The notes under the pieces are model-generated. The model worked only from the letters and a program-made list of their open reading frames with translations. It searched no databases and had not been told where the DNA came from. From Marispirochaeta aestuarii (lineage in GTDB: Bacteria > Spirochaetota > Spirochaetia > JC444 > Marispirochaetaceae), in NCBI RefSeq assembly GCF_002087085.1, contig NZ_MWQY01000013.1:1-64000 (forward strand): a DNA stretch of 64,000 bases, in the 5' to 3' direction. The position numbers and the translations under genes are program-made. This document shows, in pieces, positions 1-64,000 of this stretch; position 1 is the first letter of the stretch; each line of letters opens with the position of its first letter.

Positions 1-62
1 GCTAGGGTAAAACCGCTGGCGGAGTTCATTTCTATTCGGAATCGCTCACTTTAGGTAAAACC

Positions 63-323
63 ATAAAGCAGAATTTAAACATAAAGAAGTTCTTCGGAAC
101 ATCCAGAAATGCTGTGATGACTCAGATATGGATCGCATTGATTGCATTCTTGTTGCTCCAACAATTGAAAATGCTGTCTACCAGAACATGGACTCATTTT
201 TCGCTTATGAAATTGATTCCGACTATTCTGAACTCCCGAAAAGATATATGGACTATTCTTAATAAACCACCACCAAAGGGTAGAGTAACAAAATCTGTCA
301 ATCTTCAGATGGTGATGTTATGA
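63..323 (+). pseudogene. IS4-type transposase C-terminal remnant
   Basis: Reading frame 3 from about base 63 gives IKQNLNIKKFFGTSRNAV followed by TQIWIAL and a hydrophobic stretch. This matches the typical C-terminal end of IS4-family DDE transposases (WIKQxLxIKxFxGTSxNAV, then QIWIAL). The resemblance stops near base 180; the frame then runs on to a stop at 321-323 with unrelated residues. A stop codon in the same frame at bases 3-5 and the absence of the catalytic DDE region show that only a fragment is left, although more may lie upstream of the window. The fragment abuts the truncated hydrolase that follows and is a plausible cause of that truncation. The family is recognised from the motif only. 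Confidence 0.6.
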
Positions 324-1003
324 TTGTTTTGGACAGCTATGATGTGAGAGATATCTATTATGATTGGGACGCGCCATATAACGAGGACATTGGAGACCGA
401 ACAGATACTGGAGACTGGCCGGCATGGTTTACTGATACAACAATTCAGGGCAACGGAGAAACCCAGCGAGACAACATAATGAACGCTGTTTACACCACAG
501 CAAACAAGAATGCGACGTATACGGCTATCGCCGATCCAGGTGGGGAGAATGACATCATAATGTTCAAGTCCTGTTATCCGTTAAGCGAAGTCGGTTCAAG
601 TATTGACGATGAGAAGGCTATATACAATGAGATATTGAGCTACTTTGAGCTAAGACAGGATAAACTGTTCATACTCGTAACTCCTCCCGGAGAGACTGTA
701 GTTTCAAGCTATGTACTTACTCGTGAACTGTGTGAATGGCTGGTGGACGAAGAGAATGGCTGGCTCTCAGGTTACTCTGGAAATAACGTTGGTGTATTCG
801 ATTTCTACTGTGTCCTCTCGGAAACGGGTTCCCATCATACCATTGAGGATGGAGAGCTGGTCTACACCTACGCACCTGACTACGATGGAACATCGCCGTA
901 TCATGACGGAAATAATCATCCTAACAGCACAGGGAACCAGAAATCGACTGACGAGTTTGTTCCTCTGCTGAACTACTATTACAACAGATGGAAATGTAAT
1001 TAG
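320..1003 (+). CDS. SGNH/GDSL-like hydrolase, probably N-terminally truncated
   Basis: The 227-residue protein contains an IIMFKSCYPLSEV segment and, near the C-terminus, HDGNNHPNSTGN. The latter resembles the Asp-x-x-His block V of SGNH hydrolases; the FKSCYP segment resembles bacterial SGNH proteins of unknown substrate. The N-terminal GDS block with the nucleophile serine is not seen: upstream in frame only SNKICQSSDGDV precedes a stop at 281-283. The gene therefore seems to have lost its 5' end, perhaps through the adjacent transposase-like insertion. Base composition is AT-rich compared with the window from 2.7 kb on. It could be a pseudogene. If intact, it would be an esterase or lipase-like enzyme acting on carbohydrate esters, but the substrate is unknown. 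Confidence 0.5.
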   Translation: MIVLDSYDVRDIYYDWDAPYNEDIGDRTDTGDWPAWFTDTTIQGNGETQRDNIMNAVYTTANKNATYTAIADPGGENDIIMFKSCYPLSEVGSSIDDEKAIYNEILSYFELRQDKLFILVTPPGETVVSSYVLTRELCEWLVDEENGWLSGYSGNNVGVFDFYCVLSETGSHHTIEDGELVYTYAPDYDGTSPYHDGNNHPNSTGNQKSTDEFVPLLNYYYNRWKCN

Positions 1004-1068
1004 TTTGGAAAAATAAAAGGCGGCCCGGAATTAAATCAAAAAATGTTAAGCGATGTATCGTTGGCGTT

Positions 1069-1518
1069 GTGTTCTTTTTTTTCACTCTCCAACTCTTCAC
1101 CGATACCTCCGAACTCTCCCTTGGAGCTGGCATCAGCATTGACGTAGCTCCTTACGGTATCGAACAGACATTCATTACTATCTATTCAACCTATAGGCCG
1201 GGGAATGCTCCCTGGTTAATGGCAAAAGCATCTTTTTCGTTTAACCGTTCTGCAGTAATTGCAGGATTTCCTCTCTGCCTGATTGTTCCTCTGAGTAATG
1301 GTGATGACAATCCGGGCTTGGAAGCCTGGATGGGTGGGGGATTTGAATACTTCCACAGCCGGGAACTATCTGCCTTTTTACCTCTATTATCCGCTGGAGG
1401 CAGGCTGATGCTCAGAAACGTTTTTTTCGATATACTTGTAGAATCTGTATTCCGGACAGATAAAAATGACATCGATTCAAGCATCGGGTTTTCCGCAGGA
1501 TATCTTCTCAGTTTTTAA
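1069..1518 (+). CDS. Small outer-membrane beta-barrel-like protein
   Basis: I do not recognise the family. The product begins with a hydrophobic signal-like segment (in-frame residues KNVKRCIVGVVFFFTLQL extend upstream of the GTG at 1069, without a clear ATG). Alternating polar and hydrophobic strands follow, rich in Gly, Phe and Tyr, and the chain ends in ...GYLLSF with a terminal Phe, as in many outer-membrane barrels. At about 150 residues it would make a small barrel. It lies between the truncated hydrolase and the convergent GH16 gene, in the AT-rich segment. The start codon is uncertain because the upstream in-frame extension carries the basic end of the signal peptide but no standard start. 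Surface location is an inference from sequence character. Confidence 0.45.
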   Translation: MFFFFTLQLFTDTSELSLGAGISIDVAPYGIEQTFITIYSTYRPGNAPWLMAKASFSFNRSAVIAGFPLCLIVPLSNGDDNPGLEAWMGGGFEYFHSRELSAFLPLLSAGGRLMLRNVFFDILVESVFRTDKNDIDSSIGFSAGYLLSF

Positions 1519-1551
1519 TTCCAAAATGAATTACACTGAGATACACTATAC

Positions 1552-2382
1552 CTATTCGGCTGGTGTAAACCGGATCCAGTCAATCTGATAAATACACTCC
1601 ACATCCGCTTCCGGTGGACCATTGATCCAGTTTTCCTTGCTCCAGACGTTGAGCTTTAACTGGTAGGGTTCAGTGATGTTTATATCACCTTCACTATACG
1701 TATAGGTTCGAAGAGTAATATCATCGACAAACCAACGGATAAACTCAGGAGTAATTTCAAATCCCCAAGTGTGAAAATCATCGGATGGATTGAAATCAAG
1801 GGCAATGTCCGGTACTGACTCATAACTGTTATATCCCTCTGCGTGTACTGCATAATGCACTCTTCCAAAATCTTCTGCGAATGTATAGGTCAAGAATTCG
1901 ATGTCGATTTCCTGTTTGGTTCCATCACTGGTTGAAGAAGAAGTACTCATATCGTCCCAGTCAATTGTGAAGAAAGAGTTGAGAACACCAGGAACGGAGG
2001 AAGGTTTAAGACTAGCCTCCCAGGTTCCGTAGAGGTATTCCTCTCTGGTTTGCAGTGCAGCATTCAAGTACCCATCTACGCTGTCATTGATGAATATCAT
2101 ATTGAGCTTGCCATCCTCAACAAAACACCGATCATAACCGGTTTGGCCACCATGTTCACTCCAAGTGGCGACCTGCCATACTGAAGTGTCCAGGGTGTCA
2201 AAGGTTTCTAAGAATACATTTGGATTAGATTCTCCCTCATTTTCTTCCTCAGCTTCGTCTTGTTCTGTAAGCTGTTCATTCTCATCTACAGCATCAACTG
2301 GAAGGTCAAGTGCACATCCAATAGTTCCAATCGAAACGATTAATATAATCGTAGCAATGAGGAGTAATGTATGTTTAGTCAT
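1552..2382 (-). CDS. GH16 family beta-glucanase lipoprotein
   Basis: This 276-residue protein carries the glycoside hydrolase family 16 catalytic signature EIDIEF, in which the first Glu is the nucleophile and the second the acid/base. Family members cleave beta-1,3 or beta-1,3/1,4 glucans (laminarin, lichenan) or related galactans. The N-terminus is a lipoprotein signal ending in SIGTIGC, so the mature enzyme should be anchored by a lipid at Cys23. An acidic linker of about 30 residues (many Glu) separates the anchor from the catalytic domain. A good ribosome site (aaggtggt) lies just upstream of the ATG. The gene is monocistronic and AT-rich, which suggests transfer. Exact substrate cannot be read from the sequence. 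Confidence 0.85.
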   Translation of the reverse strand: MTKHTLLLIATIILIVSIGTIGCALDLPVDAVDENEQLTEQDEAEEENEGESNPNVFLETFDTLDTSVWQVATWSEHGGQTGYDRCFVEDGKLNMIFINDSVDGYLNAALQTREEYLYGTWEASLKPSSVPGVLNSFFTIDWDDMSTSSSTSDGTKQEIDIEFLTYTFAEDFGRVHYAVHAEGYNSYESVPDIALDFNPSDDFHTWGFEITPEFIRWFVDDITLRTYTYSEGDINITEPYQLKLNVWSKENWINGPPEADVECIYQIDWIRFTPAE

Positions 2383-2703
2383 ACTACCACCTTGATATAA
2401 AAGATATTAATACAAAGCAAAAAGTATGCCAGAATGAATTATTTTAGGAAAGAAAATATAATTCTTAACAATATAAGTATTTATCTATCAAACAATCTTT
2501 TTCAAATATAAATATGTGCACAAAATCATACATATTTATTATTGTATCCATTTATAATAGTCCAATAAATCCATTTTCGCGCATTTCAATGCCATGTAGT
2601 TCGCTTTGGCACAGACAGGATGTTGGGATACCTATTGCATTGCGGCTGGATTTGTTCTAATATCTTCCCCCATACAAGCCATTTCAAGGTAATGAGGAAG
2701 AAG
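2383..2703. other. AT-rich intergenic region
   Basis: About 320 bases without a gene separate the AT-rich segment (GH16 side) from the GC-richer chromosome. The left two thirds are strongly AT-rich with many short A and T runs; composition changes near 2590. The region should hold the promoter of the GH16 gene (reverse) and of the FmdB gene (forward). No tRNA, repeat longer than about 12 bases or attachment site was recognised. Confidence 0.5.
2635..2663 (+). promoter_or_regulatory. Possible promoter of the FmdB-type gene
   Basis: TTGCAT at 2635-2640 and TAATAT at 2658-2663 are separated by 17 bases, about 40 bases before the start codon. Both hexamers match the sigma-70 consensus only partly, so this is a weak call. 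Confidence 0.3.
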
Positions 2704-3015
2704 ATGCCAACCTATGATTATGAGTGCCAGTCCTGCGGACACGTTTTTGAGTATTTTCAGAGCATGTCCGACGACCCCCTCAAGGAATGTCCAAAGTGCG
2801 GCAAAGAGGTAAAACGCCTTATCGGCGGCGGCATGGGCATAATCTTCAAGGGGAGCGGTTTCTATGTTACCGATAACCGCTCGGGTTCCAGCGGCTCCGG
2901 GGGCGGGGCTAAAAAGTCCTCGTCCGGCGGCGGAGACTCAAAGTCTTCCGATCCTTCGTCGGCCGGAAGCCCCGCCGGGGATAAAAAAAGCGGTAACAGC
3001 AAGGAGAGCGCCTGA
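2704..3015 (+). CDS. FmdB-family zinc-ribbon protein
   Basis: The product starts MPTYDYECQSCG and contains a second CPKCG pair, forming the four-cysteine zinc ribbon of the FmdB/putative regulatory protein family (residues 1-45). The remaining half is a low-complexity tail of Gly, Ser, Lys and Asp, common in this family. The start at 2704 was chosen over an upstream ATG at 2620 because family members begin MPxYxYxC and because gaggaag lies just before it. The function of the family is not established; roles in regulation or RNA binding have been proposed. The stop codon lies inside the terminator hairpin that follows. Confidence 0.85.
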   Translation: MPTYDYECQSCGHVFEYFQSMSDDPLKECPKCGKEVKRLIGGGMGIIFKGSGFYVTDNRSGSSGSGGGAKKSSSGGGDSKSSDPSSAGSPAGDKKSGNSKESA

Positions 3016-3040
3016 TTCACCATCGGGCGCTTTTTTTTTT
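3008..3040 (+). terminator. Intrinsic terminator after the FmdB gene
   Basis: GCGCCTGAT at 3008-3016 pairs with ATCGGGCGC at 3022-3030 (one G-T pair) and is followed directly by ten T residues at 3031-3040. The left arm includes the last codons and stop of the FmdB gene. The thiI gene on the other strand ends at 3061; the hairpin lacks a T tract in that direction. Confidence 0.9.
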
Positions 3041-3060
3041 GCTCTTTTGCTTCCTGCCCG

Positions 3061-4260
3061 CTATTCGTTCTCCGGGTACGGCGGAATGTAAATCCGCTCA
3101 CTCTCCTCATAGGCTTCGGTCAGCTCGTTTTCAAGTCCTGCCTGCCGGTATATCCCCAGGATTTTGCTGAAATTCGGCGATGTCAGGGGGTGTTTCGGCG
3201 AGAATATTGTGCAGCAGTCCTCGTAGGGCAGTATGGAGGTCTCATAGGTTCCGATTCTCTCTGCCGTGCGGATAATCTCTTCCTTGTCCATGCCGATAAG
3301 GGGCCGGAACACAGGGTAATCCGTTACGCTCCCGGTAAAGCGCATGCTGCCTGCTGTCTGGCTGGCAACCTGGCTCAAGGCCTCACCGCTTACAAGGGCG
3401 CCGGCTCCACGCTCTTCCGCGGCCATATGGGCTACCTGCATCATTCCCGCCCGCATTATCAGGGTAACCGCCTCCTTGGGGACCCTCTCCTTTATTTTAA
3501 GCTGAGTTTTCGTAAAGGGTACCACAAAAAGGTTCATTCCCCCATTCCAGGGGGCCAGGATGCGGGCCAGCTGCACAACCTTTTCCTTTGCCTCGTCGGA
3601 GGTGTAGGGGTAGGCATGAAAATAGACAGCATCCAGCTTTAATCCCCGCTTGGCCATCATCCAGCCAGCCACGGGTGAGTCGATTCCCCCGGAAAGGAGC
3701 AGTATTCCCTTGCCGGCGCAGCTTACAGGGAGTCCCCCGGGTCCCGCGGACTGGGGACCCCAGATGTACACCTTGTCCCGGACCTCGATCTGAAGGGATA
3801 CATCCGGATTCTTAACATCCACCGTCAATCCGGGTATGTCACGGGTAAGCCTGTCTCCGAGCTCCACGGCAATCTGGTAGGAGTTCAGAGGAAAACTCTT
3901 GTCTGTCCGTTTGGCGTTTATCTTGAAGCTGAGTGTTCCCGAGGCCGAAGCCCTTACTTCTTTCTGTAAAAGCTCTGCCGCGGTAGCCCTGATTGCTTCC
4001 ATATCCTTTTCGCTGACACGAACCCGGGCAAAGGCGACGATACCGAAGGTTGATGCAAGTACCTCCTCAGCAACCGCCGGATTGCCGGAAAACAATTCCA
4101 GAAAAAAGCGTCCCCGTCCGCCGGTAACCCGTGCCTCAAGTCCTTTAAGGCGGCGCTTTATGTTTTCCTTGAGCTGCTGTTCGAACATCCTGCGGTTGTT
4201 GCCCTTGAGTCCGATTTCTCCAACCCGGATCAGGTAGTGGGCAGTTAGCTCCCTGTTCAT
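3061..4260 (-). CDS. thiI: tRNA 4-thiouridine synthase ThiI
   Basis: ThiI adenylates U8 of tRNA and inserts sulfur to form 4-thiouridine; in some bacteria it also supplies sulfur for thiamine thiazole. The 399-residue protein has an N-terminal ferredoxin-like/THUMP region (about residues 1-170) and a PP-loop ATPase domain with SGGIDSP at 190-196. It ends after the PP-loop domain and lacks the C-terminal rhodanese domain found in the E. coli enzyme. It overlaps the upstream cysteine desulfurase gene by 4 bases, so the two are co-transcribed. This matches the known rhodanese-less ThiI/NifZ arrangement, where the dedicated desulfurase hands sulfur directly to ThiI. A conserved Cys pair is at 349-350. 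Confidence 0.95.
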   Translation of the reverse strand: MNRELTAHYLIRVGEIGLKGNNRRMFEQQLKENIKRRLKGLEARVTGGRGRFFLELFSGNPAVAEEVLASTFGIVAFARVRVSEKDMEAIRATAAELLQKEVRASASGTLSFKINAKRTDKSFPLNSYQIAVELGDRLTRDIPGLTVDVKNPDVSLQIEVRDKVYIWGPQSAGPGGLPVSCAGKGILLLSGGIDSPVAGWMMAKRGLKLDAVYFHAYPYTSDEAKEKVVQLARILAPWNGGMNLFVVPFTKTQLKIKERVPKEAVTLIMRAGMMQVAHMAAEERGAGALVSGEALSQVASQTAGSMRFTGSVTDYPVFRPLIGMDKEEIIRTAERIGTYETSILPYEDCCTIFSPKHPLTSPNFSKILGIYRQAGLENELTEAYEESERIYIPPYPENE

Positions 4261-5438
4261 CCCAGCTGCTCCTTGATGGTTCCGATTTCCCTTGTGGCTG
4301 TTTCTACAAAGGCTTCGATTTCTTCATCCCGTGTCGCCGGACCCAGAGAAATCCGAATTGAGGATTCGGCAGCCTGCGGGCTGACTCCAAGGACCTTCAA
4401 TACCCGGTTGATCTTCTCTTTTTTCCGTCCCCTGTCTGCGCTGCTGGAACAGGCCGATCCGGTGGATACGGCGTAGCCGCAGTCGCTTAAGACTCGCTGC
4501 AGTACCTCTCCCGGTACGGGAGGAAAGGAGCACTTCAATATAAAAGGCGATATATGCGAATCTGTGCCCGCAGCCTGTTCAGGAATAAAAAGTACTCCTG
4601 GTATTTCCGAAAGCCCCTCCATAAGACGGGTCTTTTGTCGGCGGGCCTGTTCCCGATGCTCCTCTATTAAGGGAAGGCGTTTTTCCATGACCCTGGCAAG
4701 GGCCGCTATTCCGGGAAGGTTTTCCGTCCCGGGGCGGACGCCTTTCTCCTGTCCGCCACCTTTAAAAAGTCCCTGAATGGGGCGTCTCAGGTAAAGTATA
4801 CCGATGCCCCTGGGGGCGCCTATTTTATGGCCGGAAAAAGAGGCCGAATCCACCCCCAGATCTTCAAGATCGATCTTCTCTTTTCCCAGGGCCTGAACGG
4901 CGTCGGTATGAATATGGGGCGGTTTTTTCCCCCCGCGGGCATCCCGTAAGGCTGCGGCAATGCTTTTTACGTCCTGGACAATTCCTGTCTCATTGTTAAG
5001 GAGCATTATGCTTATAAGCTCTGTTTCAGAGCTAAAAGCGTGCAGGGCCACATCCGGACTGATGCGTCCGTCCTTTCCCGGTTTTACCTCGTGTACCGGA
5101 TAGCCGAGTTCGGAATAGACTCTGGCCGTTTCCCATACCGAGGGGTGTTCCGTGGCGCCAATCAGAATCGATCCCTTCCTTACGCTTAATAGGAGCTGGG
5201 AAAAAACGATGGAGGTCGACTCGCTTCCTCCTGAGGTAAAATAAATCTGCTCCGGTTTGCAGTTCAGCAGTTCTGCGATTCTTTTTCGGGATTCAGCGAG
5301 GAGTTCCGCGGCTTTTTTCCCGTAAGAATGCAGGGATGAGGGGTTTCCGAAGTATTCCAGGGCCACCTGCCGCGCGTAATCCAATGCATCCGGATCTGGT
5401 GGGGCGGTGGCTGCCCAGTCCAGGTAAGTAGAAATCAT
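4257..5438 (-). CDS. Cysteine desulfurase partner of ThiI (NifS/NifZ type)
   Basis: A PLP-dependent class V aminotransferase-fold enzyme of 393 residues that takes sulfur from L-cysteine and holds it as a persulfide. Visible residues are His98 (ATEHPS), Asp179 (HTDAVQ), the PLP lysine Lys205 in FSGHKIGAP and the catalytic Cys330 in STGSACSSS. The loop around the Cys is short, as in group II-like NifS/NifZ enzymes. Its stop overlaps the thiI start, which points to a dedicated sulfur donor for tRNA thiolation rather than a general Fe-S cluster enzyme; no iscU or suf gene is adjacent. The start is an ATG with a poor ribosome site and it faces the ArsR gene across 45 bases. Confidence 0.93.
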   Translation of the reverse strand: MISTYLDWAATAPPDPDALDYARQVALEYFGNPSSLHSYGKKAAELLAESRKRIAELLNCKPEQIYFTSGGSESTSIVFSQLLLSVRKGSILIGATEHPSVWETARVYSELGYPVHEVKPGKDGRISPDVALHAFSSETELISIMLLNNETGIVQDVKSIAAALRDARGGKKPPHIHTDAVQALGKEKIDLEDLGVDSASFSGHKIGAPRGIGILYLRRPIQGLFKGGGQEKGVRPGTENLPGIAALARVMEKRLPLIEEHREQARRQKTRLMEGLSEIPGVLFIPEQAAGTDSHISPFILKCSFPPVPGEVLQRVLSDCGYAVSTGSACSSSADRGRKKEKINRVLKVLGVSPQAAESSIRISLGPATRDEEIEAFVETATREIGTIKEQLG

Positions 5439-5445
5439 TCTGCCA

Positions 5446-5468
5446 TAATAAGAATTAGCCCATTATTA
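5446..5468. promoter_or_regulatory. Short inverted repeat between desulfurase and ArsR gene
   Basis: TAATAA (5446-5451) and TTATTA (5463-5468) form an AT-rich inverted repeat in the 45-base divergent gap. ArsR-family repressors bind such dyads, so it could be an operator. The arms are only six bases, so chance is possible. Confidence 0.25.
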
Positions 5469-5483
5469 CTCAAGGGCACAGAA

Positions 5484-5855
5484 ATGTTACGGATTATGGA
5501 ATCGTTATATATGAAATCAATACTTGATTTTGATTCCCTTCTAGGTGTACAGTTGCCTAACATGAATCAAGCAACCTGTTGTCCAGATTCTCTGATTGAG
5601 TCCTATGCCGAACGTCTCAAGGTCTGCGGGCATCCGGTACGGCTGAAGATACTCTGTCTTATAGAAAAAGAGAACGCCTGCGTAAGCGAACTCTGGCAGT
5701 GTCTTCAACAGTCCCAGCCGGTTATCTCCCAGCATCTCGCGGTGCTGAAAAACAAGGGGATAGTCAGCTCCGCCGTCGACGGTAATCGGCGGATCTATTC
5801 AATCAGCGATGATTTTGTAAAGGCTATTATTAAGAGTTTTCCCCATCAGGTGTAG
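5484..5855 (+). CDS. ArsR/SmtB-family transcriptional regulator
   Basis: A 123-residue winged-helix repressor: helices in residues 40-75, recognition region QSQPVISQHLAVLKNKGIV (about 77-95) and a beta-hairpin wing with GNRRIYSI at 100-107. Family members are dimers that leave DNA on binding metal or another signal. This copy has Cys32-Cys33 near the N-terminus and Cys66 in the ACVSEL helix, plus Cys48, 58 and 73; a thiol pair plus a Cys in the alpha3-type helix is the layout of metal or thiol sensors in this family. Starts at 5484, 5496 or 5511 are possible; 5484 has aaggg upstream. The next gene, an AroB homologue, starts one base after the stop, so the two are translated from one message. 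Confidence 0.85.
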   Translation: MLRIMESLYMKSILDFDSLLGVQLPNMNQATCCPDSLIESYAERLKVCGHPVRLKILCLIEKENACVSELWQCLQQSQPVISQHLAVLKNKGIVSSAVDGNRRIYSISDDFVKAIIKSFPHQV

Positions 5856-5856
5856 G

Positions 5857-6897
5857 GTGGATCGATCTTTTACCCTTGGTCTTCGCAGAACTCGGGTCCG
5901 GTCTTTCGACTCCGGGAGTATCGATCCGGATAATCTGCCTTCGAGTAGGGCAGCACTCTGGGTCTGCGACGAGGCAACCCGACAGTTCCTCCCTTCCGGG
6001 GCTGATCCTGTGCTTGTGCTTTCCCGGGGGGAGGCCGCCAAGAACTGGGACTCTGTGTTAAAGATCATCGATGCCGCTCTTTCCGTACCCCTCGGCCGGG
6101 ATGATCTGGTCATCGCCCTGGGCGGCGGTGTCGTCTGTGATACCGCGGCTTTCGCAGCTTCCATCTACATGCGGGGTTGCGGACTGGTTCTGATTCCTTC
6201 CACCCTTCTTTCCATGATCGATGCCTCCCTGGGCGGAAAAACCGGTATCGATTACGGCACTTACAAGAATATAATAGGCAGCTTCTATCCCGCCGGTGAA
6301 ATCCTCATCTATCCATTCCTGCTCAAGAGCCTTCCGGAATCCGAGTATCTCTCCGGCCTGGCGGAGGTGTTAAAGCACGCCCTTCTGGAAGACAGCGATC
6401 TGTTTTCAGACCTCTCTGCCCGGAAGAGTGATGTGCTGTCACGGGACGTTCGGGTGTTGAACGATCTTATTCCCCGTTCCCTGGCGGTTAAGGGCAGAAT
6501 CGTCGAGGCGGATCCCACCGAAGAGGGTATCCGGGCGCAGTTGAATCTGGGACACACCTTTGGTCATGCTCTGGAGAGTCTTCTGGGTCTGGGGGTCCTG
6601 CCCCACGGTCATGCCGTCGCCTGGGGGATCGCTCGGGCAATGGAGGCCGGAGTGTCTCTGGGAGCGACGGATCCTGACTACGCTGCGGAAGTAAAGAAGT
6701 TTTTCACATCCTACGGTTACGATCTTGGCTACCGTATTCCCGACCTTGGCGTCTACCTGGATGTCCTCGAGCGGGACAAGAAGCGGAAAAACGGGGAGGT
6801 CCATTTTGTCCTTCAGCACCGCAGGGGCGACACCTTCTTTACTCCTCTTTCTGAGGAACTCCTCAAACAAGTGCTTGCCCCTTTTTCTGACGGCTAA
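5857..6897 (+). CDS. aroB: 3-dehydroquinate synthase (AroB family)
   Basis: AroB converts DAHP to 3-dehydroquinate, the second step of the shikimate pathway, with NAD and a divalent metal. The 346-residue protein has the NAD-binding GGGVVCDT (89-96), GGKTGIDY (126-133), metal ligands Glu170, His233 (LNLGHTFGHALE) and His250 (PHGHAVAWG). All the usual active-site motifs are present, so it should be active. The start is a GTG at 5857, one base after the ArsR stop. No other shikimate genes are in the window. Because the family also includes DOI and other sugar-phosphate cyclases, and because it is coupled to an ArsR regulator, a specialised role cannot be excluded. Confidence 0.85.
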   Translation: MDRSFTLGLRRTRVRSFDSGSIDPDNLPSSRAALWVCDEATRQFLPSGADPVLVLSRGEAAKNWDSVLKIIDAALSVPLGRDDLVIALGGGVVCDTAAFAASIYMRGCGLVLIPSTLLSMIDASLGGKTGIDYGTYKNIIGSFYPAGEILIYPFLLKSLPESEYLSGLAEVLKHALLEDSDLFSDLSARKSDVLSRDVRVLNDLIPRSLAVKGRIVEADPTEEGIRAQLNLGHTFGHALESLLGLGVLPHGHAVAWGIARAMEAGVSLGATDPDYAAEVKKFFTSYGYDLGYRIPDLGVYLDVLERDKKRKNGEVHFVLQHRRGDTFFTPLSEELLKQVLAPFSDG

Positions 6898-6904
6898 TCT
6901 TTAT

Positions 6905-7053
6905 TACTGTCCCGAATCGTGGGGATGGATAGCAATTAAGGCTGCTTGCTCAAAGGAATTATCCAACCCGATGTTACATATTGCGGGGAATTTTCCATTG
7001 TATCGGTAACATCCGGCTGCATGGTACTTATATCCCCACGATTCGGAACAGTA
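6905..7053. repeat. 149-bp element with 22-bp terminal inverted repeats
   Basis: Bases 6905-6926 and 7032-7053 are inverted copies with a single mismatch. Inside, an imperfect inner pair of about 11 bases centres on GATGTTAC and GTAACATC. The element fills the gap between two convergent genes (aroB and the helicase). It has no T tract beside the arms, so it is not a classic terminator; it could be a MITE-like or BIME-like repeat, or a structured RNA. There is no ORF in it that I can support. Confidence 0.75.
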
Positions 7054-7071
7054 TGCAACTGGGATCCCGTC

Positions 7072-9573
7072 TTACTCCTCGTAGAGCCTGGATAAAAAGC
7101 GGTAGCGGTCGTTCACCGTCTTGGCGTACTTCTTGTTGGCTTTGGGGTCAAGTTCGTCTATAAGGACCTCCAGGCTTGCCAGGCTCATCTCTACGGCGGT
7201 GCTGAAGCGTTTGGCGGGTTTGAGCCAGTAGTTTCCTTCGCCGTTGGTATAGAGGGCCAGAAAGCCCAGGACGGAGCTGTTCTTTTTTGACGGCGCCAGC
7301 AGAAGGAGCTTCTCCAGTATTCCCGCCAGTTCTTCCATTCCCTGATAAGAGTTGAAGGTCTTTCCCTGGGGCCAGTCGCTGGTCAGCATCTGGGGAAGCT
7401 CTATGTGCTTCATCCAGCGGACGATCTTGCGGAGCTTCTCTCCGTTCAAAAACTCCCGGCCTTCGTAGACGACTACTCCTCGCAGGTTTCCCAGGTTGCT
7501 GCCGGAAAGGTCTCCCCGGCTGCGCTTTATGGCTTTTTTCAGGTCCTGGTAGGGGAGGAGAGCCAGTTTCTTCTTTCCTTTTCCCTTGCCTGAGCCCTGT
7601 TTCAGCATGAAGGTAACCCCGGCAATCTGGACCTCCCAGGTGGTGTCCCGCTGTTTTTCCCGGGTGCTCCGTTCCTCCTTGCCGCCCTTTCCCGGGGCAA
7701 GTCCCTTGGCCAGCAGGGGAGATATCCGGGCGAGCCACTCCTTCTTCAGGGGAGAGACGGAGCGGGCAAAGGTCCGGGAGGTTTTGACGATCTCTCCCGC
7801 GACGATGTACTGGGGGTTCTCACGGAACATCACCGATCCGGGATGAATCTGGATCTGCTCCGCCGTCAGGCTGTGGTAGACCCCGCGGCCTGAGCGGGCG
7901 CAGACAAACTGGATAAGTCCGGTGGATACGGCGCAGAGGTAGTCCTCCATGCTGCCGCCGGAGGATATGGGGACTCCCATGTCGCTGACGATCTGGGAGA
8001 GCTGCTGCTGGATATTGACTATCTCGTGGACGATCCGCTCGTCCAGGTAGTGGTGTTCGCAGAAACGTTTTTTGTTCTTTGAGGCTGTAAAGGCCCGGAA
8101 GAGCTTCAGGTAGGAGACGAAGTCTCCTGCAGCGTCGGCGAACTGATGGTGCGCCCGTCGGGCTTCCATCTCTTCCCCCTGGGGCAGCAGGAAGGGGGTG
8201 TTGGCGGAAAGAAAGGCCGCGGCGATCAGTATCTCCTCCAGGACATCGGGATGGCGCATGATTCCTTCGACGATCATCCGGGAGTGCCGGGGGAGCAGGG
8301 GGAACTGGACCATCATTTCTCCCACCCGGGAAAGATGACGTTCACCGTCCAGGGCTTCCAGGGTGTAGAGGGTCTCCACGGCGGATCGAATTCCCTGGAT
8401 TCCCGGGGAAGAGATAAAATCGAACTCCTCGAAGTCGCTTATTCCCAGTTCCGCCATCCTCAGGACTACCTCGGAGAGGTCTGTGCGGTAGATCTCTTCC
8501 ATGGTAAAAAGGGGCCGCTCCCGGAAGTCTTTTTTCGAGTAGAGACGGAAGCAGGTTCCCGGCTGGGTTCGTCCGGCCCGACCTTTTCGCTGGTTGCAGG
8601 AGGCCTGGGAAATGGGGTTCTCCACCAGGGAGGACGTAAAAGTTTTTGGATTGTAGTAGTTGATCTTGGCAAGTCCCGAATCGATCACCGTGGTTATCCC
8701 GTCGATGGTTACGCTGGTTTCGGCAATGTTCGTAGCCACAACGACCTTGTATTTTCCTTCCGGGGTTTCATCGAATACCCGCTCCTGTTCCTCCTTGCTC
8801 AGGCGCCCGTAGAGGGGCAGAACCTTGAGCCTCGGGGAAAAAGAGGAGCTCTCCAGGGCGTTGACGCACTCCTTGATGTTCCGTTCTCCCTGCAGAAAGA
8901 TCAGTACGTCCCCCGGGCTCTTCTGCTGGATCTTTTTCCGTACGATATCCACGATGGTCTGAACCAGGGTCTCTTCAGAGGAGCGTTCCGGCAAAGGTTC
9001 ATAGATCTCCTTGATGGGATAGATCCGGGTGTCGATATGAATGATCGGAGCACCGCTGAAGTACTCGGAAAAGACCACCGGATTTATGGTTGCCGAGGAG
9101 ACCACCACCTTGAAGTCCTTTCTGGCTTCCAGCACCTGCTTGAGGAGGCCCAGGATAAAGTCGATATTGAGGCTCCGTTCGTGGGCCTCGTCGACGATAA
9201 TCGCCGAGTAGCGGCTCAGGTAGCGGTCCGCCTTCATCTCCTGAAGCAGAATGCCGTCGGTCATGATCTTGATGCGGGTCTCCGGCAGGGTCTGGTCGTC
9301 AAAGCGCATCTTGTAGCCCACCTCGCCGGGGATCTCCGATCCGATCTGTTTGGCGATGTAGTCGCTCACCGACAGGGCCGCGATGCGCCGCGGCTGGGTT
9401 ACCCCAATGGTTCCCCCGTCGGAGTATCCCGCTCGATGGAGAATCAGGGGAAGCTGTGTCGTCTTTCCCGATCCCGTGGGACTTTCCACTATGATCACCT
9501 GGTTCTCTTTGAGGGCGTCCAGGATTTTCTCTTTCTGCTGGTAAACCGGCAGGTTTTCCGGGCTTATACGCAA
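7072..9573 (-). CDS. DEAH-box RNA helicase, HrpA/HrpB-like
   Basis: An 833-residue superfamily 2 helicase. Visible motifs: Walker A PTGSGKTTQ (32-40), motif Ia TQPRRIAA, DEAH at 128-131 (VDEAHERS), motif III SSAT near 159-162, and motif VI QRKGRAGRTQPG. The C-terminal half has the winged-helix/ratchet (HA2) region of DEAH helicases and an unassigned tail containing a Lys-rich GKGKGKKK stretch. It is shorter than E. coli HrpA (about 1300 residues). Family members remodel RNA or ribosomes in an ATP-dependent way. It follows hisS by one base on the same strand and starts with TTG, so it is translationally linked to hisS and probably expressed at a lower level. Confidence 0.88.
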   Translation of the reverse strand: MRISPENLPVYQQKEKILDALKENQVIIVESPTGSGKTTQLPLILHRAGYSDGGTIGVTQPRRIAALSVSDYIAKQIGSEIPGEVGYKMRFDDQTLPETRIKIMTDGILLQEMKADRYLSRYSAIIVDEAHERSLNIDFILGLLKQVLEARKDFKVVVSSATINPVVFSEYFSGAPIIHIDTRIYPIKEIYEPLPERSSEETLVQTIVDIVRKKIQQKSPGDVLIFLQGERNIKECVNALESSSFSPRLKVLPLYGRLSKEEQERVFDETPEGKYKVVVATNIAETSVTIDGITTVIDSGLAKINYYNPKTFTSSLVENPISQASCNQRKGRAGRTQPGTCFRLYSKKDFRERPLFTMEEIYRTDLSEVVLRMAELGISDFEEFDFISSPGIQGIRSAVETLYTLEALDGERHLSRVGEMMVQFPLLPRHSRMIVEGIMRHPDVLEEILIAAAFLSANTPFLLPQGEEMEARRAHHQFADAAGDFVSYLKLFRAFTASKNKKRFCEHHYLDERIVHEIVNIQQQLSQIVSDMGVPISSGGSMEDYLCAVSTGLIQFVCARSGRGVYHSLTAEQIQIHPGSVMFRENPQYIVAGEIVKTSRTFARSVSPLKKEWLARISPLLAKGLAPGKGGKEERSTREKQRDTTWEVQIAGVTFMLKQGSGKGKGKKKLALLPYQDLKKAIKRSRGDLSGSNLGNLRGVVVYEGREFLNGEKLRKIVRWMKHIELPQMLTSDWPQGKTFNSYQGMEELAGILEKLLLLAPSKKNSSVLGFLALYTNGEGNYWLKPAKRFSTAVEMSLASLEVLIDELDPKANKKYAKTVNDRYRFLSRLYEE

Positions 9574-9574
9574 A

Positions 9575-10894
9575 TCAGTTCCGTTCCTTTTTTGTCAGTT
9601 CTCTGACCAGTTTAATGGCTTCCTCGGGAGAAAGACCCCCGTGGTTTTTTCTGGCGGCCAGGTCTTTTACGGTTACCGTTCCCGCCTTTCTCTCTTCCTC
9701 TCCCAGAAGAACCGCCGCCAGGGCCCCTTTCTTTTCCGCAAAACTGAACTGGGCTCCCAGCTTGCGGGGATCCGGATACACCTCGGCACGGATACCTGCG
9801 GCACGCAGTCTGCGGGCTAAGGCGTGGAAGTCGCCGGTACCCTCTTCATCCATACAGAGCACCATGGCTTCCACCGGGGCCTCTTTCCGTCCGGAGCTTC
9901 CGATCTCCTCCAGGGCGGCCATCAGCCGGTCCAGTCCGATGGAGGCTCCCACTCCGGGCAGTTCCTGCTTTGTGTAGAGGGATGCCAGGTTGTTGTAGCG
10001 CCCGCCGGAGCAGACCGAGCCGATCTGGGGAAGCTCATCCAGAAAAGTCTCAAAGACCACCCCGGTATAGTAATCCAGGCCCCGGGTTATGGAGGGGTCG
10101 AGCACAAAGCTTTCCTGGATTCCGCACCTTGCCATCGCCGCCTTCAGATCCTTGAGGCGGCGGGTATCCTCGTCTTCCCCGCCTGCAAGATCCTCCATCT
10201 TTTCCAGAACCGCCGAAAAATCCCCCTCCGCGCCGATGAAATCCAGAATTGCCCTGGCATTCTCCTTCCCGGATAGCTCCTCAAGGAGTTCCAGCACCGC
10301 GTCGGAACCGATCTTGGAGAGCTTGTCCACGGTCCTGAGAATCTCCGCCGAATCCTTCGCAATGCCCCGGTGGGCAAGAAAGCGGTTGAATATTCCACGA
10401 TGAGAGAGGCGGATCGTAACACCTGATACCCCCAGGGCGTGGAAAGAGTCGTGCATCATGGTCAGGATCTCGAAATCCGCCGAAGCGGTATCTGTCCCGA
10501 CGATGTCGAAATCGCACTGCATGAACTCCCGGTAACGTCCCCGCTGGGTGTTCTCGCCGCGGAATACTTTTGCCATGTGGTAGCGCTTGAAAGGAAGGTA
10601 GAGTTCGTTTACATGGGCGGCCATGAAACGGGCAAAGGGAACGGTAAGGTCGAAGCGCATGGCCACATCCCGGCCGCCGTGGTCTTCAAAGCGGTAGACC
10701 TGCTTGTCCGTCTCTCCGCCTCCCTTGCCTAAAAGAACCTCGGTGTATTCCAGTATGGGGGTATCGATGGGAACAAAACCGAAAAGACGGAACTGCTCCT
10801 CCAGTATCTTTACAATGCCCCGGCGCTGGATTTCCGTTTCCGGCAGAAAATCACGGAAGCCTTTCAGGACCCGGGGTTGGATTATGGACGCCAT
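9575..10894 (-). CDS. hisS: Histidyl-tRNA synthetase
   Basis: A class II aminoacyl-tRNA synthetase that charges tRNA-His. The 439-residue protein has motif 1 around PRVLKGFRDFLP, motif 2 FRGENTQRGRYREFMQCD, the histidine-binding LDYYTGVVFE, motif 3 GVGASIGLDRLM and a C-terminal anticodon-binding domain (about 345-435). The length and insert are typical. It starts with an ATG at 10894 and is followed one base later by the DEAH helicase gene. The upstream region shared with the divergent polymerase gene contains a hairpin (10955-10981), but no T-box sequence was found. Confidence 0.95.
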   Translation of the reverse strand: MASIIQPRVLKGFRDFLPETEIQRRGIVKILEEQFRLFGFVPIDTPILEYTEVLLGKGGGETDKQVYRFEDHGGRDVAMRFDLTVPFARFMAAHVNELYLPFKRYHMAKVFRGENTQRGRYREFMQCDFDIVGTDTASADFEILTMMHDSFHALGVSGVTIRLSHRGIFNRFLAHRGIAKDSAEILRTVDKLSKIGSDAVLELLEELSGKENARAILDFIGAEGDFSAVLEKMEDLAGGEDEDTRRLKDLKAAMARCGIQESFVLDPSITRGLDYYTGVVFETFLDELPQIGSVCSGGRYNNLASLYTKQELPGVGASIGLDRLMAALEEIGSSGRKEAPVEAMVLCMDEEGTGDFHALARRLRAAGIRAEVYPDPRKLGAQFSFAEKKGALAAVLLGEEERKAGTVTVKDLAARKNHGGLSPEEAIKLVRELTKKERN

Positions 10895-10975
10895 TGGAGT
10901 ACCTCGCTTGCAGAAGTATAGTGCTGCTTCTACTATGAACTACTGGGCTTTCATTTTCAAGCGTTCATACGGTGC

Positions 10976-11004
10976 TTGAAATTAAGTATAAAACACGTTA
11001 TATC
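10976..11004 (+). promoter_or_regulatory. Promoter of the CCA/poly(A) polymerase gene
   Basis: TTGAAA at 10976-10981 and TATATC at 10999-11004 with an exact 17-base spacer, about 50 bases upstream of the TTG start. The -35 hexamer lies in the right arm of a hairpin (TTTCAAGC at 10955-10962 with GCTTGAAA at 10974-10981), which might be an operator. Confidence 0.55.
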
Positions 11005-11055
11005 TAAGAGTTGTACACAAAAACAAACAATGCATTTTCGTAAGCAGGTACACCA

Positions 11056-12252
11056 TTGCTGATCCGGTACGGTATTGACAAAGCAGGAAAGCGCTATGAA
11101 CGCGCCCGCATCTACACGCTTGAAGAACACAGAATTTCACGACAAAAGATAGACAAAGAGGCCCTCATTATAACCGATCGTCTCCAGCGGGAGGGCTATC
11201 ACGCCTATATCGTCGGCGGGGCAGTCCGGGACCTTCTGATCGGGAAAACCCCCAAGGATTTTGATATTACCACCGACGCACAACCTAAAAAGGTGCGCAG
11301 GCTCTTCTGGAATTCCCGGATAATCGGCCGCCGCTTCCGGCTGGTGCACGTTCATTTCAAGGATGGAAAGATTATCGAGGTTTCCACCTTTCGTTCCAAC
11401 GAACCCGGTGCGGACAATAATGATTTCGGTACCCTGGAAGAGGATGTGGAGCGCCGGGATTTTTCCATTAACGCCCTTTATTACGATCCCAAAAAAGAGT
11501 ACGTCTACGATTTTGTCTCTGCCATGAAGGATGTACGCAGTAAACGCATGCGTTCACTGCTGCCTTTGGAGACGACCTTTCAGGATGATCCGGTCCGGAT
11601 GATCCGGGCGGTAAAATACGCTGCCGCCGGCCAGTTTTCCATTCCCTTCGGCTTGAGAAAGGCCATCAGGAAAAACGCAGGAGAGCTGGAGAACATATCC
11701 AGTTCCAGGATGACCGAAGAGGTCTTCAAGGTTCTGGAGGGCGGGTCCTCCGCGGCGATTATACGACTGGCGGAGCAGTACGGCCTGCTTTCTTTCATGA
11801 TCCCCTCCCTTCTTGAGGAGATCAGCGGAATCGGAGGTAAAAAGGCATTCCGTGAGTTTCTCAGTCTTCTCGATGAACTGGATAAAAGAATCGCCGGGGC
11901 CGGGGAACCCTTGAGCAGGGGCGAGCTTATCCAGCGGATCTTTGGTCCTTACCTGCGTCTTCCCGGAGACGAGGGGTATGATCAGCTCTTCAAAACAGCC
12001 TTCCGCGGTTTCAAGGGGCTTCTCTCGCCTCTGACACCCCCCAATCTGGACGTCGAAAACGCCGTCAAACTGCTTTTTGATGAGCGGGGGATTGTCAAGG
12101 AAAAGAAGAAGAAAAAGAAGCGCCGCCGTCGGAAACGTACAAAAAAGGCCCCCTCCGAAGAGGGGACCAGGTTACAGGAGGAGTCTGTTCAGGCTCCTGC
12201 ATCGGGTTCTGATTCATCGGATACGGGGTCATCAGGTTCCTCGGGGTCCTGA
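11056..12252 (+). CDS. Class II nucleotidyltransferase: poly(A) polymerase PcnB or CCA-adding enzyme
   Basis: A nucleotidyltransferase of 398 residues with the class II head motif IVGGAVRDLLIG (52-63), catalytic DFD at 68-70, the ERRDFSINAL segment and the QDDPVRMIRAVKYAA helix. These are shared by CCA-adding enzymes and PcnB-type poly(A) polymerases. The RRLFWNSRIIGRRFRLVHV segment and a very basic tail (VKEKKKKKKRRRRK, then a Ser/Gly-rich end) are more like PcnB. It would add A residues to RNA 3' ends or CCA to tRNA. The start is TTG at 11056. Its last 64 bases overlap the convergent TPR gene; the odd Ser/Gly tail is encoded antisense to that gene's acidic end. Confidence 0.85.
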   Translation: MLIRYGIDKAGKRYERARIYTLEEHRISRQKIDKEALIITDRLQREGYHAYIVGGAVRDLLIGKTPKDFDITTDAQPKKVRRLFWNSRIIGRRFRLVHVHFKDGKIIEVSTFRSNEPGADNNDFGTLEEDVERRDFSINALYYDPKKEYVYDFVSAMKDVRSKRMRSLLPLETTFQDDPVRMIRAVKYAAAGQFSIPFGLRKAIRKNAGELENISSSRMTEEVFKVLEGGSSAAIIRLAEQYGLLSFMIPSLLEEISGIGGKKAFREFLSLLDELDKRIAGAGEPLSRGELIQRIFGPYLRLPGDEGYDQLFKTAFRGFKGLLSPLTPPNLDVENAVKLLFDERGIVKEKKKKKKRRRRKRTKKAPSEEGTRLQEESVQAPASGSDSSDTGSSGSSGS

Positions 12253-13493
12253 ACCGCTTCTTCCCCGTCGGGAGCTGTTTTCTCTGGCTCATCCGTTTCC
12301 AGTCTGGTCAGGAGCTCCCGGGCCTTTACGCCGTAGCCTTCGGGGTCTTCTTCTATTACATAGCTGAGCAGCTCTTTTGCCTCATCGTCCCTGCGGGCGG
12401 AGTAGGCGGTAATGCCCCTGGCATAATAAATGAGTCCCGCAGCCCCGCCTCTGTCCATGGCGAGCTGGTAGTAGTTATCGGAGGCGCTGTAATCCTGCCG
12501 GGCGTATTCAATAAGCCCCAGGTAGTAGTAGGGGATGTAATGGTTCTGTCTGAGTTCCAGGGAACGGGTGAAGAGTTCTTCCGCTGTTGTGTAATCCTCA
12601 CGGTTATAGGCGACAATTCCTTCCTGAACCAGCTCCGGAAATGTCTTTATGTTCCGTACGTACTCCTCGAAGTCTTCAAGAAAACGGTCCTTGTCCACCC
12701 AGCCGAAGCCCTTCTCAATAACGATGGTCTCGTTCTCCTGGCGGCTTGCGTCCTTTTTGAGGGATGAGAGGGTATCCCAGATAATACGGTTATACTCTTT
12801 ATCACCGCTGTTCAAAAGAAAATGGATGAGTCCCCAGCTCTGGGCATAGAAGCTTTCTATCCGGCTGTTGGCGGCCGCCACGTCCATGGTAAGCAGAATC
12901 GAGACGGGGATCACTTCGCTTTCGAGGGCAATATAGGTCTTCAGGCTTTTAAGCCATGCCAGGTTCTCCCGGTATTCAGCGCGATCCTGCTCGGGCACAT
13001 AACGGGAGTTTTCCAGGTAGATCGCCATGCCCTTTTGGAGCCAGAGGGGAGGGTGGGGAACAAAACTCTTGAGATACTGGATAAAGGAGTGGTGCACCAG
13101 GGAGCTTTCGAAGCCCGGACCGGTTTCATAGCCCACCAGTTCATTCATGCCCGGATCGCTGTACTGGAGATACACAAAGGAGTCCCTGGGCTCGCCGATG
13201 ATCTTTTCGAGATAGCCGGCATAGCTCTCCCGGTCGGAGAAAATTCTCACCTTCAGTTTTTCCTTTAATCCTGTTCGTTCAAAATGGAGATACTCTTCAA
13301 AGAGCTCCCCGTAGGCGTCCAGCTGGCGTGCAAGATTCTGAGCTCTGGATACCGGCCCGGTGTAGAATGCCCGGTAGTAATCGCTCCCGGCCTGGGAAAA
13401 CTCCGGGGCCTGGGCGAGCAGAGTTCCCGCTGTCAGCAGTAAGCTTATTATCAGAGCCGTCTTTGCGACTCCGCTGTGTGTGACCCGCTTCAT
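12189..13493 (-). CDS. Exported TPR protein with metallopeptidase-like region
   Basis: A 434-residue secreted protein. Residues 1-27 form a signal peptide (hydrophobic run ending in LLAQA). The middle (about 80-280) resembles the DUF1570/gluzincin-like proteins of bacteria, with FESSLVHHSFIQYL where a zinc HExxH helix would be; here the sequence is LVHHSF, so a catalytic Glu is missing and activity is doubtful. Residues about 310-410 are three TPR-like repeats (AYNREDYTTAEELF, IEYARQDYSASDNYY, TAYSARRDDEAKELL). The tail is very acidic. The start at 13493 was chosen over 13526 because aaggaggg lies ten bases before it. Probably a periplasmic interaction protein; the function is unknown. Confidence 0.65.
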   Translation of the reverse strand: MKRVTHSGVAKTALIISLLLTAGTLLAQAPEFSQAGSDYYRAFYTGPVSRAQNLARQLDAYGELFEEYLHFERTGLKEKLKVRIFSDRESYAGYLEKIIGEPRDSFVYLQYSDPGMNELVGYETGPGFESSLVHHSFIQYLKSFVPHPPLWLQKGMAIYLENSRYVPEQDRAEYRENLAWLKSLKTYIALESEVIPVSILLTMDVAAANSRIESFYAQSWGLIHFLLNSGDKEYNRIIWDTLSSLKKDASRQENETIVIEKGFGWVDKDRFLEDFEEYVRNIKTFPELVQEGIVAYNREDYTTAEELFTRSLELRQNHYIPYYYLGLIEYARQDYSASDNYYQLAMDRGGAAGLIYYARGITAYSARRDDEAKELLSYVIEEDPEGYGVKARELLTRLETDEPEKTAPDGEEAVQDPEEPDDPVSDESEPDAGA

Positions 13494-13555
13494 CTGTCCT
13501 GATCCCTCCTTCCTGTTACTTCCCATATTATCTATCGACAGGCACCCCTATAATC

Positions 13556-14551
13556 TCAAATTCTCCTCATTTCCCGGGAACTGAAGTCCTCGATGATCAC
13601 ATTTACCTTCTGGATCATGATTCCGGCGTAGCGTTCCAGGTTGTCGATGAGGTACTCCTGAAAGCCGTGGAGGTTTCCCGAGAGCTGCACCCCGTAGGGA
13701 ACATGGATGTGCAGGGTCAGAATATAGCCGTGGGAGTCGATACGGGCATGGACCTTTTTCAGGGTGATGGTGGAGTCGTATTCCTCCGCACAGTGGAGCA
13801 CCATCTGGGTAAGGGCGGCCTTGGAGATGGAAACCCTTCCCCGTTTGGAGAATTCCGGCCGTACAACGGTTTTTTCAAAAACCTGCTGCCTGCTGGAGGT
13901 CAGAAAGGGGAGCTTGTTTTTCAGGAATATCTTGACTGAATCATAGACAATGTGGGAGTAGTTGCGGGCTATTTCCACCGAGGGGACGGGTATTATATGC
14001 TTTCCTTCGATCTTTCGGGATCGGATGGCCGTCTCGATCTCGTCGGTGGTGGCGATGTCCTCTATCTTGATCATCTTCGAGATTGACGGCAGGCGCAGCC
14101 GCTTGCAGATCTTCTCCACCATCCGTTCACTGGTGCCTATAAGGAGTATGCGCTTGAACTTTGTTTCGTGCAGGGCTGACAGAACCTCCGCCCGGTGTTC
14201 GTGATCGTCAAAGAGGGCGGTTTTAATGGCTCCCAGGTAGGCCTTCTCTTTCTTTGCCGATTTTCCGGCGATGATCTTCTGGTCATGTATAAGGAGACCG
14301 TCGTCGATTATGAGCTCTATGCCGTACTTCTGGGCCACGAGTTTTGCCCTGAAGCTTTTTCCGGTACCGCTGCGTCCCACCAGGGCAAATACCTTGATCC
14401 CTTTAAGGAGGAACTGGATGTGGTTGAATATGCGTTTCACATCCAAACTATACTCTTTTCGTCCTGCCTTGACAAATGGCGGGGAGGCGGGGAAAATACC
14501 TTCAGCATGATCGCCTGCGGGGTAAGTTAAGTGTATCGCCTTCTCAGTCAT
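13556..14551 (-). CDS. P-loop ATPase with Asp23/Gls24-like C-terminal domain
   Basis: A 331-residue protein joining two parts. Residues 35-200 contain a Walker A GRSGTGKS (59-66) and a strand ELIIDDGLLI that may serve as Walker B. Residues 235-328 (GRVSISKAALTQMVLHCAEEY ... PYGVQLSGNLHGFQEYLIDNLERYAGIMIQKVNVIIED) have the hydrophobic pattern of the Asp23/Gls24 (DUF322) fold, which in firmicutes is a cell-envelope stress protein. I do not know a described protein of this architecture. The ATG at 14551 lies inside the first codons of the divergent PAP2-like gene, so the two genes share 21 bases at their 5' ends. Confidence 0.6.
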   Translation of the reverse strand: MTEKAIHLTYPAGDHAEGIFPASPPFVKAGRKEYSLDVKRIFNHIQFLLKGIKVFALVGRSGTGKSFRAKLVAQKYGIELIIDDGLLIHDQKIIAGKSAKKEKAYLGAIKTALFDDHEHRAEVLSALHETKFKRILLIGTSERMVEKICKRLRLPSISKMIKIEDIATTDEIETAIRSRKIEGKHIIPVPSVEIARNYSHIVYDSVKIFLKNKLPFLTSSRQQVFEKTVVRPEFSKRGRVSISKAALTQMVLHCAEEYDSTITLKKVHARIDSHGYILTLHIHVPYGVQLSGNLHGFQEYLIDNLERYAGIMIQKVNVIIEDFSSREMRRI

Positions 14552-14986
14552 CCAGTTTTTTTATCGGCGATCTTCGGCTGGTTTATGGCTCAGTTCGTCA
14601 AGGCCGCCGTTGAATTGTTCAAACCCCGTTCCCTCAAATCCCGGGATGTAGTCTACAGTCTTCTGTGGCGTACCGGAGGGATGCCTTCGAGCCACTCCTC
14701 GACGACTGCTGCGCTGACCACCTCCCTCGGATTCATCGAGGGAATGGATTCCCCGATTTTCATTTCCATGCTCTTCTTTTCCATGCTTGTCATCCGCGAC
14801 GCCCTTGGTGTGCGCCGTTCGGCGGGGCTGCAGGCCAGAGCCCTGAACAATCTTGGTGCGGAGCTGCAGAAACGCTATAAAATCCCCTTTCATCCGGTAA
14901 AAGAGGTTCACGGACACACCCCGGCGGAGGTTTTTATCGGGGCGCTTCTCGGCTTCTTTATCGCAGTTGCGTTCTGCAAACTGTAA
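14531..14986 (+). CDS. Divergent PAP2-family (DUF212) membrane protein
   Basis: A 151-residue membrane protein of the divergent PAP2 group related to acid phosphatase/vanadium haloperoxidases. It shows the N-terminal LLSHPVFLSAIFGWFMAQF segment, a phosphatase-like GGMPSSHSSTTAAL (about 50-63) and a C-terminal HTPAEVFIGALLGF. Three to four hydrophobic segments are visible. Members are presumed lipid or prenyl phosphatases, but the substrate is unknown. The GTG start at 14531 is supported by the conserved N-terminus, even though it overlaps the 5' end of the divergent P-loop gene. The next gene starts 15 bases after its stop. Confidence 0.8.
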   Translation: MYRLLSHPVFLSAIFGWFMAQFVKAAVELFKPRSLKSRDVVYSLLWRTGGMPSSHSSTTAALTTSLGFIEGMDSPIFISMLFFSMLVIRDALGVRRSAGLQARALNNLGAELQKRYKIPFHPVKEVHGHTPAEVFIGALLGFFIAVAFCKL

Positions 14987-15001
14987 GGGGTGGTGCTTCC
15001 C

Positions 15002-16513
15002 ATGAAGCTGTTTGTTCGTGCGGGATTATTTGTTCTCCTCTATCTGGCTGTCTGTATCATGCTGGCAGCGGGAAAACCCGCCGAAGGTCCCCTGAAGATC
15101 TGGCCCGACTGGTATACCCTGGTTGCCAGAAACGGCAGGGATGTACAGGAACGGCTTTCTCCGGAGCTGGATATACTCTCTCCCCGCACCCTTGAGGTGG
15201 ACATCAACGGTTTTTCTTCAATGCTGCAGATTCCCCTGGATCAGGTGGAAACCAGTCTTTCGCCCCTGGATCCGCGGATCGATCCCTTTATCCGGACCCT
15301 GCCTTTTCTTTTCCGGGCCGACTGGCAGGGAGAAGAGGCGGACGTGCTGTATATTCCCCGGAGTCTTCCTCCCCGTGATGTGGAAGTCCTGCTTCGGGAA
15401 AAGGGTATCGGCTCCGAAGATGCCCTCCTTGTGGATACGAGTCGTCCCTCTAATCTGCCCCTGGTGCTTACCTTTCTGTTGGTCGCTCTGCCTGTACTTA
15501 TCCTGCAGCCTTCCCGGCGTCTGCTGTCCGCTCTTATGCTGCTCCCCTGGGGTATCGGCATACTTTTTTCCGGCAGGGACGCCGCTTTTCTGGCCCTCCT
15601 GGCCCTCTTTGTCATTCCCCGGCTGCTTTCCCTGGTTCTGCCTTTTCTGCTTCGCCGGTATCACGACAGGGAGACGGCTCTGGAACCGGCTTTTCGCTTC
15701 GAAGCAGCCCTGCTGGCCCTCGGGCTCTTTACCGGTATGGCCATGTACGGGGCCTTTGTCTCCTTTGCCGATTTTCTGCGTTTTCCCTTTTCCGCGGCCC
15801 TTGCAGCCCTTGCCCTGCTGCGCTTCAGGCTGCTGATCGAGGAACACCGGCAGAAGCAGCTTCTGCATTCCCTCTTTGTACCGGTCTCTCTGGGGAGCCC
15901 GCGGGAGAAGGGCGGAAAGATGACCCTCCAGGCAGCGGCTGCGGCCTGCGGGATGTTGATAGTACTTCTGCTGCCAGCGGGGCTGGAAGAGACGGATCTC
16001 AAGCTGCCCGTCCCGGTGGAACTTGCCCTTCCTGCGAAGGACCTTGACCGGAGTCTTGCCGCCCTGGAGGAGCTTGGGCGGAAACAGGACGCCCCGTCGC
16101 TGCCCCTCTACCTGACCCACCGGTATTTCCAGGAGAATTACCTTTACCATCCGGATTTTTCCCTTCCAAAATTGAACGGCGAGCTTGCCATCGAGAACTA
16201 TCGGGAGGCCGAGGGCCGGATTCTCTCGGAAAGAAATACTGTATGGCGGTTTACATATACTTGGTATACAGATATAATCAGTGACGATACCGACCGAATA
16301 AAAGATTTTTTCATTCACGAAGGCATACCGAAAGGTATTCTGCGCACTACGATTACCTTCGGCCGAACTCCTGTCTATGGCGTCTATACGGGCTTCGGAC
16401 TCCTGTTCTCCTTTGCAGCCATACGTCTGTTCCAGGGCGCAAGGGGAAGAAGGCGATTAATCGGCTGCAGCACTAGAAGATTCGAATCAAGGAGAATGAG
16501 CCAAACTGCATGA
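15002..16513 (+). CDS. Unknown polytopic membrane protein upstream of rnf
   Basis: I do not recognise the family. The 503-residue protein has an N-terminal hydrophobic signal/anchor (residues 5-25), an extracytoplasmic region of about 120 residues, a block of roughly seven hydrophobic segments (about 150-335, including LPLVLTFLLVALPVLIL and AAFLALLALFVIPRLL) and a soluble C-terminal region, then a last membrane segment near 465-485. The ATG at 15002 was chosen because aagggg lies 11 bases before it; an in-frame GTG is at 14990. Its stop overlaps the rnfC start (ATGA at 16510-16513), so it is co-transcribed with rnf. Codon use near its end is more AT-rich. A role linked to Rnf is only suggested by position. 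Confidence 0.7.
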   Translation: MKLFVRAGLFVLLYLAVCIMLAAGKPAEGPLKIWPDWYTLVARNGRDVQERLSPELDILSPRTLEVDINGFSSMLQIPLDQVETSLSPLDPRIDPFIRTLPFLFRADWQGEEADVLYIPRSLPPRDVEVLLREKGIGSEDALLVDTSRPSNLPLVLTFLLVALPVLILQPSRRLLSALMLLPWGIGILFSGRDAAFLALLALFVIPRLLSLVLPFLLRRYHDRETALEPAFRFEAALLALGLFTGMAMYGAFVSFADFLRFPFSAALAALALLRFRLLIEEHRQKQLLHSLFVPVSLGSPREKGGKMTLQAAAAACGMLIVLLLPAGLEETDLKLPVPVELALPAKDLDRSLAALEELGRKQDAPSLPLYLTHRYFQENYLYHPDFSLPKLNGELAIENYREAEGRILSERNTVWRFTYTWYTDIISDDTDRIKDFFIHEGIPKGILRTTITFGRTPVYGVYTGFGLLFSFAAIRLFQGARGRRRLIGCSTRRFESRRMSQTA

Positions 16514-17871
16514 AAACAATAAACGAAAATAAGACCGTTTTTACCTTCACCAGGGGGGGGATCCATCCTCCGGATAACAAGCATTACAGCGAGGGCATCG
16601 CCATCACGGACGCGCCGGTCCCCGAACTCTTCATCGTACCCCTCTCTCAGCACCTGGGAAGCCCCGCGGAGCCGGTGGTTGAAGCGGGTGATACCGTGGC
16701 CTACGGCGATCTTCTGGCAAAATCCAGCGGGTTTATCTCCGCGAATATACACAGCCCCTGTGCGGGGGAGGTGAAGGAGTTTACCGAGATATTTCTGCCC
16801 CATGGCGGAAGATCCAAAGCTGTGGTAATCGCCTCCGACGGTTCCGCTCCTCCGGATTTTCCCGAGACCGATGACTGGAAGTCCATGGGCAAGGAGGACA
16901 TCCTCAAGGCCATAGCAGACTACGGTATCGTCGGAATGGGCGGAGCGACCTTTCCTGCCCATGTAAAGTTTTCCCTTCCCAAAGGGTACAGTGCCGAATA
17001 CCTGGTAATAAACGGAACAGAGTGCGAACCCTATCTGACCTCCGACCACCGTCTGATGCTGGAGAAAACCGAGGAGCTTTTCAAGGGGATGAGGATCCTC
17101 CATTCCGTGCTGGAACCGAAGGAGGTCCGCATCGGCATAGAGAAGAACAAACCCGACGCCATCGCACGCATGCAGGAGTTCGCCGCTAAAGCCGATTTTC
17201 CGGTCCGGGTCTTCCCCCTGAAGGTAAAATACCCCCAGGGAGATGAAAAGCAGCTTTTGAAGGCGGTAATCAACAGGGAGGTCCCGTCAGGAGCACTCCC
17301 CATTGAAGTCGGTGCCGTGGTTGCCAACATCGGAACGGTAAACGCCGTATACGAAGCAGTTGCCTGTAAAAAGGCCCTCTACGAACGGATTGTCACCGTA
17401 TCCGGCGGCGGTATTAAAAAGCCGGTGAACCTGAAGGCGAGGGTAGGTACTCCCGTGAGCATGCTGATCGAGGAGGCAGGCGGAACCGTTGATGAAACCG
17501 TCAAGCTCGTAGCCGGCGGCCCCATGATGGGTTTTGCCTTCTTTGATCCCGAAACCCCGGTAACCAAGGGTACATCGGGCATCCTGGCCCTTACGGAAAA
17601 GGAGCTGCGCCGCAGCAGGGAGACCGCCTGTATTTCCTGCGGCCGCTGTGTAGCCGCCTGTCCCATGGGACTGAATCCCAGTCGGCTCTTCAAGTTTCTG
17701 GACCATCAGGAATATGAAGAGGCCATGGCCATCGGTCTTCTGGACTGCAAGGAGTGCGGCTGCTGCGGTTTTTCCTGTCCCGCCCATATACCCCTCGTTC
17801 AGGGCATGAAGGGCGGTAAGTACGAACTGCGGCGACGCAAAGCGCGCAAGGATGCGGCGGCCAGGGCATGA
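16510..17871 (+). CDS. rnfC: Rnf complex subunit C (electron input, Fe-S/FMN/NADH site)
   Basis: RnfC is the peripheral subunit of the ferredoxin:NAD+ oxidoreductase that binds NADH and FMN and pairs the redox reaction with Na+ or H+ pumping. The 453-residue protein has an N-terminal GGIHPP motif, the GMGGATFPAHVKF glycine-rich nucleotide site (about 142-154), NGTECEPYL, and two [4Fe-4S] binding clusters, CISCGRCVAACP starting at Cys374 and CKECGCCGFSCP starting at Cys413. An eight-G run (16553-16560) encodes the early RGG of the N-terminus. It overlaps the upstream unknown gene by 4 bases and precedes rnfD by 44 bases in the order C-D-G-E-A-B. Confidence 0.96.
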   Translation: MKTINENKTVFTFTRGGIHPPDNKHYSEGIAITDAPVPELFIVPLSQHLGSPAEPVVEAGDTVAYGDLLAKSSGFISANIHSPCAGEVKEFTEIFLPHGGRSKAVVIASDGSAPPDFPETDDWKSMGKEDILKAIADYGIVGMGGATFPAHVKFSLPKGYSAEYLVINGTECEPYLTSDHRLMLEKTEELFKGMRILHSVLEPKEVRIGIEKNKPDAIARMQEFAAKADFPVRVFPLKVKYPQGDEKQLLKAVINREVPSGALPIEVGAVVANIGTVNAVYEAVACKKALYERIVTVSGGGIKKPVNLKARVGTPVSMLIEEAGGTVDETVKLVAGGPMMGFAFFDPETPVTKGTSGILALTEKELRRSRETACISCGRCVAACPMGLNPSRLFKFLDHQEYEEAMAIGLLDCKECGCCGFSCPAHIPLVQGMKGGKYELRRRKARKDAAARA

Positions 17872-17915
17872 GGCCCCTGGTTGATGCATGAACTCCATAT
17901 AGATATGAGGTTAGG

Positions 17916-19001
17916 ATGAACACCGATTCCCTTATAATCACGACATCGCCCCACATCCATCACCGGGACACCACCGCATCGATCATGTGGCGTGTCTCCG
18001 CCGCCCTTGCACCGGCGGCACTGTGGGGAGTATACCAGTTCGGGCTTTCGAGCCTGACGGTACTGCTGGTTTCCATTGCAAGTTGTCTGCTCTTTGAATA
18101 CTTTGCCGGACGCGCGACCGGTCGTTTTACCCTGAACGACGGCAGCGCCTTCCTTACCGGGCTTCTGGTGGGAATGAACATGCCCGGCACCATTCCCCTC
18201 TTTATTCCGGTTATCGCATCGGCCTTTGCCATCCTGGTGGTCAAGTGGACCTTCGGCGGGCTCGGCCGCAACTGGATGAATCCGGCCCTGGCGGGGCGGG
18301 TTTTCGTCTTTTTCTCCTGGACCGGAGATATGACCACCTGGCCGGTCCCCAGGGCCCTGCGTCTTGACGCCGTGACCATGTCGACCCCCTTGAGCAGCAT
18401 AAAAACGGGCCTCCTGGAGCTGACGGAGCCTGTATCCGGCCCCATGGCCCTGCTGCGGGATCTCGGGTTTCCGGTGAGCGATCTGGATATGAACCTGACA
18501 GCCTCTTTCCGGGGTATCTTCCCCGGCCTGGAGAACGGCTATTTTGATCTCTTTCTCGGGAACATTCCCGGCTGCATAGGCGAGGCCTCGGCCCTGCTGC
18601 TCCTTGCAGGCGGCATTTACCTGATGCTGGTCAAGATCGTCAACTGGGAGATTGTCGCCTCCTACGCGGCGAGTTTTGTCGTCCTCATCTTTCTCTTTGC
18701 GGGAATCCCTTTTGGCTCCGGTCTTTTTGCCGGAGACGTGCTGTTCCATATCCTTTCCGGGGGCTTCATGCTGGGACTCCTTTTTATGGCCACCGATATG
18801 GTCTCTTCGCCCCTTACGAAGAAGGGCATGCTGATCTACGGAGCAGGTATCGGTTTCCTGACCTTCCTCATCCGCATTTTCGGTTCCTTCCCGGAAGGGG
18901 TTTCCCTGGCGATTATCCTTATGAACATCTTTGTTCCCATGATCAACCGCTATACCCAGCCGAAGCTTTTCGGTGAAGTCCGCGAGGAGGCCGCCAAATG
19001 A
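17916..19001 (+). CDS. rnfD: Rnf complex subunit D (membrane, covalent FMN)
   Basis: A 361-residue polytopic membrane protein of the NqrB/RnfD family. It carries a covalently attached FMN on a threonine; here the motif is TMSTPL, with Thr157 as the likely site. At least eight hydrophobic segments are visible, including LTGLLVGMNMPGTIPLFIPV and an NPALAGRVFVFF segment. It moves electrons from RnfC through the membrane together with RnfG. The stop overlaps the rnfG start by 4 bases. The length is typical for RnfD. Confidence 0.95.
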   Translation: MNTDSLIITTSPHIHHRDTTASIMWRVSAALAPAALWGVYQFGLSSLTVLLVSIASCLLFEYFAGRATGRFTLNDGSAFLTGLLVGMNMPGTIPLFIPVIASAFAILVVKWTFGGLGRNWMNPALAGRVFVFFSWTGDMTTWPVPRALRLDAVTMSTPLSSIKTGLLELTEPVSGPMALLRDLGFPVSDLDMNLTASFRGIFPGLENGYFDLFLGNIPGCIGEASALLLLAGGIYLMLVKIVNWEIVASYAASFVVLIFLFAGIPFGSGLFAGDVLFHILSGGFMLGLLFMATDMVSSPLTKKGMLIYGAGIGFLTFLIRIFGSFPEGVSLAIILMNIFVPMINRYTQPKLFGEVREEAAK

Positions 19002-19558
19002 AGACTATTACAGTAATCGGCGGTAAGCTCGCCCTGATCTGCGCTGTGGCCGCCTTCAGTCTCGGACTTGTCAATGCCGTAACTGCACCGCGCATAGAGG
19101 AATTGAGGCGCGCACGCCTTCAGGCAGCCCTGGCTGCTGTCGTTCCCGAAGGCTCCGCCGGAGAGTACGAAGAGGTTGCCGAAAGCGGCGTTGTCCGGGG
19201 GTACTATCCGGTAACCAGCGCCTCGGGTGAAAAGGTCGGTTATGTCCTGCGCCTGGTCGGCTCAGGCTACGGCGGCGACCTTAACATGATCGCCAGCTAC
19301 CTCAAGGACGGTACGGTGCACTCCGCTGTTCTTATGGACAACCAGGAGACCCCCGGGCTGGGAAAAGAGGCGGAGAAGCCTGAATACATGCGCATGTTCA
19401 AAGGAACCGGCGGAGAAAAAGAGGTTCCCTACCGTAAGAGCCAGCTTCCGCAGGACCAGGCGGATGCCATCTCCGGCGCAACCATAACATTCAGCGGCAT
19501 TGGCAAGGCCCTTAATACGGGCAGCGAGTTCGCCGCTGAAATGGGAGGAACAGAATGA
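18998..19558 (+). CDS. rnfG: Rnf complex subunit G (covalent FMN)
   Basis: A 186-residue protein with one N-terminal membrane helix (about residues 7-27) and a periplasmic FMN domain. The FMN attachment motif SGAT is at 159-162 (DAISGATITFSGIG), with Thr162 as the flavin ligand. It shuttles electrons to the quinone-independent membrane path in Rnf. The gene overlaps rnfD and rnfE by 4 bases on each side, as expected for a stoichiometric complex. Confidence 0.95.
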   Translation: MKTITVIGGKLALICAVAAFSLGLVNAVTAPRIEELRRARLQAALAAVVPEGSAGEYEEVAESGVVRGYYPVTSASGEKVGYVLRLVGSGYGGDLNMIASYLKDGTVHSAVLMDNQETPGLGKEAEKPEYMRMFKGTGGEKEVPYRKSQLPQDQADAISGATITFSGIGKALNTGSEFAAEMGGTE

Positions 19559-20223
19559 TACGCGAGTTTACCAAGGGACTCTTCAAGGAGAATCCCATAT
19601 TTGTAGTCCTTCTCGGACTCTGCCCCGCCCTTGGGGTCTCCACAAAAGTCATAAACGCCCTGGGTATGGGAGCGGGCACCCTCTTTGTACTCGTCGGGTC
19701 AAACATCTTTGTCTCCCTTCTTAAAGGCTTTATCCCCGAGAAGGTCCGCATCCCGGCCTACATTGTAATAATCGCCTCCTTTGTTACCATCGTGGAGATG
19801 GTCATGCAGGCCTACGCTCCTGACCTGTACAACAGTCTCGGGGTTTTTGTTCCCCTTATAGTTGTCAACTGTATTATTCTCGGCCGTGCGGAGGCCTTCG
19901 CCAGCAAGAACAGGCTGCTTCCTTCGGTCATGGATGCCCTGGGGATGGGACTGGGATTTACCCTTGGTCTTTCGGCGATCTCCCTGGTGCGCGAGTTCTT
20001 CGGTAACGGTACCATTACCATTTTCCCGATTGCACCTTTGGGATTCGACGGTATCATCAGGATTCCCCTGATTTACCAGTCCCCCGCCAGAATTATGACC
20101 CTGGCCGCCGGGGCCCTCCTGGTAATCGGCTATCTGAAGGCTCTTCTCAACTACTACGAAGAAAAGAAGAAAGATGCGCCGAAAAGCGAAAAAGCTGTAA
20201 AGGAGGCCGCTTTAGCGGAATAG
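19555..20223 (+). CDS. rnfE: Rnf complex subunit E (membrane)
   Basis: A 222-residue member of the NqrD/RnfE family with six hydrophobic segments. Visible family features include NPIFVVLLGLCPALGVSTKV near the N-terminus and VNCIILGRAEAFASKN in the middle. With RnfA it forms the membrane core that holds a [2Fe-2S] cluster at the subunit interface; Cys residues at the corresponding helices (GLCPALG, VNCIILG) are present. The C-terminal tail is Lys-rich and cytoplasmic. It overlaps rnfG by 4 bases and is followed after 3 bases by rnfA. Confidence 0.95.
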   Translation: MIREFTKGLFKENPIFVVLLGLCPALGVSTKVINALGMGAGTLFVLVGSNIFVSLLKGFIPEKVRIPAYIVIIASFVTIVEMVMQAYAPDLYNSLGVFVPLIVVNCIILGRAEAFASKNRLLPSVMDALGMGLGFTLGLSAISLVREFFGNGTITIFPIAPLGFDGIIRIPLIYQSPARIMTLAAGALLVIGYLKALLNYYEEKKKDAPKSEKAVKEAALAE

Positions 20224-20226
20224 TCC

Positions 20227-20823
20227 ATGATCTACATCGGAATATTTATAACCTTTGTTTTTATCAATAATTTCATTCTGACCCAGTTCCTGGGTATCTG
20301 TCCCTTTATCGGGGTCTCGAAAAACGTCGAATCCGCTGTGGGAATGGGTTTCGCGGTCATCTTTGTCATGTCCATCGCCACCCTGGCAACCTGGATCATC
20401 TATCACTGGATTCTGGTTCCCCTGGATCTTACTTTCTTGAGGACCATCTCCTTTATCCTGGTGATTGCCTCCCTGGTTCAGCTGGTGGAGATGGTGATTC
20501 AGAAGGTCTCTCCCGCTCTGTATAAGGCCCTGGGTATCTATCTACCCCTGATAACCACCAACTGCGCCGTAATGGGTATGGCGGTTATCGCGGTACAGAA
20601 CAACTATAATGCCCTGGAAAGCTTTATCGCCGGTTTCTCCGCGGGGGTGGGCTTCCTGCTCGCCATCGTGCTGATGTCCACGATACGGGAAAAGCTGGAT
20701 AGCGAATGGATTCCCAAACCCTTTCAGGGAGTCTCCATCGCTTTTATTACCGGCGGGCTGATGGCAATGGCCTTCATGGCCTTCGATAAAACCCTCCTGA
20801 ACAACCTGTTCCCCGGACTATAG
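20227..20823 (+). CDS. rnfA: Rnf complex subunit A (membrane)
   Basis: A 198-residue NqrE/RnfA-family membrane protein, a distant homologue of RnfE inserted with opposite topology. Hydrophobic segments and the conserved NFILTQFLGICPFIGVSK and ITTNCAVMG segments are visible; the two Cys residues are the expected cluster ligands. It lies 3 bases after rnfE and 9 bases before rnfB. Confidence 0.95.
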   Translation: MIYIGIFITFVFINNFILTQFLGICPFIGVSKNVESAVGMGFAVIFVMSIATLATWIIYHWILVPLDLTFLRTISFILVIASLVQLVEMVIQKVSPALYKALGIYLPLITTNCAVMGMAVIAVQNNYNALESFIAGFSAGVGFLLAIVLMSTIREKLDSEWIPKPFQGVSIAFITGGLMAMAFMAFDKTLLNNLFPGL

Positions 20824-20832
20824 GAAGTAAGC

Positions 20833-21642
20833 ATGAGTATTATTTCTGCATTGTATGCATTAGCTGTTGTCGGAGTTCTCGGACTGCTGTTTGGGGCAGG
20901 TCTCGCTGTGGCTTCACGGGTTCTGTCGGTTGAAAAGGACCGGCGAATCGAAGAGGTTGAAGCTGTACTCCCGGGAATCAACTGCGGCGCCTGCGGTTTC
21001 GCCGGATGCGCAGCCTATGCTGAGGGCATGGTCAAACAGGATGCCGAAATCAGCCTCTGTTCTCCCGGTGGTCAGGAAGTCATGGTTGCTCTGGGAAAAA
21101 TTCTCGGCAAAGAGGTCGATCTTACAAAGGAAAAGATGGTAGCCCAGGTACACTGCAGGGGCAACCGTGAAAGATCAGTGTACAAGTATGACTATAAGGG
21201 CGTGGAAGACTGTGTCAGTGCCCATATACTCTACGGTGGCGACAAGGTATGCCCCTACGGCTGCCTGGGACTCGGCAGCTGCATAAAGATCTGTCCGGTA
21301 GACGCGATCTCCTATGACGAGGATAACTGCGTCTGGGTGGACAAGGACAAGTGCATCTCCTGCGGCAAATGTGTCGATATATGCCCCACCGGTGTTATCC
21401 GGATGATTCCCTATTCGGCAGACAGGATTGTCGCCTGTAATTCCACCGACAAGGGTGGAGTTACAAAGAAATACTGTACAGTCGGGTGTATCGGGTGTAA
21501 GCTATGCGAGAAGAAGTCTCCTGAAGGGGGATTTCAGGTGGAGAATTTCCTGGCTAAAATCGACTATGCCCACAAGGGTGAACGTGAGGAGGCCGCCAAG
21601 GCCTGTCCTCCGAAGTGTATAATAGCCGCGGATAAAAAATAA
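20833..21642 (+). CDS. rnfB: Rnf complex subunit B (ferredoxin-type Fe-S protein)
   Basis: RnfB takes electrons from ferredoxin or passes them to it. The 269-residue protein has an N-terminal membrane helix, a CGACGFAGC-type cluster motif near residue 52, a CPYGCLGLGSC segment, a typical ferredoxin motif CISCGKCVDICP near residue 176 and a further CIGCKLCEKK. It is the last gene of the rnf group; the next gene (GH57-like) begins 23 bases later, so read-through is possible. No clear terminator was seen between them. Confidence 0.95.
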   Translation: MSIISALYALAVVGVLGLLFGAGLAVASRVLSVEKDRRIEEVEAVLPGINCGACGFAGCAAYAEGMVKQDAEISLCSPGGQEVMVALGKILGKEVDLTKEKMVAQVHCRGNRERSVYKYDYKGVEDCVSAHILYGGDKVCPYGCLGLGSCIKICPVDAISYDEDNCVWVDKDKCISCGKCVDICPTGVIRMIPYSADRIVACNSTDKGGVTKKYCTVGCIGCKLCEKKSPEGGFQVENFLAKIDYAHKGEREEAAKACPPKCIIAADKK

Positions 21643-21665
21643 AAAAAGGAAAAACTATTTCTGTA

Positions 21666-23576
21666 ATGCCGATTCAAAAGTTGGTGCTTGGAATACGAAA
21701 CAGTCTTCCTGTCGGAACATCGGAGGAGGAGTTCGAAGAGAATTATCAGAAGGTCCTGAAACCCTTCATGACTCTCCTCTACAACCATCCGGGAGTGTAT
21801 CTCTGGAATTACTTCTCAGGGAACCTCCTGGAGTGGCTTGAAGAGCGGCACCCCGAGTTCATAATGCTTTTGAATGACATGTCCAAGCGAAAACAGATCG
21901 AGCTTTTGGGGGGGGTGCATTACGAGGCGTTCCTTCCCCTGATACCGAGTCCTGACCGCCTGGGGCAGATTGAATATCTTACAACCTTCATACGAAAGCG
22001 CTTTGGCCGTCGTCCCAGAGGAGGGGTCCTTCCCGGAGACGTATGGGAACCCTCCCTGGCGAGTACCCTCAAGAGCGCCGGTTTCGACTACATCCTGCTG
22101 CCTGACAGCTACTTCGCCAATGCCGGGTGCCGGGGAAAAGAGCTCTATATGCCCTGTTATACCGAGGATCTGGGAAAGAACCTGATTGTCTATCCCGTAT
22201 CCACCGGGCTTTCCGGACGTATCGGTACCATCGACCCGGGCACTTTTATCGATGAGCTCTCTCTTATCTATCGGAATACCGGCACCGAGGTTATCTGTCT
22301 CTATCTGAATCCTCTGGGGCTTCAGGACTGGTACGACGAGTTTTTCAGCCTCCTTGAAGAGCGCAGCAATGAGATGTCCACGTTCAGACCTGTCCGTTGT
22401 ACACGGAATCTGGAGAACCTCGGTAAACGGTACTTTTCCAGCGTCACCTTTCAGAGCATGATGCGCTGGATCGAACGCCGACCTGCAGGAAAGGACCAGG
22501 AAGATCTGGATGCCTCGGTCCTGCCCGCCGGATCCTACCGTCATTTTCTTACCCGTTACCCGGAAGGAAACGCTCTCTACAGCAAAATGATGTATACCAG
22601 CCTTCTGGTAAACCAGATCCGTGGCGACCGCTCACGGAAAAAGACCGCCCGGGAGGAACTCTGGAAGGCCCAGTGCCACTCCGCCTACTGGCACGGAAGG
22701 GATGGTGGAATCTATCGCCGTGCTTTCCGTCAGGCCGCCTATTACTCCCTCCTGGAATCAGAGAAGGTCACCAAGGAACGGGGAATCTTCAAGCCCTCGA
22801 TCTTTACCACTGATTTTGATATGGACGGCAACCAGGAGTACCTGTATCGCGGAACCAATATAAACGCCTATGTCCACCGCTTTGGCGGGGGACTCATCGA
22901 GCTTGATTATTTCCCCGCCTCCTGGAATTACTGCGCCACCATGGCCCGGCACGAAGAACTGTACCTCAACGATGAGCTGCCCACCGACAGCGTTCCCAGG
23001 TACTCCTTTCTTGATCACATAAGCGACAGAGCCCTGGTTCAGGAAGATCTGAAACATGGGGTGGTCCCGGATATCGCTGATCTGTCCAGGAAGGTGTACG
23101 AACAGGATGCTTTCCACCGCGAAACCCGGGAAGTCAAACTCAAGGTGGACGGCAGCATCAAGACAGAAGAGGGCGAGCTGCCTGTAGTTCTCCATAAACA
23201 GTACAGCTTCAAAAAGAATATCTTCATGGTTGGCTATCACCTGTCAACCGGTGCCCCCAACAGCAGGGAGTTCTATTTCAATACGGAATTGAATTTCGCG
23301 TTTACTTCTCCGGGGAACCTCCGGATCCAGCTGAATGAAAATTCTGCCGAGGGAATGACACTGCTGCTGGAAGACCGGGGCATCAACAGCCGAATAAGCC
23401 TGAGCTGTCAGACTCCCTTTACATGGCACAGCCTTCCCATGAATATTCCCTACCTTACGGAAGGTGGAATCGTGGAAGAGTATCAGCAGCACATGCTGGT
23501 CCTGGGCTGGAAGATTCTCCCGGATATGGAGATCCCCTGGACGGTCGAGGTCCAGGTAAAGCTGGACAAGATATAG
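21666..23576 (+). CDS. Diverged GH57 / 4-alpha-glucanotransferase-like protein
   Basis: The 636-residue protein matches family GH57 4-alpha-glucanotransferases along its length: SGNLLEWLEE (51-60), QIELLGGVHYEAFLPLIP with nucleophile Glu87, GDVWEPSLASTLKSAGFDY (about 124-142), LLPDSYF with Asp147 as candidate acid/base, and KAQCHSAYWHGRDGGIY. It then has the beta-rich DUF1925/1926-type C-terminal domain. Two substrate-binding motifs are changed: the N-terminal HNHQP is IRNSLPVG, and the region where FHDDGEKFG is expected reads CLYLNPLGLQDW. It may therefore act on a different glucan or be non-catalytic. It lies 23 bases after rnfB. The cytoplasmic location is inferred from lack of a signal peptide. 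Confidence 0.8.
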   Translation: MPIQKLVLGIRNSLPVGTSEEEFEENYQKVLKPFMTLLYNHPGVYLWNYFSGNLLEWLEERHPEFIMLLNDMSKRKQIELLGGVHYEAFLPLIPSPDRLGQIEYLTTFIRKRFGRRPRGGVLPGDVWEPSLASTLKSAGFDYILLPDSYFANAGCRGKELYMPCYTEDLGKNLIVYPVSTGLSGRIGTIDPGTFIDELSLIYRNTGTEVICLYLNPLGLQDWYDEFFSLLEERSNEMSTFRPVRCTRNLENLGKRYFSSVTFQSMMRWIERRPAGKDQEDLDASVLPAGSYRHFLTRYPEGNALYSKMMYTSLLVNQIRGDRSRKKTAREELWKAQCHSAYWHGRDGGIYRRAFRQAAYYSLLESEKVTKERGIFKPSIFTTDFDMDGNQEYLYRGTNINAYVHRFGGGLIELDYFPASWNYCATMARHEELYLNDELPTDSVPRYSFLDHISDRALVQEDLKHGVVPDIADLSRKVYEQDAFHRETREVKLKVDGSIKTEEGELPVVLHKQYSFKKNIFMVGYHLSTGAPNSREFYFNTELNFAFTSPGNLRIQLNENSAEGMTLLLEDRGINSRISLSCQTPFTWHSLPMNIPYLTEGGIVEEYQQHMLVLGWKILPDMEIPWTVEVQVKLDKI

Positions 23577-23613
23577 GGTTTTTTTAAAAGCTGCTGTTTC
23601 CTGTTTGACCATG

Positions 23614-23637
23614 GGACACCGGGTTTTAGAGGTGTCC
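23614..23637. repeat. Hairpin between convergent genes
   Basis: GGACACC (23614-23620) and GGTGTCC (23631-23637) form a perfect 7-bp stem with a ten-base loop. No T tract follows on either strand. The segment GTTTTAGAGGTGTCC recurs, with one base more, at 54232-54247 after ilvD, so this may be a dispersed repeat that also ends transcription. Confidence 0.55.
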
Positions 23638-23663
23638 AGGGCTGGCTACGACAGGAACGTTTC

Positions 23664-24911
23664 CTAGGGGGAAGTCGCAAGACGCGGATAGATCCTGTCG
23701 ATCCACGGCTGGGATTCGGCGTAATAATCCTCTTCAGCCGTCAGGAACTGATAAAGGGCCTCCCGATAATTACCGGTAAAGTAGTATGCCTGTCCCAAGT
23801 AAAAACGGGCTGCATGATCCACTGAATCTTCCCGTCTGATGGAAAGGAATTCCTCCAGGGCCGCCGCCGTTTCCTCGTATTCTCCTTTGGAAAAACGTTC
23901 CCTCAGAATGAGCGAGAGGGTATAGGCCGCACCGCTGAAATCACCGTGAAGGTGGGACGGGAGAATTTCCGCTTCGGCGGGCTTCTCGTGCTTCTCGGGA
24001 ATATCGGCAAGCAGCTGGTCCACAACGGCCGCGGCTGCCGCTCCCATGGGACGCGGGGCCGGACTTATCTGGTTCAGGGAAGGAGCGAGCTGGTCTCCTG
24101 AGACTACGCTGCGCTGGAGCATCAGCCTGGGAAGGGGCGGGGAGCGGAGGCTTATACTTGGAGCAGCCAGGCCTGTGCGCCGGGCTTCCTCTCCTATTTT
24201 AACCGGCTGCACGCTGATATTCTGACCGGGATTGAAAACAAAGGTACCGGTCTGGATCAGCTTGGTATCGAAAATGCCGTAATAGTAGGGGATCCCCGGA
24301 ATGGGATAATCGGTAAATGTGGTCTGATCGCTTTCGATCATGCCGATGCTGCTGGCACCCAGCAGCCCGTCCACGTCGGCGATGGGGTCGGTATGCCGGT
24401 AGATTGTCAGGCTCCGGTCTTTCCTGTCTGCCTGGAAGCGAAGCTGAATTCCCTCTCCCCGGACTTCCGCTTTCAGCCCGGTGACCGAGGCGGCAAGCTC
24501 TTTTTCGGAGACCACCGGGAGAGCCGATACGGGGTATACCGTCTTGTTTCGAAAGGGAATAAAGAGTTCGAAGAGTCCTCCGTCGGGATCCTCCAGGAGA
24601 ACGGCATAATAATATTCCTGCCTGTCTCCGGGATAATCGACAAAGGTGGAAATCCCGGGAGGAACGGCAGCTATCTCCTTCGCATCGCTGAAATTCCCTT
24701 CCTCTATCTCGGTGCTGTGGCGGAAAATATGATAGGTTCCCAGAACGTCCGGGGAATCCCTCCAGGTAAGGCGGATTCCTTCGCCTGCTTCCACGGCCCG
24801 CAGGCTGGATGGAAAAGGGGAGAAGATGGTTCCGGACTGTGAGTACAGCGGAAGGCTGTACAGGAAGAGACCCATAACTGCAATTGTCAGGGGAAATCGA
24901 AAACCTTTCAT
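23664..24911 (-). CDS. Exported protein with Fn3-like and TPR regions
   Basis: I do not recognise a named family. The 415-residue product has a signal peptide (about 1-24, ending SLPLYSQS). Two fibronectin-type III-like units follow (about 32-125 and 140-230; each with a LTWRDSP or IQLRF strand, a YHIFRHS or LTIYRHT strand and a YYYAVL or YYYGIF strand). The last 90 residues contain TPR-like helices (FSKGEYEETAAALEEFL, FYLGQAYYFTGNYREALYQF). This build suits a periplasmic scaffold. It is divergently placed from the Cas2-like gene. The upstream ribosome site is weak. Confidence 0.6.
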   Translation of the reverse strand: MKGFRFPLTIAVMGLFLYSLPLYSQSGTIFSPFPSSLRAVEAGEGIRLTWRDSPDVLGTYHIFRHSTEIEEGNFSDAKEIAAVPPGISTFVDYPGDRQEYYYAVLLEDPDGGLFELFIPFRNKTVYPVSALPVVSEKELAASVTGLKAEVRGEGIQLRFQADRKDRSLTIYRHTDPIADVDGLLGASSIGMIESDQTTFTDYPIPGIPYYYGIFDTKLIQTGTFVFNPGQNISVQPVKIGEEARRTGLAAPSISLRSPPLPRLMLQRSVVSGDQLAPSLNQISPAPRPMGAAAAAVVDQLLADIPEKHEKPAEAEILPSHLHGDFSGAAYTLSLILRERFSKGEYEETAAALEEFLSIRREDSVDHAARFYLGQAYYFTGNYREALYQFLTAEEDYYAESQPWIDRIYPRLATSP

Positions 24912-24941
24912 ATGCCTACCAGTATTATCGGAAAACGCTGG

Positions 24942-24947
24942 TATAAT
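24942..24947 (+). promoter_or_regulatory. Extended -10 element upstream of the Cas2-like gene
   Basis: TATAAT preceded by TGG (extended -10 TGnTATAAT form), about 80 bases before the Cas2-like start. No good -35 is present at 17 bases. Confidence 0.4.
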
Positions 24948-24977
24948 CCATAGTCCTTTCCCTCTTCTGTAGGTCCA

Positions 24978-25024
24978 TCAGTGTATATCTGCTTGCCCAG
25001 AAAGGCTTTTTCCCTGTACACTGA
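24978..25024. promoter_or_regulatory. Inverted repeat upstream of the Cas2-like gene
   Basis: TCAGTGTA (24978-24985) and TACACTGA (25017-25024) are perfect 8-base inverted arms separated by 31 bases. The right arm ends six bases before the ATG at 25030, so binding or RNA folding here could affect expression. A small inner hairpin (GCC-N6-GGC) lies between the arms. Confidence 0.4.
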
Positions 25025-25029
25025 CTTCA

Positions 25030-25299
25030 ATGTTTGTTGCCGTTGCCTGTGATTTTGCCAATGACGATCATTCCCGGGAGGTAATCAAGCTGCTTGGCTG
25101 GTACGGATTCGAAAAGGTCCAGGAAGGAGTGTGGGAGACCGCCTCGATTCCGGAGAACACCCTGGCTCGTTTAAAACGCGATATCGATCGCAACTGCGAT
25201 TCCTTCGATTCCATCCGGTTTTACCAGTTCCCCATGGAAGAGACCATGGTCATTACCTCGTTAAAGGGAAAACGCTGGCGGCGTATTATTCTTGAATAG
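25030..25299 (+). CDS. Orphan Cas2-like protein
   Basis: The 89-residue product begins FVAVACDFANDDHSREVIKL and continues KLLGWYGFEKVQEGVWE, then LARLKRDIDRNCDSFDSIRFYQFP. This is the pattern of the Cas2 ferredoxin-like fold: an early beta-strand ending in Asp (here Asp8), an RR-like helix, the G-x-x-R/K-V-Q-x-x-V-x-E segment and an SIRFY strand. Cas2 is a subunit of the CRISPR spacer-acquisition complex with Cas1. No cas1, other cas gene or repeat array was found within the window, so this is a stand-alone copy; VapD-type toxins share the fold. It sits 24 bases before prfB in the same direction. Confidence 0.6.
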   Translation: MFVAVACDFANDDHSREVIKLLGWYGFEKVQEGVWETASIPENTLARLKRDIDRNCDSFDSIRFYQFPMEETMVITSLKGKRWRRIILE

Positions 25300-25323
25300 C
25301 TGATTGAAAAGGAGAACATGAAC

Positions 25324-26431
25324 ATGCTGAGTGAACTTGACGATGCAATACAGTCCCTGAACACCGAAATCCTCGAAATCTGGAGGGGTCTTTGACCCGG
25401 AACGGATAGAACACCAGATTCGTGAAAAAGAGGCGGTGACGGCGGAACCGGATTTCTGGAACGACCGTGAGGGAGCGGAAAAGCTCATGTCGGAGATTAC
25501 CGCACTGAAACGCTCCTACGAGCCCTGGAAGGATCTCAAAGGGAAGATCGAAGATCTTTCGGAGCTGTACAGCCTGGCTCTCGAGGAGGGAGATGACTCT
25601 GTCGAAACTGAGCTGAAGTCGGGGATCGATGAACTCGGCGCCGAGCTTCAACAGCTGCGGCTGATGGACATGCTCTCCGACGAGTTCGACCGTAATCCGG
25701 TCTTCCTGACCATCCACTCCGGGGCCGGCGGAACCGAAGCCTGCGACTGGGTCAGTATGCTGTACCGGATGTACAGCCGCTGGATAGAACGGCGGGGGTT
25801 CAAGTCGGAGATTCTGGATCTGCAGGAGGCCGAGGGGGGCATAAAATCGGTAACCCTTCAGGTAAAGGGAGATTATGCCCACGGCTATCTCAAATGTGAA
25901 ACCGGCATTCACCGGCTGGTACGGATCTCACCTTTCGACTCCTCGAGCCGAAGGCATACCTCCTTTGCTTCGGTCTATGTCTCTCCGGTTATCGAGGATG
26001 ATATCGAGGTTGATATCAGGCCCGAAGACCTGAGGGTCGATACCTATCGTGCCCAGGGGGCCGGAGGTCAGCACGTAAACAAGACGGATTCAGCAGTGCG
26101 AATGACCCACCTGGCTACCGGAATTGTCGTGCAGTGTCAGAACGAACGGAGCCAGCACAAAAACCGGGACATGGCCATGAAGATGCTGAAATCCCGGTTG
26201 TACGAATACTACAAGGCTGAGAAAGAGGCGGAAAAGGAGAAGAGTGCCCAGGAAAAAAAGGATATCTCCTGGGGTAACCAGATCCGGTCCTATGTTTTTC
26301 ATCCCTACAACATGGTCAAGGACCACAGAACGAAGCACGAAACAGGGAATGTCCAGGCTGTCATGGACGGAGATCTGGATCCCTTCATCGAAAGTTATCT
26401 CAATTTTATGTGGAAACAGAAGAAGGAATGA
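25324..26431 (+). CDS. prfB: Peptide chain release factor 2 (with programmed +1 frameshift)
   Basis: RF2 ends translation at UGA and UAA. The gene is in two frames: 23 codons from the ATG at 25324 end at CTT-TGA (25390-25395); shifting +1 to read GAC at 25394 continues to a stop at 26429-26431, giving about 368 residues. Visible motifs are the SPF anticodon-like tripeptide (RISPFDSS) and the GGQ catalytic loop (QGAGGQHVNKTDS). The start at 25324 is preferred because aaggag is 9 bases before it; another in-frame ATG at 25318 is only 3 bases away. The stop overlaps the start of the CheY-like gene (ATGA). Confidence 0.95.
25382..25396 (+). promoter_or_regulatory. RF2 programmed +1 frameshift site
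   Basis: GGAGGGG (25382-25388) is an internal Shine-Dalgarno-like sequence just before CTT-TGA-C (25390-25396). This is the standard RF2 autoregulation site: low RF2 makes the ribosome pause at UGA and slip +1 on CUU-U. Confidence 0.92.
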
Positions 26432-26790
26432 ACGGGGTCCTCATCGTCGACGATCTGGAGTTTATGCGAACCGCGCTGCGGGAGATACTCGATAAAGCAG
26501 GAATTCCTGTTGTCGGCGAGGCCTGTAACGGCATCCAGGGGGTGGAGTTCTACTCCCGGCTGAATCCCGAGGTTGTCCTTCTTGATATAACCATGCCGGA
26601 GATGGACGGTCTCGCTGCCCTCAGGAGAATCCGAAAGGATGACCCTTCCGCCCGGATTATCATGTGCTCAGCCCTGGGGCAGGAGTCCACTATTCTCAAG
26701 GCTATCCGCTACGGGGCCAGGGATTTTGTTGTCAAACCCTTCAAGCCTGAACGGATCGTCTCCGCCGTCAAAAAGGCACTGCCCGGATAA
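26428..26790 (+). CDS. CheY-like stand-alone response regulator
   Basis: A 120-residue receiver domain with nothing attached. It has the acid pair Asp8-Asp9 (VLIVDD), phospho-acceptor Asp53 (VVLLDITMPEMDG), the switch Ser in IIMCSALGQ and the conserved Lys in FVVKPFKPERI. Its start (ATG 26428) overlaps the prfB stop, so it is produced by coupled translation. Close relatives are CheY and other single-domain regulators; no kinase or chemotaxis gene is next to it, so the partner is unknown. The following gene starts 2 bases after its stop. Confidence 0.9.
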   Translation: MNGVLIVDDLEFMRTALREILDKAGIPVVGEACNGIQGVEFYSRLNPEVVLLDITMPEMDGLAALRRIRKDDPSARIIMCSALGQESTILKAIRYGARDFVVKPFKPERIVSAVKKALPG

Positions 26791-26792
26791 AA

Positions 26793-28160
26793 ATGAAACG
26801 AGGAGCACTGTCCGGAGGGATTTTCCCGGTACTGCTTAATCTCCTGCTCCTGATTCCGCAGTATGCAGGTGCTGCCGAGGATCCCCGGGAGGAGTACAGG
26901 ATCGCCCTTACCGGTTTTACCGCCCTCGGTCTGCCCCGGGAACATGCGTATCTGGCCCAGGCCCTTCCGCGCCTTATGCTGCATACCCTTGCGGGACTGG
27001 ATTCCCGCTATATCAGCGATAAGGAGAAGTCTGCTTATATCTGGAGAATCGAGAGGGAAGTCCGGCGGGAAGCTGCGCTCAAGTCGGCGAAAGCCAGAGA
27101 GGAGAACTCCTTCGACGCGATAAAAAGCGGGAGTCTTGAGAGCCGGCTCAATGACGAGACTGCCGAAACCGAGGAGGAACTCCTTCCTGCGGAAATTCAG
27201 GACTATAAACGGATAGAACTCTTCAATGGTCCGGGAGAGATTCCGGATCTTCCGGTTGATCCTGCGCAGTACTGCAGGAAGAATAACCTGGACATGCTGA
27301 TATCCGGCCGGATAGAATCGATCGGCGAGCTGGTTTACTTTTCCCTGGAGGCCTACACCTTTGCAGAGGCCCGCTGGGATGAGTTCTTCTTTTCCGCTTC
27401 CGGATTCACCACCCTGGAGGATGCCCTTCTTCAGGCCCGGGGAGCCCTCAGAGAAAAGGTCCTGGGAAGACCCTGGAGTTCCCTCTCTATTATCACCCGG
27501 CGGGATGCCTGGATCTATCTGGACGGGGAACTCCGAGGTGTCGGGGGGCTGAATAATCTGATTCTCTCTCCGGGCGGGCACAGGATCCGAATCGAGGCGG
27601 AGGCTGCTGAAACCCTGGAAGAATCAGTATTCCTTAAAGCCGGGGAAGAACAGCGTCTTGAGTTCAGCCTGACCGAATCCCCGGTGCCGGAGGTGGAAAT
27701 CGTCAGTGATCCTGAGGGCGCTGAAGTATATCTTTCCTCCCTGTGGGCAGGAACGACCCCTCTGCTTCTTCCGGATACCGGGCGCAGCGGAACCCTCAGA
27801 CTTGTGCTGGAGGGCTACAGGGATGTTCTTGTTCCCGCAGCGGAGCTTGAAACCGGGAAAAACAGTTTTATCCTGGAGCGGCAGCTCTACGATCCTGACC
27901 TTCGGCTCAGGGCAAAGCGGGACCGTCTGTATACGGCGGTGGGGCTTTTTACCCTTTCTCTGCCGGTGACCATGTTCAGCTATTCCCTGTACCGGGATTA
28001 CTGGAACCAGGCGGCCCTGTACAATGACAGCGGTTTTTCCGACCGTTCCTTTTTGTACAACGGCGCTTTTTATGGTAGTCTTTTCGGGTCTTCCATGCTG
28101 TTTGTACATATGGTACGGTCCCTTATCGATTACCGGGTTGCCGGCGCGGAGACATTTTAA
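26793..28160 (+). CDS. Exported PEGA-domain protein
   Basis: A 455-residue protein with a signal peptide (about 1-27, ending QYAGAA). Residues about 240-310 and 320-395 show two PEGA-like beta-rich units (AWIYLDGELRGVGGLNNLILSPG; VSDPEGAEVYLSSLWAGTTPLLL). A hydrophobic segment near 408-428 and another near 436-450 suggest a C-terminal membrane anchor or insertion. The N-terminal third resembles CsgG-like or TolB-N-like periplasmic folds by eye only. PEGA domains bind peptidoglycan or surface polymers in other bacteria. It lies between the CheY-like gene and ftsY in a tight run. Confidence 0.65.
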   Translation: MKRGALSGGIFPVLLNLLLLIPQYAGAAEDPREEYRIALTGFTALGLPREHAYLAQALPRLMLHTLAGLDSRYISDKEKSAYIWRIEREVRREAALKSAKAREENSFDAIKSGSLESRLNDETAETEEELLPAEIQDYKRIELFNGPGEIPDLPVDPAQYCRKNNLDMLISGRIESIGELVYFSLEAYTFAEARWDEFFFSASGFTTLEDALLQARGALREKVLGRPWSSLSIITRRDAWIYLDGELRGVGGLNNLILSPGGHRIRIEAEAAETLEESVFLKAGEEQRLEFSLTESPVPEVEIVSDPEGAEVYLSSLWAGTTPLLLPDTGRSGTLRLVLEGYRDVLVPAAELETGKNSFILERQLYDPDLRLRAKRDRLYTAVGLFTLSLPVTMFSYSLYRDYWNQAALYNDSGFSDRSFLYNGAFYGSLFGSSMLFVHMVRSLIDYRVAGAETF

Positions 28161-28187
28161 TCACACATAAATAAGGAAACAGACAAG

Positions 28188-29048
28188 ATGCGGGGAATAG
28201 GCGCAAGGCTCAAGAGTATTTTTTCCGGGAACCGGATAGACGACGAGACCTTTGAGGATATAGAGGACCTGCTGGTGGAAGCCGATATCGGCGCCGCTGC
28301 GGCCATGGAGACGGTGGATCAGCTGAGGAAGGAACGGGGAGTAAAAAGCCGGGAGGAACTTGTTCTCATTCTGCGGAACAGACTGAAGGCCTATCTCCTG
28401 GAGGGAGAACTTGCCCTGGAGCCGGATAAACTCAATGTCGTGCTGGTTCTTGGTGTAAACGGTGTGGGAAAAACCACCAGTATCGCCAAGATGGCCTCCC
28501 TGCTGCACAAAGAGCAGGGGATTGAACCGATGCTGGCGGCGGGAGATACCTTCCGTGCTGCTGCCATTGACCAGCTGATGCTTCATGGTGAGCGTCTCGG
28601 CTTCAAGGTTGTACACCAGCACCCGGGAGCGGATCCCGGCGCAGTGGTCTGGGATGCCATTGAGAGCGCCCAGGCAAAAGGCTGCTCCCTGGTTCTGGCG
28701 GACACCGCCGGACGAATGCACAACAAGCAGAACCTGGTAAACGAGCTGAAAAAGATCGACGGAATAGTGCAGAAACGTAAGGTCAACGGGGCCTATCGAA
28801 AGGTGCTGGTTATTGACGCTACAACCGGACAGAACGGTCTCAGACAGGCGGAGATTTTCCACGAAGCCGTCGGACTTGACGGGGTTATCCTGACCAAGTT
28901 CGACTCCGCTGCCAAGGGGGGAATAATCCTTTCGGTCTGCCGGAACCTGAAGATACCCTTTCTGTACCTCTGCGACGGCGAGTCCTATGACAGTATCCGA
29001 CCCTTCCGGACAGATGAATTCCTGGATGCCCTTCTGGCGGAGAATTGA
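28188..29048 (+). CDS. ftsY: Signal recognition particle receptor FtsY
   Basis: FtsY is the GTPase that docks the ribosome-SRP complex at the membrane translocon. The 286-residue protein is an NG domain alone, without the acidic A domain found in E. coli. Visible motifs: GVNGVGKTTSIAKMA (Walker A), AGDTFRAAAIDQL (G2), DTAGRMHNKQNL (G3), and TKFDSAAKGG (G4/closing). It starts 27 bases after the PEGA gene and its TGA overlaps the ATG of the next gene by one base. It is in the same run as the Lol-type transporter genes. Confidence 0.95.
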   Translation: MRGIGARLKSIFSGNRIDDETFEDIEDLLVEADIGAAAAMETVDQLRKERGVKSREELVLILRNRLKAYLLEGELALEPDKLNVVLVLGVNGVGKTTSIAKMASLLHKEQGIEPMLAAGDTFRAAAIDQLMLHGERLGFKVVHQHPGADPGAVVWDAIESAQAKGCSLVLADTAGRMHNKQNLVNELKKIDGIVQKRKVNGAYRKVLVIDATTGQNGLRQAEIFHEAVGLDGVILTKFDSAAKGGIILSVCRNLKIPFLYLCDGESYDSIRPFRTDEFLDALLAEN

Positions 29049-30100
29049 TGCGTCGATATTTCCTTTTGCTATGCTTTTTTCCCCTGCTTGTTCCGGAACT
29101 TACCGCCGACTGGTACCGGTCCGATGCCCTGGGAAGACCCGCGGAATTCCTGCAGGAGGGAGATCGTATTGATGAGAGCCTGAAGGAGAATGAGGAGTAC
29201 CTCCTTTACCGCAACGAAAGCCCGGAAGGATTCAGGGAAGAACTCTATCGGTACGGTATTCCAGTAAGGGAAAAGACTGTCCGTAATCTTTCCGCAGGCA
29301 GAAGGGAAGAGACGGTACTGGAGGGTTCTGAACGCCGGATAAGCCTCTACGAAGGCAGCCTCCCTGTCCGGGAGGAGATCTACCTCGAGGATACCCTCGA
29401 GCGGGTCCTCGTTTACGGCTGGGAGGGGATACAGCTGAAATTTCTCGAAGCAGGCAACGGCGCAGAGCTCCTCTATCGTCAGGAATATTTCCGTGACCCC
29501 CGGGGCCGACTGCGTACCCTGCTGCGTCATATAGCCGGGGATAAAGATCCGGAGGCTGAAGGAGTCAGGGTTATTCAGTACGGCTATCGGGAGGGAAGTC
29601 TTGCAGAGACCTGGGTCGGAGATTACAACGAAGGGGTTCGGACCCGCTTTGCAGGGCTTCAGGCGCTGGAGGAGACCAGAATGTCCGGGACATCGGTTGT
29701 CGGCCGGATAGAACGGGAGACCCTGGGGGAGAACCAGGTGGAACGCAGTTACGCCCTTGACGGATCCCTGGTTTCAATGACAATCCGGGGCCCCGGGGGA
29801 AGAACCCTAATGGAGACTATCTACCTCGATGGCGGCAGGGTACGGGAAAGGGAGTACCGTTATAGGGGAGATCTTCTGATGGAGATGGTTATTCGCGAAC
29901 CCGAGAGGCTCGAGCGCCGGGTCTATACCTATCAGAATGATACACTCCGGAAGGAGGAGGTCTTTGTGAACCGCCGGCTGGTCAAGGTATCCATGTTTGA
30001 AGGAGACCGGAGACTGGAGGAGTTTTATCGGCGGGGCGAGGTGATTACACGCCGCCGCTACGAAGGGGATAGCCTGGTCTCAGAGGAGAGTTATGAATAG
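29048..30100 (+). CDS. Exported protein with repeated beta-hairpin (MORN/YD-like) units
   Basis: A 350-residue protein with a signal peptide (RRYFLLLCFFPLLVPELTA). The rest is made of short repeats with the pattern (E/R)-x-x-x-(Y/F)-x-x-(G/D)-x-(P/L)-V-(R/K)-E-x-x-(Y/V), for example LYRYGIPVREKTV, LYEGSLPVREEIYL and YLDGGRVREREYRYRG, typical of MORN/YD-like or toxin_15-like repeats that form beta-sheets. It is rich in Arg and Glu. No catalytic motif is visible. The gene is overlapped by ftsY (1 base) and by the next transporter permease (8 bases), so a role in lipoprotein or envelope handling is plausible but unproven. Confidence 0.6.
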   Translation: MRRYFLLLCFFPLLVPELTADWYRSDALGRPAEFLQEGDRIDESLKENEEYLLYRNESPEGFREELYRYGIPVREKTVRNLSAGRREETVLEGSERRISLYEGSLPVREEIYLEDTLERVLVYGWEGIQLKFLEAGNGAELLYRQEYFRDPRGRLRTLLRHIAGDKDPEAEGVRVIQYGYREGSLAETWVGDYNEGVRTRFAGLQALEETRMSGTSVVGRIERETLGENQVERSYALDGSLVSMTIRGPGGRTLMETIYLDGGRVREREYRYRGDLLMEMVIREPERLERRVYTYQNDTLRKEEVFVNRRLVKVSMFEGDRRLEEFYRRGEVITRRRYEGDSLVSEESYE

Positions 30101-31397
30101 GATTGGCTGGGTACTTTTTGTTGCCCGTAGGTACCGCAGGGAACGGCGCTCGGGTAAGGCCAGCGCGGCGGGTTTTCTCTCCACCGCCGGCATCGCCCTG
30201 GGGGTCATAACCCTGGTGGTGGTAATCGGAGTCATGAACGGTTTTCAGCTGGGCTTTATTGAGGACATTCTGGAGATCCGTTCCTTTGATCTTCAGGTGT
30301 CGTCCCTGGATATGGATACCGCTCTGCGGGCCGCTGATTCGGCCAGGACGCTCTCTTCTGTCCGGACAGCACTCCCCTTCCTGGAGACCCAGACCCTGGT
30401 GCAGGGGCGTTTCAGCGAGTTCGAAGCCGTGGTTCTGCGGGGACTTCCATCAGATACCGAAGAGCTGGATCCCGGACTGGTATCCCAGCTTTCCATGGAC
30501 CGGGGGGAGTTTGATCTTGCCGGGGGACTCGTTCTTGGCGGGGAGCTCGCACGGGCGCTGGGGGTTCGCATCGGGGACACCGTTACCCTGGCCGCCCTTA
30601 CGGGCGATGGCTTCGCAGGGCTGGTTCCCGCCTCCCGCGAGCTTCCGGTAACAGGGACATTTACCAGCGGTTTTTATGAATACGACCGTGGTCTGGCTTT
30701 TACCTCCCTGGATCGTATACAGGAATTTGCCTCCGTGAACGACAGGCCCGCTCTGGGGATCAAGCTCAGGAACAGGTACCGGATCGACACGGCCCTTGCG
30801 GCACTCAATGCGGAGTTTTCCTCACTGCCTGGGTTCCGGAGCGGGGATGCTGAGATTGTCTCCTGGCGGGAGAGCAATCGTGCCTTTTTTGGCGCTCTTC
30901 GTATGGAAAAACTCATGATGTCCCTGCTGATCGGTGTCATGTTTCTGGTAACCGCCGGCAATATTTATCACTCCCTGCGCCGGGGGGTGCAGGAAAAACG
31001 CTCCGCCATTGCAGTGCTCCGGGCCCTGGGTGGAGGGCAGCGGGAGATTCAGCTGGTTTTCGTTCTGGAAGGCGGTCTCATGGGGCTTACCGGGACCTTC
31101 TGGGGACTTTCTTTGGGACTCCTTCTGGTGAATCATATAAACAGCCTGTTCTCCTTTCTGGAACTCCTTTCCGGCTGGACTGCCGCTTTTCTGAACAGCC
31201 TTTTCGGGGTCCAGTCCCTGGGAGGGCTCGCCATAACCCCGGCGGCTTTTTATCTCTCCGAGGTTCCGGTGCGAATCCTTCCCATGGAGATTTTTCTGAT
31301 CGCCTTTTTCGCGATCTCCGTCTCCCTGCTTTCCGCCTGGGGGGCATCACGGGATGTTTCCGGAATGAATCCAAGTACAATACTGAGGTATGAATAA
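30093..31397 (+). CDS. LolC/E-type lipoprotein-release permease (first)
   Basis: A 434-residue FtsX/MacB-fold permease. The first membrane helix (GIALGVITLVVVIGVMNGFQ) is followed by a large extracytoplasmic domain (about 50-265), then three hydrophobic segments (about 275-430). In diderms such permeases form the LolCDE complex that extracts mature lipoproteins from the inner membrane and passes them to LolA. Spirochaetes are diderm and lipoprotein-rich, and the order permease-ATPase-permease is typical. Its start overlaps the preceding gene by 8 bases. No LolA or LolB is next to it. Confidence 0.85.
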   Translation: MNRIGWVLFVARRYRRERRSGKASAAGFLSTAGIALGVITLVVVIGVMNGFQLGFIEDILEIRSFDLQVSSLDMDTALRAADSARTLSSVRTALPFLETQTLVQGRFSEFEAVVLRGLPSDTEELDPGLVSQLSMDRGEFDLAGGLVLGGELARALGVRIGDTVTLAALTGDGFAGLVPASRELPVTGTFTSGFYEYDRGLAFTSLDRIQEFASVNDRPALGIKLRNRYRIDTALAALNAEFSSLPGFRSGDAEIVSWRESNRAFFGALRMEKLMMSLLIGVMFLVTAGNIYHSLRRGVQEKRSAIAVLRALGGGQREIQLVFVLEGGLMGLTGTFWGLSLGLLLVNHINSLFSFLELLSGWTAAFLNSLFGVQSLGGLAITPAAFYLSEVPVRILPMEIFLIAFFAISVSLLSAWGASRDVSGMNPSTILRYE

Positions 31398-32071
31398 TGG
31401 AACTGCTGCGATTGGAGGGACTCACAAAACGTTATGTCTCCGGGACGGAGGTTCTGACTATACTGGACAAGGTCGATCTTTCCATTCCCGCCGGCAGTGT
31501 TACTGTCTTTACCGGTGAGAGCGGCTCGGGAAAAAGCACCCTGCTCAACATAATCGGGGCCCTGGACAATCCGGATTCCGGGCAGATCCAGGTGGACGGT
31601 ATCCGGGTTGATCAGCTCTCTGAGACAGAAACCAACAGGTACCGGTCAGAGACCGTGGGCTTTGTCTTTCAGTTCCATTATCTCCTCGAGGGCTTCAGCG
31701 CACTGGAAAACACCATGCTTCCCGCCTATATGCGCGGACTTCCTCTGACCGAAGCCCGGGAACGGGCCCGGACCCTGCTGTCCCGGGTCGGTCTTGAAAA
31801 GCGGCTGGATCACACCCCGGCCATGCTGTCGGGAGGGGAACGGCAGCGGGTTGCCCTTGCCAGGGCCCTGATAAACGATCCCAAACTGCTGCTTGCCGAC
31901 GAACCCACGGGTAACCTGGACGAAGGAAACACCCGGAGGGTCAAGGAGCTGCTTTTTTCCCTTGTCCGGGACACCGGCAGGACCCTGCTGCTGGTTACTC
32001 ATGAGAGCGCCTTTATCCCTGAAGGAGACCGGGCTTACCGGCTTCATGCCGGCGGACTGGAGACCCTGTAA
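31397..32071 (+). CDS. lolD: LolD-type ABC transporter ATPase
   Basis: A 224-residue ATPase of the MacB/LolD/FtsE class. Motifs: Walker A GESGSGKSTLLN (about 39-50), Q-loop FQFHYLLEGFSALEN, signature LSGGERQRVALARAL and Walker B LLLADEPTGNLDE, followed by the H-loop THESAF. The LLEGFSALEN segment is a LolD-like feature. It starts one base inside the end of the first permease and ends one base into the second, consistent with a permease-ATPase-permease complex. Confidence 0.92.
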   Translation: MELLRLEGLTKRYVSGTEVLTILDKVDLSIPAGSVTVFTGESGSGKSTLLNIIGALDNPDSGQIQVDGIRVDQLSETETNRYRSETVGFVFQFHYLLEGFSALENTMLPAYMRGLPLTEARERARTLLSRVGLEKRLDHTPAMLSGGERQRVALARALINDPKLLLADEPTGNLDEGNTRRVKELLFSLVRDTGRTLLLVTHESAFIPEGDRAYRLHAGGLETL

Positions 32072-33357
32072 TGTTCTCAGCGCCCCTCATGATAGCCCGC
32101 CGGCTCGTATTCCGTCGTGAACGACGCATAAGCTCCCACCTGAAGGGCACCGTTCTGGGGATATCCCTTTCTCTGATTCCCCTGATACTGGTAATGATTG
32201 TCTCTTCAGGAATGATAAAGGGAATTACCGCCCGCTTCCTTGAACTGGGAACCTTTCATCTCCAGGCACGCAGCTATAATCAGGATGTCCCCTGGCAGGA
32301 CATCGGGAACCAGCTGGCTGAGGAGCACGGAATCAAAGCTGCTTTTCCCGTTATTCAGGGACTGGGCATGCTCTATTCCCCCCGGGGAAGGGTGGGGGTT
32401 ACCCTCAAGGGGTTTACCCCCGATATGTGGGAAAAGGATCAGGGGTTCCGGGATTTCATGATTGTAGAGGCCGGGGAGTTCGATCTTTCCGATCCTGAGG
32501 GAATAGTCGTGACCTCCGGGGTCGCCGAGTCCCTGGGGGTGGAAGTCGGGGACCGGGTCAAGCTGCTGACCTCCCGGACATCCTCATCCGGGGCGCTTTT
32601 CCTGAGGCCGAGCTTTTTTACCCTGAAGGGGATCTGTTCCACCGGCTATTACGAACTGGATGCATTGACCGCCTACATTCCCTATACCCGGGCAGATTCG
32701 ATTTTGCGGGGACAGGGGACACACTATATCGGCATGAAGATTGAGGAGCCTTTTTCAGGAATCCGGGAAATCAAGGGACGGCTGGCAGGTGATCTTGGAA
32801 TGGACTGGTATATCCTGGACTGGCAGGAGCTGCAGCGTCCGATGTACAGTTCCTTTGAGACCTCCCGAAATCTTATCCTGCTTATCATGGCCCTTATTGT
32901 TCTGGTGGCTACCCTGAATATATCCGCCACCCTGGGCATGCTGGTGTTGGAAAACCAGGAACAGATAGCCATACTGAAGGCCACAGGAAGTTCCGGCTTT
33001 CAGGTAGGTCTTGTGTTTATTATCGCGGGACTCCTTACCGGACTCGCCGGGGTGCTCCCGGGACTTGCCTTCGGACTCCTTCTGGCGGTGAATATAAACG
33101 GTATCATCTTTGCCCTTGAAAGCACCCTGAACTTTACCGTTCTTATAATAAGCCGCCTGTCTCCCCTTTCCGGTGCTCCTGTTTCACTGGACCTTTTCGA
33201 TTCCAGTTATTATCTTGAGACGATACCGGTAGAGCTTGATCCTGTCTCCCTCTGGCTGGCAGTCCTCTTTACCCTATCCGTTTCCTGTGCTGCTGCTATA
33301 ATCCCCGCCCTGCGGGCAGCATCTGTCCAGCCCATGGAGATTCTCCGGCGGCGTTGA
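32071..33357 (+). CDS. LolC/E-type lipoprotein-release permease (second)
   Basis: A 428-residue homologue of the first permease with an N-terminal helix (GISLSLIPLILVMIVSSGMI), an extracytoplasmic domain and a C-terminal block of three hydrophobic segments. The start overlaps the ATPase gene by one base. Two distinct permeases with one ATPase match the LolC/LolE arrangement rather than the single-permease LolF form. The membrane segment near residue 300 (AGLLTGLAGVLPGLAFGLLLAV) is well conserved in hydrophobicity. It ends the ftsY run; a gap of 89 bases follows before mcsA. Confidence 0.85.
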   Translation: MFSAPLMIARRLVFRRERRISSHLKGTVLGISLSLIPLILVMIVSSGMIKGITARFLELGTFHLQARSYNQDVPWQDIGNQLAEEHGIKAAFPVIQGLGMLYSPRGRVGVTLKGFTPDMWEKDQGFRDFMIVEAGEFDLSDPEGIVVTSGVAESLGVEVGDRVKLLTSRTSSSGALFLRPSFFTLKGICSTGYYELDALTAYIPYTRADSILRGQGTHYIGMKIEEPFSGIREIKGRLAGDLGMDWYILDWQELQRPMYSSFETSRNLILLIMALIVLVATLNISATLGMLVLENQEQIAILKATGSSGFQVGLVFIIAGLLTGLAGVLPGLAFGLLLAVNINGIIFALESTLNFTVLIISRLSPLSGAPVSLDLFDSSYYLETIPVELDPVSLWLAVLFTLSVSCAAAIIPALRAASVQPMEILRRR

Positions 33358-33407
33358 AGCAGCTCTTCTAAAAACTGAAATACTGTAGAAATTATGAGAA
33401 AAATCGC

Positions 33408-33413
33408 TATACT
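33408..33413 (+). promoter_or_regulatory. -10-like element upstream of mcsA
   Basis: TATACT at 33408-33413 lies 33 bases before the mcsA ATG, in an AT-rich gap. The -35 at 17 or 18 bases is poor. CtsR operators (tandem heptads) are not evident. Confidence 0.35.
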
Positions 33414-33446
33414 ATTATTGGAAGCATACGATGGGAGGGTGACGGT

Positions 33447-33947
33447 ATGAAATGCGAACTGTGCAATGAAAATGACGCTGTTATCCATATTCAGCAGATT
33501 GTCGGCAATGAAGCCAAAGAGATACACCTGTGTGAGAAATGCGCTCACGAGAACGGTATCTCCTCCAACAGCGACAAGATAGAACTGTCCCTGAACGAGC
33601 TTCTCAACGGACTGATTGACTTCTCCTCCCGGCCCAGACGACAGGACACCTGTCCGACCTGCGGGGGACGACTGAAGGATTTCAGGAAAAGCGGTATGGT
33701 CGGCTGTGCCGACTGTTATACCACCTTTCGGGACGAGATCGTCAGTTATCTGGAGGAGTCCGTGGGGACCGTCAAACACGCCGGAAAATACCCGAAAAAA
33801 CTGCAGGCCTACAAGACCCTTCTGGTGGACAAAGAGATCCTGAAAAAACGGCTGGAAGAGGCCGTGGCCGGTGAGGATTACGAAACCGCGGCAGGCATCC
33901 GGGATCGCATACAATCCATCGAGGCTGCGGAAGGAGGGGAGGGGTGA
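33447..33947 (+). CDS. mcsA: McsA, zinc-finger UVR-motif partner of McsB
   Basis: The 166-residue protein has the McsA layout: an N-terminal CELCNEN...CEKCA zinc pair, a second pair CPTCGG...CADCY (about 68-93) and a C-terminal UVR motif (KEILKKRLEEAVAGEDYETAAGIRDRI). In firmicutes McsA activates and binds the protein arginine kinase McsB and links to ClpC. It has a strong ribosome site (gggaggg) and overlaps mcsB through GTGA. No ctsR repressor gene lies next to it, unlike the ctsR-mcsA-mcsB-clpC order of firmicutes. Confidence 0.92.
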   Translation: MKCELCNENDAVIHIQQIVGNEAKEIHLCEKCAHENGISSNSDKIELSLNELLNGLIDFSSRPRRQDTCPTCGGRLKDFRKSGMVGCADCYTTFRDEIVSYLEESVGTVKHAGKYPKKLQAYKTLLVDKEILKKRLEEAVAGEDYETAAGIRDRIQSIEAAEGGEG

Positions 33948-35008
33948 TTTCCTTTGAGAGCACCGTCGACTCTCCGGGCTGGTATTCCCAGTCGGGTCCG
34001 GAAAACGATGTGGTGGTATCCACCCGTTTGCGCCTCTCCCGGAATCTTTCGGGATACCAGTTTGCTTCGAATCTGGACGCCCGGGAGGGCGAGGCGGTAC
34101 AGACGGGTATACGGAATGCCTTCTCCGGTATGGGCAAGGAGTACCACTACTGCCCCATGTCGGATCTTGCCCCGGTTGAGCGTCGAATGCTTCTGGAGCG
34201 GAACCTGATTTCCCAGGATTTCAGCCTGCAGACTGCGAAAGCGGCGGTTCTCCGGGAGGATTTCAGGTTCTGCGCCATGGTTAATGAGATCGACCATCTG
34301 CGGATGGGGCTGATTTATGCAGGATCCTCATTTTCCGAACTCTGGAAGGAGCTGAACAGCATCGACAGCCGGCTTGAGGACTCCCTGGATTACGCGGTTT
34401 CCCTGGAGTGGGGCTATCTTACCGCTGATGTGAGCAACGTCGGAACCGGACTGAAAGCCTCGGCCATGGTGCATCTGCCGGCCCTGGTGGAGACCGGAAT
34501 GATAGACAAGGCCCTCAAGGCTGTCGTGCAGCTGGGATACTCGGTAAAAGGCTTCTTTTCCGATACGGAGAACAGCCTCGGATATCTGTATCAGATTGCG
34601 AATCCTGTATCCACCGGGGAAAGCGAAGAGGATTTACTGGGAAAACTTGATGGTGTGGTCAATCAATTGGTACATTATGAGAGGACGGCACGGGAAGAAG
34701 TTCTCAAAAAGGAACGTCTGGCCACGGAAGACAAGATTTTCCGGGCCCTGGGAACACTTCTTCATTGCCGGATTATTGAATCCAAGGAGGCTATCGATGC
34801 CCTGAACCTTGTACGGTTCGGCATCGAATGCGGTATGATTTCTTTACCAATACCTGCGGTAACGTCGCTACTTTTTCTCAGCCAGAAGTCTCATGTACAG
34901 GGGCTGATGGAGAGGGAGAAAATACAGGATACACCCGTGGACGCCTATCGCGCCAGAATGATACGGGAAACACTCAGCAGTAAAATGGCAGGAGGATGGA
35001 ATGTTTAA
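33944..35008 (+). CDS. mcsB: Protein arginine kinase McsB
   Basis: A 354-residue phosphagen-kinase-fold enzyme. It phosphorylates Arg residues to mark proteins for ClpC-ClpP degradation. Motifs: STRLRLSRNL (ATP-binding Arg), NVGTGLKASAMVHLPAL, an NPVSTGESEEDLL segment and the C-terminal RARMIRETL (pArg-binding region). In phosphagen kinases the conserved motif is NEEDHLR; here it is NEIDHLR, so the second Glu, a catalytic residue in arginine and creatine kinases, is Ile. This could lower or alter activity. The start is GTG in a GTGA overlap with mcsA; the end overlaps clpC by 8 bases. Confidence 0.92.
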   Translation: MISFESTVDSPGWYSQSGPENDVVVSTRLRLSRNLSGYQFASNLDAREGEAVQTGIRNAFSGMGKEYHYCPMSDLAPVERRMLLERNLISQDFSLQTAKAAVLREDFRFCAMVNEIDHLRMGLIYAGSSFSELWKELNSIDSRLEDSLDYAVSLEWGYLTADVSNVGTGLKASAMVHLPALVETGMIDKALKAVVQLGYSVKGFFSDTENSLGYLYQIANPVSTGESEEDLLGKLDGVVNQLVHYERTAREEVLKKERLATEDKIFRALGTLLHCRIIESKEAIDALNLVRFGIECGMISLPIPAVTSLLFLSQKSHVQGLMEREKIQDTPVDAYRARMIRETLSSKMAGGWNV

Positions 35009-37505
35009 AGGCTTGACCCAGCGGGCCCAGCGTTTATTGACAATCTTCGCCCAGGAAGAGGCAAAACGGTTTCATTCCGACAAGCTTCTGCCGGAACATA
35101 TTATTCTTGCCCTTCTGAAGGATGGTGAAGGGGTCGGTTACAAGGCCCTGAAAGAGTTAAAGGTAGACCCGGTGGAACTGCAGCTTGAGATCGAAAAGAG
35201 TATTCCCAAGCGGCATACGGGTTTTATTCTCGGGGATGTTCCCCCGTCAAAGCGGGGCAAAAAGATGCTCGAAGACAGTGCCGAAGAGGCCCGTAATCTG
35301 GGCCATGAGTATATCGGTACTGAGCATCTTTTGCTTGCCGCGGCCAGGGAAACCGGCAGTGTCGTCGCCCGTACCCTGGCAAAGTATAATGTTAACGTGG
35401 AAGCCCTGCGTTCCGCGATCACCGATCTCTCCGGTTCCAGCGCCGCCCAGCAGGCCCAGGCACGCAAGAGTGCTTCATCCGCTGGGCAGCAGAAACGGAC
35501 CCAGCAGCATCCTAAAAAGGCGACCCCGACCCTGGATGAGTTTTCCAGAGACCTGACGGACTACGCCGTACAGAAGAAGCTGGACCCGGTTATCGGCAGG
35601 GAAGACGAGATCGAGCGGGTCATCCAGATCCTCGCCCGGCGCACCAAGAACAATCCGGTGCTCATCGGAGAGCCCGGGGTAGGAAAGACCGCCATAGTCG
35701 AAGGGCTTGCCCAGAGGATAACCGACGGAACCGCCCCGGAAGTCCTGATAGACAAACGGGTGGTGACCCTGGATCTTGCCTCGCTGATTGCCGGTACAAA
35801 GTACCGGGGAGAGTTCGAAGACCGTCTGAAGCGTGTCATGAAGGAGATCCTCAGCGCCGGTAACGTGGTCCTCTTTATCGATGAGCTCCACACCATAATC
35901 GGGGCGGGAGGCGCGGAGGGGGCAATTGATGCCTCCAACATGCTCAAACCGGCTCTCTCCCGGGGAGAGCTCCAGTGTATCGGTGCGACTACCCTGAACG
36001 AGTACAAGAAATACATCGAGAAGGACGCGGCCCTGGAACGCCGCTTTCAGAGCATCTACGTCAAGGAACCCTCGGTGGACGAGACCATTGAAATTCTGAA
36101 GGGAATAAAACGGCAGTACGAGGACCATCATAACGTAATCTATACCGACAAGGCCATTGAAGCCGCCGTCAGCCTGTCTCACCGCTACATAATAGAGCGT
36201 TTTCTTCCGGACAAGGCCATCGACCTGCTGGACGAAGCGGGAAGTCATAAACGCATCCGCAACAGTGTACGGCCGTCGGAGCTCTCGGAGCTGGAGCTCG
36301 AGATCGAGCGTCTGACGCAGGAAAAGATCAACCTGGTGAACAACCAGGACTATGAGCGGGCCGCCGCGTTGCGGGACACGGTCCGACAGCTGAAAGGGCA
36401 GGTCGAGGACCTCAAAAAGGGCTGGAAGGACAGCCTGAGGTCCGAGCGCAACATTGTAGATGCCGAGGATATCCACACCATAATAGCCCGCATTACGGGA
36501 ATTCCGGTATCCCGGCTGGCCCAGAGCGAGTCGGAAAAGCTGCTGGATATCGAAGCTGAACTCCACAAGACCGTCATCGGGCAGGACGATGCCATCAAGG
36601 TCATTGCGTCGGCCATACGAAGATCCAGGACGGGCTTGAGCTCACCGAAACGCCCTCTGGGATCCTTTATCTTCCTCGGCCCTACGGGGGTGGGAAAATC
36701 CCTGCTGGCCAAGACCCTGGCGGTATTCCTTTTCGGAGACGAGAACTCCCTGATCCGCATAGATATGTCGGACTTCATGGAAAAGCACAACGTTTCCCGC
36801 CTGGTTGGAGCTCCTCCGGGCTACGTGGGTTACGAGGAGGGAGGTATCCTTACCGAGAAGATAAGGCGCCGTCCCTACAGTGTCATTCTGCTGGATGAGA
36901 TCGAGAAGGCCCATCCTGATGTCTTCAATATCCTGCTTCAGGTGCTGGAGGAGGGTGAACTCCAGGACAACCTGGGGCACAAGGTCTCCTTCCGTAATAC
37001 TGTCCTGATAATGACATCCAACGCCGGGGCCAGGGAGATTACCCGTGACTCGAGCCTCGGATTCCGGGCGGACGATGGCATACTGGATCACTCGGAGATC
37101 AAATCCTCCGCCATGAACGAGCTCAAGCGCTTTTTCCGTCCCGAGTTTATCAACCGGGTGGACGAGATTGTTGTCTTCCACAGTCTGAGCCGCGATCAGG
37201 TTTCCACCATTTTCGACATCCTGGTCGACGAAGTGCGCCTCCGGCTTCTGGAGATGAATATTTTTCTGGAGATCAGCAAAAAGGCCAAAGACCTGCTGCT
37301 TGACAAGGGTTACGATGTCAAGTTCGGAGCCCGTCCAATGCGCAGGATCATCCAGAAAGAGCTGGAGGATCCCCTCTCCATGGAGATTCTCAAGGGTAAA
37401 TGCGCTTCCGGAAATGTTATTCAGGTAAGCGTGCGAAACGACAGGATATCCTTCAGGGTAAAAACCCAGAAGAAACTTCCTGCTCCTGCGGAAGTTGTCA
37501 ATTGA
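35001..37505 (+). CDS. clpC: ClpC-type AAA+ unfoldase
   Basis: An 834-residue Hsp100 ATPase. The N-terminal double Clp-N domain occupies residues 1-145. The first AAA+ module has GEPGVGKT, and the second has GPTGVGKS with the sensor and lid elements; between them lies a coiled middle domain with a UVR motif ([19 protein letters not shown]), which is specific to ClpC and is the McsB/McsA contact. The RDTVRQL and LVG loops suit partnership with ClpP. It overlaps mcsB by 8 bases. No clpP is in the window. The length is typical. Confidence 0.96.
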
Positions 37506-37537
37506 TTGTCACCTTCACGGGTCAGGAGTAGGTACTG

Positions 37538-38164
37538 ATGGAGGGTTTTCTCGATTTCTACAGTCCCAGGCAGGAGGAGCTTCCCTATGGGGAGGCTCTC
37601 TTCTGTGCTCTCGACTTTGAAACCACCGGTCTGTATCCCGGTTCCGACTCGATTATAGAAGCCGGTGCAGTCCTGTACCGGGGAGGACAGGAGATCGATT
37701 CCTTTTCATCCTTTATCCGTCCCGCAGGGGAAATCCCGGCTGCTGCAACGGCCGTACACGGAATAGATGCCGGTATGGTGGAGGATGCTCCGGAACTGGA
37801 GGAGGTTTTTCCCTCCCTTCTTATCTTTCTGGAAGGGGCGATTCTTGTGGGGCACAATATCAATTTCGACCTCGCTTTTCTCGATGCGGGGTGCCGCAAA
37901 AGCGGCAGGCCCATGCCCTCAGCGCCGGGTATCGATACCTGCAGTTTTGCCCGGTCTGTCCTCAAAGGGGAGCCCAGCTACAGTCTTGAAAACCTGAGCA
38001 GGCGTTATGGGCTGGGGAATGGAAACCATCACCGGGCTCTGGATGATGCCCGCTCTGCCATGGGTCTTCTGTCGCTTATTGTTTCCCGCATTCCCGACGA
38101 CGGCGAACTGAAAGCTTCCGATATCATACGCCGATCCAGGACTCGTCCGTATAATCCCCGCTGA
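37538..38164 (+). CDS. DEDDh 3'-5' exonuclease (DnaQ-like)
   Basis: A 208-residue exonuclease with the DEDDh motifs DFETTG (Exo I, about 28-33), HNINFDLAF (Exo II) and HRALDDA (Exo III; the fifth residue is His). It resembles DNA polymerase III epsilon and ribonuclease T-like proofreading or RNA-trimming enzymes, but no polymerase is attached. It starts 32 bases after clpC, and a ribosome site (aggagtagg) is present. Whether it acts on DNA or RNA cannot be decided; the next gene, ribonuclease Z, makes an RNA role possible. Confidence 0.88.
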   Translation: MEGFLDFYSPRQEELPYGEALFCALDFETTGLYPGSDSIIEAGAVLYRGGQEIDSFSSFIRPAGEIPAAATAVHGIDAGMVEDAPELEEVFPSLLIFLEGAILVGHNINFDLAFLDAGCRKSGRPMPSAPGIDTCSFARSVLKGEPSYSLENLSRRYGLGNGNHHRALDDARSAMGLLSLIVSRIPDDGELKASDIIRRSRTRPYNPR

Positions 38165-38208
38165 ATTCTTTATGTCTCTTCTCACTGGCCCCCTTTTATG
38201 GTAGGTTC

Positions 38209-39147
38209 ATGCCTGCTATGAATCTTGAAGCTTTTGTACTGGGAAGCGGCGGTATGATGCCCCTGCCTTCCCGCCATTTAACATCTGTATTGTTACGAAA
38301 AGACGGCGATCTGTTTCTGTTCGATTGCGGGGAGGGAACCCAGGTTTCCCTGCGAAAGCTGAACCTGCGCTGGAAGAAGATCTCCGCGATTTTTATTTCC
38401 CATACCCATGCTGATCATGTTACCGGCCTGCCGGGAATCCTGATGCTCTCTTCCCAGGTCGACCGGGACGAACCCCTCTACATCTATGGCCCTCCGAAAA
38501 TCCGGGACTATGTCGAGGCAAACCGGCGGGTCCTCGATATGTATATTAACTACGAAATACGGGTTATCGAGTTTACCGAGGGGGGGACTGTATTTGAGGG
38601 TAAGGATTTTTCCGTATCCAGTTTTCCCCTGGAGCACACGAAACCCTGTTTCGGCTATACCCTGGTGGAAAATCCGAGACCGGGAGTCTTCTACCCTGAA
38701 AAGGCCAGGGAGCTCGACGTCCCGGTGGGGCCGCTGTGGGCGACCCTCCAGGAGGGGAAACCGGTGCAAAACGCGAAGGGTGATCTGGTGGAACCCTCTC
38801 AGGTGATGGGAGAGCCGAGGAAGGGCAGAAAGTTCAGCTATGTGACCGACACTGTATATCGGGATGATATCGCCCCAAGGGTCAGCGGATCCGATCTGCT
38901 GATCTGTGAAGGGATGTTCGCTTCTGATCTTGAAGAGAGCGCGCGGGAAAAGAAACACCTTACCGCAAAACAGGCTGCAGGGATTGCCAGGGACGCCGGA
39001 GGAGTCAAGCGTCTGGGACTTATCCACTTCAGCCCCCGATATGGAAAACGGGAGCTCAAGAAATTAAAGGAAGAGGCAAGGGAGATATTTCCCGAAACCT
39101 TTCTGACCCGGGACCAGCAGGTACTGGAAATACCCAACGAGGATTAG
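38209..39147 (+). CDS. rnz: Ribonuclease Z
   Basis: A 312-residue metallo-beta-lactamase-fold enzyme that trims tRNA 3' trailers. The metal-binding SHTHADHVTGLPG (about 64-76), a conserved HTKPCFGYTL and GLIHFSPRY near the C-terminus are visible. The starts at 38209 and 38218 (MNLEAFVLGSGG) are both possible; the family usually begins near the second. It lies 44 bases after the exonuclease gene. The convergent degenerate GGDEF gene ends 14 bases downstream. Short GGCCG/CGGCC arms flank that gap but there is no T tract. Confidence 0.92.
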   Translation: MPAMNLEAFVLGSGGMMPLPSRHLTSVLLRKDGDLFLFDCGEGTQVSLRKLNLRWKKISAIFISHTHADHVTGLPGILMLSSQVDRDEPLYIYGPPKIRDYVEANRRVLDMYINYEIRVIEFTEGGTVFEGKDFSVSSFPLEHTKPCFGYTLVENPRPGVFYPEKARELDVPVGPLWATLQEGKPVQNAKGDLVEPSQVMGEPRKGRKFSYVTDTVYRDDIAPRVSGSDLLICEGMFASDLEESAREKKHLTAKQAAGIARDAGGVKRLGLIHFSPRYGKRELKKLKEEAREIFPETFLTRDQQVLEIPNED

Positions 39148-39161
39148 GCCGGGCACGGGAT

Positions 39162-40139
39162 TCAGACTGTTTCGGCCAGGCGGGCCCGGTACTTCTCGGG
39201 ATCTGCCCGGAATCCGAAGACGGCACGGTCCGGATCCTGTCTGGATTTCCGGAGGGCCGATACAGCTTCGGTTAAAAGAAGATCCGGGTCAATGAGCCGG
39301 CCGCTTCGTGAGCTCAAGCCTCCCCAGGCGCTGATGTGGGGAAAGTTCTTTTCCAGTTGTTTACGGAAATCCCTGACCGTGCGAATCCCGTCATCGAGTT
39401 CCGTATTCGGCAGGATCAGGCATGCCCGCTCCGCGCCGTATTCATAACAGAGATCGCGGAAAACAAAGAATTGACGTATCTCCGGTGATACCTCCTTCAG
39501 TTTCAGGAGCGGATCAAGGCCATCAAAGACTATCACGGCAATTGTAAGGTCCTGGTCGAAGGAAGCCGCCCGCTTCAGTTCCGATTCAAGACGCATGGAT
39601 AGATACTCGCTGGACATGAGACCCGAATCATGATCGGATTCAGTGTCTGCGGGTGCACTCAGGGCCCGAATTTCCACCCTTTCCACTGGTCTGGAACGGG
39701 GTAAAAAGGCCAGAATCAGGCCTGAGAGGAGCACCGCCGCGCTCGCGGTATACAGCAGAATTCGCAGCCGGGGAAGAAGTTCAGCCCGGTCGATAAGGGA
39801 ACTCCGTATTCGAAGCAGGGTATCCGGCCGGCTGGCATCAAGGGAATACTCGTAGGTTCCATTTACAAGGGAAAGAAGGGACGATGAGAGGGCCTTCGAA
39901 CGGTACAATACCCGCTCAGATTCCCCCTGTACAAGGTCGATGCGCAAAATGTCCTGCAGCTCCTCGCTGCCGGGGGTTCCCCCGCTGCGAATCAGCATCG
40001 CCAGTTCCATGACCTTTTCACGATTATTCTCGTAATTGTTTCGGGAGAGTCGTGAAAGATCGTACAGGACATAGGTTGATGCCGAGACAAGAATAAGTAC
40101 AATCAATGCGGCATAGGTTTGCACAACAACCTTATTCAT
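39162..40139 (-). CDS. Membrane protein with degenerate GGDEF domain
   Basis: A 325-residue protein with an N-terminal helix (about 8-30), an extracytoplasmic region of about 90 residues, a second helix (about 126-146) and a cytoplasmic domain. The domain aligns with GGDEF cyclases in overall pattern (SEYLSMRLESELKRA, LTIAVIVFDGLD, YGAERACLILPNTELDDG). The catalytic GG(D/E)EF loop is replaced by YGAERACLILP, so it should not make c-di-GMP. It may bind the nucleotide or act as a scaffold. Another GGDEF-like domain occurs at 44134-45189. A TATAAT lies 6 bases before its start codon. Confidence 0.65.
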   Translation of the reverse strand: MNKVVVQTYAALIVLILVSASTYVLYDLSRLSRNNYENNREKVMELAMLIRSGGTPGSEELQDILRIDLVQGESERVLYRSKALSSSLLSLVNGTYEYSLDASRPDTLLRIRSSLIDRAELLPRLRILLYTASAAVLLSGLILAFLPRSRPVERVEIRALSAPADTESDHDSGLMSSEYLSMRLESELKRAASFDQDLTIAVIVFDGLDPLLKLKEVSPEIRQFFVFRDLCYEYGAERACLILPNTELDDGIRTVRDFRKQLEKNFPHISAWGGLSSRSGRLIDPDLLLTEAVSALRKSRQDPDRAVFGFRADPEKYRARLAETV

Positions 40140-40145
40140 AGGCCT

Positions 40146-40151
40146 ATTATA
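40146..40151 (-). promoter_or_regulatory. -10 element close to the degenerate GGDEF start
   Basis: On the reverse strand TATAAT spans 40151 to 40146, and the ATG begins at 40139. Transcription would start at or next to the A of the ATG, giving a leaderless message. No good -35 was found. Confidence 0.4.
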
Positions 40152-40211
40152 CGGTAAATACCGGAAAAGTGAATCGATTTATTCTGGTTTTTTCCCTTTT
40201 GTCATGGCACA

Positions 40212-41051
40212 ATGGAATGGATGAGAGAAGGAATTCATAATCCTGGTCTCCCTTCCGGCTGGTACCCCCGCAGTATGGAGAAAATACGTTCTTTCCTTGG
40301 TGAGCTCGACAGGGGCGACGCCATTCCCCATGGCTGCGCCTGTATCGTACCCCACGCAGGATGGACTTTCTCCGGCAGAACAGCTGCCAGAGCCATTGCC
40401 TCCCTGGAAGCCTGCGATGTTATCGTTCTCGTGGGCGGTCATCTTGGTCCCGGGGAAAAGCTTCATTGTCTCCCTTTCAGAGCTTACAACACCCCGGCGG
40501 GTTTTATCGAGACCGACGGGAAACTCGTCTCCCTGATAGATTCCCGCTTTGATCTTCATTATTCCGGCGGAGTTGACAACACAACGGAAGTACAGCTTCC
40601 TCTTATCGCGTTTTATCATCCGGATACGCCGGTTGTCGTGCTTCGTGCTCCCCCTTCCGGGCTTGCGTCTGAACTCGGTCAGATGCTTGCGGAATATGAA
40701 AAAGAAAAGAGCGTAAAGATCGGGGTGATCGGATCCACCGATCTGACCCACTATGGTCCCGGCTACGGTTTTACTCCCAGGGGCCCTGTTGGAGAGGCCT
40801 ATGCCTGGATCCGGGAGGTCAACGACCATCGCTTTATTCAGGCTGCCATGAAGGGGGATGTGCAGCAGCTTCTGCGACTCGGCCTGGCTGAACGCTCGGC
40901 CTGTTCTCCCGGTGCGGCTGCAGCCGCGGTCTCCTTCGCATTTTCCTCGGGGTGCTCAAGAAGCCAACTCCTTGAGTATACCACCAGTTACGATATGATG
41001 CCCTCGGAAAACCTGGTTGGATACGCTGCGGTTCTCTATTCCCCTGCATAG
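40212..41051 (+). CDS. MEMO-family (AmmeMemoRadiSam B) protein
   Basis: A 279-residue MEMO protein. The three expected metal ligands are visible: His in PHAGWTFSG (about 48), His in GGHLGPG (about 76) and Cys in ERSACSPGA (about 235). Some MEMO proteins form a three-gene system with a radical SAM enzyme and AMMECR1, but those partners are not within the window. MEMO is related to extradiol dioxygenases and may be a redox or metal-binding protein. Starts at 40212 or 40221 are possible. The last 16 bases overlap the convergent DUF115 gene. Confidence 0.88.
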   Translation: MEWMREGIHNPGLPSGWYPRSMEKIRSFLGELDRGDAIPHGCACIVPHAGWTFSGRTAARAIASLEACDVIVLVGGHLGPGEKLHCLPFRAYNTPAGFIETDGKLVSLIDSRFDLHYSGGVDNTTEVQLPLIAFYHPDTPVVVLRAPPSGLASELGQMLAEYEKEKSVKIGVIGSTDLTHYGPGYGFTPRGPVGEAYAWIREVNDHRFIQAAMKGDVQQLLRLGLAERSACSPGAAAAAVSFAFSSGCSRSQLLEYTTSYDMMPSENLVGYAAVLYSPA

Positions 41052-42646
41052 AGGGAAACGAATTTCAGAAAGAGGCTGCGGGCTTCCTCGATAATTTCGC
41101 CGGTTACTGCGACGGAGGATTCACGCTGCTTTCTCAGAAATGAAATGAGGGGGTAGAGCAGCTGCACGGTACCGGGAGCGTTGTTTCTGAGTTCCTCCGA
41201 GATCTCACGGAGAAGCACGGAGGGTTTCGGGGTTTCCTCCGTCGGAAGGACCTGAAGGGCCTGTGCCCCGGACGATGGGGTACTTCCCGTTGCCAGAAGC
41301 GGGGCGGAAACGCCGTGGATCTTCAGCTTCCCGGAACACGTTTTCAGGTAGGCTGCCATGTTATCCCGGTATCGGTCAAGGCGAGGGCAGGGGTAAAGTC
41401 GGTTGTACTCGGGGATCTCCTGTCCCCTGCGTCCTTCGAAGGTAAATCCCAGGGACTGTGCAAGAAAGGGCGAAGTTCTTGTCTCCCTGAGGCGGAACCA
41501 GCGGTCCACGTAGGTTGCCGGAGCGTAGGGAATCCCTCCGGGCTGGGAATAATCAACGCCGAAGACTGTCAGCTCTTCCATCCCTGCGGAAAGCGCCAGC
41601 GAAAGGGCCGCCTGCAGAACGTTTCCTCCTCCGGTATCCATGATCGGAAGGCCGGTCTTCCGGGCCAGCGCAAGCTCCAAAGGAATCCCGCCGGCAAAGA
41701 CGAAGGGTTTTTTGAGACTGCGAAGCAGTGCCGGCGGCGCGGAGAGGGTGACGGCCCAGGGGATGTCCAGACTTCCCGGCTGCATGGCATGAAGAAGGGT
41801 ATAGTACTGGCTGTCGATGCTGACAACCAGGTCCGGTTTCAGATCCAGCTGCTGAAGAAAGGGAAGGGCGGTGTCCACTGCAATAAGCATGGAGTCCGCG
41901 GCCGTCCGCAGTAACAGCTCACGGTCTTCCCGCAGGCTCGGTCCGGCTCCCACAAGGATGGCCTTTTTTATCGATTTTTCAAAAAGAGAAAGATAATCCG
42001 ATGCTGCGGGAAAGTCCTGAAGATAAGCAAGGTTGGCAATGCAGTTGCGGCTCCACAGAAGTCCGAAGTGGGCCTGCACTGAAAAGTCGTTCCTGATCTG
42101 GTTCAGGGCAAGATCAGCGGCACGTTTAAGCTGCTCATAGCGTTCCCGCCGGCGGATGGAGAGGGCCGGCAGACAGATAAAGCTGAAGCCGCCGTGAAGA
42201 CCCGGCAGGTAGTTGTGCACCAGGTGATCAGTAAGCTCCTCGGGACCGGGATCGAGAAGCATTTTGAAACGCGGGTGTTCCAGGATTTTCCGGTAATCTC
42301 GTCCGCTGAGAAAACTCCTGAGGCGTCCCGGCCCGTCAATGATGAGAAGGACCTCCCTGTCGTTCAGGTTCAGAAACTCTTCCAGGTGCCACGCTGCACC
42401 AAGGCCGTAGACGACGGTGAACCCGGAATTTCCAGCGGTCTGAAGGAGGCGACGAGCCTCACGGGAAGGGTCTATCGTTGAATGCAGAGGATACTCCCGC
42501 TCTCCAAAGGTTTCGTACACAATCTGCAGGCCGTTTTTTGACGATGAGAAGCGGATGTACGGCTCCGGATCCGCCGCCAAAACCCGGCGGGCTATCTCCG
42601 GAAAGCGGCGTCCAAGGATGCTCAGGTTTGCTTCCAGAAGCTTCAC
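41036..42646 (-). CDS. DUF115 (MptE-like) protein, second copy
   Basis: A 536-residue member of the DUF115 family, related to archaeal 6-hydroxymethylpterin diphosphokinase MptE and to flagellar-associated Maf proteins that add glycans to flagellin. The DUF115 core is seen in AILVGAGPSLREDRELL (about 235-252), SIDSQYYTLLHA and TVFGVDYSQPGG with GGGNVLQAALSLAL. The GTG start at 42646 was chosen because ggagg lies 4 bases before it and it overlaps the upstream stop (GTGA). The longer reading from 42736 lacks a ribosome site. The 3' end overlaps the MEMO gene by 16 bases. Confidence 0.8.
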   Translation of the reverse strand: MKLLEANLSILGRRFPEIARRVLAADPEPYIRFSSSKNGLQIVYETFGEREYPLHSTIDPSREARRLLQTAGNSGFTVVYGLGAAWHLEEFLNLNDREVLLIIDGPGRLRSFLSGRDYRKILEHPRFKMLLDPGPEELTDHLVHNYLPGLHGGFSFICLPALSIRRRERYEQLKRAADLALNQIRNDFSVQAHFGLLWSRNCIANLAYLQDFPAASDYLSLFEKSIKKAILVGAGPSLREDRELLLRTAADSMLIAVDTALPFLQQLDLKPDLVVSIDSQYYTLLHAMQPGSLDIPWAVTLSAPPALLRSLKKPFVFAGGIPLELALARKTGLPIMDTGGGNVLQAALSLALSAGMEELTVFGVDYSQPGGIPYAPATYVDRWFRLRETRTSPFLAQSLGFTFEGRRGQEIPEYNRLYPCPRLDRYRDNMAAYLKTCSGKLKIHGVSAPLLATGSTPSSGAQALQVLPTEETPKPSVLLREISEELRNNAPGTVQLLYPLISFLRKQRESSVAVTGEIIEEARSLFLKFVSLYAGE

Positions 42647-44130
42647 GTTTCCTCCATGGAGGAAACGATTTCCCGCAGCTCCAGGATCTTCCCCGCTGTG
42701 TATTCGTCCGGATCCGCCTCGATTCCGGGAGGACATAATTTCAGCCGGAGCTCTCTGAAAAGGGGAGAGGAGGGATCCCGTGAAGCCATCCGACGGCTGT
42801 CGTCAAGGAGTTGTAACAAACGATCCTTTCTGAGACTGAAGGACGGGACGGAAATTCCCTGGAACGAGAGTCGCCCCTCGCTGCCTGAAATCTCTTCAGG
42901 ATGTGGTGCCTGGACCGGAGGAAAAGGAAGGCCAATCCTGGATGGATTAAGCCGGAGAATTCTGTGCGCTGTCTCCTCCCCGAGGCCTGCGAACCAGTCG
43001 CTGTAGGTCCGGAGAGACGGAGACTGGCCCTGCTCCGGGGCTGTGTCCCGGGAGTAGCGGTATTTCCGGGAATAGAGAGGATGCGTACGGCAGACGTCTT
43101 TTGAAAAAGCAGGGTCAAAGCTGTGGGGCCGCACATGGGGATGTATATCGTCATAGCAAAGGTCGAGGCCGGCAATTATTACCGGTTCCCTGCTCAGGCC
43201 GAGGGAAAAGAATATGGCGCTTGCGGCGACGGTACCCATGGCAGGAATATTCAGGGGTTCGATATCAAGCAGGGACCAGAGGGCCTCCTCAAAAGGTTCA
43301 CCGCAGCTTACGGGAAGAACCGGGCCCATGTGGCGGCGGATGCCGGTATCTGTAAAAAGCGGAGCCGCCAGAGGGACCTTCATGCCCTGAGCTTCTGAGA
43401 GATGCAGAGAGGCGTAGTACCCGGGATCTGTCTGGATAATGATGTCCGGAATACGCCCCAGGTTTCTGAGAAAGCTGAGGCTTGAGGGCAGGGCGATAAG
43501 GGCGGCCCTGCTGTTTCGAATATACTCCTCGTCGCGATTAAGGCTCGGACCTGATGCCGCAATCAGAAAGGGCCCCCGGGATTCTGAAATCCGGCAGAAA
43601 TTCTGCGGGAAAAGGAAGTTGGATATACTGTTCCGTATCCAGCGGAAGCCGAAGGCTTTTATGGTGGTTATGTTACCGTTCAGAATGCGTATCCGCCGCT
43701 GGATTTTCGCGAGTACCTCCGAGGCTGTATCGGAAAATGCATTGATCGACGGCTGCCATTCCAGAAGAGCAAAACCCTGGACAAGGAGGATCTCTTCGTC
43801 AATGCAGCCCGTGAGGATTGCATCCAGAGGGTCCGAGGCCGGGGACCAGTATATTTCCCTTGCACCTCCGGAGAGATTCTCCGTCATCAGGTCGGAATGA
43901 AGAGACAGACTGACTATTCTTGTTTCGGGAAAGGTTCTGCGGACAGCCCCGGCAAGATACCCCAGCAGGTCACCGACAATAAGGACAGTCCCGGAGGCCT
44001 TAAAGGAACCGTGTATGCTGGAACGGACAAAACGTTCAGCTTCTCTGGAAGGATCAAACCGGGATATCAGGGCCCTGCCGTCCATGAGGGGAATGATATC
44101 TCCTGTTCGGCTTGCTTCAAAGCTCAGCAT
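42643..44130 (-). CDS. DUF115 (MptE-like) protein, first copy
   Basis: A 495-residue paralogue of the next gene. The core is visible as FLIAASGPSLNRDEEYI (about 187-203), a QTDPGYYASLHL segment and IIAGLDLCYDDIHPH. The N-terminal 150 residues differ strongly from its neighbour. Tandem DUF115 genes next to each other suggest a two-component enzyme or a duplicated glycosyl or pseudaminic acid-type transferase acting on flagellin, but no flagellin gene is in the window. The gene starts 3 bases after the stop of the upstream 44134-45189 gene; all four genes from 47486 down to 41036 form one reverse operon. Confidence 0.8.
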   Translation of the reverse strand: MLSFEASRTGDIIPLMDGRALISRFDPSREAERFVRSSIHGSFKASGTVLIVGDLLGYLAGAVRRTFPETRIVSLSLHSDLMTENLSGGAREIYWSPASDPLDAILTGCIDEEILLVQGFALLEWQPSINAFSDTASEVLAKIQRRIRILNGNITTIKAFGFRWIRNSISNFLFPQNFCRISESRGPFLIAASGPSLNRDEEYIRNSRAALIALPSSLSFLRNLGRIPDIIIQTDPGYYASLHLSEAQGMKVPLAAPLFTDTGIRRHMGPVLPVSCGEPFEEALWSLLDIEPLNIPAMGTVAASAIFFSLGLSREPVIIAGLDLCYDDIHPHVRPHSFDPAFSKDVCRTHPLYSRKYRYSRDTAPEQGQSPSLRTYSDWFAGLGEETAHRILRLNPSRIGLPFPPVQAPHPEEISGSEGRLSFQGISVPSFSLRKDRLLQLLDDSRRMASRDPSSPLFRELRLKLCPPGIEADPDEYTAGKILELREIVSSMEET

Positions 44131-44133
44131 CGG

Positions 44134-45189
44134 CTAAGGCTGCTTCTCCGGCGGATACTGGGCAATAAGTTCCTCCAGGGAATCAAATGCGGCGGGAGGA
44201 GGTGCCAGGTGAAAATCTATCCCGGCCTCATTATCGGAAAAAAAGTTCTGCAGGGCAAGGCGAACCTGATGCTGCAGAAGCTTCGGATTCGGACGCTGCC
44301 GGGTTCCCAGCAGCAGGAGATACTCCTCGTCCTTCAGCGGAACAATCCGGGAGCTGCCCTCGAAGAGGGTTTCGATGATCCGCAGGCTGTCTCTCCTGGC
44401 TCTGAAAAGATCTACATCCGCGGAGAGGGCGGCAAGATGTATCAGCAGTCTGTTGAGGGAAAACCTTATTGCCGTCAATTCCTTTTTCCGGGAGTCAATC
44501 TTTCTCAGAAAATCTTTGATCTCCGAAACGCTGCCGGAGCTGCCTGTTCCCGGACTGCTCAAGCGGAGCAGTTTGTTTCGCCGGAGATAATTGCCCAGAG
44601 AAAGCTGCAGGGCCTCTATCTGATCTTCCGCCAGCGAAATGTAGTCCAGTTCGTTCGGCTCTTCGCCGAAAAGAAGGATCATTCCCGCCGGTTCATCATC
44701 GACACGGATCGCCAGCATGCGCAGATCTTCCAGGAGTTCATATTCCCTTGAAGAGAGAAAGGGCTCAAGAAAGGAGTAATCGTCAAAGGAGAGCCACGTC
44801 CCCTTCCGGGGGCTGCTGAAGGCATCTGCCGGAAAGCGGAGGCGGTTCCGGCTGGTAACATCCAGTCCGGTCTGTGCCCTGGGCAGAAAAAAACGCTCGT
44901 CCCTGTTTTTTGTGAGAAAAGCGCCTTTTTTTATGGAAAAAAGTTGTTTGACGTCTTCGAAAAGCTCCACGATCCCTTCCAGGGAGGGTGCCAGACTGTC
45001 GATCTTATCGCAGAGCTCCGTCAGCCCGGCCGCTGTGTCGGCCAGGTTTTTTTTTTTGCCCGGATCCCTGCCCGATTCGCCGCTTTTATTATCAGCCGGA
45101 GAGCTGTGGTCTTTGTACTCCTCAGCTCGGGCCCGCAAACCGCTTTTTGGCAGATTGCGGCGGGCCGAGGCTTTCTCAAGCAATCCCAT
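44134..45189 (-). CDS. GAF-like plus degenerate GGDEF-like protein with an 11-base poly(A) tract
   Basis: I do not recognise a named family. Residues about 1-60 are charged and disordered, including KKK coded by the A11 tract. Residues about 75-200 show alternating strands suggesting a GAF/PAS-like fold (KGAFLTKNRDERFFL ... MLAIRVDDEPAGMILLFGEE). Residues about 225-345 resemble a degenerate GGDEF domain (LLIHLAALSADVDLF, RIVPLKDEEYLLLLGT), without the catalytic loop. The poly(A) run is T11 on the plus strand at 45047-45057, early in the gene, and could permit slippage. The start overlaps the upstream acidic gene's stop by one base (TAATG). A regulatory role in the operon is inferred. Confidence 0.55.
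   Translation of the reverse strand: MGLLEKASARRNLPKSGLRARAEEYKDHSSPADNKSGESGRDPGKKKNLADTAAGLTELCDKIDSLAPSLEGIVELFEDVKQLFSIKKGAFLTKNRDERFFLPRAQTGLDVTSRNRLRFPADAFSSPRKGTWLSFDDYSFLEPFLSSREYELLEDLRMLAIRVDDEPAGMILLFGEEPNELDYISLAEDQIEALQLSLGNYLRRNKLLRLSSPGTGSSGSVSEIKDFLRKIDSRKKELTAIRFSLNRLLIHLAALSADVDLFRARRDSLRIIETLFEGSSRIVPLKDEEYLLLLGTRQRPNPKLLQHQVRLALQNFFSDNEAGIDFHLAPPPAAFDSLEELIAQYPPEKQP
45047..45057 (-). repeat. Homopolymer tract of 11 A (coding strand)
   Basis: Plus-strand T11 gives the codons for GKKKN about 44-48 codons into the 44134-45189 gene. It is the longest coding homopolymer noticed in the window. Loss or gain of one base would truncate the protein early, so it could serve as a phase switch. 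Confidence 0.8.
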
Positions 45190-47486
45190 TAGGACGATAT
45201 CCCCAGTTCATCAAACAGTTTCTGATATACCTTGAAATGCTCGGATCTGGCAAACTCTTCAATCTTCTCTTCCGGCAGAGCCTCAAGAAGCTGGTCCATA
45301 TAGGAGAGAACAGACTTTATCTCACTCTGCAGCGCAGGATTAAGGTCCAGAGACTCTGCGGAAGCTGCAGCATCTTCCCCGGTATACTCGGGTTCCGTGG
45401 CGGAATCTTCATACTCTTCTGCAGAAAGCTCATCAGCTTCGATTTCTTCAAAGTCATCAACAGAATCCCCGGCTTCAAGGCCGATTTCCTCTTCGCTCAG
45501 GTCGAGAATTTCATTCTCGGGAAATTCCGCCTCTTCTTCTGATGCTTCGATAATCTCTTCCATCTCCTGGGAGTCCTCGGGAGATATTTCCAGCTCTATT
45601 TCTTCCTCCAGATCTTCCAGTTCATTCCCGGTATCTTCGCCTTCAGTTTCCTCTTCTGCTTCGAGGGAAAGCTCTTCTTCCAGTTCTGAATCTTCCGATC
45701 CAAGTTCCAGATCTTCCAGATCGAGGTCTGCAAAATCCGGCTCTTCTGACTCTTCTCCAAACTCATCTTCGCTGAGGCTGAACTCATCACCTGCTTCAGT
45801 CTCCGGCTCTTCGGTACGTTCTTCCGCCGGGTACAGTTCTTCTTCCTCGATATCGAGGATGTCTTCGCCATCAAGAAGATCATCCGATCCAAGGTGTTCT
45901 TCAGGATTGTCCAGAAGTTCCAGTTCATCCTCGTCAAGGGTGTCAGCTGCTTCCGGGCTTTCGTCCAGATCCTCAAAATCATCCATGGCGGTGATGTCGA
46001 GTTCTTCCACTGCCTCGGATTCGGAAATATCGAAGTCTTCATCGTCTGCCCCGATTTCAGGCAGGCTTATCTCCTCTGCAGTTGCTTCCTCTTCCTCTTC
46101 AGGAATTCCCAGATCCGAAAGATCAAGCTCCTCCCCGGTATCCAGATCGGAAAGCTCGAGTTCATCCTCTTCGGTATCCGGCTCCGAGAGGTCTATTTCC
46201 TCTTCATGTTCCTCTTCCGGGCTTTCCAGTCCTGAAAGATCAAGCTCTTCAGTTTCTGACTCTTCCGTGCTTTCTTCGGCGGGGGAGAAGTCGATGGCCT
46301 CCGCAAGGCTGCTGTCCATGCTGGAGATGTTGATGTCGAGTTCCTCTTCGGGACCTTCGGAAGCTTTTCCCGCCTCTTCCGTAACATCCGCAGTATTCAG
46401 AATGTTGTCGAGCTCATCACCGGTCAGCGCGATGGTTTCATCCTCGTCTTCCTCGAAAAAGCCGGGCAGGCGCTCTTCGTCTTCCTCCTGATCCCGGTCC
46501 GCCGCTTCCCTTTCGGCGCCTGCGGGGGAAAGCTTCAGGCTGCTGAGCTCACTCTTGAGGGAGGCAAGTTCATCGCGAATTGAATGCAGTTCATCTTCAA
46601 TTTTCCTCAGAACTTCGGATTTTTCCTCTATGGCCGTGTCCAGTTCTGAAGAGACGATGTTCTCCTCCACAAGGTTCTCCACGGAAAGTTCCGGCAGATC
46701 CTCTTCTTCGTCCTGTCCCAGGTCATCCAGGCTTATCTCCTCGGGTTCTTCGGAGAAAACGGAAGTATCGGAGAGTCCGGATTCTTCGGAATCCTTCTCC
46801 AGAGACATGGCTTCAAACTCTTCCTCATCAAAGGAGGGAAGTTCTTCCTGTCCGGCTTCCTCCGTATCCGCTTCCAGATTATCCAGGTCTAAATCGAAAA
46901 AGTCCTCTTCCTCGGATTCCCGGATTTCGTCTGCAGCTTCTTCTTCCTTATCCGGTGCTTCATATTCTGGTTCAAACAACTCGTCTTCCTCGTGCTGAGA
47001 GGTCTCTTCTTCCGAAGCCGGTTCGGAAAAAGAATCCTCCGGGGTGTCGATGGTGAAGATGTCTTCGTCGAGGGAGAACTCTTCCTCCGAAGGACTTTCC
47101 TGCTCTTCGGCTTCTTCCTCTTCGATGGAGTCAAAATCACTCATATCATCCAGGTCCTCCAGGCTGAAATCTTCCTCTATTGAATCATCCTCGCCGAATT
47201 CAGTCATCTCCGGGGCCTGCTCTGAAGTCGTATCGTCATTATTGTCTTCTTCTTCGGAGCCGCCTGTTTCAAGGTCTCCGAGAAGAGACTCCTCTTCCTC
47301 GGTCAGGAATGATGTGGCCCCTTCTATCTCGGGCAGATTCTCAAGGGAAAATGAGTCGCCGTCCGTTGTTTCGTCAATGTCTTCAGGGCCGGATTTTACC
47401 CAGACTCCGTACTCCTCAAGGGTCCCCCCCGTTGAATCGAGTTGTTCTGATGTATCCAGCGTATCAAAATCCTTTTCAACACCCAT
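45189..47486 (-). CDS. Very acidic repeat protein (probable scaffold)
   Basis: A 765-residue protein with a very high Glu and Asp content (roughly two fifths by eye). It has short repeats of the form E-(L/I)-(D/S)-L-(S/E/D)-x-L, such as SLEDLDD, SLDDLGQ, LDLSGLES, LELSDLDT and LDLSDLGI. A coiled-coil-like segment (VLRKIEDELHSIRDELASL, about 290-308) and a GFFEEDEDETIALTGDEL motif (about 344-361) interrupt it. The last 50 residues (ALQSEIKSVLSYMDQLLEAL, then EEKIEEFARSEHF) form a folded, conserved-looking end. It lacks a signal peptide. Such a layout fits a disordered docking protein carrying many copies of a short binding motif. It heads the operon that contains the DUF115 genes. Confidence 0.7.
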   Translation of the reverse strand: MGVEKDFDTLDTSEQLDSTGGTLEEYGVWVKSGPEDIDETTDGDSFSLENLPEIEGATSFLTEEEESLLGDLETGGSEEEDNNDDTTSEQAPEMTEFGEDDSIEEDFSLEDLDDMSDFDSIEEEEAEEQESPSEEEFSLDEDIFTIDTPEDSFSEPASEEETSQHEEDELFEPEYEAPDKEEEAADEIRESEEEDFFDLDLDNLEADTEEAGQEELPSFDEEEFEAMSLEKDSEESGLSDTSVFSEEPEEISLDDLGQDEEEDLPELSVENLVEENIVSSELDTAIEEKSEVLRKIEDELHSIRDELASLKSELSSLKLSPAGAEREAADRDQEEDEERLPGFFEEDEDETIALTGDELDNILNTADVTEEAGKASEGPEEELDINISSMDSSLAEAIDFSPAEESTEESETEELDLSGLESPEEEHEEEIDLSEPDTEEDELELSDLDTGEELDLSDLGIPEEEEEATAEEISLPEIGADDEDFDISESEAVEELDITAMDDFEDLDESPEAADTLDEDELELLDNPEEHLGSDDLLDGEDILDIEEEELYPAEERTEEPETEAGDEFSLSEDEFGEESEEPDFADLDLEDLELGSEDSELEEELSLEAEEETEGEDTGNELEDLEEEIELEISPEDSQEMEEIIEASEEEAEFPENEILDLSEEEIGLEAGDSVDDFEEIEADELSAEEYEDSATEPEYTGEDAAASAESLDLNPALQSEIKSVLSYMDQLLEALPEEKIEEFARSEHFKVYQKLFDELGISS

Positions 47487-47810
47487 GGCCGTCTCCCGGA
47501 TTATAGTTCACAGTACTCAATATATCGGCAAGAATCAATCATCCATTGAACAGAAATCTGATGCCCACTGTATAGTCAGAAATATATGCAGGAAACCCGG
47601 TATATACAGGTACTATCCAAGGGCTACCTCGTAACGCTGCCCTTATTCCATATCCTGTGTCCTCAGGTTTTTCCGCGATCCTCAACTCTGTATCAGCACG
47701 AGAGTTTGCGGGCACTGCAGGACCTGTCCTTCCTGATCAGGATAAAAAATACCATGGTTTTGGAGGCGCCCCAATATAAAGTTTAACCCTAGTTGGCCGT
47801 TATTTAAAGT
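47487..47810. other. Intergenic region between divergent acidic-protein and FtsB-like genes
   Basis: About 324 bases without a supported gene. A reverse-strand TATAAT (47505 to 47500) lies too close to the acidic gene's start for a clear promoter. Small palindromes such as CCTG-N6-CAGG near 47658 occur. I found no tRNA, SRP RNA or riboswitch core. Small ORFs inside have no ribosome site or recognisable product. Confidence 0.45.
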
Positions 47811-48266
47811 ATGAAGATTGGTACCCGTCTGCTTTTCTCGTTATATATCGGCTTTATGGCTGCCTCGCTTGTCTACTACCTGTACAGTCCAACGGGATTA
47901 TTTGCTTATCGTCAGCTTCAGGGTGAGATTGTACGCCTTGAAAATAATCTTCAGGACCTGAAGGATCTTCACAGGGAGCTTTCCGGAGAATTCGACTCCC
48001 TGCGACGATCTTCCGAGACGGTAATTCTTCGGGCGCGGGACCTGGGCTATGCCCGGAGCGGTGAAACATTCCTGATGCTAGAGGATTTTAAGCCCAGACC
48101 GGGAAACTACTATTCCGTCGGACGGATTATAACTCCTGGAGCGGCTGAAGCGAATCGTAATGCAGCCTCCCTTCTGACTGGCATTGTTTCCATGGCTGCG
48201 GCTTTTCTGCTTATCGCAATTTTTACCAATCCCAGGGGAAGGGCAGACGGTTCTGCCCACAGTTAA
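47811..48266 (+). CDS. FtsB/DivIC-like septum protein
   Basis: A 151-residue protein with one N-terminal membrane helix (about 6-26), then a leucine-rich coiled coil (EIVRLENNLQDLKDLHRELSGEFDSLRR, about 39-66) and a second hydrophobic segment (about 122-140). The helix-coiled coil layout with an LRRSSETVILRARDLGYARSGE ending matches DivIC/FtsB (septum formation initiator) proteins, which in E. coli bridge FtsQ and FtsL. The C-terminal second helix is unusual. It overlaps the next gene by one base (TAATG). The ribosome site is weak. Confidence 0.7.
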   Translation: MKIGTRLLFSLYIGFMAASLVYYLYSPTGLFAYRQLQGEIVRLENNLQDLKDLHRELSGEFDSLRRSSETVILRARDLGYARSGETFLMLEDFKPRPGNYYSVGRIITPGAAEANRNAASLLTGIVSMAAAFLLIAIFTNPRGRADGSAHS

Positions 48267-49255
48267 TGATGAAAACTCCTGACGGGATTCTGCTCAATCT
48301 TCAACCCTTTCCGCCCCGGGGAGAAATAATGCGGGACCTGCTCCTTGTCCTTAAGGAGCGGGATATACATACCTTCTATATCGACCCCGACAGACAGTTC
48401 TGCTGGAGTTTCGATCCAGCCCTGAAGGATTCCGCTGCCTACCCGGAAGAGTTCTTCCGGGGACTGCTTGCGACCGCAGAATCCCTCGGGCTCACACTGA
48501 TTCCCGTTCTCTCCACCCGACGGATCTTTGAATTCATTCATGCCCATCCCGGAACAAAGAGCTCTGTATTGCCCGAAAAAGGAGCGCCCCAGATAAGTAT
48601 CATTCAGCATCTTGTTGAAGACATGGTGGAGGATCTGCTCTCCGTGTTTGCCATGTCTCCCTGCATCGCAGTCACTGATTGCGGCCTGGAAGATGCGGAG
48701 GGCTCCGAAACCATGATTCCCGGGATATCCGAAATCCTGGAAGGGGTAGCTGAAGCCTTTGAGGAGAATCTTATTTCAATTGAACCCGGGGAGTGCTCAT
48801 ATGTCGAGGCAGAGGAAATCCGCGCCGGGTTTTCCGGCATTGTAAGGGTCCGTTCCAGACGTTTTTCGGGATTTTCCCTGCCGTCTCCCCCGGCATGGCT
48901 GGAACTGCTTCCGGAACCCCTGGTTTCTCGGGTCGCGGAGTTCACGGATTCCTATGCTCGAACAGACACACTTTTCAACGAGGCCTGGCACCTTCTGCGC
49001 CTCAGGTGGGAGAGAAGAACGGGAAGTGCGGCTCCCTTCATGGCAAGGCTGCGGGAGATCCGGAAGTTCGCTTCTCCTTTAAGGGAGCAGGGGAAAAGGC
49101 TTTTTCATTCGGAATGGTTCGAAAATGAACAGAGACGATGGCATTACTCCCTTTACGAGGCTGCTCTCCACCAGTTTGCAGTCCGGCCGGGATCCCAGGA
49201 GGAACTCTCCTCTGTCCGCGCACTGCTGGATCCGGTATCTGGAGTCAAGAGGTAG
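48266..49255 (+). CDS. TIM-barrel-like protein, family unknown
   Basis: I do not recognise a named family. The 329-residue product has alternating hydrophobic strands and helices in its first 200 residues (TFYIDPDRQFCW, LGLTLIPVLSTRRIFEFI, CIAVTDCGLED) that look like a glycoside-hydrolase-type TIM barrel, perhaps a degenerate GH20-like one. A helical C-terminal third follows (DTLFNEAWHLLRLRWERR). Acidic residues at strand ends (DPD, DCGLEDAEGSE) might be catalytic or remnants. The start at 48266 overlaps the FtsB-like stop. It is 2 bases before the next gene. Confidence 0.4.
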   Translation: MMKTPDGILLNLQPFPPRGEIMRDLLLVLKERDIHTFYIDPDRQFCWSFDPALKDSAAYPEEFFRGLLATAESLGLTLIPVLSTRRIFEFIHAHPGTKSSVLPEKGAPQISIIQHLVEDMVEDLLSVFAMSPCIAVTDCGLEDAEGSETMIPGISEILEGVAEAFEENLISIEPGECSYVEAEEIRAGFSGIVRVRSRRFSGFSLPSPPAWLELLPEPLVSRVAEFTDSYARTDTLFNEAWHLLRLRWERRTGSAAPFMARLREIRKFASPLREQGKRLFHSEWFENEQRRWHYSLYEAALHQFAVRPGSQEELSSVRALLDPVSGVKR

Positions 49256-49257
49256 AT

Positions 49258-50538
49258 ATGAGCTCAATTCCGGTTATTTCGACGGCAAAAAACATCAACT
49301 CCCGTATAAGAGAGTATGTTTCCCGGCAGTTCTCCGGGGATGAACCGATTTTCCTCACAAAAAGGGAGGATGTCCTCGCGTATCTGAAATATGAGCTGCC
49401 CGAACTGGTGATTTATAATCTGAGCGACGGGCAGATCAACATCCGCGGAGTACTGGACGAGGTATTGAAGGATCCCTGGATTCTTTACGGAGGAATAATC
49501 GGCATATACAAAGGAAGTCTGGACCCGGAGTTTGAAGCCTACCTCAAACAGTTCAACTGCATATCTCTTATTCCTGAGTATGACCTTGATTTCAGCTTTC
49601 CCAGGGCCTTGAGAATAATCCGTCAGAACAGGAACATTCTGTTTCACCGGGACCTGTACAATAAGCTCTTCGACTCAATAAACGGTGCCTTCGTTATCGA
49701 CAACGATCCCTTCGATATAAAAACCTATGCCAATCTTTTAACCAACTATCTGTTCAATTCAGATTTTATCAATAAAGACTCCAGGGACAGGCTTCAGGTT
49801 TCCCTTATGGAGCTTCTCATGAACGCCATCGAGCATGGAAACTGCCGTATTTCCTACGAAGAAAAGAGCAGCTGGCTCAAGGATCACAATGATATCTTTG
49901 AACTGATCCGGGAGAAGAACAGAAATCCCGAAATTGCCCGGCGAAAAGTCCGGTTCAATTATCATATAACAACCGACCACAGCAGTTTCTCCATCTGTGA
50001 CGAGGGTGAGGGCTTTGACTGGCAATCGGTAATATGCAACAGTGACAGCAGGGTCAATCTGGGAAAACACGGTCATGGTATACGGATGTCCAATTACTAC
50101 ATGGGCGGGCTTGAATACAACGAGGCCGGCAACTGCGTCTCCTTTCGGATCATGCATCAGAAGGACGAGGTCAACATTGTCCCCGGAATCCTGCGGGGGC
50201 AGAAGGAACGGATATTCAATGACGGAGAGGTGGTTTTTACCGAGAACGAGGACTCGAATTACCTCTATTATATTGTCAGCGGAACCTTTGACGTTACCTC
50301 CAAGGGCAAACATCTCTCCACTCTGACGACTGCGGATATGTTTCTCGGGGAGATGTCCTTTCTGATCAATAACCGGCGTTCCGCCACGGTCACCTCCAGG
50401 GGAAGGTCGATTCTCCTGAAAATTTCCAAGGTTGATTTTGTAAATCTGATACGCCGGAATCCACACTACGGTCTCTTCCTTGCACGGCTTCTGGCTCAGC
50501 GCCTGTCCAGGTTAAATGAATATATAGCAAAAATGTAA
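49258..50538 (+). CDS. REC-like / HATPase / cyclic-nucleotide-binding fusion protein
   Basis: A 426-residue signalling protein. Residues about 30-130 have a receiver-like alternation of strands and helices but no conserved phospho-acceptor. Residues about 160-310 contain an RsbW-type HATPase_c domain: N-box LMELLMNAIEHGN, G1 box DEGEGFDW and G2 box GKHGHGIRMSN. Residues about 320-425 form a cNMP-binding fold (EDSNYLYYIVSGTFDVTSKG ... GEMSFLINNRRSATV). This would make an anti-sigma-factor-like or serine kinase-like module controlled by a cyclic nucleotide or other ligand. The start at 49258 was chosen over 49138 because agaggt precedes it and it follows the previous stop. Confidence 0.7.
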   Translation: MSSIPVISTAKNINSRIREYVSRQFSGDEPIFLTKREDVLAYLKYELPELVIYNLSDGQINIRGVLDEVLKDPWILYGGIIGIYKGSLDPEFEAYLKQFNCISLIPEYDLDFSFPRALRIIRQNRNILFHRDLYNKLFDSINGAFVIDNDPFDIKTYANLLTNYLFNSDFINKDSRDRLQVSLMELLMNAIEHGNCRISYEEKSSWLKDHNDIFELIREKNRNPEIARRKVRFNYHITTDHSSFSICDEGEGFDWQSVICNSDSRVNLGKHGHGIRMSNYYMGGLEYNEAGNCVSFRIMHQKDEVNIVPGILRGQKERIFNDGEVVFTENEDSNYLYYIVSGTFDVTSKGKHLSTLTTADMFLGEMSFLINNRRSATVTSRGRSILLKISKVDFVNLIRRNPHYGLFLARLLAQRLSRLNEYIAKM

Positions 50539-50587
50539 TTTCCCGGGTCCCTCCACGAAAATCCCCCAAGGCAGATGCTCCTTTCTA

Positions 50588-50617
50588 TTGATGATTCTTC
50601 CGGTTTACTGATACATT
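50588..50617 (+). promoter_or_regulatory. Promoter of glyA
   Basis: TTGATG (50588-50593) and TACATT (50612-50617) with an 18-base spacer. Transcription would begin near 50624, which is at the 5' edge of the riboswitch-like sequence, so the two fit together. Confidence 0.5.
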
Positions 50618-50619
50618 AG

Positions 50620-50705
50620 ACGCACACGACTGGCGCTGCTTTGAAGGCGGAATCGACCGCCGGGAAGTTATCCGCCGTTGTCCCGCGCGCCTGGGGACGC
50701 GACGC
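50620..50705 (+). promoter_or_regulatory. Probable ZTP (pfl) riboswitch before glyA
   Basis: Two hallmark segments of the pfl/ZTP aptamer occur in order: GACTGGCG (50628-50635) and CGCCTGGG (50688-50695). Between them a hairpin GGCGG/CCGCC (50646-50661) is followed by GGGAAG, close to the usual GGGAG of the aptamer, and GTCCC/GGGAC (50680-50698) closes the last stem. The ligand Z nucleotide (AICAR 5'-phosphate, ZMP or ZTP) reports low 10-formyl-folate; glyA is a classic target because it supplies one-carbon units. The ribosome site AGGAGG at 50712 follows, so translation control is likely. The P1 pairing is not clean. Confidence 0.75.
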
Positions 50706-50721
50706 ATATTTAGGAGGATTT

Positions 50722-52227
50722 ATGAACATCACCAAGGAGTATCTCTCCGCCAATCCGAATCCCGATGCCGGCGCGCTGGCGTATGTAGCCTCACTGGAGT
50801 CGGTCCATTCCGTTGCCCCGGAAATTGCCGACAAGATTGTGCAGGAACTCGCGGACCAGCGGACGAACCTGAAGCTTATCGCCAGCGAAAACTACTGTTC
50901 CCTGCCGACCCAGCTGGCGATGGGAAACCTGTTAACCGACAAGTATTCCGAGGGTTTCCCCTACCACCGCTTCTACGCCGGCTGCGATAACGTCGATGCC
51001 GTCGAGAGCAGGGCGGCGCAGATTGCCTGTGAGATTTTCGGCGCCGATTACGCCTATGTTCAGCCTCATTCGGGAGCCGATGCCAACCTGATCGCCTACT
51101 GGGCCATATTGAACCAGCGCATAGAGGTTCCGGGCCTGGAGGAGATTGGCGAGTCCAATCCCTCGAACCTTTCCCGGGAGGACTGGGACAGACTGCGGGA
51201 ACGTCTCGGAAACCAGCGGCTCCTGGGCCTGGATTACTATTCCGGCGGACACCTGACCCACGGATACCGCCACAATGTTTCCGCCCAGATGTTTGATTCC
51301 TACACCTATACGGTTGACCGTGAGACGGGACTTCTCGACTATGACGCCATCGAGGCCCAGGCCGAGGAGATCAAACCCCTGATTCTGCTGGCCGGTTACA
51401 GCGCCTATCCCCGGAAGATCGATTTCAAACGTATGCGCCGGATCGCCGACAAGGTCGGGGCGGTGCTTATGGTGGACATGGCCCACTTTGCCGGTCTTGT
51501 CGCCGGAGGTGTCTTCAGCGGAGATTTCGATCCCGTGGCCCACGCCCATGTAGTCACCACTACCACCCACAAGACCCTCAGGGGACCCCGGGGCGGAATG
51601 ATTCTCTGCACGGAGGAGTTCGCCGAAGCCGTCAACAAAGGATGCCCCATGGTAATCGGCGGGCCGCTGCCCCACATCATGGCCGCCAAGGCGGTAGCCT
51701 TTACCGAAGCGGCCAAGCCGGAGTTCAGGGAATATGCAGCCAGGATTGTAGATAACTGTCAGACCCTTGCTGCGGACTGCCAGGCCGAGGGAATGACTAT
51801 CGCCACCGGCGGGACGGACAATCACCTGTTTCTTATCGATGTGCGGGGTTTCGGGCTAACCGGCCGTCAGGCGGAGAGCGTGCTTCGGGAATGCGGTATT
51901 ACCCTGAACCGGAACTCCCTTCCCTTTGATCCCAACGGTGCCTGGTATACCTCGGGTCTGCGTGTAGGTACCGCCGCCGTTACCACCCTGGGAATGGGAA
52001 AAGGCGAGATGAAAGAGATTGCCTCAATCATCGGTACTGTACTCGGCAATACCCGCCCCGCCACCGTTACGAAGGGAAAGAACGCAGGAAAGTCCAGCAA
52101 AGCCAGGTATGAAATATCTGAAGAGGTGGCAGCGGCAGCAAAGCAGAGGGTAAGGGATCTTCTGTCGAGGTTCCCTGTATACCCGGAACTGGACCTTAAC
52201 TTTATGCAGGAGCATTTTCAGGACTAA
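50722..52227 (+). CDS. glyA: Serine hydroxymethyltransferase, long form
   Basis: GlyA moves the hydroxymethyl group of serine to tetrahydrofolate with PLP, giving glycine. The PLP lysine is in [33 protein letters not shown] and THGYRH are also visible. At 501 residues it is longer than the usual about 415: an insert around 150-185 ([20 protein letters not shown]) and a longer C-terminus, a form seen in some spirochaetes and chlamydiae. The ATG at 50722 has AGGAGG at 50712-50717. A ZTP riboswitch-like sequence precedes it and ilvD follows 17 bases after the stop. Confidence 0.95.
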
Positions 52228-52243
52228 TTCGAGGAGAAAACCC

Positions 52244-54094
52244 ATGGCAAATACAACAAAACCTGCGCGGACACTGCGCAGCACCACTACGACCTTCGGC
52301 CGCAGGATGGCGGGGGCCAGAAGCCTGTGGCGGGCAAACGGCATGAAGGAGGAACAGTTCGGTAAGCCGATAATAGGCATTGCCAACTCTTTTACCCAGT
52401 TTGTTCCCGGCCATGTGCATCTGCACAGCATAGGACAGCAGGTGAAGGAATGGATCGAGGAGCAGGGCTGTTTCGCGGCGGAGTTCAACACCATCGCCAT
52501 CGACGACGGTATTGCCATGGGACACGACGGCATGCTCTACAGTCTGCCGTCCCGGGACCTTATCGCCGACAGTGTCGAATACATGGTCAATGCCCACAAG
52601 GTGGACGCCCTGGTCTGCATCTCCAACTGCGACAAGATCACCCCGGGCATGCTGATCGCAGCCATGCGCCTGAATATTCCCACAATCTTTGTCTCCGGCG
52701 GTCCCATGGAAGCCGGCCGGGTAGGGGAGAACCGCTACGATCTTATAGACGCCATGGTCATGGCCGCCGACTCCAAGGTCGACGACGAGACATTGACCCA
52801 GGTGGAACAGAACGCCTGTCCTACCTGCGGTTCCTGTTCAGGCATGTTTACCGCCAACTCCATGAACTGTCTGGCCGAGGCAATCGGACTGGCACTGCCG
52901 GGGAACGGCACCATAGTGGCGACCAATGAAAAGCGTATCGATCTTTTCAGGTCAGCGGCGAAACGCATTGTTGAAATGGCCGAGGCCTACTACTTCAAGG
53001 GCGATGAATCCGTTCTGCCGCGATCGGTGGCGAATCGCCAGGCCTTCCTGAACGCCATGAGCCTCGATATCGCCATGGGCGGATCTACCAATACCATCCT
53101 GCATCTTCTTGCCATCGCCCTGGCCGGGGAGGTCGATTTTACCATCGACGATATAGACAGGCTTTCCCGCAGGGTTCCCTGCCTCTGCAAGGTTGCCCCC
53201 AGTTCTTCCTACCACGTGGAAGATGTAAACCGGGCTGGAGGAATCCTCGGCATCATGGCAGAGCTCGACAGAGCCGGTCTACTGGATACCTCCGCAGGAC
53301 GGGTTGACGGTCTCAGTCTGAAAGAGGCTTTAGCCCTCTACGATGTGAAGGCGTCTACAATCAGCGAAGAGGCCGATTCTGTCTACCGGGCGGCCCCCGG
53401 GGGCGGCCGCAATCTGGTTATGGGCAGCCAAAGGGCCCGCTTCAGAGAGCTGGACCTGGACCGGGAGAAAGGGTGTATACGGGATGTTTCCCATGCCTAT
53501 TACGACGACGGCGGCCTTGCCGTGCTCTACGGAAACATCTGCTCCCGGGGAGGTATTGTCAAAACCGCCGGTGTGGATCCCTCAATATTCCATTTTGAAG
53601 GCAGGGCCAGGGTGTTCTATTCCCAGGACCAGGCTGTTGAGGGGATTCTCGAAGGAAAGGTCGAGCCCGGCGACGTGGTCGTAATACTCTACGAAGGCCC
53701 AAAGGGCGGACCGGGAATGCAGGAGATGCTCTACCCGACATCCTACCTCAAGTCCATGGGGCTGGGAAAAAGCTGTGCACTGATTACGGACGGCCGTTTT
53801 TCCGGGGGGTCCTCGGGACTCTCCATCGGACACGTTTCTCCCGAGGCCGCCGCCGGCGGAGAGATTGCCCTGGTCCGGGAAGGGGATACGATTCTTATCG
53901 ATATTCCGAACCGTAAGCTGGAACTTGTAATCAGCGATGAGGAAATGAATAACAGGAAGGCGGAAATGGAAGCTAAAGGTCCCGATGCCTATAAGCCGAC
54001 CGGCCGGGAACGGGAAGTCTCGACAGCGCTGAAGATCTACTCCATATTTGCCTCTTCCGCGGACACGGGTGCGGCCCGAATGCTGCCGGAATAA
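52244..54094 (+). CDS. ilvD: Dihydroxy-acid dehydratase
   Basis: IlvD dehydrates dihydroxyisovalerate and dihydroxymethylvalerate in the branched-chain amino acid pathway. The 616-residue protein has [27 protein letters not shown] and the [19 protein letters not shown] signature. The [15 protein letters not shown] segment is of the E. coli type that carries an oxygen-sensitive [4Fe-4S] cluster. Translation starts at 52244 with gaggag before it. It follows glyA by 17 bases, and a structured 3' element and terminator follow. Confidence 0.95.
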
Positions 54095-54102
54095 TGGAAG
54101 GC

Positions 54103-54243
54103 AGCTCTAAAAACGTGGTATTTTTACCATAGTCAAGGAGGAAAGATTTTGTAGCGCCCGCAAACTCTTGTGGTAACAAGTGGTGAGGACCGCGGGAAAT
54201 CTTGACGACGCCGGATATGGGGAAAAGAGTAGTTTTTAGAGGT
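54103..54243 (+). ncRNA. Structured 3' element after ilvD (possible RNA or repeat)
   Basis: Nested inverted pairs fill about 140 bases: outer AGCTCTAAAAAC (54103-54114) with GTTTTTAGAGGT (54232-54243); AAGATTT with AAATCTT (54143-54149, 54197-54203); CCCGC with GCGGG (54157-54161, 54192-54196); CTTGT with ACAAG (54167-54180). A small TGGTA-TTTT-TACCA hairpin (54116-54129) sits on the left. No ORF of note lies inside. It could be a regulatory RNA, a processed 3' end or an immobile repeat. The right arm recurs in part at 23621-23637. Confidence 0.5.
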
Positions 54244-54268
54244 GTCCTGGAAAAATAGACAGTGTCAG

Positions 54269-54302
54269 GGCGCGGCTCCTTCCGGGGTCGCGCCTTTTTT
54301 TT
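54269..54302 (+). terminator. Terminator after ilvD
   Basis: GGCGCG (54269-54274) pairs with CGCGCC (54289-54294), followed by eight T residues at 54295-54302. It ends the glyA-ilvD transcript before the convergent AEC gene, which ends at 54337. Confidence 0.88.
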
Positions 54303-54336
54303 CTGTTTTACGAACGAGACTCCGGAAAAAAAGCCC

Positions 54337-55269
54337 CTACAGGGACATCAGGATAACATAGCCCGCAAAAGAGAGAATCGTATAATAGATCAGGAGCTCG
54401 CTGAAGAAGGAGATCTCCTCATGGTGATCCTCTTTAATAAACAGGGGAAGTATGAATGGCGGGGGCAGCAGGATGAAGGCGTAAAAAGCCAGCTGAAAAA
54501 AATCATCCACCCCCGGAAGTCCCTCCATGAGATGCACAAGGGCTATACCGATAACGAGGACCGCAATCCAGCGGCTTGTCAGAAGTGCCAGGGATTTTGC
54601 AAGGGGGATCCTTCTGAAGCTGATTGAATAGCCTATAATGAAAAGAATAAGGGGTGCTATAAGGGCGCTGATCATCTCGAGGCTCTTCAGGAAAGCCCTG
54701 CCAGCGATTACGCCGGAAATTTCCGGATAGATGTGAAGCACATTGACAAGGAAGCCCAGGGCAATGGAGATGGTGGTGGGGGTTTTGAAAAAATCTTTCA
54801 GTATCCGGGTGATTTCAATCTTTCCGGTTTTTCTGGAGCTGAGGATCGGAACATATACGAACCAGATAAAAATCTCGTGACCGAAGGCGATCATGGCAAT
54901 GGTGGGCAGTTTCTCCATGCCCCAGATAGCCGTAAAAAGGCCTATTCCGATCATGCCGAACTCAAAACCGGTAAAATAAGCGTTTGTGTACTCCTCGGGA
55001 AAAAGTCGGGGCAGGGTTTTATGGAGAATGCCGCCTGTGAGATAGAGGATTCCACAAAAAAGGAAGACCATAAGAAATATCCAGGTCTTTTCTATTCTCA
55101 TGTCCGCCTGGGCAAAGGCCAGAAACAGGGCACTCGGGAGGGCTATCTTTATGATAATTGTCTTGAGGCCGTCCACGGCCTCTCTGCCGAGAATGGAAAA
55201 CCTGCGAATGAGTACACCGGTTCCCAGAAGAAGAAAAACAGGAAGAAGACTGACGATCATTTGATTCAT
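54337..55269 (-). CDS. AEC-family transporter
   Basis: A 310-residue membrane protein of the auxin efflux carrier (AEC/MadM-type) family. About ten hydrophobic segments are visible, among them GVLIRRFSILGREAV near residue 20, KIALPSALFLAFAQ, an FGMIGIGLFTAIWG segment, a central charged loop with KTGKIEITRILKDFFKTPT (about 150) and LALLTSRWIAVLVIGIALVHLM. The substrate is unknown; bacterial relatives carry malate or other carboxylates. Its start overlaps the preceding histidine kinase gene by 4 bases, so both may respond to the same signal. Confidence 0.8.
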   Translation of the reverse strand: MNQMIVSLLPVFLLLGTGVLIRRFSILGREAVDGLKTIIIKIALPSALFLAFAQADMRIEKTWIFLMVFLFCGILYLTGGILHKTLPRLFPEEYTNAYFTGFEFGMIGIGLFTAIWGMEKLPTIAMIAFGHEIFIWFVYVPILSSRKTGKIEITRILKDFFKTPTTISIALGFLVNVLHIYPEISGVIAGRAFLKSLEMISALIAPLILFIIGYSISFRRIPLAKSLALLTSRWIAVLVIGIALVHLMEGLPGVDDFFQLAFYAFILLPPPFILPLFIKEDHHEEISFFSELLIYYTILSFAGYVILMSL

Positions 55270-56090
55270 GCTGCCTGGTCCTTGTTCAATGAAATACTGA
55301 AGATGATGTTATAGTTACCCGAGGCCGTCGGGATATAATTGTAGCTCCCGCCGATCTGGGAGCAGAGGTTTCGTATCAGGATTACCCCCAGCTGTTTTTC
55401 AAGTACCTCTTTTGTCGATTCCGTGATTCCGGGACCCGTGTCGAAGACCCTGATTGTGTACGCTGTGTTCCCGGCAGAATCCATCGCCGTGTCAGGTGCA
55501 AGTTCAATATTCAATTCTCCGGAGCCGTCGGAAAAGGCGTAGGAATAAAGGAGGCTGATAACTTCGTTGACAATCAGGGCAAGGGGGGTAGCCAGGTCAA
55601 CCCCGCAAAAAAGCTGATTTTCATTCATCCTGTAGTTGATTCTGACCCCGGGTTTTTTTACGGAGTAGTATGCGTCGGCCGCAATATACCGCAGCAGCTC
55701 AGCGATTTGGACCTTCAGCAGAATACCGGAGTGCAGCATCCGTTCGTATACCTGGGCCATTACCTGTATCCTGCGTCCTGTTTCGGAAAAATTGGCTGCT
55801 TCAGAGGGCAGCAGGGCGGAGTTTCGTCCCAGGTTAAGAAGACTTGATATAATCTGGAAGTTGTTTTTTACACGATGATGGACCTCTTCCAGAAGAATGC
55901 TTTTTTCTTCCACCAGGTTCTCCAGTTCTTTCTCCCGTTCCTCCAGGGTATGGACCGTCTCGATGAGTTTTGCCCGTTCCTCCTTCAGCTCCCGGATATT
56001 CTCAAGCAGTTGAGGATAATAGCTCTTTCTTGCCGAGCTTTCACCCAGGCCGATTATCTTGTCCCGTATTTTCTTATTGCTGTTACTCAT
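55266..56090 (-). CDS. Sensor histidine kinase (HisKA_2 type), cytoplasmic
   Basis: The 274-residue protein begins with a coiled-coil (about 25-75, ELKEERAKLIETVHTLEERE). It then has the HisKA_2 motif EEVHHRVKNNFQIISSLL with His70s as the phospho-acceptor, an N-box LIVNEVISLLYSYAFS and a G1 box FDTGPGITES. There is no membrane helix and no separate sensor domain, so it probably senses through a partner. It overlaps the iron alcohol dehydrogenase gene by 4 bases. No receiver gene is adjacent, but single-domain receivers exist in the window (26428-26790). Confidence 0.85.
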   Translation of the reverse strand: MSNSNKKIRDKIIGLGESSARKSYYPQLLENIRELKEERAKLIETVHTLEEREKELENLVEEKSILLEEVHHRVKNNFQIISSLLNLGRNSALLPSEAANFSETGRRIQVMAQVYERMLHSGILLKVQIAELLRYIAADAYYSVKKPGVRINYRMNENQLFCGVDLATPLALIVNEVISLLYSYAFSDGSGELNIELAPDTAMDSAGNTAYTIRVFDTGPGITESTKEVLEKQLGVILIRNLCSQIGGSYNYIPTASGNYNIIFSISLNKDQAA

Positions 56091-57277
56091 TTTTGTATTT
56101 TTCGGTGGAGGATTTTTTCATAGATTTTTATAAGATCGTCTGTATCCGCATCTTTCGGGTTTGTTACCGTACACGGATCGTTCAGGGCCCGGTAGGCCAG
56201 CTTGTTCACCGTTGTCTCATCGATCGCTCCGGCATCGAGGGAGTTCCCCAGGAACAAAAGTTCCCGCAGGTCCTTCAGGGCTTCCTTCAGGACATGAGGG
56301 GTGCTTTGCAGCGGTATATCCTCCAATGCCCTGCGGGAAAGAACTGCAGCAACCCGGCGGTACCTTTCCGGTTCAGCGTCAAAATTAAACAGAGATACAT
56401 GCTCCAGCAGCAGGGAGTTGCAGAGTCCGTGGGGCAGATCGAGCAATCCCCCCAGGGAATGGGCCATGGCATGGACGAGGCCCAGGCTTGCATTGGAAAA
56501 GGCGAGTCCCGCAAGAAGACTTCCCATCATGATTCCCGACCGTACCGTACTGTCCCGGGGTTTATTGATAACCCGGGGCAGATACAGGGCGAGGTACTCC
56601 ATGGCTCTGAGGGCGTGCATATCCGTAACCGGGCTTGAGGCATTGGATACAAACGCCTCCACCGCGTGGGTCAGGGCGTCCATTCCGGTTTCCGCGCTGA
56701 GGGCCATGTCCATGGTTTTAGTTGTTTCCGGATCAATCAGACTTATATCGGGGACAACCCCTTTGCTGACGATGGCAATCTTGTTGGAATTTCCGGTATC
56801 CAGAATGATAGCGAACTGGGAAACATCCGCCGAGGTACCTGCAGTGGTGGGTATGCAGATAAGGGGAGGCATGGGTACGGGAACATTGTCTACGCCTTCA
56901 AAGGAGAGTATGCTCCTGTCATTGGAAACGACGATCCCGATTCCCTTGGCGCAGTCAATGGGACTCCCCCCGCCGACAACCAGTATCATGCTGCAGTCGT
57001 TCTGCAGATAGAACTCCGCGCCTTTCATGACCTCGGTATCCCGGGGATTCGGGCTGACGGAGTCATACAGGGCATAGGGTATCCGGTTCTGCCGGAGGAG
57101 CGCTGCAATCTCTTCCGTCCAGCCTGCATCTTCCACACCCGGGTCGGACACAAGCAGTACCTTGCCGCCTCCGAAGGTCCGGATATAATCGGGACAGCGT
57201 TTTCGGGCGCCGATGCCGAAAATAAACTCCGGGGCTACAAACTTTCTCATTTCCGTCAGGCCGTGATCAACCTGCAT
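56087..57277 (-). CDS. Iron-containing alcohol dehydrogenase
   Basis: A 396-residue group III alcohol dehydrogenase that reduces aldehydes or oxidises alcohols with NAD(P)H. The NAD-binding GGGSPIDCAKGIG (about 104-116) and the metal-ligand segments DALTHAVEAF, HAMAHSLGG and DLPHGLCNSLL are visible. It overlaps the kinase by 4 bases and abuts the upstream U32 gene. The start at 57277 gives MQVDHGLTEMRKFVAPEF; MRKFVAPEF is a second possible start (residue 10) and closer to family N-termini. The substrate is unknown. Confidence 0.9.
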   Translation of the reverse strand: MQVDHGLTEMRKFVAPEFIFGIGARKRCPDYIRTFGGGKVLLVSDPGVEDAGWTEEIAALLRQNRIPYALYDSVSPNPRDTEVMKGAEFYLQNDCSMILVVGGGSPIDCAKGIGIVVSNDRSILSFEGVDNVPVPMPPLICIPTTAGTSADVSQFAIILDTGNSNKIAIVSKGVVPDISLIDPETTKTMDMALSAETGMDALTHAVEAFVSNASSPVTDMHALRAMEYLALYLPRVINKPRDSTVRSGIMMGSLLAGLAFSNASLGLVHAMAHSLGGLLDLPHGLCNSLLLEHVSLFNFDAEPERYRRVAAVLSRRALEDIPLQSTPHVLKEALKDLRELLFLGNSLDAGAIDETTVNKLAYRALNDPCTVTNPKDADTDDLIKIYEKILHRKIQK

Positions 57278-58483
57278 TCAGGATATCGCCTTCCTTAAAA
57301 TATAAGCTTCTGAAACGGGAACTGCAGTTCTAATATAATAATATGATCCGTGGTCGGCCTTTGCAACAGGAAGCAAATCCTTATCCAATAAAACAAAAGC
57401 GGTATCCGCCAGAAAGGCTGTGTCCGGGCCTAGGAACTCTATTCTGTCTTCCGCCAGGATCTGGTTTTTAACGTTCAGTTCCCAGGTGCCCGGATGTTCA
57501 GGGTGCTGTTTTCCCAAACTCCCGAGAAACATGTAGCGCCGCTGGTAGCTTGTCCGGGTGGGCTCCTCTATATCCGTTTTACTGAAGTAGAAGCCCGTGG
57601 AGTACTCCCGGTGGCTTACGTTAAAAAGCTCCTCTCTGTAGGCGGAAAAATCCGGATCAGCCTCTCCCTCCAGACTGTCCAGGGCTTTACGGTAGGCCCT
57701 GGTCACGACGGCGGTGTAATAGATCGACTTCATTCTTCCCTCGATCTTGAAGGAATTGATCCCGGAATCTTTCAGCTCTTTCAGGTGGTCGATCATGCAG
57801 AGGTCTTTGGAGGAGAGGATCGTGGTAAATCCTTCACCGGTCTCCACCGGGTAGTACTCCCCGGGTCGCTTCGACTCCTCCAGGACCCGGTAGTCCCAGC
57901 GGCAGGAGTGGGAGCAGTTTCCTTCGTTGGCACTTCTGCCCGCCATGTAGGCGCTTAAAAAACAGCGTCCCGAGTAGGCGAGACACATGGCACCGTGAAC
58001 AAAGGCCTCCAGTTCAATCTCCGGAACGGCCCGGCGGATCTCTTCAATGTCGGCGAGGGAGGTTTCCCGTCCTAGGATTATGCGACGGAAGCCCAGATCC
58101 CGGTAGACCTTGACGGCCTCTCCGTTTATACAGTTCGCCTGGGTGGACAGATGCAGAGGGGTGTCGGGAAACCGCCGCTGCAGAAGCCGGGCTGCCCCCA
58201 GGTCGGAGACGATAAAGGCATCCAGGGGGTACTCTCCCAGATAGTCCAGGTTTTCCTCCAGGGAGCGGATGTCCGAGGGGTGAAAATAGATATTCAAAGC
58301 GGCGTAAAGCTTTCGATCTCCCTTGATTCTGCGGATTATTTCGAACTCTTCGTCGTGGAAATTCTCCGCCCTGGCCCGGAGGGAGAAGGCCTTGATTCCG
58401 ATATAGGCCGCATCGGCTCCATAGCTGTAGGCATAGCTCAGTTTTTCCAGGTTCCCCGCGGGGGCAAGCAGTTCGCTCTTCAC
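57278..58483 (-). CDS. Peptidase U32-family protein (TrhP/YegQ-like)
   Basis: A 401-residue protein starting SELLAPAGNLEKL, the U32 N-terminal motif, followed by GADAAYIG, HLSTQANCIN and the cluster EAFVHGAMCLAYSGRCFLSAYMAGRSANEGNCSHSCRW. Members include TrhP (tRNA 5-hydroxyuridine synthesis) and YegQ; the earlier name as peptidase is doubtful. The C-terminal 80 residues form the extra small domain of longer members. The gene directly abuts the alcohol dehydrogenase (0-1 base) and overlaps the upstream M15 gene by 4 bases. Confidence 0.9.
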   Translation of the reverse strand: MKSELLAPAGNLEKLSYAYSYGADAAYIGIKAFSLRARAENFHDEEFEIIRRIKGDRKLYAALNIYFHPSDIRSLEENLDYLGEYPLDAFIVSDLGAARLLQRRFPDTPLHLSTQANCINGEAVKVYRDLGFRRIILGRETSLADIEEIRRAVPEIELEAFVHGAMCLAYSGRCFLSAYMAGRSANEGNCSHSCRWDYRVLEESKRPGEYYPVETGEGFTTILSSKDLCMIDHLKELKDSGINSFKIEGRMKSIYYTAVVTRAYRKALDSLEGEADPDFSAYREELFNVSHREYSTGFYFSKTDIEEPTRTSYQRRYMFLGSLGKQHPEHPGTWELNVKNQILAEDRIEFLGPDTAFLADTAFVLLDKDLLPVAKADHGSYYYIRTAVPVSEAYILRKAIS

Positions 58484-59325
58484 GGCAGACGCCGTTCCTG
58501 GAAGAAGCTTCGGTGGGCATCGAGGAAATAGAGGAAATTATGCTGAATCCCTTCAAAAAAGAGCTCAGTCATGCGTGCAGCCGGCCGCCCGATATAGCGG
58601 TAATGCCAGCTTTCCCAGGCGTATCCGGTCAAATCCTCGTAGCCTTCAGGGTATGAGAGGGAGAAGCCGAAGCGCCAGGCATTCTTTTTCAGCCAGCGGC
58701 CTTCGGGGGTTTCCGCAAAAGCGTCGGTAATGGAGCCGAAGTCAACGGTAGTCCCCAGCTGATGCTGACTGGTTCCCGGCCGGGCGGAGATCCTGTCAGC
58801 GGCTTCCTGTCCCATCTGGTTCACGTGCCGCTGGTAAACCTGTTTCTGGTAATCATAGGAGCGGTAGCTTGAGGAGTAGACAAGCTTGAGCCCTTCGTTT
58901 CGGGCGGCCTGGTCCATGGCCAGGAGATCCGGCATTATTCGTTCCCGGAGGCTCAGGTCCTTTCTGTTCAGTGTAAGGGGGAACTCCGTCAGGGCGACGA
59001 GGTCCTCCGGTGTGTAATCCTCCGGAAGGGTATGCTTCTTGTCGGCAATAAGGAAGAGATCCTCCGGTTCCTTCAGGATCTCCCGCATCAAAAGCAGAAA
59101 CTCCGCGGGGCGGACCATGATTGCCTCAGCGGTCCCCGGATTCGCGTTATCTGCGGCAAAGCGGGCAAGGTCGTCCCGGGACAGGGAGAAGTCCGGAATA
59201 AGCGGAAACGGATTCTCCCCGGCCTTTGCGGCTTTGTCCTCCGCCGGCTCTATTGTCTCCTCTCCGATTCCGGGAGAGCATGAGACCAGCACAAGCAGCA
59301 GAGCAAGGTTTATAAGGAGCCTCAT
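58480..59325 (-). CDS. M15 family D-Ala-D-Ala carboxypeptidase lipoprotein
   Basis: A 281-residue lipoprotein (lipobox LLVLVSC, Cys16) with a VanY/DacD-type M15 domain. Zinc ligands lie in SSYRSYDYQ, RPGTSQHQLGTTVDFG (His and Asp) and ESWHYRYIG (His). Such enzymes trim the last D-Ala of peptidoglycan stem peptides in the periplasm. Residues about 20-110 form an N-terminal region without clear homology. The start (59325) overlaps the end of lon by 4 bases. Confidence 0.9.
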   Translation of the reverse strand: MRLLINLALLLVLVSCSPGIGEETIEPAEDKAAKAGENPFPLIPDFSLSRDDLARFAADNANPGTAEAIMVRPAEFLLLMREILKEPEDLFLIADKKHTLPEDYTPEDLVALTEFPLTLNRKDLSLRERIMPDLLAMDQAARNEGLKLVYSSSYRSYDYQKQVYQRHVNQMGQEAADRISARPGTSQHQLGTTVDFGSITDAFAETPEGRWLKKNAWRFGFSLSYPEGYEDLTGYAWESWHYRYIGRPAARMTELFFEGIQHNFLYFLDAHRSFFQERRLP

Positions 59326-61727
59326 GGGGTTCCTTTCTTTTTTCCCGACTTTGTGCCTGCTTTGGTCTCCCCGTCGGTGCCGACTCCGGGAAGCAGCAGA
59401 TCCAGGACCTCTTCCATCCGTTCCACCGGATAGAAGCTAAGGCCCTTGCGGACCTTTTCCGGAATCTCGTCCAGATCCCTCTCGTTGGGTTTGGGGATAA
59501 TTATCTTCTTAAGCCTGTTCCGCCTGGCGGCTATTACCTTCTCCTTGAGTCCGCCGATGGGAAGCACGTTTCCCACGAGGGAGAGTTCCCCGGTCATGGC
59601 GAAGTCGGCTTTGAGCTTCTTCCCGGTTGCCAGGGACATCAGCGCTGCGGTCATGGTAATCCCGGCAGAGGGGCCGTCCTTGGGGGTCGCCCCGGCGGGA
59701 ATATGCAGATGTATCTGGTTTTTCTCAAAGAAGGACTTGTCCACTTTGTAGCGGCCGGCTATGTGCCGGGAGTAGGTATAGGCAATCCCCGCCGACTCCT
59801 GCATTACACTTCCCATCTGACCGGTAATCCGGAAGCCCTCTTTTCCGGGATTCGACACCGCCTCGATAACCAGGATGTCTCCGCCGAAGTTGGTCCAGGC
59901 AAGACCCACAGCGGTTCCCGGTACGGCGGCCTGCTTTTTAACGTCTTCCCGGAATATGGGCTTGCTGAGGTACTCCTCCAGGTCCGCTGCGTCAATCTTG
60001 ACCGGAGGTTCCAGCTCCTTCAGTACCAGCCTGGTCGCGATTTTACGGTGTATCTTGTCCACCGCCTTCTCGTAGTTGCGCATTCCGGCTTCCCGGGCGT
60101 AATTGACCGCAATCCCCGAGAGGGCCGCTTTGGTAAAACGGACCTGGCTCTTTTTGAGTCCGTGCCGGGAGAGGGATTTGGGGATTATGTACTTGCTGGC
60201 GATGGCGATCTTCTCCTGCTCGATATAGCCCGAGAGACGGATAACCTCCATCCTGTCCAGAAGGGGCCGGGGAATCGTATCCAGGGTATTGGCGGTTACG
60301 ATAAAGAGCACCGTGGAAATGTCGAAGGGCAGGTCCAGGTAGTTGTCCCGGAAGGAGACATTCTGCTCCGGGTCCAGCACCTCCAGCAGGGCGGAGGAGG
60401 GATCTCCCTGGTAGCTGGCTCCCATTTTGTCGATCTCGTCGATCATAAATACGGGGTTCCGGGATTTTACGATCTTGAGGCCCTGAATGATCTTGCCCGG
60501 CATGGCACCGACGTAGGTGCGGCGGTGGCCCTTTATCTCCGCCTCGTCCCGCATTCCCCCCACGGAGAAGCGGAAGAACTGCTTGTTCAGCGCCCTGGCA
60601 ATGGACTTGCCCACGGAGGTCTTGCCCACCCCCGGGGCACCCACCAGGCAGATAATCGAGCCCTTGGTGTCTTTTTTCAGTTTGCGTACCGCCAGAAACT
60701 CGATGATCCTTTCCTTGACCTCGTCCAGACCGTAGTGGTCGGCGTCGAGGATTTTCCTGGCCTTTTCCAGTTCAAAATCCTCCGGCTTCGGCTCCTCCCA
60801 GGGAAGGGATACAACGGTATCCAGGTAGTTGCGGGTAACGATAAATTCCGAGGCGTTCGGGTCCATAAGAGAGAACTTTTCGAGTTCCCGTTCCACTGTC
60901 TCCCGTACTTCCTCCGGCAGAGGAAGGGTATCGATGAGTTCCCTGAAACGCTGGTATTCCCCGCTTTTGGCATCCACGGGCATGCCGAGCTCTTTCTTTA
61001 TTGCCTTGAGCTCCTCCTTGAGAAAGTACTCCCGCTGGCTTTTTTCGATTTTCTCGTTGATCTGCTGCTGAATCTTCTTCTGAATACTCAGGAGTTCCTG
61101 TTCCTTCTTGATGAAGATCAGCACCTGTTCCATCCGTTGCTGAACGTCCAGGGTTTCCAGGATACGCTGCTGGTCCTCACGCTTGATATTCAGGATGGAG
61201 GTAATGAAGTCTGCGATCTTGCCGGGATGGTCTATGTTGATCATGTTGAGGCGCACCTCTTCGGAGAAGATGGGATTGTTCTCCGAAAGCTGCTTCATCT
61301 CCGTCAGGAGTGCCCGGGAGAGGGCCTTCACCTCGTCGGACTGGTCATTGATGTCGTCCAGATAGTCAACCGCCGCCGATATCGGCTGCTCCTGGGTAAT
61401 GAATTTCTTTATTTTAAAGCGTTTGAGGGTGGAAATAAATATGTTCATACCACCGTCGGGAAGATTGATACGCTTTACTATCTTGGCCACCGTTCCCACG
61501 GAATGCAGTTCGCTTCCCACGGGGCTTTCCGTTTCCGGATCCTTGAGCAGAGCCAGGCCGATGAGCCCGTTGGACTCCATGGATTTATTGACAACCTCCA
61601 TGTCCTCCTGGCCGGAAATCATCAGGGGAGTAAATATTCCGGGAAATATGGGGCGTCCGTTCAATGGGATTATGAACAGCTTGTTGGGAAGAATCTGGTC
61701 CGCCGGTATTATGTTTTTTTCTGCCAT
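59322..61727 (-). CDS. lon: ATP-dependent protease Lon
   Basis: A 801-residue Lon protease that removes damaged and regulatory proteins. The N-terminal substrate-binding domain starts with LFIIPLNGRPIFPGI. Walker A is GAPGVGKTSVGKS, and the proteolytic site has the Ser in PKDGPSAGITM and the Lys in GGLKEKVIAA. The ATG at 61727 has gagg 6 bases before it. The gene heads the reverse group and is divergently transcribed from recO across 90 bases. The C-terminal end is Lys- and Gly-rich. Confidence 0.96.
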   Translation of the reverse strand: MAEKNIIPADQILPNKLFIIPLNGRPIFPGIFTPLMISGQEDMEVVNKSMESNGLIGLALLKDPETESPVGSELHSVGTVAKIVKRINLPDGGMNIFISTLKRFKIKKFITQEQPISAAVDYLDDINDQSDEVKALSRALLTEMKQLSENNPIFSEEVRLNMINIDHPGKIADFITSILNIKREDQQRILETLDVQQRMEQVLIFIKKEQELLSIQKKIQQQINEKIEKSQREYFLKEELKAIKKELGMPVDAKSGEYQRFRELIDTLPLPEEVRETVERELEKFSLMDPNASEFIVTRNYLDTVVSLPWEEPKPEDFELEKARKILDADHYGLDEVKERIIEFLAVRKLKKDTKGSIICLVGAPGVGKTSVGKSIARALNKQFFRFSVGGMRDEAEIKGHRRTYVGAMPGKIIQGLKIVKSRNPVFMIDEIDKMGASYQGDPSSALLEVLDPEQNVSFRDNYLDLPFDISTVLFIVTANTLDTIPRPLLDRMEVIRLSGYIEQEKIAIASKYIIPKSLSRHGLKKSQVRFTKAALSGIAVNYAREAGMRNYEKAVDKIHRKIATRLVLKELEPPVKIDAADLEEYLSKPIFREDVKKQAAVPGTAVGLAWTNFGGDILVIEAVSNPGKEGFRITGQMGSVMQESAGIAYTYSRHIAGRYKVDKSFFEKNQIHLHIPAGATPKDGPSAGITMTAALMSLATGKKLKADFAMTGELSLVGNVLPIGGLKEKVIAARRNRLKKIIIPKPNERDLDEIPEKVRKGLSFYPVERMEEVLDLLLPGVGTDGETKAGTKSGKKKGTP

Positions 61728-61780
61728 GAGAACCTCGTCTGGTGTTTGTTGTTCGCGGGTCTATAAGGTACAAAGATTTA

Positions 61781-61809
61781 TTGAAATCATCAATAGAAAG
61801 ATGTATTAT
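61781..61809 (+). promoter_or_regulatory. Promoter of recO, nearly leaderless
   Basis: TTGAAA (61781-61786), an exact 17-base spacer and TATTAT (61804-61809). The recO ATG is at 61818, 9 bases after the -10, so the transcript would start at or within 2 bases of the start codon. Confidence 0.6.
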
Positions 61810-61817
61810 GACCGGAA

Positions 61818-62582
61818 ATGAGCCGCGCCAGTGTAACAGAAGCCCTGATCCTGCGGGCATCCCGGGTTGGAGAGTATCACAAGCAGCTTCTGTTGCTGAC
61901 CCCCGACACGGGGCTGGTAAAGGCCCTGGCTTTCGGTGCCTTCAAGGGAAAAAGCCGCCTGGTCAGTGCAAGCGATCCCTACTCCCATGCCAGGATCCAC
62001 CTGTACCGGAATCCGGTACGGGATCTTCTCAAGATTACCGATATCGAGGTGATCCATACCTACGAAGGTCTGAGAAACGACCTGGAACGCAGCTACGCCG
62101 CAGCTCTACTGGCGGAACTCGTCGCAGCCAGCTACGGAGGCGGAGGTCCGGATTACCGCTACCCCTTCGGTCTGCTGCGCCGCTGTCTGATGGTTCTGGA
62201 GACCGGGGACGCCAGGGCGGGCCGCCGGACGGTGTTCCAGTTTCTGCTTCGCTTTCTGCTGCACGCCGGCTTTCTGGGATCCCCCGGGGAGTGCGGTCGC
62301 TGCGGAGTCGATTTTTCCCCCTCACAGGAGGTTTTCTTCTACAGCCGGGACGGAGAACTCATGTGCGGATCCTGCGCTGTGGAAGGGTCCCTCCCGGTCT
62401 CTCCGGGGGTACGGCGTCATATGGAAGGGGCTTCAAAGTTCCCCCTGTCCAGGGCCCTGGAGATCGGGACAGACACATCTCTGGAGCAGGGGCTGGTCCG
62501 CCTGCTGCGGGATCTTCTTCAGATTACCCTGAATCTGCAGTTGAAGTCCTTTGAGATCTATTTCGGGTTACCCGTCGTATGA
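61818..62582 (+). CDS. recO: DNA repair protein RecO
   Basis: RecO loads RecA onto SSB-coated single-stranded DNA with RecR. The 254-residue protein starts with SRASVTEALILRASRVGEYHK, the OB-fold N-terminus of the family, and has a zinc finger in CGRCGVDF ... CGSCAVEG. The start is supported by the family N-terminus even though the promoter lies directly before it. It overlaps the next gene (thpR) by 4 bases. Confidence 0.93.
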   Translation: MSRASVTEALILRASRVGEYHKQLLLLTPDTGLVKALAFGAFKGKSRLVSASDPYSHARIHLYRNPVRDLLKITDIEVIHTYEGLRNDLERSYAAALLAELVAASYGGGGPDYRYPFGLLRRCLMVLETGDARAGRRTVFQFLLRFLLHAGFLGSPGECGRCGVDFSPSQEVFFYSRDGELMCGSCAVEGSLPVSPGVRRHMEGASKFPLSRALEIGTDTSLEQGLVRLLRDLLQITLNLQLKSFEIYFGLPVV

Positions 62583-63169
62583 TAAAACTGAGGCTGTTTA
62601 CCGCCCTGGTGCCGGAATCGGAGCTGATTAAGGGTATCATTGCCCTTCAGAAGACCTGCCGGCGAAGCGGCATGGAGAATCTGCGGTATATAGAGACAGA
62701 AAACCTGCATGTAACGGTGAATTTCCTGGGGGATACCAGTCCACAGGATCTCAGTGTTCTGCATGAAATCCTGACGGGGGGAGTTTCCGTGCTGAAATCC
62801 CCGGCGTTCCGGCCCCATACCCTGGGACTTTTTCCTTCCCCCCGGCGGGCGAGGAGTATCAACCTGCTGCTGGAAGACCCTGAGGGCAGCATGGATGCCA
62901 TGTTCCGGCATCTCGACGGGACCTTAAGAGGCGCAGGTTTTCCGGGGGAGAGGCGGAGCTTCCGTCCTCACATCAGTTTCGGCCGTTTCCGGAGCCGCCG
63001 GGGTGAGCTGATGGAGGAGGATTCGCTGCCCTCTTTGACCGCGGGTATCAGGAGAATTTTCCGGTGCAGTGAGCTTGTTCTGTTCCGTTCGGAACTGGGA
63101 CCGGGCGGGGCGCGCTACTATCCCGAAGGACGGTACCGCTTCGGGAACCAGACAAATTTGGGAGATTGA
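62579..63169 (+). CDS. thpR: 2'-5' RNA ligase / cyclic phosphodiesterase (ThpR)
   Basis: A 196-residue 2H phosphoesterase. The two HxTx-type motifs are NLHVTVNFLG (about 42-51) and RPHISFGRF (about 124-132); in the second, Ser replaces the Thr of HxT, which is common. ThpR joins or cleaves 2'-5' or cyclic phosphate ends of RNA in vitro; its role in cells is unclear. It overlaps recO by 4 bases and precedes recJ by 6 bases. Confidence 0.9.
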   Translation: MIKLRLFTALVPESELIKGIIALQKTCRRSGMENLRYIETENLHVTVNFLGDTSPQDLSVLHEILTGGVSVLKSPAFRPHTLGLFPSPRRARSINLLLEDPEGSMDAMFRHLDGTLRGAGFPGERRSFRPHISFGRFRSRRGELMEEDSLPSLTAGIRRIFRCSELVLFRSELGPGGARYYPEGRYRFGNQTNLGD

Positions 63170-63175
63170 TAAGGC

Positions 63176-64000
63176 ATGGTTTGGCAGAAATATCCTATAG
63201 AGAGCGATACGGTCAGGAAGATTTCCGAGGAGTTCGGAATCGATCTTCTTCTGGCATCCATTCTGGTACGGCGGAACCTGCATCGCAGGGAGGATATAAA
63301 GTTTATCCTCGAGGACGACCTCCTCTTTACCCATAACGCCTTTCTTTTTGTCGAAATGGAGGACGCGGTGGACCGGATCCACCAGGCTCTGGAGGAAGGG
63401 GAGAAGATCCTTATCTTCGGAGACCGCGACGTGGACGGAATCACCTCCACAGTTCTTCTTACCCAGACAATCCGGGATCTCGGAGGAGATGTGCGCTGGC
63501 AGGTTCCCATGGGAGACGATCCCTACGGTCTCAACATGGAGTCGGTGGAAAGGTTCGCCGCCGATGACGGCAGCCTGATCATTACGGTGGACTGCGGCAT
63601 CTCCAACAAGCAGGAGATAGAGCGTGCCCTGGAACTTGGAATCGAGACCCTGGTGGTCGATCATCACAATCCTCCCGAGGAACTCCCCCCGGCGGTTGCC
63701 ATTATCAATCCCAAGGTGGAGGACTGCGGTTATCCCTTCCGTGACCTGGCCGGCTGCGGAGTCGCATCCAAGCTGGTCTGGGCACTTCTTTTTTCCCGCT
63801 CCCCTTTTTACAACCAGAGTGTCTGTCTTCTGAACGTAAGGCCCGGAAACGACAGCTACTTTATCGAGGCGGTCAAGCTGGTCAACCTGGTGGAGACGGA
63901 CCGGGTTGTCGAGACCCTGAATCCGGGGATGGTGGGCCTCGCGGATACCCGGCTCTACCGTTTTCTCGAGGGCGAGGAGATCCTGGTTTACGATGCTGGC
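63176..64000 (+). CDS. recJ: Single-strand-specific exonuclease RecJ (5' part)
   Basis: The first 275 codons of a DHH-family exonuclease that runs out of the window. Visible motifs: FGDRDVDGIT (motif I; a typical GDxDxDG), TVDCGISN (motif II) and VVDHHNPP (DHH motif III), then NPKVEDCGYPFRDLAGCGVASKLV (motif IV). RecJ digests 5' ends of single-stranded DNA in recombination, repair and mismatch correction. The ATG at 63176 has aagg just before it. With recO and thpR it forms a repair-type run. Confidence 0.92.
   Translation, partial: MVWQKYPIESDTVRKISEEFGIDLLLASILVRRNLHRREDIKFILEDDLLFTHNAFLFVEMEDAVDRIHQALEEGEKILIFGDRDVDGITSTVLLTQTIRDLGGDVRWQVPMGDDPYGLNMESVERFAADDGSLIITVDCGISNKQEIERALELGIETLVVDHHNPPEELPPAVAIINPKVEDCGYPFRDLAGCGVASKLVWALLFSRSPFYNQSVCLLNVRPGNDSYFIEAVKLVNLVETDRVVETLNPGMVGLADTRLYRFLEGEEILVYDAG

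Follow-up and report, generated by a model that had tools for sequence, protein, structure and literature searches.

The locus analysed here has close relatives among three kinds of described system. The Maf flagellin glycosyltransferases, such as Magnetospirillum Maf (structure 5mu5) and Aeromonas Maf1 (PMC4065374), share a central MptE/Maf domain with a GxGPSL motif and co-occur with flagellin. Maf modifies flagellin in the cytoplasm, prior to export (PMC4065374). In spirochetes, FlaB of Treponema denticola bears a glycan that is essential for filament assembly (PMC9481697); the accessible open-access literature identifies no transferase for this glycan. PelD and the GAF-GGDEF diguanylate cyclases (4etz, 4zmu) combine a GAF-like domain with a GGDEF-like domain, which may be degenerate. 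Finally, programmed transcriptional slippage, as described for Thermus dnaX, the Shigella mxiE and spa genes and IS elements (PMC1088944, PMC5009743), occurs at tracts of nine, ten or more A residues whose length is conserved.

We examined a window of 64,000 nt from Marispirochaeta aestuarii, a member of the class Spirochaetia (GCF_002087085.1, contig NZ_MWQY01000013.1, positions 1-64,000), which holds a four-gene operon that we call ACID, GAFL, D115A and D115B. D115A and D115B are putative glycosyltransferases that share the domain and the flagellin co-occurrence of Maf but, unlike Maf, are always a divergent tandem pair encoded together with ACID and GAFL in one operon. GAFL resembles PelD and the GAF-GGDEF cyclases in its predicted domains and differs from them in its N-terminal GLLxKA motifs, its slippery linker and its missing catalytic motif: GG[DE]EF is absent from 114 of 116 GAFL ORFs, the two regular-expression matches being GSDEL and GSDEF, and cyclase activity is therefore unlikely. 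In common with the known slippage cases, GAFL would yield two products per gene, and one extra A would restore its ORF. Unlike them, it is a sensor or adapter gene that recurs in at least 16 families of one class, and its tract separates a putative docking peptide from the domain to which that peptide belongs. Taken singly, slippage, dead GGDEF proteins and Maf enzymes are of known kinds. Their combination, the depth of tract conservation and the pairing of ACID with GLLxKA proteins were not found in the open-access literature and may have been described elsewhere; the same literature held nothing relevant on slippage or DUF115 proteins in spirochetes.

Layout of the operon and its products

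The initial annotation described four tightly overlapping reverse genes. All four lie on the minus strand as it placed them, at 41036-47486 and in the transcription order ACID, GAFL, D115A, D115B (Table 1), and they are coupled by short overlaps or gaps. The sequence TAATG (45191-45187) joins ACID to GAFL with an overlap of one base, and GAFL ends at 44134, 3 nt from the D115A start at 44130. D115B probably begins at GTG 42646 rather than at ATG 42736: this GTG forms a GTGA overlap with the D115A stop and is preceded by GGAGG, and homologues of D115B begin at N..LERNLLALS. With this start, the 94-bp overlap between D115A and D115B becomes an artefact. Rfam and tRNA scans of the window gave no match, and a scan of the window for promoters and terminators gave matches at chance level. 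We conclude that the four genes are a single tight unit and a real operon.

Table 1. Features of the operon and its neighbours in the window.
Feature	Position	Strand	Basis
ACID, 765 aa, largely disordered acidic repeat protein (41% D+E), encoded first in the operon	45189..47486	-	first position conserved in Spirochaetia
ACID, N-terminal conserved motif LEEYGVWVKSGPE	47382..47423	-	YGxWV counts in long ACID ORFs
ACID, C-terminal three-helix domain (SEIKSVLSYMDQLLEALPEEKIEEFARSEHFKVYQKLFDELGI)	45192..45338	-	alignments and AlphaFold
GAFL, 351 aa, GLLxKA-GAF-degenerate GGDEF protein	44134..45189	-	AlphaFold/Foldseek; motif scan
GAFL, N-terminal helix pair MGLLEKA...SGLRARA (aa 1-27)	45109..45189	-	conserved start and AlphaFold
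GAFL, A11 slippery tract in disordered linker, in frame here	45047..45057	-	sequence; A9-A12 with -1 junction in 45 other loci
GAFL, GAF-like domain (aa 49-185)	44635..45045	-	AlphaFold/Foldseek
GAFL, degenerate GGDEF-like domain (aa 220-345)	44155..44532	-	AlphaFold/Foldseek; catalytic motif absent
D115A, DUF115/MptE-like, Maf-type glycosyltransferase relative, 495 aa	42643..44130	-	PF01973 and 5mu5 profile match
D115B, DUF115/MptE-like, Maf-type glycosyltransferase relative, ~536 aa from GTG 42646 (ORF opens 42736)	41036..42646	-	PF01973 and 5mu5 profile match
GGD, membrane-anchored, degenerate GGDEF, conserved downstream neighbour	39162..40139	-	TIGR00254 0.0038 (below cut-off); synteny
MEMO (AmmeMemoRadiSam system protein B), convergent conserved neighbour, outside operon	40212..41051	+	family match; synteny
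FtsB/DivIC-like gene, divergent conserved neighbour, outside operon	47811..48266	+	family match; synteny

Both DUF115 proteins scored above the curated PF01973 cut-off of 34.6 bits (D115B, 87 bits, 1.7e-24; D115A, 50.9 bits, 2e-13). Profile comparison matched them to the Maf structure 5mu5 (E 5.9e-18 for D115B and 3.8e-7 for D115A) and also to MptE, and their GxGPSL and GxxVxxA regions align with 5mu5, in agreement with their earlier description as MptE/Maf-like enzymes. Each of six genomes examined holds four or five PF01973 genes. The genome of the window carries two further DUF115 genes (L069 6896-8668, contig C14; L070 2081-3673, contig C3), each with a gene for a membrane-anchored protein ahead of it; on contig C14 the distance is ~35 kb to flaB-flaB and ~31 kb to fliD. 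In one genome (G009, L066 7986-9445) D115A is present as two ORFs and in its relative G034 (L055) it is whole, which reflects either a real break or a sequencing error.

Single-sequence searches of Pfam and NCBIfam gave no family match for ACID or GAFL, and the C-terminal domain of ACID had no significant match in the PDB. AlphaFold predicts three helices for this domain (pLDDT ~76-92 by block), and at the other end of the protein the YGxWV motif is present in 104 of 140 long ACID ORFs, at a median position of 34. The AlphaFold model of GAFL (26 sequences, mean pLDDT 80) opens with two helices (residues 3-12 and 18-27); residues 28-48 are disordered and lead into a GAF-like domain, which is followed by a GGDEF-like one. 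Its best Foldseek matches were GAF-GGDEF cyclases and PelD: the GAF-like domain resembles the GAF domain of 4g3v_A (TM 0.68 by target length), and the GGDEF-like domain resembles 4zmu and PelD 4etz. Although Pfam matched neither domain in Spirochaetia members, these folds support the earlier view of GAFL as a sensor-like GAF/GGDEF protein. An MGLLx[KR]-type start was found in 112 of 129 GAFL loci, and among the other genes of the collected loci no GLLxKA start occurred outside GAFL homologues. The first 35 residues of GAFL carry a mean net charge of +1.9, and the GLLxKA motifs lean basic; together with the acidity of ACID, this suggests that the two proteins bind each other directly.

The A-tract of the GAFL gene

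The poly(A) tract of GAFL had been proposed to be switchable. The tract is real, an A11 run on the sense strand that stands in frame in the window and codes for residues of the modelled disordered linker. We surveyed 129 non-redundant GAFL loci and compared the frame of the GAF part with that of the MGLLxKA start. At 45 loci the two lie in different frames that are joined at a run of A9-A12, and in every case the offset is -1; the run is A10 in 41 of them, A9 in two, and A11 and A12 in one each. Eleven further loci, including the window, are in frame with a run of at least nine A, and 71 are in frame without a tract, so that slippage is not needed everywhere. An offset of +1 was seen only at L112, which has an A9 tract and clusters with A10/-1 loci on a D115B tree, and at L206, which has no tract; both may reflect tract-length mutation or assembly error. 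As a general cause of the frame shifts, assembly error was rejected because many unrelated assemblies agree on both the -1 offset and the A10 length.

Runs of at least nine A occur within the first 240 nt of 57 of the 129 GAFL genes, as against four in 105.8 kb of GAFL bodies (beyond nt 260), and the tract-bearing loci are not AT-rich (mean GC of the GAFL region 0.54). At least 16 GTDB families include -1 loci, and this state is scattered over the D115B tree, which requires eight changes of tract presence; since this is a quick tree with long branches, the order of gains and losses is unsure.

At the -1 loci the stop codon of the 0 frame comes a median of 7 codons past the tract. In each of these 45 loci we scanned the GAF frame from its previous stop codon to a point 150 nt beyond the tract: 14 loci lack every kind of start codon, 35 lack ATG, and three have a start with a Shine-Dalgarno-like (SD-like) sequence. 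With no usable start in the GAF frame, full-length GAFL at these loci needs recoding at the tract. The frames would also lie apart if the gene were decaying, or if a small GLLxKA peptide and a GAF protein were encoded by separate genes and no fusion protein were made. Such accounts would fit the short protein, or none, that lies between ACID and D115A in some Treponema-like genomes. We consider them very improbable: at most of the 45 loci the GAF ORF has stayed open and can be aligned over ~300 codons, the 14 frames devoid of any start and the scarcity of SD-like ones argue against an independent gene, and in many other lineages the protein occurs as an in-frame fusion.

Long homopolymers are mutable, and a contingency locus in which changes of tract length during replication switch GAFL on and off within a population would account for the mixture of A9 and A10 in one close group (L112, L115, L118, L122, L123) and for the window's genus, where A11 stands in frame and A10 occurs both in frame (L035) and at -1 (L036). 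Random switching, however, would produce both wrong frames and varied lengths, whereas 45 tracts are offset by -1 against a single one by +1, and in-frame copies are a minority (11/57) of those that bear a tract. The scatter of lengths and frames over on and off states that marks contingency loci was not seen across the loci, and phase variation is, in our judgement, quite unlikely. With 45 of 46 out-of-frame tract loci sharing one offset and 41 of them exactly A10, the evidence speaks for a conserved recoding site and not mainly for a phase-variable switch.

Such a site could act on the polymerase or on the ribosome. A -1 programmed ribosomal frameshift on an A_AAA_AAN slip would give the same products as polymerase slippage, and A-rich heptamers are known frameshift sites (PMC3711429). 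Every shift is indeed -1, and in 31 of the 45 loci the tract begins at codon position 2, giving xAA AAA AAA AAx with A_AAA_AAN in frame. Yet seven A residues would suffice for the ribosome and ten are kept, the phase of the tract is not fixed (31/7/7), and the A9, A11 and A12 variants are accommodated more easily by polymerase slippage. Moreover, the heptamer lacks enriched SD-like or stem-loop stimulators: SD-like sequences were found near 10 of 45 tracts as against 8 of 45 control windows, and the downstream fold had a z of -0.45. We regard ribosomal frameshifting as unlikely. RNA-polymerase slippage is favoured because the tract length lies near the transcriptional threshold and frameshift stimulators are not enriched, and also because runs of nine A of conserved length in homologues have been taken as a sign of purposeful transcriptional slippage (PMC1088944). 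As in programmed slippage, which is marked by A9+/T9+ tracts, the tract of the -1 loci is of conserved length, and their full ORF is reached only through another tract length and in a fixed direction; the window, being in frame, differs in this last respect. In the window, where the A11 tract is in frame, slippage would truncate GAFL.

Co-occurrence with flagella and a proposed module

The order FtsB (divergent), ACID, GAFL, D115A, D115B, MEMO (convergent), GGD recurs in ~35 genomes of the class, with occasional insertions and occasional loss of MEMO, and 80 named spirochete loci plus further regions add to this. ACID, D115A and D115B occur together in more than 100 loci. The candidate operon of the initial annotation is thus conserved, and the independent distribution of its four genes, by which it could have been refuted, was looked for and not found. 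MEMO itself (40212-41051 in the window), a conserved convergent neighbour, is absent in several lineages. Some Treponema-like genomes (L139, L147, L152, L153, L144-L154) have no GAFL or one reduced to a ~106-aa C-terminal domain, and keep ACID, D115A and D115B.

A survey of 327 genomes of the class found flagellin in 248, ACID in 194 and a match to the D115A profile, which counts any DUF115 paralogue, in 212. DUF115 and flagellin occurred together in 210 genomes, DUF115 only in two, flagellin only in 38 and neither in 77 (counts uncorrected for shared ancestry). Thirty-six of the 38 flagellin-only genomes, of 0.9-1.9 Mb, belong to family f19, which we take to be Borreliaceae-like and which has flagellin without ACID or DUF115; outside this family, 210 genomes have both, 77 neither and four only one (two of each kind), any DUF115 gene being counted. 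The corresponding figures for ACID and DUF115 over the 327 genomes, again uncorrected for shared ancestry, were 190 with both, four with ACID only, 22 with DUF115 only and 111 with neither. One genus (g10, family f9) offers a natural deletion: in two flagellin-negative genomes, G011 (L273 2863-6020) and G069 (L274 1-1887), ACID is followed directly by GGD, and GAFL, D115A and D115B are absent, with FtsB still divergent upstream of ACID in G011. In flagellin-positive G189 of the same genus, ACID is followed by a GAFL-like gene at the contig end. This comparison indicates that the GAFL-D115A-D115B block goes with flagella and that ACID and GGD have a further role; three ACID-positive genomes without flagellin likewise point to a further, non-flagellar role of ACID. 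The flagellar link that had been suggested is thereby strengthened. In one genome (L269) the operon lies ~10 kb from flaB1-flaB3-fliD-like genes, which is not so in most other genomes examined.

The DUF115 pair might nevertheless modify a target other than flagellin, such as an envelope glycan or another secreted protein, with an indirect flagellar link through cell shape or polarity. The FtsB neighbour of the operon and the three flagellin-negative genomes that keep ACID would suit such a target. So would the presence of about four DUF115 genes per genome, one of them near flaB-fliD on contig C14; the other DUF115 genes, about two more per genome, could be the real flagellin enzymes. Against it, the presence of DUF115 matches that of flagellin in nearly every genome outside f19, and within one genus the pair was lost together with flagella. 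On balance we find a non-flagellin target rather unlikely, and flagellin modification is the most likely function of the module.

We propose a spirochete-specific, flagella-tied module in which a Maf-type pair, a GAFL adapter and an ACID scaffold act together and GAFL is made through slippage at the A10 tract, a reading to which we give a probability of roughly 60%. D115A and D115B would be a tandem Maf-type glycosyltransferase pair, controlled or positioned by GAFL, a catalytically dead GAF-GGDEF adapter whose GLLxKA helices would dock on ACID, a disordered acidic scaffold. Production of GAFL would depend, over much of the class, on programmed slippage at the A10 tract that separates these helices from the GAF domain. 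Translation of unslipped mRNA would give a short GLLxKA peptide ending soon past the tract, and that of slipped mRNA (net +1 nt, -1 frame) the full-length protein, so that slippage would fix the ratio of free docking peptide to peptide-linked sensor. In the genome of the window, with A11 in frame, full-length GAFL would be the default and slippage would give a minor short form. Slippage in GAFL may also tune translation of the DUF115 pair, because the GAFL stop abuts or overlaps the D115A start. More tentatively, and at slightly less than even odds, we suggest that an A10 site of programmed transcriptional slippage, conserved across the class, separates the GLLxKA docking peptide from the GAF-GGDEF adapter. 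It would thereby determine the amount of a flagellin-modification complex that contains the Maf pair and is built on the phylum-wide acidic scaffold.

To our knowledge, there are few documented cases of conserved transcriptional slippage in ordinary cellular genes of bacteria. If it operates here, its spread over at least 16 families would form a rich natural dataset, and it would account for the broken appearance of GAFL-type genes or for their annotation as two fragments. The module also names candidates for the spirochete flagellin-glycosylation machinery.

ACID and its partner across the Spirochaetota

The C-terminal domain of ACID is present in 194 of the 327 class genomes and in 151 of 198 sampled Spirochaetota genomes. 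Outside the class, the gene after ACID starts with MGLL/MGLR-xKA in most loci and carries one to ten GLLxKA-like motifs, followed in the partners that we tested usually by GAF and often by GGDEF domains. The N-terminal GLLxKA motifs and the place after ACID thus extend through the phylum, and ACID with its MGLL partner is more widely spread than the DUF115 pair. We regard ACID and its GLLxKA-GAF-GGDEF partner as an undescribed phylum-wide pair. A10-A11 tracts stand in frame at a few loci outside the class (L280, L293, L295, L315, L326). One homologue of GAFL from outside the class (L297 3772-6699) has a near-perfect 19-residue repeat, with about ten GLMHRA/GLLxRA motifs, ahead of its GAF and GGDEF domains.
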